Source of the DNA: Nesterenkonia lacusekhoensis | GTDB lineage: Bacteria > Actinomycetota > Actinomycetes > Actinomycetales > Micrococcaceae | Length of the DNA stretch: 64,000 nucleotides | Assembly (NCBI RefSeq): GCF_017876395.1 | Contig: NZ_JAGINX010000001.1 | Coordinates: forward strand, 186,001-250,000 | Reading direction: 5' to 3' | Shown here: positions 1 to 64,000 of the stretch, piece after piece | Numbering within the stretch: position 1 is the first letter of the stretch | Layout: the number at the start of each line of letters is the position of its first letter | Position numbers and translations under genes: made by a program | The notes under the pieces: model-generated | Told to the model about the DNA's origin: nothing | Databases searched by the model: none | The model's input: only the letters and a program-made list of their open reading frames with translations

Positions 1-52
1 GGAAGGGCCGAGCGCGGTCCGCGTACCACAACTGCTAAGGAGAACATCGCAG

Positions 53-757
53 ATGGCAAAGCGCAGCAAAGCATACAAGGCGGCACTCGAGAAGATCGGC
101 GAGGACGCTGTCTACTCTCCGGCTGAGGCCGTCGCCCTGGCCAAGGAGACCAACCCCTCCAAGACCGACGCCACCGTCGAGGTCGCCCTGCGCCTCTCGG
201 TCGACCCCCGCAAGGCCGACCAGATGGTGCGCGGCACCGTGAACCTGCCGCACGGCACCGGTAAGACTGCCCGCGTGGTCGTCTTCACCCAGGGTGACAA
301 CGTGGCCAAGGCAGAGGAGGCCGGAGCTGACTTCGTGGGCGGCGACGAGCTGATCGCCAAGGTCGCAGACGGTTGGACCGACTTCGACGCCGCCGTGGCC
401 TCCCCGGACATGATGGGCAAGGTCGGCCGCCTCGGTAAGGTGCTGGGTCCCCGCAACCTGATGCCGAACCCGAAGACCGGCACGGTGACCCCCGACGTCG
501 CCAAGGCTGTCGGCGACATCAAGGGAGGCAAGATCGACTTCCGCGTCGACAAGCACTCCAACCTCCACTTCATCGTCGGCAAGACCAGCTTCGAGCCCCA
601 GCAGCTGGCGGAGAACTACGCCGCAGCCCTGGACGAGATCCTGCGCCTGAAGCCCAGCGCTTCCAAGGGTCGCTACATCCAGCGGGCCACGGTCTCCACC
701 ACGTTCGGCCCCGGCATCGCCGTGGACCCGAACGTGACCAAGGTGATCTCCGAGTGA
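53..757 (+). CDS. rplA: 50S ribosomal protein L1
   Basis: L1 binds 23S rRNA at the L1 stalk and helps release deacylated tRNA from the E site. The 234-residue protein has the usual length and carries the family signature [16 protein letters not shown] near residues 130-145. The ATG has a clear AAGGAGA ribosome binding site a few bases upstream. rplK, its normal upstream partner, would lie just outside the left edge. A hairpin follows the gene, so L1 is likely the last gene of a rplK-rplA unit, and rplJL is transcribed separately. Confidence 0.98.
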
Positions 758-790
758 GTCGCTAGGACCTTCTGATCGAGGGTCCGTGCA

Positions 791-826
791 CAGAGGCCTC
801 GTTCCCATCTGGGAGCGGGGCCTCTG
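791..826 (+). terminator. hairpin after rplA
   Basis: An inverted repeat (CAGAGGCC at 791-798 with GGCCTCTG at 819-826, plus inner CCC/GGG pairs) lies 34 bases after the rplA stop. It lacks a real T tract, so it may be a weak or factor-assisted terminator. Confidence 0.6.
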
Positions 827-859
827 TCGTCTCCGGTGCCTGTCGCACACATAGAGGCA

Positions 860-899
860 GGGTCCTCGATTAGGAGGACCCCGCATCTGCGTGTATAGT
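860..899 (+). promoter_or_regulatory. putative rplJL promoter with inverted repeat
   Basis: TATAGT at 894-899 is a good -10 box. The best -35 candidate, TTAGGA at 870-875 with an 18-base spacer, is weak. It lies inside a perfect 8-bp inverted repeat, GGGTCCTC at 860-867 with GAGGACCC at 874-881. The repeat could be an operator or the end of upstream transcription. Confidence 0.4.
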
Positions 900-904
900 G
901 ATAC

Positions 905-1171
905 CCGACCAAAGACCGCCGGTCGTTGTCGTCGTGTGCAGATCAGTGGCACTGAGAGGCACGGTCATCTGGCACCGCCAGAGTTGCGACGCAACTGTAA
1001 AGACCCTTGTGGGCGACCTGCGCAGGTGCGATGAAAGCCATTGGATCTCTTCGCGGAGCACTGTGTGTTCTGTGGCAGAGATGAGATGAGCCCCATGCGC
1101 CTGCGCATCGGGGCATTTTTTATGCCCTGCGCCCGGCAGGATCGACCGGCCCACTGACCGGAAGGAGTGCC
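905..1171 (+). promoter_or_regulatory. rplJ 5' leader (L10-leader-like)
   Basis: About 265 bases without a credible gene separate the predicted start point from rplJ. The segment starting ACCAAAGACCGCCGGTC resembles the L10-binding leader that I recall upstream of rplJ in other bacteria, where the L10(L12)4 complex binds its own mRNA. I infer this from position and resemblance only. The leader ends with a terminator-like hairpin described separately. Confidence 0.5.
1090..1121 (+). terminator. attenuator-like terminator before rplJ
   Basis: GCCCCATGCGC at 1090-1100 pairs with GCGCATCGGGGC at 1103-1114 with one bulged base and a CT loop. It is followed directly by ATTTTTT. This is a classic intrinsic terminator shape in the sense direction, 50 bases before the rplJ start, so it should lower or gate transcription of rplJL. 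Confidence 0.7.
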
Positions 1172-1693
1172 ATGGCGAATCCTGAGAAGGCTGCCGCCGT
1201 CGACGAGCTGAAGGAACTGTTCAGCAACTCGACCGCCGCAGTGCTCACGGAATACCGCGGCCTCTCCGTGGACAAGCTGCAGACCCTGCGGCGGTCCGTG
1301 CGGGAGAACGCACAGTACGCCGTGGTGAAGAACACGCTCACCGAGATCGCGGCCAAGGAATCCGGCATCGAGGCCTTCGACGGCAAGATGACCGGCCCGT
1401 CCGCCATCGCTTTCGTGCACGGCGACGTCATCGACGTAGCCAAGGCACTGCGTGACTTCGCCAAGGACAACCCCCAACTCATCGTCAAGGGCGGCTACAT
1501 GGATGGCGCCGTCCTCGATGAAGAGGGAGTGAAGAAGCTCGCGGATCTTGAATCCCGTGAGGTTCTGCTGAGCAAGATGGCTGGCGCTCTCATCGGCGCC
1601 CAGTCCAAGGCTGCCGCTGTCTTCCAGGCACCGCTGTCCAAGGCCGTTCGTACGGCTGAGGCGCTGCGTGCCAAGCAGGAAGAAGCAGCCTGA
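1172..1693 (+). CDS. rplJ: 50S ribosomal protein L10
   Basis: L10 anchors the L7/L12 dimers on the large subunit. The 173-residue protein starts MANPEKAAAVDELKELF, with the conserved TEYRGLSV segment near residue 25. Its helical C-terminus would bind L12 dimers. GGAAGGAG precedes the ATG at normal spacing. rplL follows after 58 bases. The two genes form a unit, probably autoregulated through the leader in front. Confidence 0.98.
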   Translation: MANPEKAAAVDELKELFSNSTAAVLTEYRGLSVDKLQTLRRSVRENAQYAVVKNTLTEIAAKESGIEAFDGKMTGPSAIAFVHGDVIDVAKALRDFAKDNPQLIVKGGYMDGAVLDEEGVKKLADLESREVLLSKMAGALIGAQSKAAAVFQAPLSKAVRTAEALRAKQEEAA

Positions 1694-1751
1694 GCTTTCA
1701 GCGCATCAACATCGCAAGATCCGCATCTAGCAACATTAAGGAGCCACTCTC

Positions 1752-2135
1752 ATGGCTAAGCTGAGCAACGAAGAACTGATCGAGCAGTTCAAGGAGATGA
1801 CCCTGATCGAGCTCTCCGAGTTCGTCAAGCAGTTCGAAGAGGTCTTCGACGTGACCGCAGCAGCTCCGGCTGCTGTCGCTGCCGCTCCGGCAGCAGGCGG
1901 CGAGGCAGAGGCTGCTGAGGAGCAGTCCGAGTTCGACGTCATCCTCGAGGACGCAGGCGACAAGAAGATCGGCGTCATCAAGGAGGTGCGCGGTCTGACC
2001 TCCCTCGGTCTGAAGGAGGCCAAGGAGCTCGTCGACGGCGCTCCGAAGCCCGTCCTGGAGGGCGTGGACAAGGACGCTGCTGAGAAGGCCAAGGAGACCC
2101 TGGAGGGCGCAGGCGCCAAGATCACCCTCAAGTGA
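1752..2135 (+). CDS. rplL: 50S ribosomal protein L7/L12
   Basis: This is the multicopy stalk protein that recruits translation GTPases. The 127 residues show the expected order: an N-terminal dimerisation helix pair (residues 1-35), an Ala/Pro-rich hinge ([15 protein letters not shown], about 36-52) and a C-terminal domain with the conserved [14 protein letters not shown] motif. It is the last gene before a very strong terminator. Unusually, rpoB is not the next gene but lies about 23 kb further on. Confidence 0.98.
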
Positions 2136-2180
2136 TCTGTGCGGCGTGAGCCGCATTCTCCAGCTTCTGCAGCTGCATAC

Positions 2181-2216
2181 GAAGGACCCCGGAGGGAAAT
2201 CCCTCCGGGGTCCTTC
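2181..2216. terminator. strong terminator after rplL
   Basis: A perfect 16-bp stem (GAAGGACCCCGGAGGG with its complement) closes on an AAAT loop 45 bases after the rplL stop. It is symmetric and lies between convergent genes, so it can serve both strands. Confidence 0.85.
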
Positions 2217-2292
2217 TGCATGTGTGCGGCTCTGGTCGCCGTCCAGACTGGGATGGCCGCCAGGGGCGGGTCCAGCAGCTCAGGCAGATGTC

Positions 2293-2769
2293 CTAGATCC
2301 GCTGTCCGGACCGGGGGAGCAGTCCGCCCACGACCAGCGCAACGCCGCCCAGGGTGCAGACGCCCAGGGCCACGACCAGCGGGTCCAGGAAGACGCCGAA
2401 CAGCACGGTCATCACTGTCCACAGCGCCAGGATCAGACACATCGCCGCGAAGACCAGCTGGCCCAGCCGCGGTCCCGACTTCGGTGCGGGGGATGACGTC
2501 GGCTGCGTCGCCATCGGCTCCGGCCGCGGCGACGCCGAGAGCGCGTCGCCGTGCTGGGCCTCGGCCCGCTGCCACCAGCGCGGCTTCTTCTCCGGCTCCT
2601 TCCATGTGAAGTCCTCCTCCGACTGAGCCCTCAGCGATTCGGCCAGCAGCTCATCGATGTTCTCCGGCTCCGGGGGCATCGGCATCGCGGCGGTGGGGTT
2701 CGTCTCGTGGGGCGCGTCCCTGCGCACTTCGCGGGTGGGCTCTTCCGAGGGGTTCTGTGTGGGGCTCAT
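2293..2769 (-). CDS. small two-TM membrane protein of envelope-stress module
   Basis: I do not recognise a named family. The 158-residue protein has a charged, Pro/Glu-rich N-terminal half of about 100 residues. The C-terminal half holds two hydrophobic segments (around residues 103-122 and 126-147) and ends with PRSGQRI. Its ATG overlaps the stop of the upstream PspC-domain gene as ATGA, so the two are surely co-translated. The context suggests an accessory membrane component of the LiaF/PspC-like stress sensor. Confidence 0.75.
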   Translation of the reverse strand: MSPTQNPSEEPTREVRRDAPHETNPTAAMPMPPEPENIDELLAESLRAQSEEDFTWKEPEKKPRWWQRAEAQHGDALSASPRPEPMATQPTSSPAPKSGPRLGQLVFAAMCLILALWTVMTVLFGVFLDPLVVALGVCTLGGVALVVGGLLPRSGQRI

Positions 2770-4277
2770 GGTCCTTCGACCTCTTCTGCGTAGGTGGTGG
2801 CGTCATAGATCTCGACATTGCCGAATCCTGAGTTCAGATCCAGCTGGATCTCGGTCTCTGCATCCTCGGGCCCCAGCTCGGTGTCGGCTCCGGCGATTCC
2901 GCTCTCGTTGAACCGGCCGTCCTGGGTGCGGACGTCCAGATTTCCCATGGCGTGGCCGTTGTTGACCAGCACTCGAGCCTCATCCGGGACGACCACAGTC
3001 GTGTTGGCGAAGGCCATGTTGACCTCGGCATGGTGACTCTCGGACCCGTCGGCAGGTGCTCCGCTCAGGCCGCGCAGATCCATCACCGTGTTGGAGAAGG
3101 CGGTGGTCGTGGAGGTGCTGCTGGTGGTGTAGTTGCCGAACACGTAGTGCTCGGAGCTGCTGGAACCCTCGCCCGGGCTCGGAACGAGGACGGTCAGCAC
3201 CACCATCACGCCGGCAGCGGTGCCCAGGGCGAAACCGTTGCCCTTCCTGCCGCGCGCCGCGGCGCTCATATGCCGGAAGGCCAGCAGGACTACCAGGGTC
3301 GCTGCACCCAGTGCCAGCACGCTCAGCGTAGACAGCCCGAACCACCCGCTGACGATCGCCAGCGCCGCGGTCGCCGGGACGATCAGTAGGATCAGGCCCC
3401 AGGTGAGCATCCGGCGTCGGCGTCGTTCAGCCCGCTCCTGCGGGCTCTGCGGGGCCGGCGCAGGGTACTGGTAGCTGTAGTCATAGCTGGAGGGATGTGC
3501 GGCTGAGGCGGACGACGCCGATGCAGCGGCCGTTCCCCCGGGAGCCGCCCCAGCACCGGCGCCTGCCCCAGCGCCATGTCCGGCGCCTGTGCTGCGTCCT
3601 GCCCCAGCGTCGGGGGCAGACGCGGAGTCCTTCGGATACCAGGCCGGCCTGCCGTCGGCGCGGGGACGAGCCTCAGCAGACCCGTCCTTCGAGGACGTCC
3701 GCGGCCCCGGCGCTTTTCCCTGACCACCCGCGTCCCCGGAGGTGGAGGCGCCCGCCGGGCTGCCGTCGGTCCGGTCGTCAGCGCCATCCCCCTCGGCATC
3801 CTCGCCGCGCTGATGCTGACCGCAGCCGCCGTTTCGGCTGATCAGCACATAGGCGCCCCAGATCACCGCGCCGATGACCAACAGGTTGATCAGCACGGCG
3901 AAGGGACCACCGATGTTGAGCGGGGTGAAGACGTTGACCGCGCCGAGCACCGCCAACAGCCCGGAGGTCACCACGGCTGCGCTGAACTGGCCGCGCACTG
4001 CGGATTCGGCGTGGATCCGGCCGTGCTGGTCCGGGACCAGCAGCCAGGCCAGACCGTAGAGCATGGCGGTGGGGGAGGCGACGAGGATCAGGGCGATGAC
4101 GCCGATGCCGCGCAGCAGCGTCGCGTCCCATCCGGTGCGTTGAGAGACGGCGGAGAAGACGCCGCCGATCCATCCGCCCTCGGCGCGGCGGATGCCCGTG
4201 GAGCGCAGCCAGTCGAAGAACTGACGGCCGGTCTCCGGCTTCTCCTCGGAAGGCTGAGTGTTCGTGTGCTGTTCCAT
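2766..4277 (-). CDS. PspC-domain membrane protein, LiaF/EsrI-like
   Basis: The 503-residue protein begins with a cytoplasmic PspC domain (RRAEGGWIGGVFSAVSQRTG, residues 30-49) followed by several membrane segments. A long Gly/Ala/Pro/Ser-rich linker (about 150-265) leads to more membrane segments and a C-terminal domain rich in short beta-strands, the architecture of LiaF-type proteins. Such proteins restrain a partner histidine kinase that senses cell-envelope damage. The divergent gene is a PspC-type kinase, which fits this role. The ATG has an AGGAGG site 9 bases upstream. The linker has low complexity and could vary between strains. Confidence 0.85.
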   Translation of the reverse strand: MEQHTNTQPSEEKPETGRQFFDWLRSTGIRRAEGGWIGGVFSAVSQRTGWDATLLRGIGVIALILVASPTAMLYGLAWLLVPDQHGRIHAESAVRGQFSAAVVTSGLLAVLGAVNVFTPLNIGGPFAVLINLLVIGAVIWGAYVLISRNGGCGQHQRGEDAEGDGADDRTDGSPAGASTSGDAGGQGKAPGPRTSSKDGSAEARPRADGRPAWYPKDSASAPDAGAGRSTGAGHGAGAGAGAGAAPGGTAAASASSASAAHPSSYDYSYQYPAPAPQSPQERAERRRRRMLTWGLILLIVPATAALAIVSGWFGLSTLSVLALGAATLVVLLAFRHMSAAARGRKGNGFALGTAAGVMVVLTVLVPSPGEGSSSSEHYVFGNYTTSSTSTTTAFSNTVMDLRGLSGAPADGSESHHAEVNMAFANTTVVVPDEARVLVNNGHAMGNLDVRTQDGRFNESGIAGADTELGPEDAETEIQLDLNSGFGNVEIYDATTYAEEVEGP

Positions 4278-4351
4278 GTCTCAAGCCTCCTGCTCGCGGC
4301 CTCATCGCCGCTACTGGGGTCCACCCTGAGATGACCCTGATCCTCCCCTGG

Positions 4352-4383
4352 GATCCCCGGATATCCGGGCGAATCCGGGGATC
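4352..4383. promoter_or_regulatory. nested palindromes between PspC gene and kinase
   Basis: GATCCCCGGAT at 4352-4362 is inverted perfectly at 4373-4383. A 14-bp perfect palindrome, CCCGGATATCCGGG at 4356-4369, overlaps the left arm. The element sits in the 136-bp divergent intergenic region and ends 30 bases before the kinase ATG. It is a good candidate operator for the adjacent LuxR-type regulator, which could control both directions. Confidence 0.55.
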
Positions 4384-4413
4384 GGGGACTCCGGTCCGTG
4401 GCAGGATGGGCCC

Positions 4414-5835
4414 ATGACGACCCCGACGAGCCGGCCCCCGCTGCGGCGCGGCCTGGACACACCCGTGGCTGGAGTGTGCCTGGGTCTGGCCCGTCACCTG
4501 GGCGTCTCCGTCCCGGTGATCCGCACCGTGATGATCGCGCTGACCATCGCCGGGGGGATCGGGCTGATCCTCTACTGCTGGCTCTGGGCTTTTGTGCCGG
4601 TGGAGACGGAGCCGGAGCCTGAGGCGGCCCGCCGCGGGCTCTCCGGACCCGCTGTGGAGAATCCCGACGCCGGCGTACCCGGCAGCTCTCCCAAGCCCGA
4701 CGCCGGAGGTGGGACCGGTTCCCGCGCCGGGCCCTCCGGAGCCTCGGGCGAGGAGGACTTCGCCGCGCGTCTGCGTCGAGGCCTCGATGTGCTGACCCGC
4801 TCTCCAGAGGTGCTGGCCGGAGGCCTCCTTCTGGGCATCGCCGGGATCATGGTGCTGCAGCTGGTGGGCCTCCGCGTCGACTGGTGGCTGATCGGTCCTC
4901 CGGCGATCCTGGTGGTCGGACTGCTGCTGGCCTGGTCCCAGGTCGATGCCGGGGAGGGCGCCAGGACCACACGCAGCCGACAGGCCGCGCTCTGGCAGTT
5001 CGCCGGCGGCGCCTTCCTGGTGCTGGTCGCGCTGTTGGTCATGGCTGGCGGGTTCATCCCGGCCGGAGAGCTGATCCTCAGCCTCGTACTGGCCGGGATG
5101 CTGCTGGCCGGCGTCGCGCTGGTGATCGCGCCGTGGCTGATCAAGATGTACCGCACCATGTCGGTGGAGCGGGCGCGTGCCGCCGCCGAGGCTGAGCGGG
5201 CCGACATCGCGGCTCATCTGCACGATTCGGTGCTGCAGACGCTGGCGATGATCCAGAAGCAGCGCCATGACCCGGCTGCCGTCGGCCAGTTGGCACGCAG
5301 CCAGGAGCGGCAGCTGCGTGACTGGCTCTACCGTCAGCAGGAGGCCCGGGGGCAGAATCCCCGGGGGCAGAATCCCCGGGGGCAGGAGACTCGCGGAGCG
5401 CAGCAGCCGGGAGAGGCCGGCGTCGGGGAACAGCCCCAGAGCCTCCGGGACCAGCTGATGGCGGCGGCCGCCGAGCTGGAGGAACTCTATACGGTTCCGG
5501 TGGAGGTGGTCACCGTGGGAGAGTCACACCGGGAAGACCATGAGGCGCTGGTGGCGGCCGCCCGAGAGGCGATCGTCAACGCGCTCAAGCATGCCGGGCC
5601 GGCGTCGGTCTATGCGGAGTCGGACGAACGCGAGGATGCGGTGTTCATCCGCGACCGCGGACAGGGGTTCGACGTCGACAGCATCGAGGAGGACCGGCTG
5701 GGTGTGCGAGAGTCGATCATCGGCCGGATGAGCCGTGCCGGAGGCCGGGCGCGGATCCGCTCTTCGGAGAGCGGCACAGAGGTTCAGCTGTTCCTGCCCG
5801 CTGAGGAGCGAGTGTCGAAGGAGACGGAGTCATGA
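4414..5835 (+). CDS. sensor histidine kinase with N-terminal PspC domain
   Basis: The 473-residue kinase has a PspC domain at residues 8-65 (RRGLDTPVAGVCLGLARHLG) with one membrane segment. A disordered linker and further membrane segments (about 135-245) follow. The dimerisation motif AHLHDSVLQTLAMIQ carries the likely phospho-acceptor His270. A C-terminal HATPase domain shows the N-box (EAIVNALKHAG) and the G-box (RDRGQGFDVDSI). The HDSVLQTL form is typical of NarL/LiaS-type kinases. It shares the PspC domain with the divergent membrane protein, suggesting both sense the same signal. The gene overlaps the response regulator as ATGA. Residues about 311-325 form a short repeated insertion. 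Confidence 0.93.
   Translation: MTTPTSRPPLRRGLDTPVAGVCLGLARHLGVSVPVIRTVMIALTIAGGIGLILYCWLWAFVPVETEPEPEAARRGLSGPAVENPDAGVPGSSPKPDAGGGTGSRAGPSGASGEEDFAARLRRGLDVLTRSPEVLAGGLLLGIAGIMVLQLVGLRVDWWLIGPPAILVVGLLLAWSQVDAGEGARTTRSRQAALWQFAGGAFLVLVALLVMAGGFIPAGELILSLVLAGMLLAGVALVIAPWLIKMYRTMSVERARAAAEAERADIAAHLHDSVLQTLAMIQKQRHDPAAVGQLARSQERQLRDWLYRQQEARGQNPRGQNPRGQETRGAQQPGEAGVGEQPQSLRDQLMAAAAELEELYTVPVEVVTVGESHREDHEALVAAAREAIVNALKHAGPASVYAESDEREDAVFIRDRGQGFDVDSIEEDRLGVRESIIGRMSRAGGRARIRSSESGTEVQLFLPAEERVSKETES
5345..5385 (+). repeat. 15-bp in-frame tandem repeat in kinase gene
   Basis: The unit CCCGGGGGCAGAATC occurs 2.7 times without mismatch. It encodes Arg-Gly-Gln-Asn-Pro repeats between the His box and the ATPase domain. 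The 15-bp unit keeps the reading frame when copy number changes. Confidence 0.85.
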
Positions 5836-6494
5836 GTGCAGAGACGCTGCGGCGTGTGGTGATCGTCGACGATCACGGGATTTTCCGTGCCGGGCTGAAG
5901 GCCGAGATGCAGGGTCGTGTGGACGTGGTGGGCGAGGCCCACGACGTCGAATCCGCTGTGGCCGCAGTCCATGAGCATCAGCCCGAGGTGGTCCTGCTGG
6001 ATGTCCACCTGCCCGGCGGCACCGGCGGCGGTGGGGCTGAAGTGGTCACCCGCTGCCGAGACGTGCTGGAGGACGTCCGCTTCCTGGCCATCAGCGTCTC
6101 TGACCAGGCTGAGGACGTAGTCTCAGTGATCCGGGCAGGAGCCCGCGGCTACGTCACCAAGACCATCAGCACAGCGGACCTGGCCGACGCCGTGGAATCG
6201 GTGGCCACCGGCGACGCCGTCTTCTCGCCTCGGCTGGCCGGGTTCGTCCTGGACGCCTTCGGCACCTCCGGACTGGCAGAGGACGTGCGGGATGAGGAGT
6301 TGGATCGGCTCTCAGCCCGGGAGGTGGAGGTCATGAGACTGATCGCTCGGGGCTACACCTACCGGGAGATCGCCTCGGAGCTGTTCATCTCGATCAAGAC
6401 GGTGGAGACCCACGTCTCCAAGGTGCTGCGGAAGCTGCAGCTGTCTTCCCGCCACGAGCTCACCCGCTGGGCCGAGCGCCGCCGGATCGTCTGA
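5832..6494 (+). CDS. LuxR/NarL-family response regulator, LiaR/EsrR-like
   Basis: This is the DNA-binding partner of the preceding kinase. The receiver domain (residues 8-128) has the acidic pocket (IVDDH), the phospho-acceptor Asp57 in LLDVHLPGG and the conserved Lys in TKTI. A LuxR-type helix-turn-helix follows (about 155-215: LSAREVEVMRLIARGYTYRE and SIKTVETHVSKVLRKL). The ATG overlaps the kinase stop. It most likely binds the palindromes at 4352-4383 and controls the divergent stress genes. Confidence 0.95.
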   Translation: MSAETLRRVVIVDDHGIFRAGLKAEMQGRVDVVGEAHDVESAVAAVHEHQPEVVLLDVHLPGGTGGGGAEVVTRCRDVLEDVRFLAISVSDQAEDVVSVIRAGARGYVTKTISTADLADAVESVATGDAVFSPRLAGFVLDAFGTSGLAEDVRDEELDRLSAREVEVMRLIARGYTYREIASELFISIKTVETHVSKVLRKLQLSSRHELTRWAERRRIV

Positions 6495-6511
6495 TGCTCT
6501 GAACGGCCCCA

Positions 6512-6574
6512 GATGTGTTGAGGTCCCGGGATCTGACCCTCTCAGGGAGGGAGTTCCCGGGACCTCGACACATC
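6512..6574. repeat. long inverted repeat, left border of maltose locus
   Basis: Arms at 6512-6531 (GATGTGTTGAGGTCCCGGGA) and 6555-6574 pair over 20 bp, with one position that becomes a G-U pair in RNA. An inner 5-bp stem CCCTC/GAGGG lies at 6537-6541 and 6547-6551. It stands between convergent genes and can end transcription from both sides. The arm sequence recurs at 13434-13488. Confidence 0.85.
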
Positions 6575-6605
6575 GGGCAGGCGGTGGCGTGCCCTGGGAC
6601 GCAGC

Positions 6606-8399
6606 TCAGCCGCGCACGGCCCACACGGTGGTGTCCGCAGGGACCACGACGCCGTCCGCGCCGCTGCTGCTCCCGGCCGCAGCATCTGCCGCGGAGCTCA
6701 GCACCACGGTCCAGCCCGCGGGCAGCTCCACCGGTTCGGAGCCGGTGTTGGCCATCAGCAGGACATCGGCGCGCTCGCCGGCTGGGTCGCTGCTCACCAG
6801 AGCCAGCACACCTCCGGCACCGGCCAGCTGAGGCTCATCGGCCAGGGAAGCGGTCCCCAGGCCGTACTCCCGGCGCAGCCGCAGCGCCTGACGGTGCAGC
6901 TCCAGCGTGGAGCCGGCGTCGCCGCGCTGGGAGCTCACCGCATAGTCGTCCCAGTCATCGGGCTGGGGCAGCCAGGACTTCCCGGTGGAGGAGAAGCCGT
7001 AGGCCGGAGCCCCTGCCTCCCACGGGATGGGCACGCGGCAGCCGTCGCGGCCCCGCTCCTCGCCGTCGGTGCGGAAGAAGGTCGGGTCCTGACGGGACTC
7101 CGCCGGCAGGGTGGTGTGCTCCGGCAGGGCCAGCTCATCGCCCTGGTAGAGGTAGGCGGAGCCGGGCAGGCCCAGCATCAGCAGAGAGGCAGCCCGGGCT
7201 CGGCGCAGGCCCAGCGCGCGGTCCGGCTGGGGATCCTGCGGGCCGATGCCCTTGTTCGGGCCGGAGTTGGTGGCCTCGGCGAAGCCCATGCGGGAGGCGT
7301 GGCGGACGACGTCGTGGTTGGACAGCACCCAGGTGGTGGGGGCGCTGACCGAATCGTTGACCGCATAGGACTCCGCGATGGTGGCGCGCAGCGCTGAGGC
7401 TTCCCAGGGCTGGGTCAGGAAGGCGAAGTTGAAGGCCTGGTGCATCTCATCGGCGCGGACGTAGCGGGCCAGGCGCTCCAGCGGGTCCACCCAGGCCTCG
7501 GCCACCAGCATCCGGTCCCCGGAGTACTCGTCCAGGATGGTGCGCCAGTGCCGGTAGATCTCGTGGACGCCGTCCTGGTCGAAATAGGGCGGCATGCCGG
7601 GGTTGTCGCCGGGAGCGTCGGCGGCCTCCGCGGCGCCGGAGACCATCTCCACATGTCCGGACCAGTCGGGCAGGCCCTCGGCCTTGATCATGCCGTGGGC
7701 CACGTCCACGCGGAACCCGTCCACTCCGCGGTCCAGCCAGAAGCGCAGGATGTCATCGAACTCGCGGTGGACCTCCGGGTTCTCCCAGTTCAGATCCGGC
7801 TGGGAGGTGTCGAAGAGGTTCAGGTACCACTGGCCGTCCTCGGCCCAGGAGGAGCCGGGGGCGTCCTCGCGCTCGCGGACCCGGGTCCAGGCCGGGCCGC
7901 CGAAGAGGGACTCCCAGTTGTTGGGCGGCTGTGCGCCGTCGGGCCCTGCTCCCTCACGGAACATGTAGCGCTCGCGCTCAGGGCTTCCCGGCCCAGCGGC
8001 CAAGGCGGCACGGAACCAGGCGTGCTGATCCGAGGTGTGGTTGGGCACCAGGTCCACCACCACGCGGATGCCCAGGCTGTGCGCCGTGTCGATCAGCTCA
8101 TCGGCATCCTCCAGCGTGCCGAAGAGCGGATCGATGTCCCGATAGTCGGCCACGTCATATCCCGCGTCGTTCTGCGGGGAGCGGTAGAACGGGGAGAGCC
8201 AGATCGCGTCCACTCCCAGCTGCGCCAGGTGGTCCAGGCGGGAGGTGATGCCGGGCAGGTCGCCCATGCCGTCGCCGTCGCCGTCGGCGAAGGAGCGCGG
8301 ATAGATCTGGTAGATCACCGCATGACGCCACCATTCGGTCTGCTCGGGCGACTGGACGTGCAGCGTGGCGGCTGCGCTCTGCGAGGTCGGGGAGGTCAT
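6606..8399 (-). CDS. alpha-glucosidase, GH13 family
   Basis: A 597-residue cytoplasmic enzyme (no signal peptide) that would release glucose from maltose, isomaltose or maltodextrins. It shows the GH13 order: WWRHAVIYQIYPRSFADG at the start of the barrel, VVDLVPNHTS, the nucleophile in GFRVDVAHG, the acid/base in MLVAEAW and the stabiliser in VLSNHDVVRH, then a C-terminal beta domain. It follows the LacI regulator on the same strand (gap 82 bases) and is divergent from malEFG, so it processes what that importer brings in. Substrate linkage (alpha-1,4 or alpha-1,6) cannot be decided here. Confidence 0.93.
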   Translation of the reverse strand: MTSPTSQSAAATLHVQSPEQTEWWRHAVIYQIYPRSFADGDGDGMGDLPGITSRLDHLAQLGVDAIWLSPFYRSPQNDAGYDVADYRDIDPLFGTLEDADELIDTAHSLGIRVVVDLVPNHTSDQHAWFRAALAAGPGSPERERYMFREGAGPDGAQPPNNWESLFGGPAWTRVREREDAPGSSWAEDGQWYLNLFDTSQPDLNWENPEVHREFDDILRFWLDRGVDGFRVDVAHGMIKAEGLPDWSGHVEMVSGAAEAADAPGDNPGMPPYFDQDGVHEIYRHWRTILDEYSGDRMLVAEAWVDPLERLARYVRADEMHQAFNFAFLTQPWEASALRATIAESYAVNDSVSAPTTWVLSNHDVVRHASRMGFAEATNSGPNKGIGPQDPQPDRALGLRRARAASLLMLGLPGSAYLYQGDELALPEHTTLPAESRQDPTFFRTDGEERGRDGCRVPIPWEAGAPAYGFSSTGKSWLPQPDDWDDYAVSSQRGDAGSTLELHRQALRLRREYGLGTASLADEPQLAGAGGVLALVSSDPAGERADVLLMANTGSEPVELPAGWTVVLSSAADAAAGSSSGADGVVVPADTTVWAVRG

Positions 8400-8481
8400 A
8401 TCGCTCCTGGGGTGAGGGGTCGGATCAGTCGGTCAGGGTCGAGGTCGGCGTCGGGTCCTGCTCTGCGCAGCAGCGGCAGGA

Positions 8482-9522
8482 TCACGACGCCGGTTCGGCC
8501 AGTTCTGCAGGTGCGGCGGCTGTGGAGCCGCGCACCACCAGTTCCGGCTCGAACAGCAGCTCAGCGCTCGCGGGCAGCTCAGCTGACTGGTTCTGGATCT
8601 GCCGCAGCAGAGTGGCCATGGCGGAGCGGCACAGCGCATCCACCGGTTGGCGCAGCGTGGTCAGCGGAGGATCGGTGAAGGCGACCATGCTGGAGTCGTC
8701 GAAGCCCACCACGGAGAGGTCCCGGGGCACGTCCAGTCCGGCGGATCGGGCCGCTCGGATCACGCCCAGGGCCATGACGTCTGAGCCGCAGACCACTGCC
8801 GTGCATCCCCGTTGGATCAGGTCGGTGCCGGCTGCCACGCCGCCTTCAAGGGTGAACAGCGAGTTCGCCAGTTCGCCGCCCTCAGGGTCTTCGGGCAGAT
8901 GCCGCGCCACGGCGGTCTGGAACCCTTCGATCTTGCGCAGCGTGGGCACGAACTGGGTAGGTCCGGTGGCCAGGCCGATCCGCCGGTGACCCTGGGCGGC
9001 AAGGTGGCGGACGGCCAGGTCCATGGCGGCGTGCTCATCGGTGGAGAGCGCCGGGGCCTGGATCTCCTCCTGGGTCCCGTTGATGACCACCAGCGGGATG
9101 TTCAGGTCGTCCAGCTGCCGGTAGCGGCTCAGATCGGCCTCGGTGTCCGAATGCTGTCCGGAGACGATGACGATCCCGTCCACCTGGTGACGCTGGAGCA
9201 TGTCCAGATAGTCCTGCTCGCTGATCCCGCCGGGGGAGCCGGTGCACAGCAGCTGGGTGTAGCCGGCCCCGGCGGCGGCATGTTCGATGCCCTGAGCGAA
9301 GGCCGGGAAGATCGGGTTGGACATCTCGCCCACGATCAGGCCGATGAGCCCGGTGGGGCGATGGCGCGGGCGGCCGGCCTCGGCGCGGGTGTAGCCCAGC
9401 TCTTCCACGGCGGCCATCACCGCGGCCCGGGTCTCCTCGCCGACGCCGGGGCGTCCGTTGAGCACGCGGGAGACGGTGGCGGTGGAGACACCGGCCCGTG
9501 CAGCGATGTCGGTGAGGCGCAT
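8482..9522 (-). CDS. LacI-family regulator of the maltose locus (MalR-like)
   Basis: The 346-residue repressor has an N-terminal LacI helix-turn-helix with hinge helix (RLTDIAARAGVSTATVSRVL, residues 2-21) followed by a periplasmic-binding-protein-like sugar sensor. It is transcribed away from malE across a 158-bp region containing TGTTGCA direct repeats, and its own gene precedes the alpha-glucosidase. The expected role is repression of both directions in the absence of maltose or maltodextrin. The ligand is inferred from neighbours only. Confidence 0.92.
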   Translation of the reverse strand: MRLTDIAARAGVSTATVSRVLNGRPGVGEETRAAVMAAVEELGYTRAEAGRPRHRPTGLIGLIVGEMSNPIFPAFAQGIEHAAAGAGYTQLLCTGSPGGISEQDYLDMLQRHQVDGIVIVSGQHSDTEADLSRYRQLDDLNIPLVVINGTQEEIQAPALSTDEHAAMDLAVRHLAAQGHRRIGLATGPTQFVPTLRKIEGFQTAVARHLPEDPEGGELANSLFTLEGGVAAGTDLIQRGCTAVVCGSDVMALGVIRAARSAGLDVPRDLSVVGFDDSSMVAFTDPPLTTLRQPVDALCRSAMATLLRQIQNQSAELPASAELLFEPELVVRGSTAAAPAELAEPAS

Positions 9523-9552
9523 AGATCTCCTTCGGTCGGGATCAGCTTAGAG

Positions 9553-9649
9553 CCTGCAATGGGTGCAGGAAAGCTTCTGAAAAATGTTGCAGTAATGTTG
9601 CACGCGGTGCTACGGTCAACGCGATGTGATCAGCGACACTCCGCTGATC
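9553..9649 (+). promoter_or_regulatory. malE promoter with operator-like repeats
   Basis: TTGCAG at 9587-9592 and TACGGT at 9611-9616 (18-base spacer) form a plausible promoter. The -35 overlaps two direct repeats of ATGTTGCA at 9584-9591 and 9595-9602, exactly 11 bp apart. CCTGCA/TGCAGG (9553-9558 and 9564-9569) forms a further inverted repeat upstream. GATCAGCG/CGCTGATC (9628-9635 and 9642-9649) can form a hairpin in the 5' leader. TTGCA-containing sites fit MalR-type repressors. Confidence 0.6.
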
Positions 9650-9680
9650 GACCTGACCGTTCACGACTCCAGGAGTCCTG

Positions 9681-10883
9681 ATGCACCGAGGCATCGTCGC
9701 CGTATCCGCCGCCGCTGCGCTGCTCGCCCTCTCCGGCTGTGCCGGGGACGGTGTGGCGCTGGATGACCAAAGTCGCAGCCTGACCATCTGGGTGGATGAC
9801 GACCGCCAGGAGCCAGTGGCCCGCGCCGTCGAGCAGTTCACCGAGGACACCGGCGTGGAGGTGGAAATCGTGTTGCGCAACTACGAGGAGATCCGCAACG
9901 ACTTCATCTCCCAGGTCCCCACCGGAGAGGGTCCCGACATCACCGTGGGCGCGAACGACTGGCTGGGAGAGCTGGCCGTCAACGGGGTCATCAGCCCGAT
10001 CGAGCCCGGAGAACTCACCGAGGAGATGGAGCCGGTCTCCCTGGAGGCCTTCACCTATGAGGGCCAGACCTGGGCGGTGCCCTATGCCATCGAGAACCTC
10101 GCGCTGATCCGTAACACCGCGATGACCGACGTGACCCCGGAGACCTGGGACGAGGCCGTGGAGGTGGGGGAGGAGCTCGACGCTGACTACCCCATCCTGC
10201 TGCAGATGGACACCGAGGGTGACCCCTACATGATGTATCCCATGCAGACATCCTTCGGAGCAGAGGTCTTCGAGCAGGCCGAGGACGGCAGCTATGAGCC
10301 CGAGATAGCTATGGGCGGTGAGCCCGGTGCCGAGTTCGCCCAGTGGTTGGACGTCCAAGGTCAGGCCCGAGTGCTGGACACTACGGTCACCTTCGACATC
10401 GCTCGGGAGGCCTTCGCCAATGAGGAGTCCCCGTATCTGATCTCCGGCCCGTGGATTCTGCCGGAGGTGGAACACCTAGATGTGGCTGTGGAGCCCATTC
10501 CGCGTCCAGGAGACCAGGAGGCCGTGCCCTTCGTCGGGGCCCAGGGCTTCTACATCTCCTCCCAGACGGAGAGCCCGCTGCTGGCCGCTGAACTGGTGAC
10601 CGACTACCTGGCCAGCCACGACGCGCAGGTGGCCCTGTTCGAGGCCGGCGGTCGCACTCCCGCGCTGCAGTCAGCGGCCGAGGTGGCTGCCGAGGACCCG
10701 CGGATGGACGGATTCGCCCAGGTGGGCGCTGAGGGGCTGCCCATGCCCGGGATCCCGGAGATGGCCATCGTCTTCGACTACTGGGGTGTGGCCCATGCCC
10801 AGATCGTCGACGGGCGCAGCCAGGACCCGGCGGTGACCTGGGAGCAGACCATGGACACGATCCAGGCGCAGGTTGATGACTGA
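9681..10883 (+). CDS. malE: maltose/maltodextrin ABC substrate-binding lipoprotein
   Basis: A 400-residue extracellular solute receptor tethered by lipid. The signal peptide ends in the lipobox LSGC with Cys20. The mature part begins its fold with SRSLTIWVDDDRQEPV, and the whole matches family 1 sugar-binding proteins (features such as FVGAQGFYISSQT and the C-terminal WEQTMDTIQAQVDD). AGGAG lies 5 bases before the ATG. It is followed directly by two permease genes. No ATPase gene is present, so the importer must borrow one encoded elsewhere, as MsiK-type ATPases do in actinobacteria. Confidence 0.92.
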   Translation: MHRGIVAVSAAAALLALSGCAGDGVALDDQSRSLTIWVDDDRQEPVARAVEQFTEDTGVEVEIVLRNYEEIRNDFISQVPTGEGPDITVGANDWLGELAVNGVISPIEPGELTEEMEPVSLEAFTYEGQTWAVPYAIENLALIRNTAMTDVTPETWDEAVEVGEELDADYPILLQMDTEGDPYMMYPMQTSFGAEVFEQAEDGSYEPEIAMGGEPGAEFAQWLDVQGQARVLDTTVTFDIAREAFANEESPYLISGPWILPEVEHLDVAVEPIPRPGDQEAVPFVGAQGFYISSQTESPLLAAELVTDYLASHDAQVALFEAGGRTPALQSAAEVAAEDPRMDGFAQVGAEGLPMPGIPEMAIVFDYWGVAHAQIVDGRSQDPAVTWEQTMDTIQAQVDD

Positions 10884-10911
10884 GCGCAGCCAGACGACTG
10901 AGGGGACAGCA

Positions 10912-12498
10912 GTGAGACAGACAGCAGGCACACCGCATGCCAGCTATGGCCGAGGCTTCTGGGTGAAGCTAGTCATCATGGCGATCATCAACGCCGTCGG
11001 CGTGATGATCATCTTCTCGGCGGCACAGGCCCAGAGCTGGGGGATCCTGGCCGGTATGGCCGGGCTGCTCATCGCGGCCGACTGGGTCTACTTCTCCAAG
11101 CGGGCCCTGCCGCTGAAGTACATCCTCCCCGGCTTCGCGTTCCTGCTGGTCTATCAGGTCTTCGTGGTCCTCTACACCGCCGGCATCGCCTTCACCAATT
11201 ACGGCACCGGGCATATCGGCTCCCAGCAGGACGCCGCCGATCAGCTGGTGGCCCAGAACGAACAGCGGGTGGAGGGCAGCGAGTCCTACCCGGTCGCCGT
11301 CGTGCTGCCGGAGGGCGAGGACGGCGGACTGCTGGGCGAGGAGGAGCTGGGCTTCGCCGTCGTCGAGGACTCCCAGGTGCTGGTGGGCACCGCCGAGCAG
11401 CCGCTGCGGCCGGTGGAGGGTGCCGAGGCCGACGCCGATCAGGTCACCTCCGTGCCCGGCTACCAGGTGCTGGACCGTGAGGAGGTCCTGGACCGGCAGA
11501 CCGAGGTCGCGGAGCTGCGGGTGCCCTTCGGCGAGGATGAGGCCGAGGGAGCGCTGCTGACCCAGGACGGGCGCACCGCCCATGTCTATGAGCAGACCCT
11601 GGTCTATGACGAGGAGGCTGAGACCCTGACCCATGTGGAGGACGGGACGGTCTACTCGCCCACGGAGGAGGGGCTCTTCGCCGCCGAGGACGGCACGGAG
11701 CTGGCCGTGGGCTGGCGGGTGTTCGTCGGCTTCGACAACTTCGTCACCGGTATCGCCGACACCCAGACCGCCGGGCCGTTCTTCGAGGTGCTGGCCTGGA
11801 CCTTCGTCTTCGCCCTGGCCTCGGTGGTGCTGACCTACCTGGTGGGCATGTTCCTGGCCATCGCCTTCCAGCACGAGCGGCTGCGGGGCCGGAGGATCTA
11901 CCGGGTGCTGGTGATCCTGCCCTATGCCTTCCCCGGCTTCCTCTCCGCGCTGCTGTTTGCCGGCATGCTCAACGAACGCTTCGGCTTCGTCAACGAGGTG
12001 CTGCTGGGCGGGGCCTCGATCCCCTGGCTGACCGATCCCTGGCTGGCCAAGCTCTCCATCATCCTGGTCAACACCTGGCTGGGCTTCCCCTATATGTTCC
12101 TGGTCTGCATGGGGGCCCTGCAGGCCATCCCCAAGGACTCCTTGGAGGCGGCATCCATCGACGGGGCCGGCCCGCTGCGCCGCTGGTGGTCGGTGACCCT
12201 GCCCATGCTGATGGTCCCGACAGCGCCGCTGCTGATCGCAACCTTCGCCTTCAACTTCAACAACTTCAACCTGGTCTACATGCTCACCGGGGGAGGGCCC
12301 CGCATGGAGGGCGTGGAGGCGCCGGTGGGTCACACCGACATCCTGATCACCATGGTCTTCAAGATCTCAGGGCTGGCCAGCGGGCAGGCCACCGACTACG
12401 GCCTGGCCGCGGCGATGTCGCTGGTGATCTTCCTGATTGTCACCGTCATCGCGGTGATCAGCTTCCGCCGGACCCGATCCCTCGAGGAGATTCACTGA
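10912..12498 (+). CDS. malF: maltose ABC transporter permease MalF-like
   Basis: Inner-membrane half of the importer, about 528 residues. Three N-terminal hydrophobic segments are followed by an external insertion of about 190 residues rich in Glu (roughly residues 90-280), like the large P2 loop of E. coli MalF. The permease core follows, with the ATPase-contact loop EAASIDGAGPLRRWW. I chose GTG at 10912 because GAGGGG sits 6 bases before it. ATG at 10876, overlapping the end of malE, is the alternative and would add 12 residues. Its stop overlaps malG as ATGA. Confidence 0.9.
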   Translation: MRQTAGTPHASYGRGFWVKLVIMAIINAVGVMIIFSAAQAQSWGILAGMAGLLIAADWVYFSKRALPLKYILPGFAFLLVYQVFVVLYTAGIAFTNYGTGHIGSQQDAADQLVAQNEQRVEGSESYPVAVVLPEGEDGGLLGEEELGFAVVEDSQVLVGTAEQPLRPVEGAEADADQVTSVPGYQVLDREEVLDRQTEVAELRVPFGEDEAEGALLTQDGRTAHVYEQTLVYDEEAETLTHVEDGTVYSPTEEGLFAAEDGTELAVGWRVFVGFDNFVTGIADTQTAGPFFEVLAWTFVFALASVVLTYLVGMFLAIAFQHERLRGRRIYRVLVILPYAFPGFLSALLFAGMLNERFGFVNEVLLGGASIPWLTDPWLAKLSIILVNTWLGFPYMFLVCMGALQAIPKDSLEAASIDGAGPLRRWWSVTLPMLMVPTAPLLIATFAFNFNNFNLVYMLTGGGPRMEGVEAPVGHTDILITMVFKISGLASGQATDYGLAAAMSLVIFLIVTVIAVISFRRTRSLEEIH

Positions 12499-13388
12499 TG
12501 GCTGAGAACACACTGTCTGTGCACCGGAGAGCGGGCCGCGGCGGCGTCGCACGCTGGTTCGCGGAGCTGGGCTGGCGCCATCTGGTGGCGGTGATCGCCT
12601 CGGCCGTCGCGGTCTTCCCGATCATCTACATCGTCTCCGCCTCCCTGGCCGAGCGCGGAACCCTCACAGGGTCCAACGAGCTCTTCCGCACCATCACCTT
12701 CAGCCACTACGCAGGACTGGGGGACACGTACTTCTGGACCTGGGTGGTCAACACGCTGGTGATCGGGCTGGTGACCGCCGTCGGGACGGTGCTCATGGGC
12801 GCGGCCGCGGCCTATGCCTTCTCCCGCTTCCGCTTCACCGGGCGGCGAGCGGGGCTGGCCACGCTGCTGGTGCTGCAGATGTTCCCGCAGGTGCTGGCCT
12901 TCGTGGCGATCTTCATCCTGGTCCTGGGCCTGCGCGAAGTGGTCCCCGTGCTGGGCCTGAACAGCCAGCTGGGGCTGATCTTCGTGTACCTCGGTGGAGC
13001 CCTGGGCGTGAACACCTTCCTGATCTACGGATTCTTCAACACCATCCCCCGGGACCTGGACGAGGCGGCTAGGATCGACGGCGCGAGCCATGCCCAGATC
13101 TACTGGACGATCATCCTGCCCCTGGTGCGGCCCGTGCTCGCCGTGGTCGGGCTGCTGGCCTTCATCGCGACCTTCTCCGACTTCGTGCTGGCTCGCCTCA
13201 TCCTGGTCTCCGAGGAGCGGTGGACCCTGGCCGTGGGCCTCTACAGCTGGGTGGCGGGCGAGCTCGACGCCAACTGGGGGCTGTTCGCGGCAGGGGCGGT
13301 GATCTCCGCGGCTCCGGTGCTGATCCTCTTCCTGGCGCTGCAGCGCTATATCGTGGGAGGGCTGACCGCTGGTGCGGTGAAGGGCTGA
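12498..13388 (+). CDS. malG: maltose ABC transporter permease MalG-like
   Basis: Second permease, 296 residues, with six predicted membrane segments and the contact loop EAARIDGASHAQIYW. The ATG at 12498 overlaps the malF stop. A longer open frame extends upstream inside malF but has no support as coding. The gene ends 46 bases before a long inverted repeat that closes the locus. Confidence 0.93.
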   Translation: MAENTLSVHRRAGRGGVARWFAELGWRHLVAVIASAVAVFPIIYIVSASLAERGTLTGSNELFRTITFSHYAGLGDTYFWTWVVNTLVIGLVTAVGTVLMGAAAAYAFSRFRFTGRRAGLATLLVLQMFPQVLAFVAIFILVLGLREVVPVLGLNSQLGLIFVYLGGALGVNTFLIYGFFNTIPRDLDEAARIDGASHAQIYWTIILPLVRPVLAVVGLLAFIATFSDFVLARLILVSEERWTLAVGLYSWVAGELDANWGLFAAGAVISAAPVLILFLALQRYIVGGLTAGAVKG

Positions 13389-13433
13389 GGCGAGCGGCCG
13401 GCGTCGTCGGCTCCAGCCTCGGGTGCTGCGTTC

Positions 13434-13488
13434 GATGTGTTGAGTTCCCGGGTCCTGCCAGTGGGGCAGTTCCCGGGAACTCAACACA
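13434..13488. repeat. long inverted repeat, right border of maltose locus
   Basis: A perfect 17-bp outer stem (TGTGTTGAGTTCCCGGG at 13436-13452 with 13472-13488) encloses an inner stem CTGCC/GGCAG (13455-13459, 13465-13469). The left arm starts GATGTGTTGAG as at 6512. It lies between convergent malG and the second LacI gene. Confidence 0.85.
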
Positions 13489-13512
13489 CCTGGCCCGACG
13501 CCGGCCTCCTCG

Positions 13513-14532
13513 TCACGTACCGGGCACACCAGTGGAGCTGCGCACCACCAGCTGCGGGGAGAGCCTCTCGTGCAGATCCTCTGAGCGTCCGGCGAGGCGC
13601 TGGCTGAGCATCTCCAGCGCCATGCGGCCCATCTGCTGCCGCGGTTGGTCCACGCTGGTCAGCTGGGGGCGAAGCATGCGGCAGATGCTGGAGTTGTCAT
13701 AGCCGACCACGCTGAGCTGCCCGGGGACGCTGACCCCGGCATCCAGGCAGGCTCCGACGAGGTCGGCGGCGACCCGGTCGTTCTGGGTGAAGACCGCTGT
13801 GGGCGGGGCCTTCTCCTCGCGGAGCTGAAAGATCACGTGCCGGACAGCGGCATCTACGCGCTGAGGGCCCTCGACCCGGGGCTCGATGCCGGGGACGTGC
13901 TCACGCATGACCTCACGGAAGGTGGCCTGCCGGTGCATCGCCGCTGGGCGGGCGGATCCGGTCAGGTGGATGATCCGCTCATGGCCGAGCTCGGTGAGAT
14001 GCTCCACGGCCAGCCGTGCCCCGATCTCATCATGGTTGGCCACGGAGTCCACGCCGGAGACCAGTTCCGGGAGTCGACCGGCCACCACCAGCGGCACGCG
14101 GCGGGCGATCTCCTCCAGCGCCTGCGGGGGCAGCCACGAGGAGACGATGACGACCCCCTCCACGCCGAGCGCCAACAGCGAATCCAGTTCGGTGCGCAGC
14201 TTGGCGGCATCGCGCCGTCCGTGTCCGATCACCAGCCGCAGGTCCTGTTCGGCTGCCGCGTCCTCCACCCCTGCGGTCACGTCCCGGTGGTAGCTGTTGC
14301 CCAGGTCCTGCAGAAGCACGCCCACCAGCCCGCTGCGTCCCTGGACCAGAGACCGCGCCCACACGTTGGAGCGGTAGCCCAGCTCCTGGGCGACGCTGAG
14401 GATGTGCTGACGGGTGGCCTCCGAGAGGCCCTTCTGATTCCGCACCGCCAGCGAGACAGCGGACTTCGAGACTCCGGCGGCGCGTGCGACGTCGTGGACC
14501 GTGGGTGGGCGGCTGGTCTGTGCGGGATTCAC
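13513..14532 (-). CDS. LacI-family regulator of the HAD/Opp/GH3 locus
   Basis: A 339-residue sugar-type repressor. The helix-turn-helix (TVHDVARAAGVSKSAVSLAV) is followed by the hinge and a periplasmic-binding-like effector domain. GTG at 14532 gives the usual short N-terminus; an upstream start at 14619 would read through the operators and is unlikely. Two palindromic sites lie 39-76 bases before this start and also upstream of the divergent HAD gene, indicating autoregulation and control of the adjacent operon. The presence of a LacI-type regulator argues that the linked importer carries a sugar. Confidence 0.9.
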   Translation of the reverse strand: MNPAQTSRPPTVHDVARAAGVSKSAVSLAVRNQKGLSEATRQHILSVAQELGYRSNVWARSLVQGRSGLVGVLLQDLGNSYHRDVTAGVEDAAAEQDLRLVIGHGRRDAAKLRTELDSLLALGVEGVVIVSSWLPPQALEEIARRVPLVVAGRLPELVSGVDSVANHDEIGARLAVEHLTELGHERIIHLTGSARPAAMHRQATFREVMREHVPGIEPRVEGPQRVDAAVRHVIFQLREEKAPPTAVFTQNDRVAADLVGACLDAGVSVPGQLSVVGYDNSSICRMLRPQLTSVDQPRQQMGRMALEMLSQRLAGRSEDLHERLSPQLVVRSSTGVPGT

Positions 14533-14570
14533 GGCACCACAGTAGATCGGCGGTGGCGCGGCCGCGCCGT

Positions 14571-14608
14571 TTCTAGAACGTTCCAGCGGAAATTTCTGGA
14601 ACGTTCCA
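14571..14608. promoter_or_regulatory. two palindromic LacI operators
   Basis: TTCTAGAACGTTCCA (14571-14585) and TTCTGGAACGTTCCA (14594-14608) are near-identical. The second contains the perfect palindrome TGGAACGTTCCA. Their centres are 23 bp apart, about two helical turns, so two repressor dimers could sit on one face. They lie between the divergent LacI and HAD genes. Confidence 0.8.
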
Positions 14609-14709
14609 CTCCCCGTCACCTTCTATGCGTCGTCGCCTCACTCTGAGTTCGTAGTTTCGACCCGGTCGCTCCCGCTGCGGCCGCAGAATCAGAGAAGAGG
14701 TACGACTCG

Positions 14710-16449
14710 ATGCTCGACAGCCCCGCACCAGAGGTCACGGCAACATCTTCCACCGGTGCCGCCGGCCCCGCCGACGCGCCTGACGTCGCCGACACGCCCG
14801 ACGCCGCCGACACAGTGGAGGAGACCCTGCACGCTCTGTGCCGTCCCAGCGCACTTCTGCTGGACTTCGGGGGAGTCATCGTCAGCACCTCCAAGCGTCC
14901 CGAGGGTCGCCGCGCCTTCGCCCAGCAGCTGAGCAGCCGGCTGGCGCGCACCGGCGTCGAGGTCTCTGCTCAGCGGCTGGAGAGCTGCCTGCAGGCCGGC
15001 GCCACCTCGCTGAAGCACTGGAAGCATGCCTCCTCGCGGCGCAGCCTGCCGCGTGAGCTCAGCGTCCAGGAGATCCTCGGGGACTTCTACTTCGGAGACC
15101 TCGAGGACCCGGCCCGGGCTGTGCTGACCGGCTGGGGCACCGAGCTGCTGGATGAGATGGCCACCGCGCTGACCGACCACACGCTGCGCGACGGGGCCCG
15201 GGAGCTCATCGAGTTCGCCCGGGAGCACTCGCTCCCCCTGGGGATCGTCTCCAACGCCCACTCAGGGCGCAGCCATCGGCGCATCCTGGCCGAACTGGGC
15301 CTGGCTGAGGCCTTCGGTGTGCAGATCTACTCCGATGAGGCGGGCATCCGGAAGCCCCACCCGCAGATGCTCTGCCGGGCGGCGGAGGCCCTGGGCGCTG
15401 ACCTCGCCGAGAGCTGGTACGTCGGCGACACTCTGGACCGCGATGTGGTGGCCGGCCGGCGTGCCGGCGTCGGGGCGGTGATCCTCACCCGCTCTCAGCA
15501 CACTGATGAGCCGCCCTTCCCCGTGGAGTCCCAGCCCGAGGCGGTCCTGGAGACCCCCGCCGAACTGCTGGAGCTGCTGCGCCGCAGGCTCGCCTCCGCC
15601 CCCGGCCCCGATGATCGGGCCGCGACGCCGGCCGCCTCGCTGCATCCGGCCGCCTCGGTCCCGGCCCAGCTCGCCGCCGGGACGGTCTCCGGCATGCAGA
15701 ACCGGGCCATCCTCTTAGATCACGGCGGGGTCGTCTCCGCCCCGCGGAAGCAGGCTGAGCCCTTCCGGGAGGCCGCTGAGACGGTTGAGGCCGTGCTGGC
15801 GCGCTCCGGCAGCGCCGTGGAGCCGGGCATGGGTCGGCATATCGTCGAAGTCGCCCATGAGGAGTACAAGAAGTACAAGGCCGCACAGGACGAATCCGAG
15901 CTCTACGGGGAGGTCACCCCGCGGATGTATTGGGGCGAGTTCACCGCCTCCACGGTGACCGCCCGGCAGCGACAGGCCCTCGTGGCCGCAGCCGAGGTGC
16001 TCCATCCGGCCCTCTACCGTTCCAAATCCTCCAAGACCGAGCGCCCCGGCATCCGGTCCATGCTGCTCCACGCGGTCGAGACCGGCCGCCGGGTGGTCAT
16101 CGTCTCCAACACCATCTGCGGCACCGGGGTCCGCGGGATCATCCGCTCCTACGGACTGGACGGGCATATCGCCGGATGGGTCTGCTCCGACGAGATCGGG
16201 CTGAAGAAGCCGCATCCGGAGATCTTCCTGCGCGCGCTGGCGATGGCCGGCGTCGCCCCGGAGCATGCCGTGATGGTGGGGGACAAGCCGTTCAACGATG
16301 CCTACGGAGCTCAGAGAGCCGGCATCGGACGGCGGATCCTGACCCGCGGCGGCTCCGGAGAGGAGTCCGAGCTCCAGGAGGCGTTGACCGCCGGGTGGGC
16401 CACCGACCTGGTCACCGATCCCGGTGAGATCCCCGCCCTGCTGCACTGA
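14710..16449 (+). CDS. tandem two-domain HAD hydrolase
   Basis: The 579-residue protein holds two complete haloacid dehalogenase-type domains. Domain 1 (about 45-290) has motif I LLLDFGGVIV, motif II IVSNAHS, the motif III Lys in GIRKPHPQ and motif IV VGDTLDRDV. Domain 2 (about 335-575) has ILLDHGGVVS, IVSNTICG, GLKKPHPE and VGDKPFNDA. In both, Gly replaces the second motif I Asp, as in sugar-phosphatases such as YihX (DLGN). A linker of about 40 residues joins them. It is the first gene of the operon with the Opp-type importer. A sugar-phosphate phosphatase role is inferred. The N-terminal 40 residues are Ala/Asp-rich and disordered. Confidence 0.85.
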   Translation: MLDSPAPEVTATSSTGAAGPADAPDVADTPDAADTVEETLHALCRPSALLLDFGGVIVSTSKRPEGRRAFAQQLSSRLARTGVEVSAQRLESCLQAGATSLKHWKHASSRRSLPRELSVQEILGDFYFGDLEDPARAVLTGWGTELLDEMATALTDHTLRDGARELIEFAREHSLPLGIVSNAHSGRSHRRILAELGLAEAFGVQIYSDEAGIRKPHPQMLCRAAEALGADLAESWYVGDTLDRDVVAGRRAGVGAVILTRSQHTDEPPFPVESQPEAVLETPAELLELLRRRLASAPGPDDRAATPAASLHPAASVPAQLAAGTVSGMQNRAILLDHGGVVSAPRKQAEPFREAAETVEAVLARSGSAVEPGMGRHIVEVAHEEYKKYKAAQDESELYGEVTPRMYWGEFTASTVTARQRQALVAAAEVLHPALYRSKSSKTERPGIRSMLLHAVETGRRVVIVSNTICGTGVRGIIRSYGLDGHIAGWVCSDEIGLKKPHPEIFLRALAMAGVAPEHAVMVGDKPFNDAYGAQRAGIGRRILTRGGSGEESELQEALTAGWATDLVTDPGEIPALLH

Positions 16450-16533
16450 CCGCAGCAGCACCGTTCCACTGCACGCCCGTACCGCACCACTCGCACTGCA
16501 TCACTGGCATCGCCCACACCTGAGAGGTTCACC

Positions 16534-18636
16534 ATGCGTCATGCACCCCGCGCCGCAGCTGCCCTGACCACCGGACTGATCGCCCTGACCGCCTGTGGCG
16601 GGGGAGGAGGGGAGGCCCAGGCGGGCGACTCCGGCCCCGGACGCGACACCGGCATGGAGACCGGCGCCCCGAACATCGCCGAGCAGCGCACCGCCCCCGC
16701 CGGGGAGGCCCCTGACCTGGCGGAACAGGTGGAGGCCGGCGATCTGCCGCCGCTGCAGGAGCGAGTGCCGGAGGAGGCCGTGACCCTGATGGGCAAGGAC
16801 GGCGTCGGTCAGTACGGCGGCGAGATGCAGATGGCCATGCTCGACGCCGACGACGACTCGACCATCCGCCGCTACGCCGCATATGAGCCCCTGGTCCGCT
16901 GGGATGCCGACTGGTCCGATGAGCTGGCCCCCGGCGTTGCGAAGGAATGGGAGGTCTCGGAGGACGCCCGGACCTACACCTTCCACCTGGAGGAGGGGAT
17001 CCGGTGGTCCGACGGCGTGCCCTTCACCGCCGATGATCTGGTCTTCGGCTACGAGGACGTCCTGATGAACGAGGAGCTGACCCCCGGTCCCACCGAATAC
17101 CTGATGGACCCGGAGGGCAACTGGCCGGAGGTCACCGCCCTGGACGACCACACCGTGGAGCTGCAGTTCCAGGAACCTCACGGCCTGTTCCTGATGCAGC
17201 TGGCCCGCGCGGAGGAGGACGGCAAATTCCACCGCTTCCCGCGCCATTACCTGGAACAGTTCCACATCGACTACAACGACGACGCCGCGAGCCTCGCCGA
17301 GGAGGAGGGCTACGAGGGCTGGGCCGACATGTTCACCTCCAAGGGCTGGGTGACGTTGGGCACCGGCTTCGACGCCCGGTGGATGAACCCGGACCTTCCC
17401 CAGATCAACCCGTGGATCATCGAGACCCCGGCCTATGAGGGGACCCGGGTCACCGCAGTGCGCAACCCCTACTACTGGAAGGTGGACGAGGACGGCAATC
17501 AGCTGCCCTATGTGGACCGTCTGGTCTACGACGTCTTCGCGGACCAGGAGGTCATCGCCTTCCGCGCCGCGGCCGGAAACATCTCCTATCAGGACCGGCA
17601 CTTCGACCACGACTTCCGCCCGCTGCTGGCCGAGTCCATGGAGGAGAACGGCTTCGGGCTGATCGACGTCACCTCCACAGACATGAACACCATGCTGTTC
17701 AGCTTCAACCACATCCACCCAGATGAGGAGATGCGAGAGATCTTCCAGGACGTGAACTTCAAAGCCGGGCTCTCCCATGCGATGGACCGCGAGGAGATCA
17801 TCGAGCTGGTCTACTTCGGCCAGGGCGAACCGTCCCAGGCGGCGCCCCGAGAGGGCTCCCCGTACTATCACCAGGAGCTCGCGGAACAGTATCTCGAGCA
17901 CGACGTCGAGCTCGCTGAAGAGTATCTGGATCAGGTGCTGCCGGAGAAGGACGAGCAGGGCCGCCGGCTCGACTCGGACGGCCGGCCCTTCACCTTCTCC
18001 GTGGACGTGGCCACCGACCGTTCGGTGGAACACGTCGATGCTCTGCAGCTGGTCCAGGAGCACTGGGCCGAGGTGGGCCTGACCTTGGAGATCAACTCTA
18101 TGGACCGGGACCTGCGCAACGAGCGCCGCGACGCCGGGGAGTTCGACGTCTACGTCCGCGACGGATCGGCCGGTCTGCAGGACGCGATCCTGCGCCCTCA
18201 CTGGTACATGCCCTACGGGGACTCCGGCGCCTACGCCTGGTCCTGGGGCTCCTACTTCCTCGACGGGGAGGATGCCGGAGAGGCCCCGCCCGAGGACTCC
18301 CTGGCCTGGGACCAGTGGGAGATCTATGAGGAGATTCTGGTCACCGGAGATCCGGAGGAGCAGGCCGAGCTCATGGAGGAGCTGCTGGACCTCTCCGCAG
18401 AGGCCTTCTGGACCATCGGCGTCTCCACCAGCCCCAACCGGGTCGGTGTGGTGGCCGACGGGCTGAACAACGCCCCGCATGAGCTCTACGAGGCCAGCGC
18501 CTTCCAGAACCCCGGTCCCGCCTACCCCGCCGTCTGGTGGTGGGAGGACCCTGAGTCCGCCGAGGCTGAGGACGAGGGGACCGTCCAGGACGAGGCGGAG
18601 GACGTCGACGTCGAACTGGAGCCTGACGACAGCTGA
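16534..18636 (+). CDS. family 5 ABC substrate-binding lipoprotein (Opp/Dpp type)
   Basis: A 700-residue extracellular receptor, larger than the usual 520-600. The signal peptide ends in the lipobox LTAC with Cys21, followed by a 70-residue acidic linker. The family 5 fold starts near residue 90, with signatures such as YTFHLEEGIRWSDGVPFTAD and VRNPYYWKVDEDGNQLPYVD. The C-terminus is a very acidic tail. Family 5 receptors bind peptides but also oligosaccharides such as cello-oligomers. The LacI regulator and GH3 gene here favour a sugar ligand. The stop overlaps the first permease start. Confidence 0.9.
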   Translation: MRHAPRAAAALTTGLIALTACGGGGGEAQAGDSGPGRDTGMETGAPNIAEQRTAPAGEAPDLAEQVEAGDLPPLQERVPEEAVTLMGKDGVGQYGGEMQMAMLDADDDSTIRRYAAYEPLVRWDADWSDELAPGVAKEWEVSEDARTYTFHLEEGIRWSDGVPFTADDLVFGYEDVLMNEELTPGPTEYLMDPEGNWPEVTALDDHTVELQFQEPHGLFLMQLARAEEDGKFHRFPRHYLEQFHIDYNDDAASLAEEEGYEGWADMFTSKGWVTLGTGFDARWMNPDLPQINPWIIETPAYEGTRVTAVRNPYYWKVDEDGNQLPYVDRLVYDVFADQEVIAFRAAAGNISYQDRHFDHDFRPLLAESMEENGFGLIDVTSTDMNTMLFSFNHIHPDEEMREIFQDVNFKAGLSHAMDREEIIELVYFGQGEPSQAAPREGSPYYHQELAEQYLEHDVELAEEYLDQVLPEKDEQGRRLDSDGRPFTFSVDVATDRSVEHVDALQLVQEHWAEVGLTLEINSMDRDLRNERRDAGEFDVYVRDGSAGLQDAILRPHWYMPYGDSGAYAWSWGSYFLDGEDAGEAPPEDSLAWDQWEIYEEILVTGDPEEQAELMEELLDLSAEAFWTIGVSTSPNRVGVVADGLNNAPHELYEASAFQNPGPAYPAVWWWEDPESAEAEDEGTVQDEAEDVDVELEPDDS

Positions 18637-19640
18637 TGCTGACCTACACTCTGCACCGGATCGGCTGGTCGCTGCTGACCATCTGGCTGATCTCCGTCGT
18701 CTGCTTCTTCATCATCCAAGCTCCGCCCGGAGACTTCGTCTCTGTGCTGATGGCCTCGGCGGAGGAGGATGGACGGCGTCTCTCCGCCGCCCAGGTGGAG
18801 GTGCTGCGGGACCGATACGCGTTGGACATGCCGTGGTACGGCCAGTACTGGGCGTGGATCAGCGGGATCGTCACCGAGGGCGACTTCGGCTACTCGTTCC
18901 GCTGGAACCGACCGGCCGCAGACGTGATCATGGAGCATCTGCCCTTCACCATCCTGCTGGCCGGGGGCTCCATGATCCTGACCTGGATCATCGCCTTCGC
19001 CATCGGCATCTACACCGCGGTGAAGCGGTACAGCCTGGGCGACTACTTCTTCACCTTCATGGGCTTCATCGGGCTCTCCGTGCCGAACTTCGTGCTGGCG
19101 CTGGTGTTCATGTACATCGCCTTCCGATATTTCGGCATGAGTGTGGGCGGGCTGTTCTCTCCGGAGTTCGTGGAGGCCGACTGGTCCCCGGCCAGAGCCT
19201 GGGACCTGCTGAAGAACCTGATCGTGCCGGCACTGATCATCGCCACCGCAGGAACTGCCGGACTGATCCGCATCACCCGGGCCAACCTCTCCGATGAGCT
19301 GGCCCAGCCCTACGTGGTCGCAGCCCGGGCCCGCGGCCAGCGGGAGAGTGTGCTGACCCTGCGCTACCCGGTGCGGGCAGCGATGAACCCCTTCATCTCC
19401 ACTGTCGGCTACGCGATCCCCTCGGTGATCTCCGGGGAGATCATCGTCTCGCAGGTGCTCTCGCTGCCCACCACCGGCCCGGTCCTGCTGGGTGCGCTGC
19501 GCAACCAGGACATGTACCTCGCCGGCAGCTTCATCCTCATCCTCGGGGTGCTCACCGTGATCGGTACGGTGATCTCCGATCTGGTGCTGGCCTGGGCAGA
19601 TCCACGGGTGCGCCGCCAACATTCAGGAGCCGCCGCATGA
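18636..19640 (+). CDS. Opp/Dpp-type ABC permease (DppB-like)
   Basis: The 334-residue inner-membrane permease starts MLTYTLHRIGWSLLTIWLIS, typical of the B subunit. It has an extracellular stretch after the first helix and about six membrane segments. The ATPase-contact region is VAARARGQRESVLTLRY (near residue 230). Overlaps on both sides (one base with the receptor gene, ATGA with the next permease) show tight coupling. Confidence 0.94.
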   Translation: MLTYTLHRIGWSLLTIWLISVVCFFIIQAPPGDFVSVLMASAEEDGRRLSAAQVEVLRDRYALDMPWYGQYWAWISGIVTEGDFGYSFRWNRPAADVIMEHLPFTILLAGGSMILTWIIAFAIGIYTAVKRYSLGDYFFTFMGFIGLSVPNFVLALVFMYIAFRYFGMSVGGLFSPEFVEADWSPARAWDLLKNLIVPALIIATAGTAGLIRITRANLSDELAQPYVVAARARGQRESVLTLRYPVRAAMNPFISTVGYAIPSVISGEIIVSQVLSLPTTGPVLLGALRNQDMYLAGSFILILGVLTVIGTVISDLVLAWADPRVRRQHSGAAA

Positions 19641-20749
19641 GCCGGAACCAGACCGTCGAGCTGAAGTCTGCGCGCTCGCTGATGTGGACCCGGTTCCGTC
19701 GGCACAGACTCGCCCACGTCTCGCTGTGGATCATCGTCGGGATCTACCTGGTCGCGCTGTTGGCCGATGTGATCGCACCGCGGCCCGCCGGGGACTACGA
19801 CGTCGACCACCCCTACGCTCCGCCGCAGTCGATCACGCTGACCGATCCGGGGGACGGCCGCGGATTCGGGCTCTATGTCCACGGCTACACCCAGGAGTTC
19901 GACGAGGTCTCGTGGAACCGGGAGTACGTCACTGACGAGGAGGAGCTGCACAAGCTGGGCCTTTTCGTCCCCAGCGGCCACGACTACCGGTTCCTCGGAC
20001 TCTTCGAGACCGACCGGAAGCTGCTCGCGCCGGAGGACGCCGATGCCCCCTTCTATCTGCTGGGCGCAGACTCCAACGGGCGGGACATCTTCTCCCGGGT
20101 GATCTATGGAACCCAGGTCTCGATGTCCATCGGGCTGATCGGCGTCGTGCTCTCCCTGGTGATCGGAGTGACGCTGGGGGCGCTCGCCGGTTTCTTCCGC
20201 GGACCGCTGGACACCGCCATCCAACGGATCACCGAGCTGTTCATGTCCATCCCCACGCTGCCGCTGTGGATGGCGCTGGCCGCGGCGCTGCCGCAGCACT
20301 GGAGTCCGCTGCAGGTCTACTTCGGGATCACCGTGCTGCTCTCGCTGATCGGCTGGACCTCGCTCTCCCGTGAGGTCCGCGGCCGGGTGCTGAGTCTGCG
20401 CAGCGAGGACTATGTGGTCTCCGCGCGGCTGGACGGGGCCAGCAGGTTCCGAGTGATCCGGCGCCACATCCTGCCCAGCCTGACCAGCCACATCATCGCC
20501 TCGGTGACGCTGGCCGTTCCGGCGATGATCCTGGCCGAGACCTCCCTGTCCTTCCTCGGTCTGGGGCTGCAGCCTCCGGTGGTCTCCTGGGGCGTGCTGC
20601 TGCAGGAGGCGCAGAACGTGCGCAGCGTGATCACCGCACCGTGGCTGCTGATCGTCCCCTCCGCCGCGGTGGTGATCGCCACATTGGCCCTGAACTTCCT
20701 CGGCGACGGACTGCGCGACGCCGCCGACCCCTATGGAGGTGCACGATGA
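19637..20749 (+). CDS. Opp/Dpp-type ABC permease (DppC-like)
   Basis: The 370-residue C-type permease has an N-terminal membrane segment (residues 30-52) followed by an extracellular insertion of about 90 residues. The permease domain begins near LLGADSNGRDIFSRVIYG, with the contact loop SARLDGASRFRVIRRHI and a C-terminal membrane segment ending GDGLRDAADP. The insertion is longer than in classical DppC (often 300 residues in all), as seen in carbohydrate-type Opp systems. It overlaps the ATPase gene as ATGA. Confidence 0.93.
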   Translation: MSRNQTVELKSARSLMWTRFRRHRLAHVSLWIIVGIYLVALLADVIAPRPAGDYDVDHPYAPPQSITLTDPGDGRGFGLYVHGYTQEFDEVSWNREYVTDEEELHKLGLFVPSGHDYRFLGLFETDRKLLAPEDADAPFYLLGADSNGRDIFSRVIYGTQVSMSIGLIGVVLSLVIGVTLGALAGFFRGPLDTAIQRITELFMSIPTLPLWMALAAALPQHWSPLQVYFGITVLLSLIGWTSLSREVRGRVLSLRSEDYVVSARLDGASRFRVIRRHILPSLTSHIIASVTLAVPAMILAETSLSFLGLGLQPPVVSWGVLLQEAQNVRSVITAPWLLIVPSAAVVIATLALNFLGDGLRDAADPYGGAR

Positions 20750-22758
20750 GCATCCAGACCGGTGCTGCAGCAGCAGCCACGACGCCGACCGTCTCTGCGC
20801 TGGGCTCGGACGGGCAGGCCCCCGAGGTGCGTCAGCCGCCGCACCCTCTGCTGGAGGTCCGAGGGCTGCGGGTGGAGTTCCCCACCGATGAGGGTCTGGT
20901 GACCGCAGTGGACGGCGCCGATCTGAGCCTGCGGCCCAACCAGGTCCACGCGTTGGTGGGCGAGTCCGGCTCCGGCAAGTCCCAGACCGCCCGAGCCGCG
21001 CTGGGGCTGCTGGACCCTCCCGGCCGGATCGCCGGTGGGGAGATCCTCTTCCGTCCGCCCGGTGCTCAGCCGGTCGATCTGGCGGAGCTCAAGCCCCGAG
21101 GTGCGCGCATGCGGCGGGTCCGCGGCGGCGAGGTCGGCATGATCTTCCAGGAGCCGGCCCGCAGCCTCTCGCCCATGCACACGGTGGGCTTCCAGATCGC
21201 CGAAGCGATCCGGCTGCATCGTACGGTCGAAGGACGTCCATTGAGTCGCAGACAGGCCTGGGCAGAGGCGGTGGAGGCGCTGCGCGATGTGCAGATCCCG
21301 CGGGCCGAGTTGCGTGCCAAGTCCTATCCCTTCGAGCTCTCGGGCGGGATGCGGCAGCGGGCGATGATCGCGATCGCCCTGGCCGGCCGTCCGGATCTGT
21401 TGGTGGCCGATGAGCCCACCACCGCGCTGGATGTCACCACCCAGGCGCAGATCCTCCAGCTGCTGCGTGAGATCCGGCAGCAGCGCGATATGGGCATCCT
21501 CTTCATCACCCACGACCTGGGCGTGGTGGCTGAGATCGCCGATGAGGTCTCGGTGATGCGCCGCGGCCACGTGGTGGAGAGCCGAGCTGTCCACGAGCTC
21601 TTCGCCGCACCGGAGCATGAGTACACCCAGGTGCTGTTGGAGGCCACGCCCACGCTGCGCGCCGGAGCGGCCGAGCCGACGGTGCGCAGCGCCCTCGCGC
21701 AGGCTGATCCGCTGGTCTCGGTGCGGGATCTGACCCGTACCTTCTCCCTGAAGACCGGGACGCTCGGGATGGGCCGCAACCGGCTGAACGCCATCGACGG
21801 GGTGGATCTGGACATCTATCCAGGGGAGACGCTGGGCCTGGTGGGGGAATCGGGGTGTGGGAAGTCCACACTGGCCAAATGTCTGCTACGCGTGGAGAAG
21901 CCCAGCTCCGGGTCCATCCGGCACCGTCTGACGGAACAGAACATTCAACAGAACATTCAGGCGGGGGCTTCACAGGGCGCTGAAGCCGGCACTGAGGTAG
22001 CCTCGGCTCCGGAGTCCGCGCTGGGGGATTACCGCCGGCAGATCCGGATGGTGTTCCAAGACCCGTTCGCCTCCCTGAACCCACGGATGACCGTGGAACA
22101 GATCTTGGCTGAGCCGCTGCGCGGCCTGGGCCTCTCCGCCGATCAGCTGCACCAGCGCTTGGTGGAGCTGATCACCATGGTGGGCATGGAGCCTGCGCAT
22201 CTGGCGCGGCATCCGCATGCCTTCTCCGGCGGGCAGCGTCAGCGGATCGGCATCGCCCGGGCGGTGGCCACCGACCCGCAGGTGCTGGTGGCCGATGAGG
22301 CGGTCTCTGCACTGGATGTCTCCGTGCGCGCACAGATCCTGGACCTGCTGGCACGGCTGCAGGAGGACCGGGGGCTGAGCTGCCTGTTCATCTCCCACGA
22401 CATGTCCACGGTGGAGCATCTGGCCGACCGCGTCGCTGTCATGTACCTGGGCAGGATGGTGGAGGTGGCGCCGGCCGAGGAGCTCTTCGCCGCCCCCTCC
22501 CACCCGTATACCGAGACGCTGCTCTCTGCGGTGCCCATCGCGGACCCGGTGCGGCAGCGAGCCCGGGAGCAGGTGGAGATCACCGGCGAGCTGCCCGATC
22601 CGACGCAGCGGCCCGACGGCTGCCCCTTCCGCACCCGGTGCCGCTTCGCCCAGGAGATCTGTGCGACGGAGGCGCCGGCGCTGCGTGAGATCGCCCCGGG
22701 CCGGCGGAGCGCCTGCCACTTCGCCGAGGAGCTGGAGCTCAGCGGCGTGGTGAGGTGA
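20746..22758 (+). CDS. fused double ATPase of Opp-type importer (DppD-DppF)
   Basis: One 670-residue protein carries both nucleotide-binding domains that drive the importer. Domain 1 has the Walker [10 protein letters not shown] (about 72-80), signature LSGGMRQR and Walker B LLVADEPT. Domain 2 has GESGCGKST (about 366-374), FSGGQRQR and [12 protein letters not shown]. The C-terminal Cys-containing segment [14 protein letters not shown] is typical of the oligopeptide family. The ATG at 20746, with GGAGG before it, overlaps the permease stop. Domain 1 Walker A has Gln after the Lys-Ser, which is tolerated. Convergent with the GH3 gene 19 bases downstream. Confidence 0.94.
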
Positions 22759-22777
22759 GGCTCCGGCGTCGCAGGTC

Positions 22778-25233
22778 TCAGTCCCTCCGGGTCAGGGCGA
22801 TCAGCTCCTGGACCTTCTGTGAGTCCAGCCCGGAGCCTGCGAAGCTGCTGATCCGTCCCAGTGGGAAGGACTCCATCATCCTCAGCATGCCCTCGGCGCT
22901 GAAGACGGAGTCATCGGCGCCGGCGGCCTGCTCCAGCTGCGAACGGATCATCGGGCCGGTGACCGGATGGGCCAGCGCATCGCCCAGTGTGGACTCCTCG
23001 CTCAGCGGCAGGGCGACCTCATCGCCGGGCAGCTCCACTGTGGTCTCCAGCCGCAGATCCCGGGAGCTGGCGCCCACGGCGACCGCATGGCGTCCACCTT
23101 CGACCACCCAGTCCTCGAGGCGGATGTCCCAATGGGCGAGGTCCTCCCGCGGCACGGTCAGCTCAACGGTGCGCGATTGCCCGGCCGCCAGCTCCACGGA
23201 GGCGAACGCCTTGAGCTCGCGCGGAGGCCGGGCCACGGAGGATTCCGGGCGGCCCACATAGACCTGGACGACTTCGCGCCCGCTGCGCTGACCGGAGTTG
23301 GTGATCTCAGCCCGCAGGTGCAGACCGGCGTCGTCGGCCTCGACTTCGAGGTCCGCGTAGTCGAACCGGGTGTAGCTCAGCCCGTGGCCGAAGGGGAAGG
23401 CCACCTCCATCTGCGGGCGTCGTACCACCGGTAGCCCACGAAGATCCCCTCGCCATAGCGCACGTGGCCGTGCTCACCCGGGAAGTTCAGGTAGGCCGGG
23501 GAGTCCGTCAGCCGCAGCGGGATGGTCTCGGCGAGCTTCCCCGAGGGGTTCGCCTCGCCGTAGAGCAGGTCAGCGGTGGCGGAGCCGCCAGCCTGACCCA
23601 GCAGCCAGGCGTCCAGGACGGCCGGAACACGAGGGGCGAACGGCAGCGTCACCACACCGCCGTGGGAGAGCACCACCACGGTGTTCGGATTGGCGGCGAG
23701 CACCGCATCCAGCACATCGAGCTGCTCGGCGGGCAGGTCGATGTGCTCCCGGTCGAAGCCCTCGGACTCGGTCTCAGCGGGAAGCCCCAGGAAGATGACG
23801 GCGACGTCGGCGCCGGCTGCGGTCTCAGCGGCGTCGCTGCGCAGCTGCTCGGCGCGGGTCTGCGGATGCGCTGTCGGGTCCTGCGCTGGTGAGTCCTGTG
23901 CTGTCCAGTCCTGGTCCGCGCCGGAGCCGGCGGGTTCCTCCCCGGGCAGGCGGAACCCGGGGGCGAAGCTGACCGGGCCCTGTGCGGCGTCGACGATGGC
24001 GCTGTAGGCGTCGTCGACGCGGATCGGATTGATCTGTGAGCTGCCGGCTCCTTGGAACCGCGGCTGACGGGCGAACTCACCGATCACCGCGACGGAGCTC
24101 TGCGGCGCCAGCGGCAGCAGCTGCTCATTCTTCAGCAGCACGGCCGAACGGGCGGCCGCCTCCCGGGCCAGTTCGTGGTGGGCACCGGTCTGAGCTGCCG
24201 CCTCGGTCGACGATGCGCCGGTGGCTGAGGCCTCAGCAGCGGAGCCGACGACGGCGGAGTCCTCAGCAGGGGAACCCTCCGGGACGGAACCCTCAGGCGC
24301 TCCCCGCAGCACCTGCTGGATCAGCCGGATGACCCGGACCGCGCAGTCATCCAGCACGGATTCCTCCAGCTCGCCGGAGCCCAGCGCCTCCAGCACCCGC
24401 TGGCGGCTGAGTCCGCCGGTGGTGGGCATCTCCAGGTCCAGGCCGGCCTGCAGCGCCTTGGCCCGGTCGGCCACGGCGAACCAGTCTGAGACGACCAGTC
24501 CCTCGAAGCCCCAGTCCTCGCGCAGCACTCCGGTGAGCAGCCAGTGGTTCTCCGAGGCGGAGGTGCCGTTGATCCGGTTGTAGGAGCTCATCACAGTCCA
24601 TGGCTGAGCCTGTTTCACGGCCCGTTCGAAGCCGCGCAGATAGATCTCGCGCAGCGGGCGGGGATCCACGTCGCTGGAGCTGCGCATCCGGTCATGCTCC
24701 TGGTTGTTCGCGGCGAAATGCTTCAGCGAGGCACCCACGCCCCGACTCTGGATCCCCTCGGTCAGGGCGGCCGCCATCTCTCCTGAGACCAACGGATCTT
24801 CGGAGAGGTACTCGAAGTTGCGTCCGCAGAGCGGGGACCGCTTGATGTTCAGGCCCGGGCCCAGCACGACGCCGACCCCTTCGGCCTGTGCCTCGGCGCC
24901 GATGGCCTCGCCCACGCGGCGTGCCAGCTCGCGGTCGAAGGAGGAGCCCAATGCGACAGCCGGCGGGAAGCAGGTGGCCGGCACACTCTGCTCCAGGCCC
25001 AGGTGATCAGCGGCTCCGGCCTGCTTCCGCAGTCCGTGGGGACCGTCGGTGAGCATGATGGCGGGGACGTCCGGAGCCGAGCCGGAGCCGGAGATCTCCG
25101 CTGTGGTCCAGAATGTGGCGCCGGTGACCAGATCGGCCTTCTGCTCGACGGTCAGCCCGGAGACCACCTGGGCGGGATCGGCGGCGAGGAAGTCGTGGTG
25201 CCGGGTGTCAGCGGTGGTGGATTCAGCAGGCAA
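22778..25233 (-). pseudogene. GH3 beta-glucosidase gene with a frameshift
   Basis: The first part encodes the GH3 N-terminal barrel with the nucleophile in GLVVSDWFAV, then the C-terminal sandwich as far as EGIFVGYRWYDAR. The frame then breaks near 23411, and the remainder (MEVAFPFGHGLSYTRF and a fibronectin type III-like domain) continues in another frame. Restoring one base (AAG for AG before the ATG of MEV) would give YDARKMEVAFPFGHG, exactly the family pattern, for about 818 residues in all. TTG at 25233 with GGAGG 5 bases upstream is the best start. No signal peptide, so a cytoplasmic exo-beta-glycosidase acting on imported oligosaccharides is likely if the gene is intact in the organism. 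Either a real mutation or a sequence error. Confidence 0.85.
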
Positions 25234-25311
25234 AGGAGCCTCCGTCGGCGTCGTCGGCGTGCAGGGGAGTGGGGAGCGGTCTTCGTCCGGCCCTCTCCTC
25301 GACGACTCTAT

Positions 25312-25338
25312 GGCACTGGTGCCGGCCGCTCCAGTGCC
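25312..25338. promoter_or_regulatory. inverted repeat upstream of GH3 gene
   Basis: GGCACTGG (25312-25319) and CCAGTGCC (25331-25338) form a perfect 8-bp inverted repeat, 79 bases before the GH3 start. It does not resemble the GGAACGTTCC sites of the linked LacI gene, so a different regulator may act here. Confidence 0.4.
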
Positions 25339-25410
25339 TCGGCGCGGGGGAGCGGGCGCAGCTGAGCATGCTGAGGGAGGCTCGAATCGTGTACTCTCGT
25401 CGTGTCGTCT

Positions 25411-25457
25411 TTCACAGGCAGAGCAAGGCTTGCTAAGATCGCCGGCTCTCGTATAGT
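25411..25457 (+). promoter_or_regulatory. putative tandem rpoBC promoters
   Basis: Two overlapping sigma-A-like promoters fit: TTCACA (25411-25416) with TAAGAT (25434-25439) over 17 bases, and TTGCTA (25430-25435) with TATAGT (25452-25457) over 16 bases. Both point to rpoB and leave a leader of about 100 bases. An independent promoter is needed because rpoBC is cut off from rplJL. Confidence 0.55.
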
Positions 25458-25563
25458 CTGTACCTTTGCGCTTCCCTTCTACTTTCGTGCCTTCAAATAG
25501 CGGTGGGCATCCTGGTGAGCGCATTTCCTACGGAAGCTACGAAGGTCTGTGGAAGGATCCCTC

Positions 25564-29067
<3,504 letters not shown>

Positions 29068-29153
29068 CGCACAGAGGTCTGATCGAACTCCTCGAGCGTG
29101 CGGCGCTCTTCACTGACGTCACGATTTTTTAGAGAAAAGAGAGATACAGGACT

Positions 29154-33041
<3,888 letters not shown>

Positions 33042-33078
33042 TCGCCTGATCAGCGCGAGTCTCTGACTGAGGTCTGAC

Positions 33079-33114
33079 GAAGGCCCGGGTCCTCTCTGCG
33101 GGGCCCGGGCCTTC
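33079..33114 (+). terminator. rpoBC terminator
   Basis: GAAGGCCCGGG (33079-33089) pairs perfectly with CCCGGGCCTTC (33104-33114), 37 bases after the rpoC stop. The loop is 14 bases, and only a short pyrimidine stretch follows. Confidence 0.75.
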
Positions 33115-33147
33115 TCGCATCTGCGGGCTCCCCGGCCCCACTCGTGG

Positions 33148-33215
33148 CTATGCCCACCACTTTTGGCGATGCCCACTCTACGTAGGTGTGGCATGGCCAT
33201 TTCCCCTGGGCATAG
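33148..33215. repeat. long two-stage inverted repeat after rpoC
   Basis: Outer arms CTATGCCCA (33148-33156) and TGGGCATAG (33207-33215) are perfect. Inner arms TGGCGATGCCCAC (33164-33176) and GTGTGGCATGGCCA (33187-33200) pair with one mismatch and one bulge. The design resembles the repeats at 6512, 13434 and 63049, but the sequence differs. It lies just upstream of a gene that seems to have lost its 5' end. Confidence 0.65.
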
Positions 33216-33285
33216 ACGGCCCTGACCGGAGCAGGCGCAGCCGCAGAGACTCTGGGACCTGCCGCTGCTCAGAGCGCCCGAGGAC

Positions 33286-34068
33286 GTGACCGTCCGTGCC
33301 TCGCGACGCAGCAGAGCAGGCCGTGTGCCGGCACGCAGATCCGCAGCACCGAGTGGCGGCGCCAGGTCCTCAGCCGCAGGGCTGCTCGGCTTCGGTCTGC
33401 GGCGCTGGGCCACAGAACCTCTGCCTCAGGCCACCGGTGCGCCTGCCTCCATCCTCCGCGCGGCGCGTGGACCAGCACACGGGTACCGGGTGGAGGAGCT
33501 GATTCCAGTGCTCACCGACACCGTGCCGCGGATGAGCCGAGCGGCCGGCGTCGTGGTGTTGGATGCGGTCCTCGCCGGACCACGGCGTCCCGGAAGCCGC
33601 GGGAGCCTGGTGCAGCAGGCCGGGGGAGTGCCTCGTGACGTTCTGGCAGATCACGCCCAGCAGATGACGGTGAAGCGGCACCGCCGCCGGTTCTTGGACG
33701 CCCTCGACGCAGCCGATCAGCGCAGTGAGTCGGCGGGCGAGTCGCTGATGCGTGTGCTCATGAAGGACCTGGGCTTCGGCGTGCCCGCCCTGCAGGTTCC
33801 CATCACCGTCCGTGGCCGGACCTACTGGGCAGATGCCGAGTTCGAGGAGGCCGGCGTCGTGGTGGAGTTCGACGGGTTGCAGAAGTACCGCCGCGGGGGA
33901 GGCCCACTGAACAGGGCCGATGCGGCGCAGGCGGTGGTCGCGGAGAAGCGTCGAGAGGACGATATCCGCAGCACCGGACGGAGGATGGTGCGGTTCGTAT
34001 GGGATGACCTCAACAGCCTCGCGACCATCGAGGCGGCGCTGCTCCGTGCCTGCGTTCCGCAGAAGTGA
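33286..34068 (+). CDS. DUF559-type (Vsr-like nuclease fold) protein, probably 5'-truncated
   Basis: The C-terminal 110 residues match a family of actinobacterial proteins with a Vsr/PD-(D/E)XK-like fold (SESAGESLMRVLMKDLGFG, TYWADAEFEEAGVVVEFDG, EKRREDDIRSTGRRMVRFVW). Full-length relatives have about 300 residues; this has 260. The same frame continues upstream of the GTG for about 20 sense codons reading LWDLPLLRAPEDVTV before a stop, which looks like the family's N-terminal half. The start was therefore probably lost, and no good ribosome binding site precedes 33286. Its function is unknown. It is a lone gene between rpoC and rpsL. Confidence 0.6.
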   Translation: MTVRASRRSRAGRVPARRSAAPSGGARSSAAGLLGFGLRRWATEPLPQATGAPASILRAARGPAHGYRVEELIPVLTDTVPRMSRAAGVVVLDAVLAGPRRPGSRGSLVQQAGGVPRDVLADHAQQMTVKRHRRRFLDALDAADQRSESAGESLMRVLMKDLGFGVPALQVPITVRGRTYWADAEFEEAGVVVEFDGLQKYRRGGGPLNRADAAQAVVAEKRREDDIRSTGRRMVRFVWDDLNSLATIEAALLRACVPQK

Positions 34069-34392
34069 GCTTGACCGGCGGCGGGCCGCGTCTGCATGGT
34101 GTTCCTGTCCGTGCATGCCCAGGCCCGGGGATGCACGCGCAGAAGGTGCATGCACAGGCGTATCCAGGCCGCCCTCTCGCATGACGCGCCGCGACCTGCT
34201 ACAGTTGATTCGATTGTTTCTGTGTGGCAGAGGGACTCGGTCCGGGTTGCGGGGAAGTTGCGCAACGAATGCCACATTTTTGCACGCCTAGGGGCCCTTC
34301 CCGCGGAGTGTGCGAGAACTGATCGCCCGCGGGGAGACTGCCAGAGGCCCGGCCTCGAACATCACCCCTGAACCACGTATGGAGAACGCATA
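34069..34392 (+). promoter_or_regulatory. intergenic region with possible rpsL promoter
   Basis: This 324-bp gap has no convincing gene. TGC-TACAGT at 34197-34205 looks like an extended -10 box without a clear -35. It would give a leader of about 180 bases before rpsL. TGCATG-type palindromes cluster at 34114-34155 (for example TGCATGCA at 34147-34154). Confidence 0.35.
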
Positions 34393-34767
34393 GTGCCTAC
34401 TATTCAGCAGCTGGTGCGCAAGGGCCGCTCGCCCAAGCGCGCGAAGAACGCAACCCCTGCTCTGCAGGGTTCCCCGATGCGTCGTGGCGTGTGCACCCGT
34501 GTGTACACCACGACCCCCAAGAAGCCGAACTCCGCACTCCGTAAGGTCGCCCGTGTGCGCCTCGGCGGCGGCGTCGAGGTCACCGCCTACATCCCGGGCG
34601 AGGGTCACAACCTGCAGGAGCACTCCATCGTGCTCGTGCGCGGCGGCCGTGTGAAGGACCTTCCCGGTGTCCGGTACAAGATCGTCCGCGGCGCCCTCGA
34701 CACCCAGGGTGTCAAGGGCCGTGGCCAGGCCCGCTCCCGCTACGGTGCGAAGAAGGAGAAGAAGTAA
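34393..34767 (+). CDS. rpsL: 30S ribosomal protein S12
   Basis: Decoding-centre protein of 124 residues with GTG start. The streptomycin-contact loops [17 protein letters not shown] and [20 protein letters not shown] keep the wild-type lysines, and PGVRYK is intact, so there is no sign of ribosomal streptomycin resistance. The stop overlaps the rpsG start by one base (TAATG). Confidence 0.99.
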
Positions 34768-35237
34768 TGCCTCGTAAGGGACCCGCTCCTAAGCGCCCTC
34801 TCGTCCAGGACCCCGTCCACGGCTCCCCGCTGGTCACCCAGCTGATCAACAAGGTGCTCGTCGACGGCAAGAAGTCCACCGCTGAGCGCATCGTCTACGG
34901 TGCTCTCGACGGCGTGGCTCAGAAGACCGGCGAGAACGCAGTCGACACCCTCAAGACCGCGATGGACAACATCCGTCCCGCTCTCGAGGTCCGCTCCCGC
35001 CGCGTCGGCGGTGCCACCTACCAGGTGCCCGTCGAGGTCAAGCCCGGACGCGCCACCGCGCTGGCCCTGCGCTGGCTGGTCGGCTACTCCAAGGACCGCC
35101 GCGAGAAGACGATGACCGATCGTCTGATGAACGAGATCCTCGACGCCTCCAACGGCCTGGGTGCCGCTGTGAAGCGCCGCGAGGACACTCACAAGATGGC
35201 CGAGTCCAACAAGGCCTTCGCCCACTACCGCTGGTAG
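34767..35237 (+). CDS. rpsG: 30S ribosomal protein S7
   Basis: The 156-residue head-domain assembly protein starts [20 protein letters not shown] and ends AFAHYRW, the normal actinobacterial form. It is coupled to rpsL by the TAATG overlap. A hairpin follows the stop and separates it from fusA. Confidence 0.99.
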
Positions 35238-35248
35238 TCCCTGTCGTC

Positions 35249-35279
35249 GCCCGTGCAGACCTGACCAGGCTGCACGGGC
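35249..35279 (+). terminator. hairpin between rpsG and fusA
   Basis: GCCCGTGCAG (35249-35258) pairs perfectly with CTGCACGGGC (35270-35279). No T tract follows, so read-through into fusA is likely. It may act as partial attenuation or RNA stabilisation. Confidence 0.55.
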
Positions 35280-35377
35280 TTCCGACGTCAGGAACCCCCT
35301 GTGACCTTCCTAGGTCGAGGGACCTTTTCGGAGTAACCTGAAGACCGAGAAAAACCGCTTATTTAAGGGGATTCACC

Positions 35378-37498
35378 GTGGCACAAGACGTGCTCACCGA
35401 CCTGAACAAGGTCCGCAACATCGGCATCATGGCTCACATCGATGCCGGTAAGACCACCACCACCGAACGCATCCTGTTCTACACCGGCCTGAACCACAAG
35501 ATCGGTGAGACTCACGATGGTGCCTCGACGACGGACTGGATGGAACAGGAGAAGGAGCGCGGCATCACCATCACCTCCGCCGCGGTGACCTCCTTCTGGG
35601 AGAACAACCAGATCAACATCATCGACACCCCCGGCCACGTCGACTTCACCGTCGAGGTCGAGCGCTCCCTGCGCGTGCTCGACGGCGCCGTCGCCGTCTT
35701 CGACGCCAAGGAGGGTGTGGAGCCGCAGTCCGAGACGGTGTGGCGCCAGGCCGACAAGTACAACGTCCCGCGCATCTGCTTCGTCAACAAGATGGACAAG
35801 CTGGGCGCTGACTTCTACTTCACCCTGGACACCATCAAGGAGCGCCTGGGCGCCAAGCCGCTGGTGATGCAGCTGCCCATCGGCTCCGAGTCCGACTTCG
35901 TCGGCGTCGTGGACCTGCTCTCCATGAAGGCCCTGGTGTGGCCCGGCGACGCCAAGGGCGACGTCACCATGGGTGCCGCCTACGAGACCCAGGAGATCCC
36001 TGAGGACCTCAAGGAGCGCGCTGAGCAGTACCGCGACGAGCTCATCGAGAACGTGGCCGAGGCCGACGAGGAGCTCATGGAGAAGTACCTCGGCGGCGAG
36101 GAGCTCACCGTCGACGAGCTCAAGAAGGGCATCCGTGCCCTGACCGTCGCCGGCGAGGCCTACCCCGTGTTCTGCGGCTCCGCCTTCAAGAACCGCGGTG
36201 TCCAGCCCATGCTCGACGCCGTGGTGGACTACCTGCCCTCCCCGGCAGACATCTCCTCCATGGAGGGCCACGCACCGGGCAACGAGGACGAGATCCTCAC
36301 CCGTAAGCCCTCCAAGGCTGACCCGTTCTCCGCTCTGGTCTTCAAGATCGCGTCGCACCCGTTCTTCGGTCAGCTGACGTTCATCCGCGTGTACTCGGGC
36401 AACCTGTCCTCGGGCACGCAGATCCTGAACTCCACCAAGGGCAAGAAGGAGCGCATCGGAAAGCTCTTCCAGATGCACGCCAACAAGGAGAACCCGGTGG
36501 AGGAGGTCCAGGCGGGCCACATCTACGCGGTCATCGGCCTGAAGGACGTCACCACCGGTGACACCCTCTCCAGCCTCGACGCCCCGATCGTCCTGGAGTC
36601 CATGAGCTTCCCGGAGCCGGTCATCAACGTGGCGATCGAGCCCAAGTCCAAGGGCGACCAGGAGAAGCTGTCCACCGCCATCCAGAAGCTGGTGGCTGAG
36701 GACCCGACCTTCACCGTCTCCCTGGATGAGGAGACCGGCCAGACCGTCATCGGCGGTATGGGCGAGCTGCACCTCGACGTCTTCGTGGACCGCATGAAGC
36801 GCGAGTTCAAGGTGGAGGCGAACGTCGGCAAGCCGCAGGTGGCCTACCGCGAGACCATTCGCCAGAAGGTCACCGACGTCGACTACACCCACAAGAAGCA
36901 GACCGGTGGCTCCGGTCAGTTCGCAAAGGTCATCCTCGACTTCGAGCCTCTCGAGGTGCAGGGTGCCGATGACGAGATGTACGAGTTCGAGAACGCCGTC
37001 ACCGGCGGCCGCATCCCGCGCGAGTACATCCCGTCCGTGGACGCCGGCATCCATGACGCCATGCAGCTCGGCATCCTGGCCGGCTACCCGCTGGTCGGCG
37101 TCAAGGCCACCCTGAAGGATGGCCAGTACCACGACGTCGACTCCTCCGAGATGGCGTTCAAGCTCGCCGGCTCGCAGGCCTTCAAGGAGGGTGCGAAGCG
37201 CGCCAAGCCGGTGCTGCTCGAGCCCACGATGGCCGTCGAGGTCCGTACTCCCGAGGAGTACATGGGCGACGTCATCGGTGACCTGAACTCCCGCCGCGGC
37301 CAGATCCAGTCCATGGAGGACGCCGCAGGTGTGAAGGTCGTCAAGGCCTCCGTGCCGCTGTCGGAGATGTTCGGCTACATCGGTGAGCTGCGTTCGCGCA
37401 CTCAGGGACGTGCCGTCTTCACCATGACCTTCGACTCCTACGCTGAGGTGCCGAAGGCTGTGGCCGAGGAGATCATCGAGAAGAACCGCGGCGAGTGA
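35378..37498 (+). CDS. fusA: elongation factor G
   Basis: Translocation GTPase, 706 residues, GTG start. The G-domain motifs are all present: P-loop [15 protein letters not shown], the switch II region [17 protein letters not shown] and the NKMDKLGAD guanine-specificity motif. Domain IV has GGSGQFAKV, and the C-terminus ends IEKNRGE. The 140-bp upstream gap holds the rpsG hairpin and a T-rich stretch. Confidence 0.99.
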
Positions 37499-37628
37499 GC
37501 GGCACGCTCATTCCCGTCTGATTTCCCCAAACAAACACCCACTTAGTAGACTTGCGAGAGTTTCAGCCTCGACACCCGTGCGGCTGAAGTAAGTCTTCTG
37601 ACCTGAACAAGTTCTATAGGAGGAACCT

Positions 37629-38819
37629 GTGGCCAAGGCAAAGTTCGAGCGGAGCAAGCCGCACCTCAACATCGGCACCATCGGTCACGTCGACCACGGC
37701 AAGACCACCCTGACTGCCGCCATCTCCAAGGTCCTGGGCGACAAGTACCCGGACCTGAACGACCAGCGTGACTTCGCGTCCATCGACAACGCTCCTGAGG
37801 AGCGCGAGCGCGGCATCACGATCAACGTCTCCCACGTGGAGTACCAGACCGAGGCGCGTCACTACGCACACGTCGACGCTCCCGGTCACGCTGACTACGT
37901 GAAGAACATGATCACCGGTGCTGCTCAGATGGACGGTGCGATCCTCGTGGTCGCCGCCACCGACGGCCCGATGGCACAGACCCGCGAGCACGTGCTGCTG
38001 GCACGCCAGGTCGGCGTCCCGGCACTGCTGGTGGCTCTGAACAAGTCCGACATGGTCGAGGATGAGGAGCTGCTGGACCTCGTCGAGATGGAGGTCCGCG
38101 AGCTGCTGTCCGAGCAGGAGTTCGACGGCGACAACGCGCCGGTCATCCGCACCTCCGGCCTGAAGGCCCTCGAGGGCGACGCCGAGTGGGTCAAGACCGT
38201 CGAGGACCTGATGGAGGCTGTCGACAGCTTCATCCCCGAGCCGGAGCGTGACAAGGACAAGCCGTTCCTCATGCCCATCGAGGACGTCTTCACCATCACC
38301 GGTCGCGGCACTGTCGTCACCGGTCGCGCCGAGCGCGGTACGCTGAAGATCAACTCCGACATCGAGATCCTCGGCATCCGTGAGAAGCAGAAGACCACCG
38401 TGACCGGTATCGAGATGTTCCACAAGCAGCTCGACGAAGCATGGGCCGGCGAGAACTGCGGTCTGCTGCTTCGCGGTCTGAAGCGTGACGACGTTGAGCG
38501 CGGCCAGGTCGTGGCAGCCCCCGGCTCCATCACCCCGCACACCAACTTCGAGGCGAACGTCTACATCCTGTCCAAGGATGAGGGCGGCCGCCACAACCCC
38601 TTCTACACCAACTACCGTCCGCAGTTCTACTTCCGGACCACTGACGTGACTGGCGTCATCGACCTGCCGGAGGGCACCGAGATGGTCATGCCCGGTGACA
38701 ACACCGAGATGACCGTTGAGCTCATCCAGCCGATCGCAATGGAGGAGGGCCTCGGCTTCGCCATCCGTGAGGGTGGCCGCACCGTGGGCTCGGGCAAGGT
38801 CACCAAGATCATCAAGTGA
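37629..38819 (+). CDS. tuf: elongation factor Tu
   Basis: EF-Tu delivers aminoacyl-tRNA to the ribosome. It has 396 residues with a GTG start behind a near-perfect AGGAGG. The P-loop is GHVDHGKTT, the switch II region is [12 protein letters not shown] and the specificity motif is NKSDMV. The C-terminus reads [15 protein letters not shown]. The 130-bp gap from fusA has an AT-rich stretch and a TAGACT (37547-37552) that could be a separate promoter, common for tuf. A strong terminator follows. Confidence 0.99.
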
Positions 38820-38850
38820 TGATTCTGGGCTCCTAGCCAGCCTCGTTATC

Positions 38851-38887
38851 ACGAACGCCCCCGACGCTTTGCGTCGGGGGCGTTCGT
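38851..38887. terminator. strong terminator after tuf
   Basis: A perfect 17-bp stem (ACGAACGCCCCCGACGC with its complement) closes on a TTT loop 32 bases after tuf. It cleanly separates the str block from the S10 operon. Confidence 0.88.
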
Positions 38888-39227
38888 GTGTCAGAATAGA
38901 CAAGTTGTTCACGCAGAGGTATGTCCTTTCTGGCGTCCTGCGTGAGCTCAGAGACCACCACATCGAAGCCGGCACACCGCGGGTGTACTGCTGTGCGCAG
39001 AACTGTTCTGCTCATCTAAGCGACACGCCCGACCGCGGGGGCCGGTCACCGGAAGGGTGAGGAACCCACTGCGGGCCACGCGGCCCCAGCGGATTCACTC
39101 TCTCGGGCAGCCCATAACAGCAGAAGGTCCCCACTGTGGAAGACGCCTTTCTGTGAGTTCGCGAGGACTCGCGTCAACGGGCTGCGACGAATGACGAGAC
39201 GAACCATGAACAGAGAGGCTTGTCGCC
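38888..39227 (+). promoter_or_regulatory. S10-operon leader, no gene seen
   Basis: These 340 bases hold no tRNA and no convincing reading frame. GC-rich segments (for example GACCG/CGGTC around 39030-39047) could fold. The length suggests a structured leader such as those used by L4 or other ribosomal proteins for autoregulation. I cannot assign a known leader class. Confidence 0.35.
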
Positions 39228-39536
39228 ATGGCGGGACAGAAAATCCGCATCCGGCTGAAGTCCTATGACCACGAGGTCATCGACACTTCGGCCCGGAAGA
39301 TCGTCGACACGGTCACGCGTGCAGGTGCAACGGTCGTCGGCCCCGTGCCGCTTCCCACCGAGAAGAACGTGTACGCCGTGATCCGTTCTCCCCACAAGTA
39401 CAAGGACAGCCGCGAGCACTTTGAGATGCGCACCCACAAGCGCCTCATCGACATCGTGGACCCGACGCCGAAGGCCGTCGACTCGCTGATGCGTCTCGAC
39501 CTGCCTGCTGACGTCAACATCGAGATCAAGCTCTGA
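39228..39536 (+). CDS. rpsJ: 30S ribosomal protein S10
   Basis: First gene of the S10 operon, 102 residues. It has the classic start [19 protein letters not shown] and the transcription antitermination loop region ([14 protein letters not shown]) that in other bacteria contacts NusB/NusG. rplC follows after 22 bases. Confidence 0.99.
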
Positions 39537-39558
39537 AGCAGGGAGGTGCTGAGAGACT

Positions 39559-40221
39559 ATGACCACCATTTCCCGCGTTGAACTGAACGTCAAGGGACTG
39601 CTGGGCACGAAGCTCGGCATGACCCAGGTCTGGGACGAGGACAACACCCTCATCCCGGTCACTGTCGTGCAGGCCGATTCCAACGTCGTCACCCAGATCC
39701 GCAACAGCGAGACCGACGGCTACAGCGCCGTCCAGATCGGCTACGGCCAGATCGATCCTCGCAAGGTCACCAAGCCGCTGGCCGGACACTTCGAGAAGGC
39801 AGGCGTGACCCCGCGTCGCCATGTCGTCGAGGTCCGCACCGCTGACGCCTCCGAGTACGAGCTCGGCCAGGACCTGACCGTCGAGGCCTTCGAGGGCGGA
39901 CAGAAGGTCGACGTCATCGGCAAGACCAAGGGCAAGGGCTTCGCCGGCGTCATGAAGCGTCACGGCTTCGCCGGTGTGGGCGCTTCCCACGGCCAGCACA
40001 AGAACCACCGCAAGCCGGGTGCCATCGGTGGCGCAGCCACCCCGGGCCGCGTCTTCAAGGGTGTGCGCATGGCCGGCCGCATGGGCAACAACCGCCAGAC
40101 CACGCAGAACCTCACCGTTCACGCAGTGGACGCCGAGAAGAACCTGCTGCTCATCAAGGGCGCCGTTCCCGGTGCTCGCGGCCAGGTCGTCCTGGTCCGC
40201 ACCGCAGTGAAGGGAGCATGA
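39559..40221 (+). CDS. rplC: 50S ribosomal protein L3
   Basis: 220 residues. The long loop reaching the peptidyl-transferase centre is visible as [20 protein letters not shown] and [16 protein letters not shown]3 is an early assembly protein. Its last codons overlap the region that holds the ribosome binding site of rplD. Confidence 0.98.
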
Positions 40222-40226
40222 TCCAC

Positions 40227-40862
40227 ATGGCCAACAAGGTTTCCGTCGACCTCCCCGCAGAGGTCTTCGACGCCAACACCAACGTCTCGCTGATCCACCA
40301 GGTCGTCGTGGCGCAGCAGGCCGCAGCCCGTCAGGGCACCCACAAGGCCAAGACCCGTTCCGAGGTCTCGGGCACCGGGACCAAGCCGTTCCGCCAGAAG
40401 GGCACCGGCCGCGCACGTCAGGGCTCCATGAAGGCCCCGCACATGATCGGCGGCGGCATTGTCCACGGCCCGGTCCCGCGCAGCTACGGCCAGAAGACCC
40501 CGAAGAAGATGAAGGCCGCCGCCCTGCGTGGTGCCCTCTCCGATCGGGCTCGCAACGGTCGCGTCCACGTGGTCGACGCACTGGTCTCCGGTGCTCCGTC
40601 CACCAAGGCCGCCAAGGACGCACTGGCCGGCCTGGGCAGCGCGAACCGCAACTGGCTGGTCGTGATCGACCGCAGCGACGACGCCGCAGCGCTGTCGACC
40701 CGCAACCTGCCGACCGTCCACACTCTCTACGCCGACCAGCTGAACACCTACGACGTCATCGTCTCCGACGACGTCGTGTTCACCCAGGCCGGCTACGACG
40801 CCTTCCTCGCCCACGCTGCTGGTGCTGGGAAGCGCATCAACACCGAGGAGGAGTCCAAGTGA
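40227..40862 (+). CDS. rplD: 50S ribosomal protein L4
   Basis: 211 residues from ATG at 40227 ([17 protein letters not shown]). The loop lining the exit tunnel is [21 protein letters not shown] prefer 40227 because AGGGAG is 10 bases upstream; ATG at 40218, overlapping the rplC stop, leaves almost no spacing. L4 often represses its own operon through the leader. The stop overlaps rplW. Confidence 0.97.
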
Positions 40863-41167
40863 GCGTCCTGACTGAAAAGGATCCGCGGGACGTGGTCATC
40901 GCGCCGGTCGTCTCGGAGAAGTCCTACGCCAACATCGATGAGGGCAAGTACACCTTCCTCGTCGACCCGAAGGCCACCAAGTCCGAGATCAAGTACGCGG
41001 TGGAGAAGATCTTCTCCGTCAAGGTCGACTCGGTCAACACCATCAACCGCCCGGGCAAGCGGAAGCGCACTCGCTTCGGCTGGGGTTCGCGCAACGCCAC
41101 CAAGCGTGCGATCGTGACCCTCAAAGAGGGCTTCAACATTGACATCTTCGGAGGTCCGGTCGGCTGA
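40859..41167 (+). CDS. rplW: 50S ribosomal protein L23
   Basis: Exit-tunnel rim protein that docks trigger factor and SRP; 102 residues, GTG start overlapping rplD by four bases. The conserved VVSEKSY and [15 protein letters not shown] segments are present, and the basic loop [11 protein letters not shown] is intact. Confidence 0.98.
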
Positions 41168-41203
41168 AGCCGGTCGGAGACCACTTAATCGAGGAAGAAG
41201 AAC

Positions 41204-42040
<837 letters not shown>

Positions 42041-42052
42041 GAGCCTGGAGAC

Positions 42053-42334
42053 ATGCCACGCAGCTTGAAGAAGGGCCCCTTCGTTGATCAGCACCTGTAC
42101 CTGAAGGTCGACGCTGAGAACGAAAAGGGCACCAAGAACGTCATCAAGACCTGGTCCCGCCGTTCGATGATCATCCCGGACATGCTCGGCCACACCATCG
42201 CCGTGCACGACGGACGTAAGCACATCCCCGTGTTCATCACTGAGTCGATGGTCGGGCACAAGCTCGGCGAGTTCGCTCCGACGCGCACTTTCCGCGGCCA
42301 TGTGAAGGACGACAAGAAGGGCAAGCGCCGCTGA
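42053..42334 (+). CDS. rpsS: 30S ribosomal protein S19
   Basis: Head protein of 93 residues ([15 protein letters not shown]) with the conserved [16 protein letters not shown] motif. Twelve bases after rplB. Confidence 0.99.
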
Positions 42335-42390
42335 CCCCGCGAGGGATCCGCAGCGTTTGAACTTCTAGACAAGACGAGAGAAGGAAAGCA

Positions 42391-42756
42391 ATGGAAGCCA
42401 AGGCAATTGCGCGCTACCTGCGTGTGACGCCTATGAAGGCCCGGCGCGTCGTCGACCTTGTCCGCGGCAAGCAGGCCAACGAGGCACTGGCCATCCTGCA
42501 GTTCGCCCCGCAGGGCGCATCTGAGCCGGTGTACAAGGTGGTGGCCTCCGCTCTGGCGAACGCTCGCCAGCACGCGGACAAGGAAGGTGTCGCCTTCAAC
42601 GAGGACGACTACTACATCACTGAGGCACGCGTCGACGAAGGCCCGACCATGAAGCGGTTCCGCCCCCGTGCTCAGGGCCGCGCATACCGCATCAACAAGC
42701 GCACCAGCCACGTGAGCATCGTGGTCGGTACGGAAGAGAAAGGTGGGGATCAGTAG
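42391..42756 (+). CDS. rplV: 50S ribosomal protein L22
   Basis: 121 residues. The beta-hairpin that lines the tunnel near the macrolide site is [19 protein letters not shown] and looks wild type. The stop overlaps the rpsC GTG by one base. Confidence 0.99.
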
Positions 42757-43571
42757 TGGGACAGAAGATCAACCCCAATGGTTTCCGTCTGGGCGTCACC
42801 ACTGACCACGTCTCCCACTGGTTCGCCGACTCCAACAAAGAGGGTCAGCGCTACAAGGACTTCGTGAAGGAAGACGTCCAGATCCGCGAGCTGCTGGAGA
42901 AGAGCGTCGAGCGCGCCGGCATCTCGAAGGTCGAGATCGAGCGGACCCGCGACCGTGTGCGTGTGGACATCCACACCGCACGTCCGGGCATCGTGATCGG
43001 CCGCCGCGGTGCTGAGGCAGACCGCATCCGCGGTGAGCTGGAGAAGCTCACCTCCAAGCAGATCCAGCTGAACATCCTCGAGGTCAAGAACCCCGAGACC
43101 GACGCTCAGCTGGTCGCACAGGGCGTCGCCGAGCAGCTGGCCGCACGTGTGGCCTTCCGCCGCGCGATGAAGAAGGCCATCTCCTCCGCCATGCGGGCAG
43201 GCGCGAAGGGTATCCGTATCCAGTGCGCCGGCCGTCTGGGCGGCGCTGAGATGTCCCGTTCGGAGTTCTACCGCGAGGGTCGCGTGCCGCTGCACACCCT
43301 GCGTGCGAACATCGACTTCGGCAAGCACGAGGCCAAGACCACCTTCGGCCGCATCGGCGTGAAGGTCTGGGTCTACAAGGGCGACCTGACCTCCAAGGAG
43401 CTCGCAGCCCAGCAGGCCTCCCAGCCGTCCGGCGGACGCGGTCGCAACGACCGTGGCGGTCGCGGCGGTGAGCGTCGTCGTCGTGGTGGCCGTTCGCGCG
43501 GTGACCAGCAGGCTGAGGCCGCTGCAGCGCCCGCCGCCGAGGCACCTGCCGCAGAAGGAGGGCAGAACTGA
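42756..43571 (+). CDS. rpsC: 30S ribosomal protein S3
   Basis: 271 residues, GTG start. The N-terminal KH domain has [19 protein letters not shown], and the C-terminal S3 domain is complete. A 55-residue low-complexity tail follows: Arg/Gly-rich ([20 protein letters not shown]) and then Ala/Glu/Pro-rich. Such tails are common in actinobacteria and recall the Arg/Gly stretch of S5 in this window. Confidence 0.98.
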
Positions 43572-43987
43572 TGTTGATGCCTAAGCGCGTCAAGTTCCGT
43601 AAGCCGCATAAGCCCAAGCGTGGCGGCCGAGCCAAGGGCGGCACTGAGCTGGCCTTCGGCGAGTACGGCATCCAGGCACTGGCCCCGGCCTATGTGACCA
43701 ACCGTCAGATCGAGTCCGCTCGTATCGCCATGACCCGCCACATCAAGCGTGGCGGTAAGGTCTGGATCAACATCTACCCGGACCACCCGCTCACCAAGAA
43801 GCCTGCCGAGGTCCGTATGGGCTCCGGTAAGGGTTCCCCCGAGTGGTGGGTCGCCAACGTGAAGCCCGGACGCGTGATGTTCGAGCTTTCCGGTGTCAGC
43901 GAAGAGGTCGCCAAGGAGGCCCTGCGTCTGGCAATCCACAAGCTGCCGATGAAGGCACGCGTGATCAGCCGAGAGAGTGGTGAGTGA
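43571..43987 (+). CDS. rplP: 50S ribosomal protein L16
   Basis: 138 residues, [15 protein letters not shown], with the conserved [19 protein letters not shown] near residue 81. It contacts A-site tRNA. The start shares a base with the rpsC stop. Confidence 0.98.
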
Positions 43988-43989
43988 AG

Positions 43990-44265
43990 ATGGCAGTCGG
44001 AACCAAGGATCTGGCAGTGGAGAAGCTGGCAGAGATGGATGACGCAGCACTCGCCGAGTCTCTGCGCAGCGCCAAGGAAGAGCTCTTCAACCTGCGTTTC
44101 CAGTCGGCCACCGGCCAGCTGGAGAACTCCAGCCGCCTGAAGGCCGTCAAGCGCGACATCGCACGGATCTACACCATCCTGCGTGAGCGTGAGCTCGGCA
44201 TCCGTGAGGTCATCACCTCCGGTGAGGACCAGGCTGAGACCAGCGAAGAGAAGACTGAGGACTGA
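43990..44265 (+). CDS. rpmC: 50S ribosomal protein L29
   Basis: 91 residues of helical hairpin ([33 protein letters not shown]) with an acidic C-terminal extension. The ATG at 43990 is preferred over the in-frame GTG at 43984, which would overlap rplP and add two residues. Confidence 0.95.
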
Positions 44266-44267
44266 CC

Positions 44268-44555
44268 ATGGCAGAGCAGAACAGCACAGCAGGCGCTGCC
44301 CCGGAGCGCAACTACCGTAAGAACCTGCGCGGCGTCGTCGTCTCCGACAAGATGGACAAGACCATCGTCGTCGAGGTCGAGGACCGCAAGAAGCACTCGC
44401 TCTACGGCAAAGTCATGAAGAGCCACAGCAAGTTCAAGGCCCATGACGAGAACGGTGAGGCAGGTGTGGGCGACATCGTCCAGATCTCCGAGACCCGTCC
44501 GCTGTCCCGGAGCAAGCGCTGGCGCCTGGTGCGCATCGTCGAGAAGGCCAAGTGA
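44268..44555 (+). CDS. rpsQ: 30S ribosomal protein S17
   Basis: 95 residues with the OB-fold core [20 protein letters not shown] and the conserved [12 protein letters not shown]. Last gene of the S10 operon; a strong terminator follows. Confidence 0.98.
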
Positions 44556-44620
44556 TCCGTCACCTGGTGTGAGCCTCACAGGGCTCCTATGCTTCCCGAC
44601 GCCGCACAGAGCGTCATAGG

Positions 44621-44658
44621 AAAAGACCCCGACCCGGCTTCCGGGTTGGGGTCTTTTT
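44621..44658 (+). terminator. S10-operon terminator
   Basis: AAAAGACCCCGACCCGG (44621-44637) pairs with 44641-44657 over 17 bp including one G-U pair, with a very short loop and five T. Textbook intrinsic terminator. Confidence 0.92.
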
Positions 44659-44674
44659 CTGTTTCGTGTATGAT
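44646..44674 (+). promoter_or_regulatory. putative spc-operon promoter
   Basis: TTGGGG (44646-44651) and TATGAT (44669-44674) have a 17-base spacer. The -35 lies inside the right arm of the S10 terminator. The start point would leave about 200 untranslated bases before rplN. Confidence 0.5.
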
Positions 44675-44881
44675 ATTGAGGCTGTGCGCCCGTATGCGTT
44701 GACTCGTCGAGTCGCCGCGGACAGCGCACGTCCCCCAGGGCCGCCTCGGCCATCCAGTCACACCACTGACCACACCGTCAGGATTGGGTGGGTAAGCGGC
44801 GGGGGAGTTGTTCATTCTAGAAGTTCCACAAGGCTCACCCGGTCTTCGGGGGAGAACCAGTGCGACGACAGGAGAAACCAA

Positions 44882-45253
44882 GTGATTCAGCAGGAATCGC
44901 GGCTCAAGATCGCTGACAACACCGGTGCCAAGGAACTCCTTGTCATCCGTGTTCTCGGTGGATCCGGACGCCGCTACGCAGGTATCGGCGACACATTCGT
45001 CGCCACCGTGAAGGACGCCATCCCGGGCGGCAACGTCAAGAAGGGCGACGTCGTCAAGGCAGTTGTCGTGCGTACACGGAAGAAGACCCGTCGCAACGAC
45101 GGCTCCTACATCAGCTTCGACGAGAACGCTGCTGTCATCCTCAAGGGTGAGACCCAGGATCCGCGCGGCACCCGTATCTTCGGCCCCGTGGGGCGCGAGC
45201 TTCGCGACCAGAAGTTCATGAAGATCGTCTCGCTCGCCCCGGAGGTGCTCTGA
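44882..45253 (+). CDS. rplN: 50S ribosomal protein L14
   Basis: First gene of the spc operon, 123 residues from GTG at 44882 ([18 protein letters not shown]). An open frame extends 216 bases upstream but bears no resemblance to L14 and crosses the leader. The preceding 200 bases contain no other gene. Confidence 0.98.
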
Positions 45254-45256
45254 CTC

Positions 45257-45586
45257 ATGGCCAACAAGATCAAGAAGGACGACCTCGTTCAGGTGCTCGC
45301 AGGCAAGGACAAGGGCAAGCAGGGCAAGGTCCTGCAGGTCCTCCCGGCCGAAGAGCGCGTGGTCGTCGAGGGTGTCAACCGCGTGAAGCGTCACCTCCGC
45401 GCCGGTCAGTTCGGCAGCACCGAAGGCGGCATCGTCGAGTCTGAGGCTCCGCTGCACATCTCGAATGTGGCCGTGGTGGACCCGGAGACCGGCAAGCCGA
45501 CCCGTGTGGGCTTCCGGATTGAGGAGAACGGCGAGGGCGAGACCAAGAAGGTCCGCTTCGCCAAGGCCTCCGGAAAGGAGCTGTGA
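45257..45586 (+). CDS. rplX: 50S ribosomal protein L24
   Basis: 109 residues. The KOW motif [20 protein letters not shown] is at the N-terminus. The stop overlaps the rplE ATG. Confidence 0.98.
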
Positions 45587-46164
45587 TGACCGAGGTGCAG
45601 AGCGTGACTCAGAAGATCACCCCCCGCTTCAAGACCAAGTACCGCGAGGAGATCCGGGCGTCCCTGCAGGACGAGTTCGGCTACTCCAACGTCATGGAGG
45701 TCCCCGGCCTGGTGAAGGTCGTGGTCAACATGGGCGTCGGCGAGGCTGCTCGCGACAACAAGCTGATCCAGGGCGCAGTCGAGGATCTGACCAACATCAC
45801 CGGTCAGAAGCCCAAGATCACCCGCGCTCGGAAGTCCATCGCGCAGTTCAAGCTGCGTGAGGGCCAGCCGATCGGTGCGTTCACCACGCTTCGTGGTGAC
45901 CGCATGTGGGAGTTCCTGGACCGTCTCGTGACCTTCGCACTGCCGCGCATCCGCGACTTCCGCGGTCTGAGCGCCAACCAGTTCGACGGCAACGGAAACT
46001 ACACCTTCGGTCTGTCTGAGCAGGCGGTCTTCCACGAGATCGACCAGGACAAGATCGACCGTCCGCGCGGCATGGACATCACTGTGGTGACCACCGCCAA
46101 GACTGATGAGGAAGGCCGCGCGCTGCTGCGTGCACTGGGCTTCCCCTTCAAGACCGAACAGTAA
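45586..46164 (+). CDS. rplE: 50S ribosomal protein L5
   Basis: 192 residues from ATG at 45586. The P-site loop region [20 protein letters not shown] is conserved. In most spc operons rpsN follows; here the next gene is rpsH after 90 bases, with no S14 between. Confidence 0.98.
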
Positions 46165-46228
46165 GCATCTACGCCGCAGGTCCCTTCACCAGAGTTCCGG
46201 ACACGGAATCTCCGGAGATGAGGAAACC

Positions 46229-46258
46229 GTGGCGAGGAAGGGCACCAGCCCCCTATGA
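46229..46258 (+). other. nine-codon open frame in the rpsN position
   Basis: GTG at 46229, with GAGG upstream, opens a frame reading Met-Ala-Arg-Lys-Gly-Thr-Ser-Pro-Leu. It stops at a TGA that overlaps the rpsH ATG (ATGA). S14 proteins start MA(K/R)K, so this may be a relic of rpsN kept to couple translation into rpsH, which has a poorly placed ribosome binding site of its own. The assignment is inference. Confidence 0.3.
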
Positions 46259-46653
46259 CAATGACTGATCCAGTCGCAGACATGCTGACCCGTCTGCGCA
46301 ACGCCAACTCGGCATACCACGACCAGGTCTCCATGCCCAGCTCCAAGCTGAAGGTCCGTATCGCCGACATCCTCAAGGCAGAGGGCTACATCACCGAGTA
46401 CCGCGAGGAAGAGGCCGAGGTCGGCAAGACCCTGGTCATCGACCTGAAGTTCGGCCCGAGCCGTGAGCGCTCGATCGCCGGCCTGAAGCGCATCTCGAAG
46501 CCTGGTCTGCGCGTCTACGCGAAGTCCAACAACCTCCCGCACGTGCTGGGCGGCCTGGGCATCGCAATCCTGTCCACCTCCTCCGGTCTGCTCACTGACC
46601 GTCAGGCTCAGAAGAAGGGCATCGGCGGGGAAGTCCTCGCCTACGTCTGGTAA
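46255..46653 (+). CDS. rpsH: 30S ribosomal protein S8
   Basis: 132 residues. [15 protein letters not shown] opens the protein, and the rRNA-binding end [19 protein letters not shown] is intact. ATG at 46255 gives an ATGA overlap with the upstream mini-frame; ATG at 46261 is an alternative. In E. coli S8 represses the spc operon. Confidence 0.98.
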
Positions 46654-46673
46654 CGGAAGGGAGTCGAAGCACT

Positions 46674-47210
46674 ATGTCACGCATCGGTAAACTTCCGATC
46701 ACTGTCCCTGCCGGCGTCGAGGTCAAGCTCGACGGTCGGGAGATCTCGGTCAAGGGCCCCAAGGGCGAGCTGAACCGCACCCTCTCCGAGGGTGTGAACG
46801 TCGAGCTCGAGGACGGCATCATCACGGTGACCCGTCCCGACGACGAGCGCGAGTCCCGCTCCCTGCACGGCCTGACCCGCAGCCTGATCAACAACATGAT
46901 CATCGGCGTCACCGAGGGCTACACCAAGAAGCTCGAGATCGTCGGCACCGGCTACCGCGTGCAGGCGAAGGGCTCCGACCTGGAGTTCGCACTCGGCTAC
47001 TCCCACCCGGTTCCGGTGGAGGCCCCCGAGGGCATCACCTTCACCGTGGAGGGCGCCAACAAGCTTGCTGTCTTCGGCATCGACAAGCAGCAGGTGGGCG
47101 AGGTCGCCGCGAACATCCGCAAGCTGCGCAGGCCTGACCCGTACAAGGGCAAGGGCGTGCGTTATGAGGGCGAGCAGATTCGCCGCAAGGCCGGAAAGGC
47201 AGGTAAGTAA
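46674..47210 (+). CDS. rplF: 50S ribosomal protein L6
   Basis: 178 residues in two repeated domains: [17 protein letters not shown] at the N-terminus and the family signature [14 protein letters not shown] near the C-terminus. Three bases separate it from rplR. Confidence 0.99.
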
Positions 47211-47213
47211 ACC

Positions 47214-47585
47214 ATGGCTATTGGTATCCAGGGCAAGAGCAAGTCTGCGGCCCGCGGCCGTCGCCATCTGCGCCTGCGCAAGAAGCTCAGCGGTTCCGCT
47301 GAGCGTCCGCGCCTCGTGGTGAACCGCTCCGCGCGCCACATCGTCGCTCAGGTCGTCAACGACCTCGAGTCCCGCACTCTGGTCTCCGCCTCCACCATGG
47401 AGGCAGACCTGCGCAGCTTCGACGGCGACAAGACCGCCAAGGCACAGAAGGTCGGCGAGCTGATCGCTGAGCGTGCCAAGGCTGCCGGCATCGAAGCCGT
47501 GGTCTTCGACCGCGGCGGCAACAAGTACCACGGTCGTGTGGCCGCCGTCGCCGACGGCGCCCGGGAAGGTGGGCTGAAGCTGTGA
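47214..47585 (+). CDS. rplR: 50S ribosomal protein L18
   Basis: 123 residues, binds 5S rRNA. The core [20 protein letters not shown] and the C-terminal [20 protein letters not shown] are typical. Overlaps rpsE by four bases. Confidence 0.98.
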
Positions 47586-48322
47586 GCGAGAACACCAACG
47601 AGAAGGACGCACAGGTGACTGAGTCCAACGAGAACGCCGCCGCCGAGACTGCTGAGCAGGCTCAGGGCGTCGGCCAGCAGAACCAGGGCCAGCGCGGCGG
47701 CCGCGATGGCGGCCGTGGTGGCCGCGGCGGTCGCAACGAGGGCCGTGGAGGCCGTGGTGGCCGCGGCGGTCGTGACGAGGAGAAGGACAAGTTCCTCGAG
47801 CGCGTCGTGACTATCAACCGTGTCTCCAAGGTCGTCAAGGGCGGTCGTCGCTTCAGCTTCACCGCACTGGTGGTCGTGGGCGACGGCGACGGAACCGTCG
47901 GCGTCGGCTACGGCAAGGCCAAAGAGGTCCCCGCCGCCATCCAGAAGGGTGTCGAGGAGGCGAAGAAGAACTTCTTCCGCGTCCCGCGCGTGGGCTCCAC
48001 CATCCCGCACCTGGTCAAGGGTGAGGATGCAGCCGGCGTCGTGCTGCTGCGTCCGGCATCCGCAGGTACCGGTGTGATCGCCGGCGGTCCGGTCCGTGCC
48101 GTCCTGGAGTGCGCAGGCATCCACGACGTGCTGACCAAGTCCATGGGCTCGGTGAACGCCATCAACATCGTTCACGGCACCATCGACGCCCTCAAGCAGC
48201 TCGAGGAGCCCGAGGCAGTGGCAGCACGCCGCGGTCTGGCACTCGACGAGGTGGCACCCGCTCCGATGCTCCGCACCATGCAGGAGGACCGCGCAGCGCG
48301 TGCCGAGAAGGCAGGTGCATGA
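47582..48322 (+). CDS. rpsE: 30S ribosomal protein S5 with Arg/Gly-rich N-terminus
   Basis: 246 residues, about 80 more than E. coli S5. Residues 1-35 are acidic and polar. Residues 38-64 are almost only Arg and Gly with RGG repeats. The conserved S5 domain starts at [20 protein letters not shown]. Arg/Gly tracts bind RNA, so this tail may add rRNA or mRNA contacts. Related extensions occur in Micrococcaceae. GTG start overlaps rplR; the stop base is shared with rpmD. Confidence 0.98.
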
Positions 48323-48552
48323 TGGCCAAGCCCGTTCAGTACAACACCGCAGTGAACCTGAAGGTCGGCGACTCCAAGCTGGAGATCACCCAGACCAAGT
48401 CGGTCATCGGCGCAACCCCCAAGCACCGGGAGACCGTGCGGTCCCTGGGCCTGAAGCGGATCGGCCACACTGTGGTCCGCGACGCCGACGCCGTGACCGT
48501 GGGTATGCTCAACTCGGTGAAGCATCTCGTGAAGGTTGAGGAGGCGAAGTAA
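48322..48552 (+). CDS. rpmD: 50S ribosomal protein L30
   Basis: 76 residues (core [19 protein letters not shown] and [12 protein letters not shown]), with about 15 extra residues at the N-terminus. Two ATG codons in tandem (48319 and 48322) could serve; both overlap the rpsE stop. Confidence 0.95.
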
Positions 48553-48554
48553 GG

Positions 48555-49046
48555 ATGGCAGAGAACACTGCTCAGTCCGACGTCCTCAAGGTTCACGACC
48601 TGCGTCCGGCCCCCGGCTCTCGCAAGGACCGCATTCGTGTGGGCCGTGGTGAGGCATCGAAGGGCAAGACCGCAGGCCGTGGTACCAAGGGTACGAAGGC
48701 CCGTTACCAGGTCCGCGCCGGCTTCGAGGGTGGTCAGCTCCCGCTGCACATGCGCCTTCCGAAGCTGCGCGGGTTCAAGAACCCGTTCCGCGTCGAGTAC
48801 TCCCCGGTGAACCTGGCCAAGCTCGGCCAGCTCTTCCCGGAGGGCGGCGACGTCGCAGCAGAGGACCTGATCGCCAAGGGCGTGGCCAAGAAGGGCCGCC
48901 CGGTGAAGGTTCTGGGCTCCGGCGAGATCTCCGTGGCGGTCAACGTGAAGGCTCACGCCTTCTCGGCCTCCGCTGAGGAGAAGATCAAGGCGGCGGGCGG
49001 CTCCGTGGAGCAGCTCCCGCTGAAGGCTGCCGCGAAGGCGGAATGA
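48555..49046 (+). CDS. rplO: 50S ribosomal protein L15
   Basis: 163 residues. The N-terminal extended region is [20 protein letters not shown], then the Gly/Lys-rich [14 protein letters not shown], then [20 protein letters not shown]. Two bases after rpmD; last gene before a terminator. Confidence 0.98.
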
Positions 49047-49070
49047 CGATCAGCCTGATGTGAACCTGTG

Positions 49071-49105
49071 CCCTCCCCGGACTCCCTCAAGGAGACCGGG
49101 GAGGG
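49071..49105 (+). terminator. hairpin between rplO and secY
   Basis: CCCTCCCCGG (49071-49080) pairs with CCGGGGAGGG (49096-49105), with an inner CTCC/GGAG. Eleven bases later TAGGAT (49116-49121) could be a -10 box for secY, though no -35 is evident. Confidence 0.65.
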
Positions 49106-49160
49106 CCGTTCACGTTAGGATGACTGACCGTGTGGTCGCCAGACCCATAGAGGAGGACGC

Positions 49161-50468
49161 TTGTTCAGCGCTATTGCCAGGGTGTTCAGAACGCCCGATC
49201 TGCGCCGGAAGATCTGGTTCACCATCGGGATCATCACGATCTACCGGATCGGTGCCTTCATCCCGGCACCCGGTGTGGACTACAACGCTGTTCAGGCGTG
49301 CCTGGATATGGGCGGAACCGACGGCGGCCTCTATAACTTCGTCAACATGTTCTCCGGCGGAGCGATGCTTCAGGTCTCGCTCTTCGCCCTGGGGATCATG
49401 CCCTACATCACCGCGGCGATCATCGTGCAGCTGCTGCGCGTGGTCATCCCGCGGTTCGAGGCCCTGCAGCGCGAGGGCCCGCAGGGTCAGTCCAAGCTGA
49501 CCCAGTACACGCGCTACATCACCATCGCCCTGGCGACGCTCCAGGCCACCACGCTGGTCTCCATGGCGCGCTCCGGGGCGCTGCTGCAGTGTGAGATCCC
49601 GATCATCCCGCAGGACAACCTCGCGACCATCCTGCTGATGATCCTGGTGATGACCTCCGGTGTGGCTGTGATCATGTGGCTCGGTGAGCAGATCACCGAG
49701 CGCGGCGTGGGCAACGGCATGTCCATCCTCATCTTCGTCTCCATTGCCGCCGGCTTCCCCGGCTCGATGGCTGCCATCTGGACCACTCAGGGCTGGCAGA
49801 CCTTCACCATCGTCTGCCTGATCGGCCTGACGATCGTGGCGGCCGTGGTGTTCGTCGAGCAGTCCCAGCGCCGTGTGCCCGTGCAGTACGCCAAGAAGCA
49901 GGTTGGTCGTCGGACTGTCGGCGGCACCTCGACCTACATCCCTATCAAGGTCAACATGGCCGGCGTCATCCCGGTCATCTTCTCCTCCTCGGTGCTGATG
50001 CTTCCGCAGGTGCTCATGCAGTTCAACGAGCCCGCGCCGGGGGAGGAGCCGAGCCAGATCGCCCAGTGGATCCAGCAGTACTTCGGCACCGGCGCCCACC
50101 CGGTCTACATGGTCACCTTCTTCCTGCTGACCATCGGGTTCACCTACTTCTACGTGACCATCACGTTCAACCCGAACGAGGTCGCGGAGAACATGCGCAA
50201 ATATGGCGGCTTCATCCCCGGCATCCGCGCCGGACGCCCCACGGAGAACTACCTGGCATATGTGATCTCCCGTATTACGTTCCCGGGCTCCCTCTACTTG
50301 GGCTTCATCGCCCTGATCCCGCTGATCGCATTCGTGCTGATCGGCGCTGACCAGGACTTCCCCTTCGGCGGAACGTCTATCCTGATTATGGTTGGTGTGG
50401 GCTTGACCACGGTCAAGCAGATCAACGCACAGATGGAACAACGGAACTACGAAGGGCTGCTGCGATGA
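49161..50468 (+). CDS. secY: preprotein translocase subunit SecY
   Basis: Core channel of the Sec translocon, 435 residues with ten predicted membrane segments. Conserved features are GIMPYITAAIIVQLL (segment 2) and the cytoplasmic loop with NPNEVAENMRKYGGFIPGIR. The TTG start at 49161 follows an AGGAGG. The stop overlaps adk. Confidence 0.98.
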   Translation: MFSAIARVFRTPDLRRKIWFTIGIITIYRIGAFIPAPGVDYNAVQACLDMGGTDGGLYNFVNMFSGGAMLQVSLFALGIMPYITAAIIVQLLRVVIPRFEALQREGPQGQSKLTQYTRYITIALATLQATTLVSMARSGALLQCEIPIIPQDNLATILLMILVMTSGVAVIMWLGEQITERGVGNGMSILIFVSIAAGFPGSMAAIWTTQGWQTFTIVCLIGLTIVAAVVFVEQSQRRVPVQYAKKQVGRRTVGGTSTYIPIKVNMAGVIPVIFSSSVLMLPQVLMQFNEPAPGEEPSQIAQWIQQYFGTGAHPVYMVTFFLLTIGFTYFYVTITFNPNEVAENMRKYGGFIPGIRAGRPTENYLAYVISRITFPGSLYLGFIALIPLIAFVLIGADQDFPFGGTSILIMVGVGLTTVKQINAQMEQRNYEGLLR

Positions 50469-51031
50469 CTCGTATGCTGATCGTCGGTCCCCCCGGGGCC
50501 GGCAAGGGAACCCAGTCCAAGAAGATCTCCGAGGAGCATGGCATCGTCGCCATCTCCACCGGTGACATCTTCCGGGAGAACATCAAGGGTCAGACGGAGC
50601 TGGGCAAGGAGGCCCAGAAGTACGTCGACGCCGGAAACCTCGTCCCGGACTCCGTCACCAACCGGATGATCGAGGATCGTCTCACCTGGGACGACGCCAA
50701 GGATGGGTTCCTGCTGGACGGCTACCCGCGCAATCGCACCCAGGTGGCAGCCTTCGACGAGATCACCGCCCGGCTCGGCGTCGAGCTGGATGTGGTCTTG
50801 GAGCTCACCGCTGACCGCGAGGAGCTGATCAGTCGGCTGGTCAGGCGTGCTGAGATCGACGGCCGCGCCGATGACACCGAAGAGGTCATCCGCCACCGCC
50901 TGGAGGTCTTCGAGCAGGAGACCGCCCCGATGATCGAGGAGTACCGCCAGCGCGGGGTGCTCAAGCAGGTCGACGGCCTGGGCGAGGTCGAAGAGGTCGA
51001 GGCTCGTATCGCAGAAGCGCTGAAGGCCTGA
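50465..51031 (+). CDS. adk: adenylate kinase
   Basis: 188 residues, converts AMP and ATP into two ADP. The P-loop is GPPGAGKGTQSK (residues 8-19), and the AMP-site segment is LLDGYPRNRTQ. It is the short form with a reduced LID (RRAEIDGRADDTEEV) and no zinc Cys. Linked to secY by an ATGA overlap and to map after three bases. Confidence 0.98.
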   Translation: MTRMLIVGPPGAGKGTQSKKISEEHGIVAISTGDIFRENIKGQTELGKEAQKYVDAGNLVPDSVTNRMIEDRLTWDDAKDGFLLDGYPRNRTQVAAFDEITARLGVELDVVLELTADREELISRLVRRAEIDGRADDTEEVIRHRLEVFEQETAPMIEEYRQRGVLKQVDGLGEVEEVEARIAEALKA

Positions 51032-51034
51032 CGG

Positions 51035-51883
51035 ATGGGTGTCTTCTCCCGGGGCCGCGTGGAGCTCAAGTCCGCAGATCAGCTCTCCTCGATGGACGCC
51101 GCCGGCACAGTGCTCTGCGAGGGGCTGGACGCTGTCATCGCTGCGGCGGCCCCGGGGAAGACCACCGGCGAGCTCAACGAGATCTTCGCCGCGCACCTGG
51201 CTGAGCGGGGTGCGGAGCCGAACTTCTTCGGCTATCACGGCTTCCCCGGCCACATCTGTGCCTCGGTCAACGAGGAAGTCGTCCACGGCATCCCCGGGGA
51301 CCGGGTGCTGGAGGCGGGCGATGTGCTCAAGATCGACGCCGGCTGCATCATCGACGGCTGGCACTCCGACTCGGCACGGACCGTCATCCTCGGATCCTCC
51401 GAACAGGGGACTGCGGATGCCGAGGACGAACGCCTCTCTGCGATCACTCGTGATGCCATGTGGAGGGGGATCGCGGCCTTCGCCCAGGCCAAGCACATCG
51501 GTGAGATCGGCGAAGCGATCGAGGACTATGTCCGATCCCAGCCCGGCAGGCGTCTCGGCATCCTCGAGGACTACGTGGGCCATGGCATCGGTTCGGCCAT
51601 GCATATGGCTCCCGACGTCTTCAACTACTCCACCGGCATGAAGGGCACCAAGGTCCGCCCGGGCATGGCCTTGGCGATCGAGCCCATGCTGACCCGCGGC
51701 GGCATCGAGACCGATGTCCTCTCCGATGACTGGACCGTGGTGACCTCGGACGGATCCCGTGCCTCCCAGTGGGAGCACTCCGTGGCCCGTCACGACGGCG
51801 GCATCTGGGTCCTCACCGCGCCCGACGGCGGCGCCTCCGAGCTGGAGCCGCTGGGCGTCACCCCTGTGCCGATCGGCCAGTGA
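51035..51883 (+). CDS. map: type I methionine aminopeptidase
   Basis: 282 residues, removes the initiator Met from nascent proteins. The metal ligands are visible: Asp in LKIDAG, Asp in HSDSART, His in GHGIGSAMH, Glu in IEPML and Glu in WEHSVA. The substrate-gating His is in GYHGFPGHICASVNE. No N-terminal SH3-like extension. Confidence 0.97.
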   Translation: MGVFSRGRVELKSADQLSSMDAAGTVLCEGLDAVIAAAAPGKTTGELNEIFAAHLAERGAEPNFFGYHGFPGHICASVNEEVVHGIPGDRVLEAGDVLKIDAGCIIDGWHSDSARTVILGSSEQGTADAEDERLSAITRDAMWRGIAAFAQAKHIGEIGEAIEDYVRSQPGRRLGILEDYVGHGIGSAMHMAPDVFNYSTGMKGTKVRPGMALAIEPMLTRGGIETDVLSDDWTVVTSDGSRASQWEHSVARHDGGIWVLTAPDGGASELEPLGVTPVPIGQ

Positions 51884-51925
51884 GGCACGCGCCTCGCCGC
51901 GGCGCCTAGCACCGACCCGCGACGA

Positions 51926-51955
51926 TTGGCTGAATTCGGTCCCGGCGTGTACGAT
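51926..51955 (+). promoter_or_regulatory. putative infA promoter
   Basis: TTGGCT (51926-51931) and TACGAT (51950-51955) are separated by 18 bases and leave a leader of about 95 bases before infA. Confidence 0.55.
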
Positions 51956-52054
51956 GGACTGCTGGTTGTCTCTGTGGTTAACCCCTGCCTATAAACGGGC
52001 TGGACGGGGTGTGCCCGGAGACCTGAACCAGCAACACAACCAGGTTGGGGAGTC

Positions 52055-52276
52055 ATGGGCAAAAAAGAAGGCGTCATCGAAGTAGAGGGTCAGGTCATCG
52101 AGGCCCTCCCGAATGCAATGTTCCGGGTCCGGCTGGAGAACGAGCACATCCTCCTGGCCACGATCTCGGGCAAGATGCGCCAGCACTACATCCGTATCCT
52201 CCCGGAGGACCGGGTTGTGGTGGAGATGAGCCCGTATGACCTCAACCGTGGACGCATCGTCTACCGGTACAAGTGA
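52055..52276 (+). CDS. infA: translation initiation factor IF-1
   Basis: 73 residues, the exact usual size, with the OB fold [19 protein letters not shown] and the C-terminal [12 protein letters not shown]. rpmJ follows after 13 bases. Confidence 0.99.
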
Positions 52277-52289
52277 TTTAGGAGAACCC

Positions 52290-52403
52290 ATGAAGGTTCA
52301 GCCGAGCGTTAAGCCGGTCTGCTCGGACTGCAAACTGATTCGTCGTCAGGGTGTCGTCCGCGTGATCTGCAAGAACCCGCGCCACAAGCAGCGCCAGGGC
52401 TGA
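52290..52403 (+). CDS. rpmJ: 50S ribosomal protein L36, zinc form
   Basis: 37 residues with the start [19 protein letters not shown]. Zinc ligands Cys11, Cys14, Cys27 and His32 are all present, so this is the zinc-dependent paralogue form. GGAGA precedes the ATG. Confidence 0.97.
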
Positions 52404-52601
52404 GCTCCTCACTGTACGACCCGTTCAGGTGAGGGCGCACCCGCGCTGACTACAGCTCAAAAGAATCATGGCAGTGCAGCTCGGACGAGCTGACGAGCAC
52501 ACCTCCGGTTGCCGAAGGCCGGGGACCCGCACAGGCATCACCTCCGATGCCGGGACATGCACTGCTGAAGACCTTCGGACAAGCAGAAGGAGGACTGCCA
52601 C

Positions 52602-52970
52602 GTGGCACGTCTGGCAGGTGTGGACATCCCGCGCGAAAAGCGCACGGTGATCGCACTCACTTACATCTACGGCGTCGGCAAGACCCGCGCCGCCCTGGCC
52701 CTTGAGGCCACCGGTGTTGACCCCAACACCCGCGTGAAGGACCTGACTGATGATCAGCTGGTCGCTCTGCGTGACTACATCGAGGGCAACTTCACCGTCG
52801 AAGGTGATCTCCGCCGTGAGGTCTCCGCCGACATCCGCCGCAAGGTCGAGATCGGCTCCTACGAGGGCCTCCGTCACCGCCGCGGTCTGCCGGTGCGAGG
52901 TCAGAAGACCAAGACCAACGCCCGCACCCGCAAGGGCCCGAAGAAGACCGTCGCAGGTAAGAAGAAGTAG
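52602..52970 (+). CDS. rpsM: 30S ribosomal protein S13
   Basis: 122 residues, GTG start behind GGAGG ([20 protein letters not shown]). The rRNA-binding [20 protein letters not shown] and the basic tail are intact. The 198 bases between rpmJ and rpsM contain short inverted repeats such as CAGCTCG/CGAGCTG (52476-52491) and no gene. Confidence 0.98.
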
Positions 52971-52984
52971 TCACAGGAGAAGAT

Positions 52985-53386
52985 ATGCCCCCCAAGACTC
53001 GCGCTGCGGCTCGTAAGCCGCGCCGTAAGGCAAGCAAGAACATCACCCAGGGTCAGGCTCACATCAAGTCGACCTTCAACAACACCATCGTGTCCATCAC
53101 GGATCCGACCGGCGCCGTGGTCTCCTGGGCCTCCTCCGGCGAGGTGGGCTTCAAGGGATCCCGCAAGTCGACTCCCTACGCCGCTCAGATGGCAGCCGAG
53201 CAGGCCGCCAAGCGCGCACAGGAGCACGGCATGCGCAAGGTCGACGTCTTCGTGAAGGGCCCGGGCTCGGGCCGCGAGACCGCGATCCGCTCCCTGCAGG
53301 CCGCAGGCCTGGAGGTCGGCTCCATCTCCGACGTCACCCCCAGCGCCCACAACGGCTGCCGGCCGCCGAAGCGCCGTCGCGTCTGA
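52985..53386 (+). CDS. rpsK: 30S ribosomal protein S11
   Basis: 133 residues with the basic N-terminus and the conserved [19 protein letters not shown] and CRPPKRRRV end. In many actinobacteria rpsD follows; here rpoA is next, so S4 must be encoded elsewhere. Confidence 0.99.
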
Positions 53387-53406
53387 GCGACCTTCTATTG
53401 GCCCCA

Positions 53407-53439
53407 GCCCCCGCCCCGGCTCCGCGCCGGGGCGCGGGC
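53407..53439 (+). terminator. GC-rich hairpin before rpoA
   Basis: A 14-bp stem with one mismatch (53407-53420 with 53426-53439) and a 5-base loop lies 20 bases after rpsK. Without a T tract it may only modulate rpoA expression. Confidence 0.5.
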
Positions 53440-53499
53440 CGAGCATCATAATCAGTGAGTTTGCGTCATATAGCGGATGCACTCTGAAAGGAATCACAC

Positions 53500-54513
53500 G
53501 TGCTCATTGCACAGCGCCCCACGCTGACCGAAGAAGTCGTCGCAGATAACCGTTCGCGTTTCGTCATCGAGCCCCTGGAGCCCGGTTTCGGCTACACCCT
53601 GGGCAACTCGCTGCGCCGCACCCTGCTGTCCTCCATCCCCGGTGCTGCTGTGACCAGCATCCGGATCGACGGCGTGCTGCACGAGTTCACCACCATCGCC
53701 GGTGCCAAGGAGGACGTCACCGAGCTGGTGCTTAACGTCAAGAAGCTGTCGGTCTCCTCCGAGCACGACGAGCCCGTCGTGGCCTACCTCCGCAAGGAGG
53801 GCCCCGGTGCGGTCACCGCTGCTGACATCACCCCGCCGGCCGGCGTCGAGTTCCACAACCCGGACCTCTACCTCGGCACCCTCAACGAGGACGGCAAGCT
53901 GGACATGGAGCTGACCGTCGAGCGCGGCCGCGGCTATGTCTCTGCTGCACAGAACAAGGTCGCCGACTCGGAGATCGGCCGCATCCCGGTCGACTCCATC
54001 TACTCCCCAGTCCTGAAGGTCTCCTTCAAGGTTGAGGCGACCCGTGTCGAGCAGCGCACCGACTTCGACAAGCTGATCGTCGACGTCGAGACCAAGCCCT
54101 CTGTGGCTCCGCGCGACGCTCTGGCATCGGCAGGCACCACTCTGGTCGAGCTGTTCTCGTTGGCCCGTGAGCTCAACGTGGCCGCCGAGGGCATCGAGAT
54201 CGGTCCGTCCCCGACGGATGCAGCCCTGGCTGCGGACATGGCTCTGCCGATCGAGGACCTCGAGCTGACGGTCCGTTCCTACAACTGCCTCAAGCGCGAG
54301 GGCATCCACACTGTGGGTGAGCTCGTGGCACGCTCCGAGGCTGACCTGATGGACATCCGCAACTTCGGTGCGAAGTCCATCGACGAGGTCAAGGACAAGC
54401 TGACCGAGCTGGGTCTGTCCCTGAAGGACTCCCCGGTCGGCTTCGACCCGACCGCCGCGCGCTTCCAGGAGGCGGGCGAGGACGAGGACCTCGACGACGA
54501 GCAGCAGTACTGA
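53500..54513 (+). CDS. rpoA: DNA-directed RNA polymerase subunit alpha
   Basis: 337 residues, GTG start. The N-terminal dimerisation domain has [21 protein letters not shown] flexible linker leads to the C-terminal DNA-binding domain (about 245-320) with [17 protein letters not shown] and the RNIGSKSIDEV-type motif, here [11 protein letters not shown]. The tail is acidic. Confidence 0.99.
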
Positions 54514-54550
54514 GCCGCTGCGGCACATATATTTCTAGGAGAACAAGACA

Positions 54551-55108
54551 ATGCCTACCCCCACTAAGGGACCGCGCCTGGGCGGCAGCCCGACGCACGA
54601 GAAGATGATGCTGCAGAACCTCTCTGCCAGCCTGTTCGAGAACCGCTCGATCACCACCACCCTGACCAAGGCCAAGCGTGTCCAGCCCTTCGCTGAGCGC
54701 CTGATCACCTTCGCCAAGAAGGGTGACCTGGCGGCACGCCGCAAGGTGGTCGGCCAGCTCTCTGCGAAGAACGCCACCAACCAGGCGATCGTCCACGAGC
54801 TGTTCACCGTGATCGCACCGGCCATGGCCGAGCGCGAGGGCGGCTACACCCGCATCACCAAGGTCGGCAACCGCAAGGGCGACAACGCTCCGATGGCTGT
54901 CATCGAGCTGGTGATGGAGCCGGTCTCCCCGAAGCAGAAGGTCGTCGCCGACGCAGAGCAGGCCACCGCCGCCGCTGCGCCGGAGGAGCCCGCTGAGGTC
55001 GAGGCTGAGGAGACTCCCGCCGAGGAGGCTGCCGAGGTCGAGGCCGAGGAGACCGCTGAGGCTCCCGCCGAGGAGACTGAGACCTCCGAGGAGTCCGAGG
55101 ACAAGTGA
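54551..55108 (+). CDS. rplQ: 50S ribosomal protein L17 with acidic tail
   Basis: 185 residues. The L17 core ([20 protein letters not shown] to about residue 128) is followed by about 55 residues of almost only Glu, Ala, Thr, Pro and Val in an imperfect repeat ([11 protein letters not shown]). This is longer than the 116-127 residues of most L17, but such tails are seen in actinobacteria. Closed by a strong terminator. Confidence 0.98.
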
Positions 55109-55128
55109 TCCTCTGACGCTCTTCATGG

Positions 55129-55162
55129 GAAGCGCCCCGGACCGTCTGGTCCGGGGCGCTTC
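55129..55162 (+). terminator. alpha-operon terminator
   Basis: A perfect 15-bp stem (GAAGCGCCCCGGACC with its complement) on a GTCT loop, 20 bases after rplQ. Confidence 0.85.
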
Positions 55163-55235
55163 TCTGTGTCTGAGGGCTGTGTGGGGAGAGGGCGGCGTCG
55201 GGCGTGTGCGGCTGCAGCGGCGATAGGCTGGGACC

Positions 55236-56084
55236 ATGCCCAGAATCCGTCTTGACCTCGCCTACGACGGCAACGCCTACCGAGGATGGGCGGCCCAGCC
55301 TGGGCTGCCCACCGTCCAGGGCGTGCTGCAGGAAGGCCTGGCCACGCTCATCCGCCGGGAGGTCCCGGTGGTCGTGGCCGGCAGAACGGATGCGGGCGTG
55401 CATGCCCGCGGTCAGGTGGTCCATTTCGACCTCACCGAGGAGGAGTGGCACCGACTTGCCCGGGGCCGGGACATCACGCCGGCTGAGGCGATGCTGCGCA
55501 GGATCGGAGGCGTGCTCTCGCGCCAGGACGGCGCGGTCATCGTCCACCGTGCCGCGGCGGTCCCTGATGACTTCGACGCGCGGTTCTCCGCGCTGAGCCG
55601 CAGCTACAGCTACCGCTTGGCCGACGGGCCGCAGCGCAGAGATCCGCTGCGCCGCTTCGACACCGCCTGGCATCCCCGGGCCCTGGACGAGGGGCTCATG
55701 GACGCTGAGGCGACCTCAGCTGTGGCTGCTGACGGGGGAGTGCGCGACTTCGGCAGCTTCTGCAAGCCGCGGGAGATGAGCACGACCGTTCGGCAGCTGC
55801 AGCACTTCAGCATCCGTCGGGGCCCCGACGATGTGCTGGTGGCCCACCTGAGGGCGGATGCGTTCTGCCACCACATGGTCCGGGCGCTGATCGGCGCCTG
55901 CATCGAGGTGGGGGAGGGGCGCCGGGAGCCGGGCTGGGTGCTGAGCCGTCTGGAGCGGCCCAGCTGGGACTCCTCGGTGCGTCTGGCCCCGCCGAACGGT
56001 CTGGTCCTGGAATCGGTGCAGTACCCGGACGATGATCGGCTGCGGGCACGGGCGGAGCAGACCCGCGCCCTGCGTCCCACGTGA
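55236..56084 (+). CDS. truA: tRNA pseudouridine synthase A
   Basis: 282 residues; modifies U38-40 of tRNA anticodon arms. The catalytic Asp52 lies in AGRTDAGVHARG, and later motifs include RSYSYRLADG and FCHHMVRALIGACIEVG. It normally follows rplQ in actinobacteria. The usual next genes rplM-rpsI are not here. Confidence 0.96.
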   Translation: MPRIRLDLAYDGNAYRGWAAQPGLPTVQGVLQEGLATLIRREVPVVVAGRTDAGVHARGQVVHFDLTEEEWHRLARGRDITPAEAMLRRIGGVLSRQDGAVIVHRAAAVPDDFDARFSALSRSYSYRLADGPQRRDPLRRFDTAWHPRALDEGLMDAEATSAVAADGGVRDFGSFCKPREMSTTVRQLQHFSIRRGPDDVLVAHLRADAFCHHMVRALIGACIEVGEGRREPGWVLSRLERPSWDSSVRLAPPNGLVLESVQYPDDDRLRARAEQTRALRPT

Positions 56085-56188
56085 GCGTAGGGCCCCGGCA
56101 GCTCTGTGCTGGTCGATGTGATCGCGGTAACGTAGCCCCAGGCAGGCCGGACGACCAGGGCCGCAGGCATACCCAGGAGGACGCAGAC

Positions 56189-56406
56189 ATGGTGGGACGG
56201 ACGACGGCGCGATCGCAGAGCATGACGGCCGGTGCACCCGATCCGGCAGGCGGGCGGCTGCTGGCGGGACCCTCTGGCTCTGGTGGATCATCGGCGCCGT
56301 CGTCGTGCTGGCCATCCTGGCGGCGCTGTTCTACTTCTACCGCTCCAGGACCAGTGCTCCGGCCGCTGAAGAGGCCGCAGGCGAAGAGGGATACTCCAAG
56401 ATCTGA
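56189..56406 (+). pseudogene. small single-pass membrane protein, frame broken
   Basis: ATG at 56189 has AGGAGG eight bases upstream. The frame that starts here (MVGRTTARSQSMTAGAP) never reaches a membrane segment. A second frame, with no start codon of its own, encodes LWLWWIIGAVVVLAILAALF followed by a basic stop-transfer and a Glu/Ala-rich end before the stop at 56404-56406. The span is one base short of a multiple of three, so one lost base between about 56235 and 56275 would join them into a 72-residue protein. Function unknown. A sequence error is as likely as real decay. Confidence 0.5.
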
Positions 56407-56437
56407 GCGGGCACGGCCCGTTCAGAGCCGTGCCGTT

Positions 56438-56487
56438 CAGAGCAGAGCAGAGCAGAGCAGAGCAGAGCAGAGCAGAGCAGAGCAGAG
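56438..56487. repeat. (CAGAG)10 pentanucleotide repeat
   Basis: Ten perfect CAGAG units lie between the small membrane-protein gene and the end of the convergent PTS regulator gene. The preceding bases hold two copies of CCGTTCAGAGC-like sequence from which the array may have grown. Confidence 0.95.
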
Positions 56488-56511
56488 CCGAGCCGGCCCG
56501 CCCTGGCCGAC

Positions 56512-58422
56512 TCAGCCGTCGATGATCGCCACCAGTTCGTCCAGGAAGCTGGAGAAGTCGGTACCGCGGCGCAGCAGCCGCTGCACGGAGTCGGGCTCGT
56601 TGAAGACCTCCACCAGCTGTTCGAAGATCGTCTGGAAGGCCGAGCGCTCCTCTTCGCTGAAGGCCACCAGAGCCACTACCTGGACTCGGCACTCGCCCCA
56701 GGGCAGCGATCCCTCTGCGATGCCCAGTGAGATGGCTGTCGTGGTGCCGGTCATCTTCAGCGCATGCGGCACCGCCAGCGAATCGGTGAAGGCTGTGGAG
56801 GAGAGCTGCTCGCGCTCGATCGTCCGCTCGATGTAATCCTGGTCGATCACGCCGCGATCCCGCAGCGGGGCGGCCAGCTGACGGATCGCGTCCTCTTCGT
56901 CGGCGGCCTTCAGCGGGCGCAGGAAGGCAGAAGGGTCCAGATAGGACTCCAGCTCGCCGCGGAGTCGGGCGAGCCGGTGGGCACGGCGCCGCCTGCCGGC
57001 CGCCGCCGCGATCCTCTCCATGTCCTGATCCGTCAGGAAGGGCGGAAGGTGGACGGTGCGCTCATCCGGAGTCGGCGGCTCGATGGTGGTCAGCACCAGA
57101 TCGGTGTCGATGGAGGACCAGTCCGGATCCACCCGGGTCTCCATCCGGGTCACCTCGATCCCGCTGCCCAGGGACTTGTCGATCCGGGCCCGCAGCAGCT
57201 CGTGCATCTCGTAGTAGCCGGGAGAGACGATCGTGGCGGTCAGTGCCTCCCCGGCCCGCCGGCTGCGCTCCAGCTGCCCGCCCACATGCATGGCGATGTA
57301 GGCGATCTCGTCATCGCGCAGCGGGATCTCCAACACCTGGGAGAGCTCGTCGGAGATGGAGACCGCCACCTGGAAGATCATCGGATAGGCCGTCTTCAGC
57401 GAACGGGTCAGCGGATTCCGCGACCAGGCCTGTTCCCGGGCGCGGTGAGCCAGGTTCTGCACGTGCAGGCTCAGCCGCCGCACGAAGGCCGCATGGTCGA
57501 TGTCCACCGTGTACTCCCGAGCGGCCCGCTGCACCGCCTCCGCCACAGCGGCCTCCACTGCCGGGTCCAGGGCGATCTGGGTGGAGGGGTCCCCGCCGGG
57601 GGCGACCACCCGGGTCAGCACCAGGGAGGCCAGATGGTTCAGATCTCCACGGCCCAGGCTGACTCCGAAGTGCCGGCTGCTCAGCCGCCCCAGCAGCTGA
57701 GCGATCCGCTCCTGCTGCTCGGCGGGCTCCACCGGAGTGCCCTCCACGGCGCGCCCCTGGGAGACGCGCTCTGCGGCGATGGCCACATGCAGCACCACAT
57801 CGGCGGTGGCGAATTCGTTGACGTAATAGCCCTGCTCGGCCAGCTCAGCGGCCAGTTCGCTCTTGAAGGGGCCGAAGGCGGAGCTGTCCACCGCGCCGAT
57901 GCCGGCACCGCGACGCATCCCCTCGACGTCGAAGTAGCCGTGCTCCATCTCAGCGTGAGCCAGTGTGGAGACCAGCTTTCGCTGCTCCAGCTCCCCGCCG
58001 ACCAGCAGCAGCCGCGGACCGGAGCGCTCCAGGGCCAGACCGGTGCCGTGCAGCAGGCTACGCACCCGGACCAGGTCTGCCTCCAGGGTGGCCTCGGAGA
58101 CATGCAGGCGTTCGGCCGCCCGGTAGAGGTCCACGCCGGAGGAGGCCTCCAAGAGCTCGCGGACCAGGGCGTGCAGCCGGTCCCGGGGAGCGGTCTTGGG
58201 CCGGGAGTCCTTGGCTCGCAGGCCGGCCAACACGCTGCGGTCGGCGCGGTAGCCGGCCGGTCCGGACTCCACCGCGCCGTCGGCCTGGGCGTTGATCGCT
58301 GCGATGTAGGAGCGCACACTGCGCGGGGTCACTCCCAGACGATCCGCCAGGGCCGCCGAAGGCATCCATCCCTCTTCGCGCATGAGCAGCCCGATCAGCT
58401 GTTCCTGACGTCTGCGGCTCAC
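56512..58422 (-). CDS. PRD-type transcriptional regulator of mannitol PTS (MtlR-like)
   Basis: 636 residues: N-terminal HTH domains (LMREEGWMPSAALADRLGVT and LYRAAERLHVSEATLEADLV), two PTS regulation domains (about 185-395) with candidate phospho-His in VVLHVAIAAERV, RLSLHVQNLAHR and AYIAMHVGGQ, an EIIB-like domain and a C-terminal EIIA domain of the mannitol/fructose type (His in AVPHALKMTG). In the EIIB-like domain the Cys position holds Ser (ATIVSPGYYEMHELL), so that site should not accept phosphate. It would activate the divergent mannitol operon when phosphorylation by EI, HPr and the EII enzymes signals substrate. ATG at 58422. Confidence 0.88.
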   Translation of the reverse strand: MSRRRQEQLIGLLMREEGWMPSAALADRLGVTPRSVRSYIAAINAQADGAVESGPAGYRADRSVLAGLRAKDSRPKTAPRDRLHALVRELLEASSGVDLYRAAERLHVSEATLEADLVRVRSLLHGTGLALERSGPRLLLVGGELEQRKLVSTLAHAEMEHGYFDVEGMRRGAGIGAVDSSAFGPFKSELAAELAEQGYYVNEFATADVVLHVAIAAERVSQGRAVEGTPVEPAEQQERIAQLLGRLSSRHFGVSLGRGDLNHLASLVLTRVVAPGGDPSTQIALDPAVEAAVAEAVQRAAREYTVDIDHAAFVRRLSLHVQNLAHRAREQAWSRNPLTRSLKTAYPMIFQVAVSISDELSQVLEIPLRDDEIAYIAMHVGGQLERSRRAGEALTATIVSPGYYEMHELLRARIDKSLGSGIEVTRMETRVDPDWSSIDTDLVLTTIEPPTPDERTVHLPPFLTDQDMERIAAAAGRRRRAHRLARLRGELESYLDPSAFLRPLKAADEEDAIRQLAAPLRDRGVIDQDYIERTIEREQLSSTAFTDSLAVPHALKMTGTTTAISLGIAEGSLPWGECRVQVVALVAFSEEERSAFQTIFEQLVEVFNEPDSVQRLLRRGTDFSSFLDELVAIIDG

Positions 58423-58480
58423 CCGGCTGTCCTCTCCACAGGGCCACCCTATCGAGTTCGGAGCACGACCATAGCGCCCA

Positions 58481-58500
58481 CTTTCCGCAGGGGCGGAAAG
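58481..58500. promoter_or_regulatory. palindrome between regulator and PTS operon
   Basis: CTTTCCGC (58481-58488) and GCGGAAAG (58493-58500) form a perfect 8-bp inverted repeat with a 4-base centre in the 154-bp divergent region. It is the best candidate binding site for the PRD regulator. Confidence 0.5.
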
Positions 58501-58576
58501 AACTCTGAGTCCCTCAGGCTGTCGCTGTGGACTGGGTCACGGGACACTGGAGGGGAGAAGGACGGAAGGCAGATCG

Positions 58577-59197
58577 ATGAAGATCCTGGTGGTGTGCGGC
58601 GCGGGCGCGTCGTCCACGTTTGTCGCCCAGCGGCTCAACAGCGCTCTGCGCGCCGAAGGCCTCGGGCATCAGGCCCACGCCGGGAACGGGTCCTCCCTGC
58701 TCTACGAGCTGGACACCGCCGACGTCGTGCTGCTGGGCCCGCATATGGCGGACACGGCAGACGACATCCGCGGCCTGACCGGAGAGCGCGGCCCCCTCAT
58801 CACTGTGCTTCCTGACGATATCTACAGTGACCTCGACGGAACCCGGGCCCTCTCGGTGCTTCGCGAGGTCCTCGCTGTGCCTGCCGGGAAGAGCTCCCCG
58901 GCAGCCGAGATCACGGAAGAAGGAAACTCCATGTCCGCATCGCGCACCGTCACCGTCGCATCCTCCTCCGGGCTTCATGCCCGCCCGGCCAAGCTCTTCG
59001 TGGAGGCAGTCCAGGGCACCGGCTCCACGATCACCCTGGCCAAGGGTGAGAAGAGCGTCAACGCCGCATCCATCCTGACCGTGCTCTCCCTGGGCGTGGA
59101 GAAGGGCGACGAGGTCACCCTCACCGCTGAGGGCGGCGAGGAGGAGCAGGCTCTCGACACCCTTGAGCAGTTCCTCACCACCGATCACGACGCGTGA
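58577..59197 (+). CDS. EIIB-HPr fusion protein of the PTS
   Basis: One 206-residue frame holds two PTS proteins. Residues 1-101 are a EIIB domain of the lactose/cellobiose-like superfamily (MKILVVCGAGASSTFVAQRL, phospho-Cys7). After a 17-residue linker, residues 119-206 are a full-length HPr with phospho-His134 in SGLHARPAK and the regulatory Ser165 (Ser46 of other HPr) in KSVNAASILTVLSLG. An AAGGA site lies six bases before the ATG of the HPr part (58931), so free HPr may also be made. The linker has no stop in any of the three forward frames. HPr would pass phosphate from the downstream PtsI to the EII enzymes. Confidence 0.85.
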   Translation: MKILVVCGAGASSTFVAQRLNSALRAEGLGHQAHAGNGSSLLYELDTADVVLLGPHMADTADDIRGLTGERGPLITVLPDDIYSDLDGTRALSVLREVLAVPAGKSSPAAEITEEGNSMSASRTVTVASSSGLHARPAKLFVEAVQGTGSTITLAKGEKSVNAASILTVLSLGVEKGDEVTLTAEGGEEEQALDTLEQFLTTDHDA

Positions 59198-59217
59198 GGA
59201 CAGTGGGGACCCCTTCG

Positions 59218-60873
59218 ATGACTGACCTCACCGGAACAGGAATCGGCCGCGGCATCGCCCGTGGCCCCGTGGCACGTATGGCCGCACTGCCGGCGCCGCC
59301 GCAGGACGTACCCTCCCAGCTGAGCCCTGAAGAGGAGTCCCAGCGGGTGGCCGAGGCTGTCCAGGCGGTGGCCGAGGAGCTGGCCGCCCGCGGCGAGCAG
59401 GCCGGCGGCCAGGCCAAGGACGTCCTCGAGGCCCAGGCCATGATGGCCCAGGACCCCGCACTCGCCGACGCCGTATCCGAGCGCACCCAGGCCGGCAAGA
59501 CCGGTGAGTGGGCTGTGTTCGAGGCCTTCGACGAATTCCGCCGGACCATGGAATCCCTGGGCGGCTACCTGGGGGAGCGGGCTGCGGACCTCAACGACGT
59601 CGCTCAGCGGGTCATCGCCCGCCTGCGTGGGCTTCCGGCCCCCGGCGTTCCGGATCCGCGTCATCCGTTCGTGCTGGTGGCCGAGGACCTCGCGCCCGCT
59701 GATACGGCGCTGCTGGACCTGGAGAAGGTTCTGGCACTGGTCACCATCGAAGGCGGCCCCACCTCCCACACGGCCATCCTGGCCCGGGAGAAGGCCATCA
59801 CCGCAGTGGTCGGCGTCGCCGCGGCAGAGGAGCTGACCGGTGGGGAGGACGTCATCGTCGATGCCGCCGCCGGCACCGTCATCACGGCTCCCACACAGGA
59901 ACAGATCGACGACGCCGAACAGCGCATCGCCCAGCGTGCGGCCGTGCAGGCCGCCCCGATGGCCCCCGGCGCGCTCGCCGACGGCACCGAGGTCCCGCTG
60001 CTGGCCAACCTCGGCTCGCCCGAGGGTGCCGCCGAGGCGGTGGAGCTGGGAGCCGAAGGTGTGGGCCTGTTCCGCACCGAGTTCCTCTTCCTCTCCTCGG
60101 ATGAGGCCCCCACAGTGGCGGAGCAGACCGAGTCCTACACGGCGCTGCTGCAGGCCTTCGGCGGCAGGAAGGTCGTGGTCCGAGCCCTCGACGCCGGTGC
60201 GGACAAGCCGCTGAGCTTCCTCACCAACACCGAGGAGGAGAACCCAGCTCTGGGTCTGCGCGGCCTGCGCGCCTTGCTGGCCGATGAGCAGGTCCTCGAC
60301 GATCAGCTCACCGCCCTGGCCCAGGCCCAGGAGGCCACAGAGGCTGACCTGTGGGTCATGGCCCCGATGGTCTCCACTGTGGAGGAGGCTCAGCGCTTCT
60401 CCGAACTGGCCCACGCCAAAGGCCTGAAGACCGCGGGCGTGATGGTGGAGGTCCCCTCCTCCGCGCTGCTGGCCGAGGACATCCTGGGTGAGGTCGACTT
60501 CGCCTCCATCGGCACCAACGACCTGACCCAGTACACGATGGCCGCCGACCGCATGCTCGGCTCGGTCTCGCACCTCCAGGACCCGTGGCACCCCGCTGTG
60601 CTGCGGCTGATCCGCGAAGTGGGCGCCGCCGGACAGTCCACGGGCAAGCCGGTGGGCGTCTGCGGCGAGGCCGCCGCGGACCCGCTGCTGGCGGTGGTGC
60701 TGGTGGGTCTGGGAGTGAACACCCTGTCCATGGCGCCGGCGGCCCTCTCCGATGTCCGCACCGAGCTGACGCTGCACTCCGCAGAGCAGGCGCGGGCCGT
60801 GGCGCAGGCCGCCTTGGGCGCCTCCTCGGCGGCTGAGGCGCGGAAGGCCGCCCTGGCGGCGTCGCAGGCCTGA
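59218..60873 (+). CDS. ptsI: PTS enzyme I (phosphoenolpyruvate-protein phosphotransferase)
   Basis: 551 residues from ATG at 59218. It takes phosphate from PEP on His184 (EGGPTSHTAILAREKA) and hands it to HPr. The PEP-binding barrel shows GAEGVGLFRTEFLF, GTNDLTQYTMAADR and the C-terminal Cys motif VGVCGEAAADP. A GTG at 59194, overlapping the HPr stop, could add eight residues but lacks a ribosome binding site. Placed between HPr and mtlA, so the general PTS enzymes are co-expressed with mannitol uptake. Confidence 0.95.
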   Translation: MTDLTGTGIGRGIARGPVARMAALPAPPQDVPSQLSPEEESQRVAEAVQAVAEELAARGEQAGGQAKDVLEAQAMMAQDPALADAVSERTQAGKTGEWAVFEAFDEFRRTMESLGGYLGERAADLNDVAQRVIARLRGLPAPGVPDPRHPFVLVAEDLAPADTALLDLEKVLALVTIEGGPTSHTAILAREKAITAVVGVAAAEELTGGEDVIVDAAAGTVITAPTQEQIDDAEQRIAQRAAVQAAPMAPGALADGTEVPLLANLGSPEGAAEAVELGAEGVGLFRTEFLFLSSDEAPTVAEQTESYTALLQAFGGRKVVVRALDAGADKPLSFLTNTEEENPALGLRGLRALLADEQVLDDQLTALAQAQEATEADLWVMAPMVSTVEEAQRFSELAHAKGLKTAGVMVEVPSSALLAEDILGEVDFASIGTNDLTQYTMAADRMLGSVSHLQDPWHPAVLRLIREVGAAGQSTGKPVGVCGEAAADPLLAVVLVGLGVNTLSMAPAALSDVRTELTLHSAEQARAVAQAALGASSAAEARKAALAASQA

Positions 60874-60943
60874 GACACCGCGTCCATAACCACTTCACAC
60901 CCCTTGACTCCGCACCCTCTCAAGGATGAGGAAGGCACAGAAT

Positions 60944-63031
60944 ATGTCCACCGCAACGGCTGAATCAGCCGACGGACAGAAGCAGCCCGGCGCCCTGCGC
61001 GTCGGGATCCAGAAGGTCGGATCCTTCATGTCGGGCATGATCATGCCCGTGATCCCTGCGCTCATCGCCTGGGGGATCCTGACCGCAGTGCTGGTCAACA
61101 TCGGGGAATGGACCACCGGCTGGGCGCCCGCAGAGGCCCTGGACACGGCGATCTTCCCGATGATCCATTACCTGCTGCCGATCCTCATCGCGGTCCAGGG
61201 CGGCAAGATGGTCTACGACATGCGCGGCGCCGTCGTCGGCGGCATCGCCGCCCTCGGCGTCATCGCCGGATCTGACCACATCGTCGACCAGTTCAACGCC
61301 GGGCTGCCCGAGGCCGAGCAGCTCGAATACGTCCACATGTTCATCGGGGCGATGATCCTGGGCCCGCTGGCCGCGTGGATCATGAAGAAGCTGGACGGCC
61401 TCTGGGAGGGCAAGATCCGCGCCGGCTTCGAGATGCTGGTCAACATGTTCTCTGCGGGCATCCTCGGATTCTTCCTGGTGATCGGCGGATTCTTCGGACT
61501 GGCCCCGGTCATCAACGGACTGATGAACGTCCTGGAGACCGTCGTGGGCTTCCTGGTGGACCACGGTCTGCTGCCGCTGGCCTCGGTGATCATCGAACCG
61601 GCCAAGGTCTTCTTCCTCAACAACGCCATCAACCACGGCGTGCTCACCCCGCTGGGCATCCAGGAGGCCTCCGGCGAGGCCGGACAGTCCATCCTGTTCC
61701 TGCTGGAGGCGAACCCGGGCGTGGGCCTGGGTCTGCTGCTGGCCTTCTCCGTCTTCGGCGTCGGCGCCGCCCGGGCCACCGCACCCGGCGCTGCGATCAT
61801 CGTCTTCCTGGGCGGCATCCACGAGGTCTACTTCCCCTATGTGCTGATGAAGCCGGCGCTGCTGCTGGCAGTCATCGCCGGCGGGGCCACCGGTGTGACC
61901 ACCAATATGCTGTTGGAGGTCGGCCTGCAGGGTCCGGCCGCGCCGGGCTCGGTCATCGCCGTATACCTCCAGTCATTGGGCGGCGGCATGGGCAACATCA
62001 TCGGCGTCACTCTGTCCTGGATCCTCGCGGCTGCGGTGACCTTCGCCGTCGCGGCGCTGATCCTGCTCAAGGACCGGAAGAAGGACCTGGCCGGCGAGGA
62101 CGGGTTCACCTCGGCTGTGGCCAAGACCGCCGCCGCCAAGGGCAAGTCCTCCAGCCACCTCTCCGACCTGGCCGACGCCGCTGCGGTGCCAGCCCAGACC
62201 GAGAAGGTCATCCAGAAGGTCATCTTCGCCTGCGACGCCGGCATGGGCTCCTCCGCCATGGGTGCCTCGGTGCTGCGCAAGAAGTTCAAGGCCGCCGGCA
62301 TCGAGGGCGTGGAGGTCACCAATAAGGCCATCGCGGCCCTGCCGGGAGACACCGACCTGGTCATCACCCAGGAGTCGCTGACCGACCGTGCCCGCGGCCA
62401 GGAGCCGGAGGCCATCCACGTCTCGGTGGACAGTTTCATGGACGCACCCGAATATGACGAGGTCGTGGAACTGGTGCAGAACTCGCGCCAGCCCGCCGCG
62501 GTGGGAGCAGGGGAGGGGTCGGCGTCGTCGGCCGCCCCTGCTGTGTCCGCTGCGTCGGCTGAAGCTGATGCAGCACCGGTCCCCGAGACCGCTGACTCCG
62601 GCATTCTGACTCTGAGTCAGGTGCGGATCCACTCCGGCTCGGCCACCCAGGAGGAGGCGCTGGCTGAGGCCGCGCAGATCCTGGTCGACTCCGGCGCGGT
62701 CACCGAGGACTACCTGCAGGCCATGAAGGACCGTGAGGCGACCGTCTCCACCTTCATGGGCAACGGCCTGGCCATCCCGCACGGCACCAACGACGCCAAA
62801 GACGCGGTCAAGGCCTCGGCGCTGTCGGTGGTCCGCTACGACGGCGGTGTGGACTGGGCCGGTGATCAGGCCGACTTCGTGATCGGCATCGCCGGTGTCG
62901 GCGATGAGCACCTGGAGATCCTCTCCAGGATCGCCGTGCTCTTCGCTGAGGAGAACGAGGTCGCTCAGCTGCGCGCAGCCTCCAGCGAGGAGGAGCTGCT
63001 CCAGATGCTCTCCGCCGTCAACGACGGCTGA
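60944..63031 (+). CDS. mtlA: mannitol PTS transporter EIICBA
   Basis: 695 residues from ATG at 60944 (AGGAAGG eight bases upstream; ATG at 60926 is an unlikely extension). Imports mannitol as mannitol 1-phosphate. The EIIC membrane domain (about 20-370) starts [20 protein letters not shown] and includes the conserved [15 protein letters not shown] has phospho-Cys430 ([18 protein letters not shown]). An Ala/Ser-rich linker leads to EIIA with phospho-His613 ([11 protein letters not shown]). All three domains look complete. A small CCTTGA/TCAAGG hairpin lies just before the start. Confidence 0.96.
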
Positions 63032-63048
63032 AGCCCGCCACCCATCGA

Positions 63049-63114
63049 ATCGTGTACCGGATTCTCGGCAATGGGGACCGCAATCGCCCCATTCGCCACA
63101 ATCCGGTACACGAT
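63049..63114. repeat. long two-stage inverted repeat between mtlA and mtlD
   Basis: ATCGTGTACCGGATT (63049-63063) is inverted perfectly at 63100-63114. Inside, AATGGGG (63069-63075) pairs with CCCCATT (63087-63093). Same two-stage design as the repeats around the maltose locus but other sequence, and here between genes of one direction. Confidence 0.85.
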
Positions 63115-63164
63115 CCGCACCGAGGGACATACTCAGGGACACACCGAGGGATAGGAAGAGATCC

Positions 63165-64000
63165 ATGAAAGCAGTTCACTTCGGGGCCGGGAACATCGGC
63201 CGCGGCTTCGTCGGCATGCTGCTGCACGAGGGCGGCTACGAGGTGGTGTTCTCCGACGTGGCGGCACCCCTGGTGGATGCTCTGACCGCAGCGGAGTCCT
63301 ACACCGTCCACGAAGTCGGCGACGGCGGCCCCGGCCGTGAGAACCGGGACACGGTCATCACCGGCTTCCGCGCGCTGAACTCCGCTTCAGACCCAGAGGC
63401 TGTGGCCGCCGAGGTGGCCTCCGCCGAGGTGGTCACCACGGCAGTGGGACCCACGATCCTGAAGTTCATCGCGCCACATATCCTGGCCGGACTGCGCGAG
63501 CGCTCCGAGGAGGCCGCCCCGCTGCAGGTCATGGCCTGTGAGAACGCCATCGGTGCCACGGACACTCTGCGTGAGCACATCGTGGAACTCGCCGGCGACG
63601 ATTGGGCCTCTCTGGAGGCCAAGGCGGTCTTCGCGAACACCGCGGTGGACCGGATCGTGCCTGGCCAGCCGGCTGAGGCACCGGGCGGGGGCGTCGCCGT
63701 CGACGTGACCGTGGAGCCCTTCTACGAGTGGGCCATCGAGCAGGGAGCCTTCGGCGGGAACCTGCCGAACATCCCCGGTGCCCATTTCGTCGATGAGCTG
63801 GGTCCCTACATCGAACGCAAGCTCTTCACCGTGAACACCGGCCATGCAGCGGCCGCCTACCTGGGCACCCGCGCTGGTCGGGAGAAGATCGCCGAGGCCC
63901 TGGCCGATGAGCAGGTGGCCGCCGGTGTGACCGCAGCCCTGGAGGAGACCTCCGCGCTGCTCTGCGCCAAGCACGGCTTCAGCGCGGAGGAGATGGAGGC
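63165..64000 (+). CDS. mtlD: mannitol-1-phosphate 5-dehydrogenase (partial, cut by window end)
   Basis: The first 278 residues are present and run off the right edge. The start [17 protein letters not shown] is the NAD-binding fold. The catalytic-domain segment [20 protein letters not shown] and [18 protein letters not shown], with the conserved Lys and His, identify the polyol-type dehydrogenase. It converts mannitol 1-phosphate to fructose 6-phosphate, completing the pathway begun by mtlA. AGGAAGAG precedes the ATG. About 100 residues are missing. Confidence 0.95.

Follow-up and report, generated by a model that had tools for sequence, protein, structure and literature searches.

The general phosphocarrier HPr of Nesterenkonia lacusekhoensis, the only one found in its genome, is encoded in one reading frame with a preceding PTS EIIB domain. 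We hold it probable, with some reserve, that this gene arose by a recent lineage-specific EIIB-HPr fusion, and that phosphate transfer by the tethered HPr, dual products and a sensor role of EIIB would go with it. The features concerned are collected in Table 1; coordinates refer to the window, that is, the whole stretch of 64,000 nucleotides that was analyzed.

Table 1. Positions of the fusion gene, its parts and the neighboring genes in the window.
Feature	Coordinates	Strand	Remarks
EIIB-HPr fusion gene	58577..59197	+	206 aa; open frame, shared by N. cremea
EIIB domain, residues 1-92, lactose/cellobiose type, Cys7 in CGAGASST	58577..58852	+	Pfam PF02302; structure matches
Linker, residues 93-118	58853..58930	+	In relatives, a stop codon parts both genes here
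Internal Shine-Dalgarno (SD) AAGGA, 6 nt 5' of ATG 58931	58920..58924	+	Identical in N. cremea
HPr (ptsH) with its own ATG; His134 and Ser165 in fusion numbering	58931..59197	+	Pfam; sole HPr found in genome
mtlR, PRD-type activator (HTH_11, PRD, EIIA_2)	56512..58422	-	Pfam; divergent from fusion gene
ptsI (EI), sole one found in genome	59218..60873	+	ATG 59218 likelier start; family search
mtlA, mannitol EIICBA with its own EIIB and EIIA	60944..63031	+	ATG 60944 has the better SD

The frame runs from ATG 58577 to TGA 59195-59197 and comprises 206 codons with no stop inside. Both Pfam domains exceeded their curated cut-offs: PTS_IIB (PF02302) was matched at residues 2-90 (E 2.2e-10, 41.5 bits against a cut-off of 23.6) and PTS-HPr (PF00381) at residues 122-201 (E 2.5e-27, 95.2 bits against a cut-off of 23). 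That a single frame holds both an EIIB domain and a full HPr, as proposed in a preliminary description of this DNA, was thus confirmed. Using NCBIfam, the HPr model TIGR01003 scored 88.1 bits on the fusion protein (cut-off 47.9) and the lactose IIB model 46 bits, below its cut-off of 110; by sequence, the closest solved chains to the EIIB part were the cellobiose IIB structures 4mge and 2l2q. The same description had called Cys7, His134 and Ser165 intact, and counting in the sequence placed all three as expected, His134 being HPr residue 16 in GLHARP (SGLHARPAK) and Ser165 being HPr residue 47 in NAASIL. The first part, with a score above the cut-off and an N-terminal catalytic Cys loop, belongs to the lactose/cellobiose family of PF02302, and the second, with a score above the cut-off and the active-site His of GLHARP, to the HPr family. 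As no EIIA or EI domain was recognized by Pfam in the fusion protein, it falls outside the diphosphoryl and multiphosphoryl transfer proteins (FruB, MTP), in which HPr is joined to EIIA and/or EI. Ser165 is present, and HPr kinase gave no match in the genome in a search of unsure sensitivity, the control matching only 3 of 14 genomes and missing B. subtilis; Actinobacteria are described as devoid of HPrK (PMC2405797).

The internal start that had been pointed out earlier is also in place, in frame, with AAGGA at a spacing of 6 from ATG 58931. Pairing to the anti-SD was predicted at -8.4 kcal/mol for this ATG and at -8.6 kcal/mol for the EIIB start; among the 1563 ATGs that the window holds on its two strands, 5.8% reach -8.4 kcal/mol.

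The same fused frame, gapless and 95% identical, was found in N. cremea (L007/L036). Since it occurs there without an indel, we judge the fused frame to be neither chance nor assembly error. That the two genes are truly separate and were joined by a sequencing or assembly artefact is hardly credible: separate genes in 12 of the 14 genus genomes carrying the pair would speak for it, but in the independent assembly of N. cremea the frame is likewise gapless, with substitutions and no indel in the linker, and on this ground assembly error was ruled out. Separate genes in close relatives, together with an evident base change at this place, had been named beforehand as grounds against a fusion. Such relatives do exist, but no single base change can be named, and because N. 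cremea shares the fusion the separate genes do not refute it.

Comparison of the window with N. cremea yielded an omega of 0.067 for EIIB residues 1-92 (2 nonsynonymous and 10 synonymous changes), 0.19 for HPr (5 and 9, respectively) and about 0.9 for the 26-residue linker, which holds only 7 changes (5 and 2). dS was 0.10-0.15 in the fusion gene, lower than in EI (0.29) and in MtlR (0.43). These small counts fit two maintained domains and a freely changing linker and, within such numbers, indicate that EIIB is under purifying selection while the linker drifts. HPr has the same SD and ATG in the two species, and the predicted anti-SD pairing of the internal start is -8.4 kcal/mol in each. Because only two fused genomes are compared, at a dS of about 0.15, the kept SD weakly suggests dual products. 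In predicted folds, the internal start codon was unpaired for 37% (window) and 60% (N. cremea), the internal SD for 61% and 37%, and the EIIB start for 67% and 58%, so that the modeled accessibility of the internal start gives no consistent picture.

PTS components of the genome (2.74 Mb, 99.9% complete) were inventoried by family searches. A single PF00381 match among the 8 candidates scored ruled out a spare HPr elsewhere that would make the fusion dispensable. Further, one EI, two PTS_EIIC (PF02378), one EIIC-GAT and four EIIA_2 were found, as well as four PTS_IIB, located in MtlA, in a FruA-like frame, beside a Ula-type EIIC and in the fusion. All three EIICs found (PF02378 twice, EIIC-GAT once) have another EIIB, leaving none over for that of the fusion, and lactose-type EIIA (PF02255) had no match in the genome. 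Within the families searched, the fusion's EIIB has neither a cognate EIIC permease nor a lactose-type EIIA; service to an EIIB-less permease was ruled out for PF02378 and EIIC-GAT, and among permeases of these two families the domain looks like an orphan. Beyond the window, two 448-aa ORFs of the same genome (L097:8253-9599 and L117:2380-3726), whose first 60 residues (MPAREPSRGEPYTEAVKADC...) differ once, resemble duplicates of a single gene of transposase type; one is situated about 2.5 kb past fruK, the other about 2 kb ahead of the gene for the Ula-type EIIA-EIIB.

Thirty Nesterenkonia genomes were surveyed for the arrangement of both genes. Fused EIIB-HPr occurred in 2 (window species and N. 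cremea) and adjoining but separate genes in 12; EIIB was at the locus with HPr elsewhere in 3 (G002, G007, G024), matches to EIIB and HPr lay on different contigs in 2 (G008, G025), HPr was at the locus without EIIB in 6, only a distant HPr was present in 1 (G028) and 4 gave no match. The 12 include N. pannonica (G016/L039/L100), the assembly of which is poor (62% complete, several split genes, a stop inside HPr), making its frames unreliable; it was counted as separate. When the genus, Microbacteriaceae and others were taken together, excluding loci with no adjacent pair and those repeating the first 60 bases of an EIIB already counted, 52 distinct pairs were obtained, 50 separate and 2 fused. 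Among the separate pairs, 28 have a four-base overlap (ATGA), 3 another overlap, 15 a gap of 0-60 and 4 a gap of more than 60, and an SD motif lies upstream of HPr in 47 of the 50. In G012, the EIIB stop is a TAG in the HPr frame, 33 bases 5' of the HPr ATG; a pair can therefore be one stop codon short of fusion.

A tree of MtlR (17 rows) unites the two fused genomes in one clade and six EIIB-less genomes in another, both with support of 100/100; deeper in the tree the branching is left open, and none of the genomes with separate genes can be singled out as nearest. The exact base change behind the fusion cannot be traced in these sequences, as the spacers align unreliably. With 50 of 52 pairs separate and the fused pair forming one clade, the internal start is to be read as the ancestral ptsH start. 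Since most relatives in the genus have separate genes, the gene looks like a recent fusion of neighbors, not an old design.

Further EIIB-HPr fusions were sought more widely. None was found in 198 genomes of the phylum, in which rows reaching HPr from about residue 76 on were not individually read. Two candidates were rejected: G395:C8 (residues 32-198 aligned, 905-aa frame) was read as EIIA-Man - HPr - EI, and G037 (residues 57-206 aligned, with a TAG inside) as EI followed by a separate HPr. A six-peptide scan of 84,980 species genomes, which reaches close relatives only and may leave out records very near the window's own, returned 52 loci with N. cremea as the sole fused one. On plasmids, none of the 72 records with a match spans 80% of the query, and no description of an EIIB-HPr fusion or of an orphan EIIB was found in the open-licence literature searched. 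These searches cannot exclude distant or independent EIIB-HPr fusions. Neither the domains nor the locus nor gene fusion in itself is novel; what is new, within the searches made, is the combination of EIIB with HPr in a PTS fusion protein.

Divergent mtlR followed by EIIB, HPr, EI and mtlA is the order in most mapped loci, and Microbacteriaceae share it. The locus of Microbacterium, Leifsonia and other Nesterenkonia agrees with that of the window in gene content and order, in the divergent mtlR and in the start of ptsH, and its members are apparent orthologues; it differs in that EIIB and ptsH are separate, often with the ATGA overlap. In the window, the listed EI ORF opens at GTG 59194 and overlaps the stop of the fusion gene, with an SD pairing of 0.0 kcal/mol compared with -5.6 kcal/mol at ATG 59218; mtlA probably starts at ATG 60944 (SD -7.7 kcal/mol) and not at the listed ATG 60926 (+1.9 kcal/mol). 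A second, distant HPr-like gene (33-39% identity) was observed just past mtlR in L113 (7113-7352) and in several Microbacterium loci, among them L055, L057 and L061.

Of the 60 loci whose EIIB reaches 38% identity or more, a count in which N. cremea and N. pannonica each appear twice, 58 have EIIB divergent from MtlR and within 450 bases of it (exceptions L083 and L085). EIIB also occupies the interval from mtlR to mtlA, with neither HPr nor EI found in it, in G002 (L111) and in Cryobacterium L073, L076, L078, L080 and L082. By this comparison EIIB is tied more closely to mtlR and mtlA than to HPr, since it keeps its place whether or not HPr stands between. The N-terminal loop of EIIB hardly varies and stays close to MKILVVCGAGASST; Cys7 was present in every EIIB row aligned. 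Six genus genomes keep mtlR, HPr, EI and mtlA without EIIB, and EIIB is therefore not essential to MtlR there. In Cryobacterium L074, L075 and L077 a second such EIIB was seen beyond mtlR, which is thus flanked by two EIIB genes.

MtlR of B. subtilis responds to PTS phosphorylation through an EIIB-like and an EIIA-like domain (PMC3217849). Common to that system and the present one are a PRD activator, EIIB-like and EIIA-like domains and a mannitol PTS next door. In B. subtilis the PTS parts of the mannitol permease are said to dephosphorylate MtlR (PMC3217849), whereas here an extra lactose-type EIIB adjoins mtlR, and the Cys of the EIIB-like region of MtlR, recognized by eye between PRD and EIIA_2, is replaced by Ser. 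By analogy with B. subtilis MtlR and from its position (divergent beside mtlR in 58 of 60 loci, also where HPr is lacking), the most likely role of EIIB would be in regulation of the mannitol locus. The region in MtlR reads VSPGYY in the window, N. cremea, G012 and N. pannonica, compared with VCPGYY in most relatives, including the remaining genus genomes compared. Ser also occurs in two Microbacterium rows (L044, L054), and L112 lacks the Cys there too. All 8 MtlR rows lacking the Cys (two species twice) have EIIB, and all 6 EIIB-less rows, which form but one clade, have the Cys; a link between this change and the presence of EIIB is too sparse to use.

The favored reading of recent fusion can be laid out as follows. 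An ancestor would have carried an orphan EIIB gene with ptsH close behind, stop and start often overlapping. On the branch to the window species and N. cremea, the EIIB stop would have been lost with the frames matching, such that translation passes through a short linker and on to HPr. Within the long protein, the HPr domain would take phosphate from EI at His134 and, tethered, would serve the EIIA domains of MtlA, FruA and the Ula-type system; FPr within FruB acts as a carrier and offers a model for this. The retained SD and ATG would also give some free HPr, the gene making both forms. EIIB would remain an accessory or sensor domain of the mannitol locus, most likely acting via MtlR, now tethered to the general carrier. 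For PTS flux the fusion may be close to neutral. Dual products, full-length protein and free HPr, had been suggested before and are plausible, because the internal start corresponds to the start of the separate ptsH genes in relatives.

It is also conceivable, though unlikely, that the long form alone is produced in appreciable quantity, in which case the cell's HPr would be the 206-aa protein and the internal SD-ATG a decaying relic. No stop lies near ATG 58931, so that termination-reinitiation coupling, which relatives with a four-base overlap (28 of the 52 pairs) could use, would be lost. Moreover, HPr functions within larger proteins elsewhere, such as the DhaM-type IIA-Man-HPr-EI protein in L133. 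FruB and other fusion proteins are further cases (PMC2405797). A mere relic is at odds with the identity of SD and ATG between the two species while the linker next to them drifts, and with an internal SD whose strength roughly equals that at the EIIB start. Still less do we expect a purposeful EIIB-HPr relay, with HPr passing phosphate directly to Cys7 or EIIB~P to HPr and the proportion of long and short forms setting PTS tone. The intact catalytic residues and the lack of a match to lactose-type EIIA for this EIIB in the genome would suit it, but EIIB persists beside mtlR in genomes with no adjacent HPr and is fused in only 2 of the 52 pairs. The tethered relay of the preliminary description, moreover, runs against the order EI > HPr > EIIA > EIIB, in which HPr normally phosphorylates EIIA, not EIIB, and an EIIA domain must stand between (PMC2405797). 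Direct transfer from HPr to EIIB is therefore unlikely.

HPr is found in longer chains in FruB, in multiphosphoryl transfer proteins and in IIA-Man-HPr proteins (PMC2405797). FruB (EIIA-Fru and FPr) and the multiphosphoryl transfer proteins (IIA, HPr, EI) share with the present protein an HPr that follows another PTS domain in the chain and so has an N-terminal extension by nature (PMC2405797). The fusion described here differs in having EIIB, not EIIA, as partner and no EI, in comprising the general HPr of the genome and not a pathway-specific paralogue, and in keeping the internal ptsH start. HPr behind another PTS domain in one chain is equally a property of actinobacterial IIA-Man and HPr proteins, those of Leifsonia xyli and Corynebacterium diphtheriae being examples (PMC2405797); these have an EIIA-Man partner and do not contain the general HPr, and in the cases of that source they belong to a dihydroxyacetone kinase operon (PMC2405797).

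More speculatively, and in our estimation rather doubtful, the orphan EIIB beside mtlR could be an undescribed phospho-sensor of the mannitol or general PTS locus in Micrococcales, which in the clade with the Cys-to-Ser change in MtlR was tethered to the only HPr, one gene then giving free and sensor-bound carrier in a fixed ratio. The fusion amounts to a natural experiment, in which the only HPr found in the cell, normally a small, freely diffusing carrier, has become attached to a second PTS domain. Provided that the long form is made, this cell would show whether one tethered HPr can serve several permeases. The relatives, in turn, expose a conserved EIIB gene next to mtlR, with no apparent permease of its own, as a candidate regulator.
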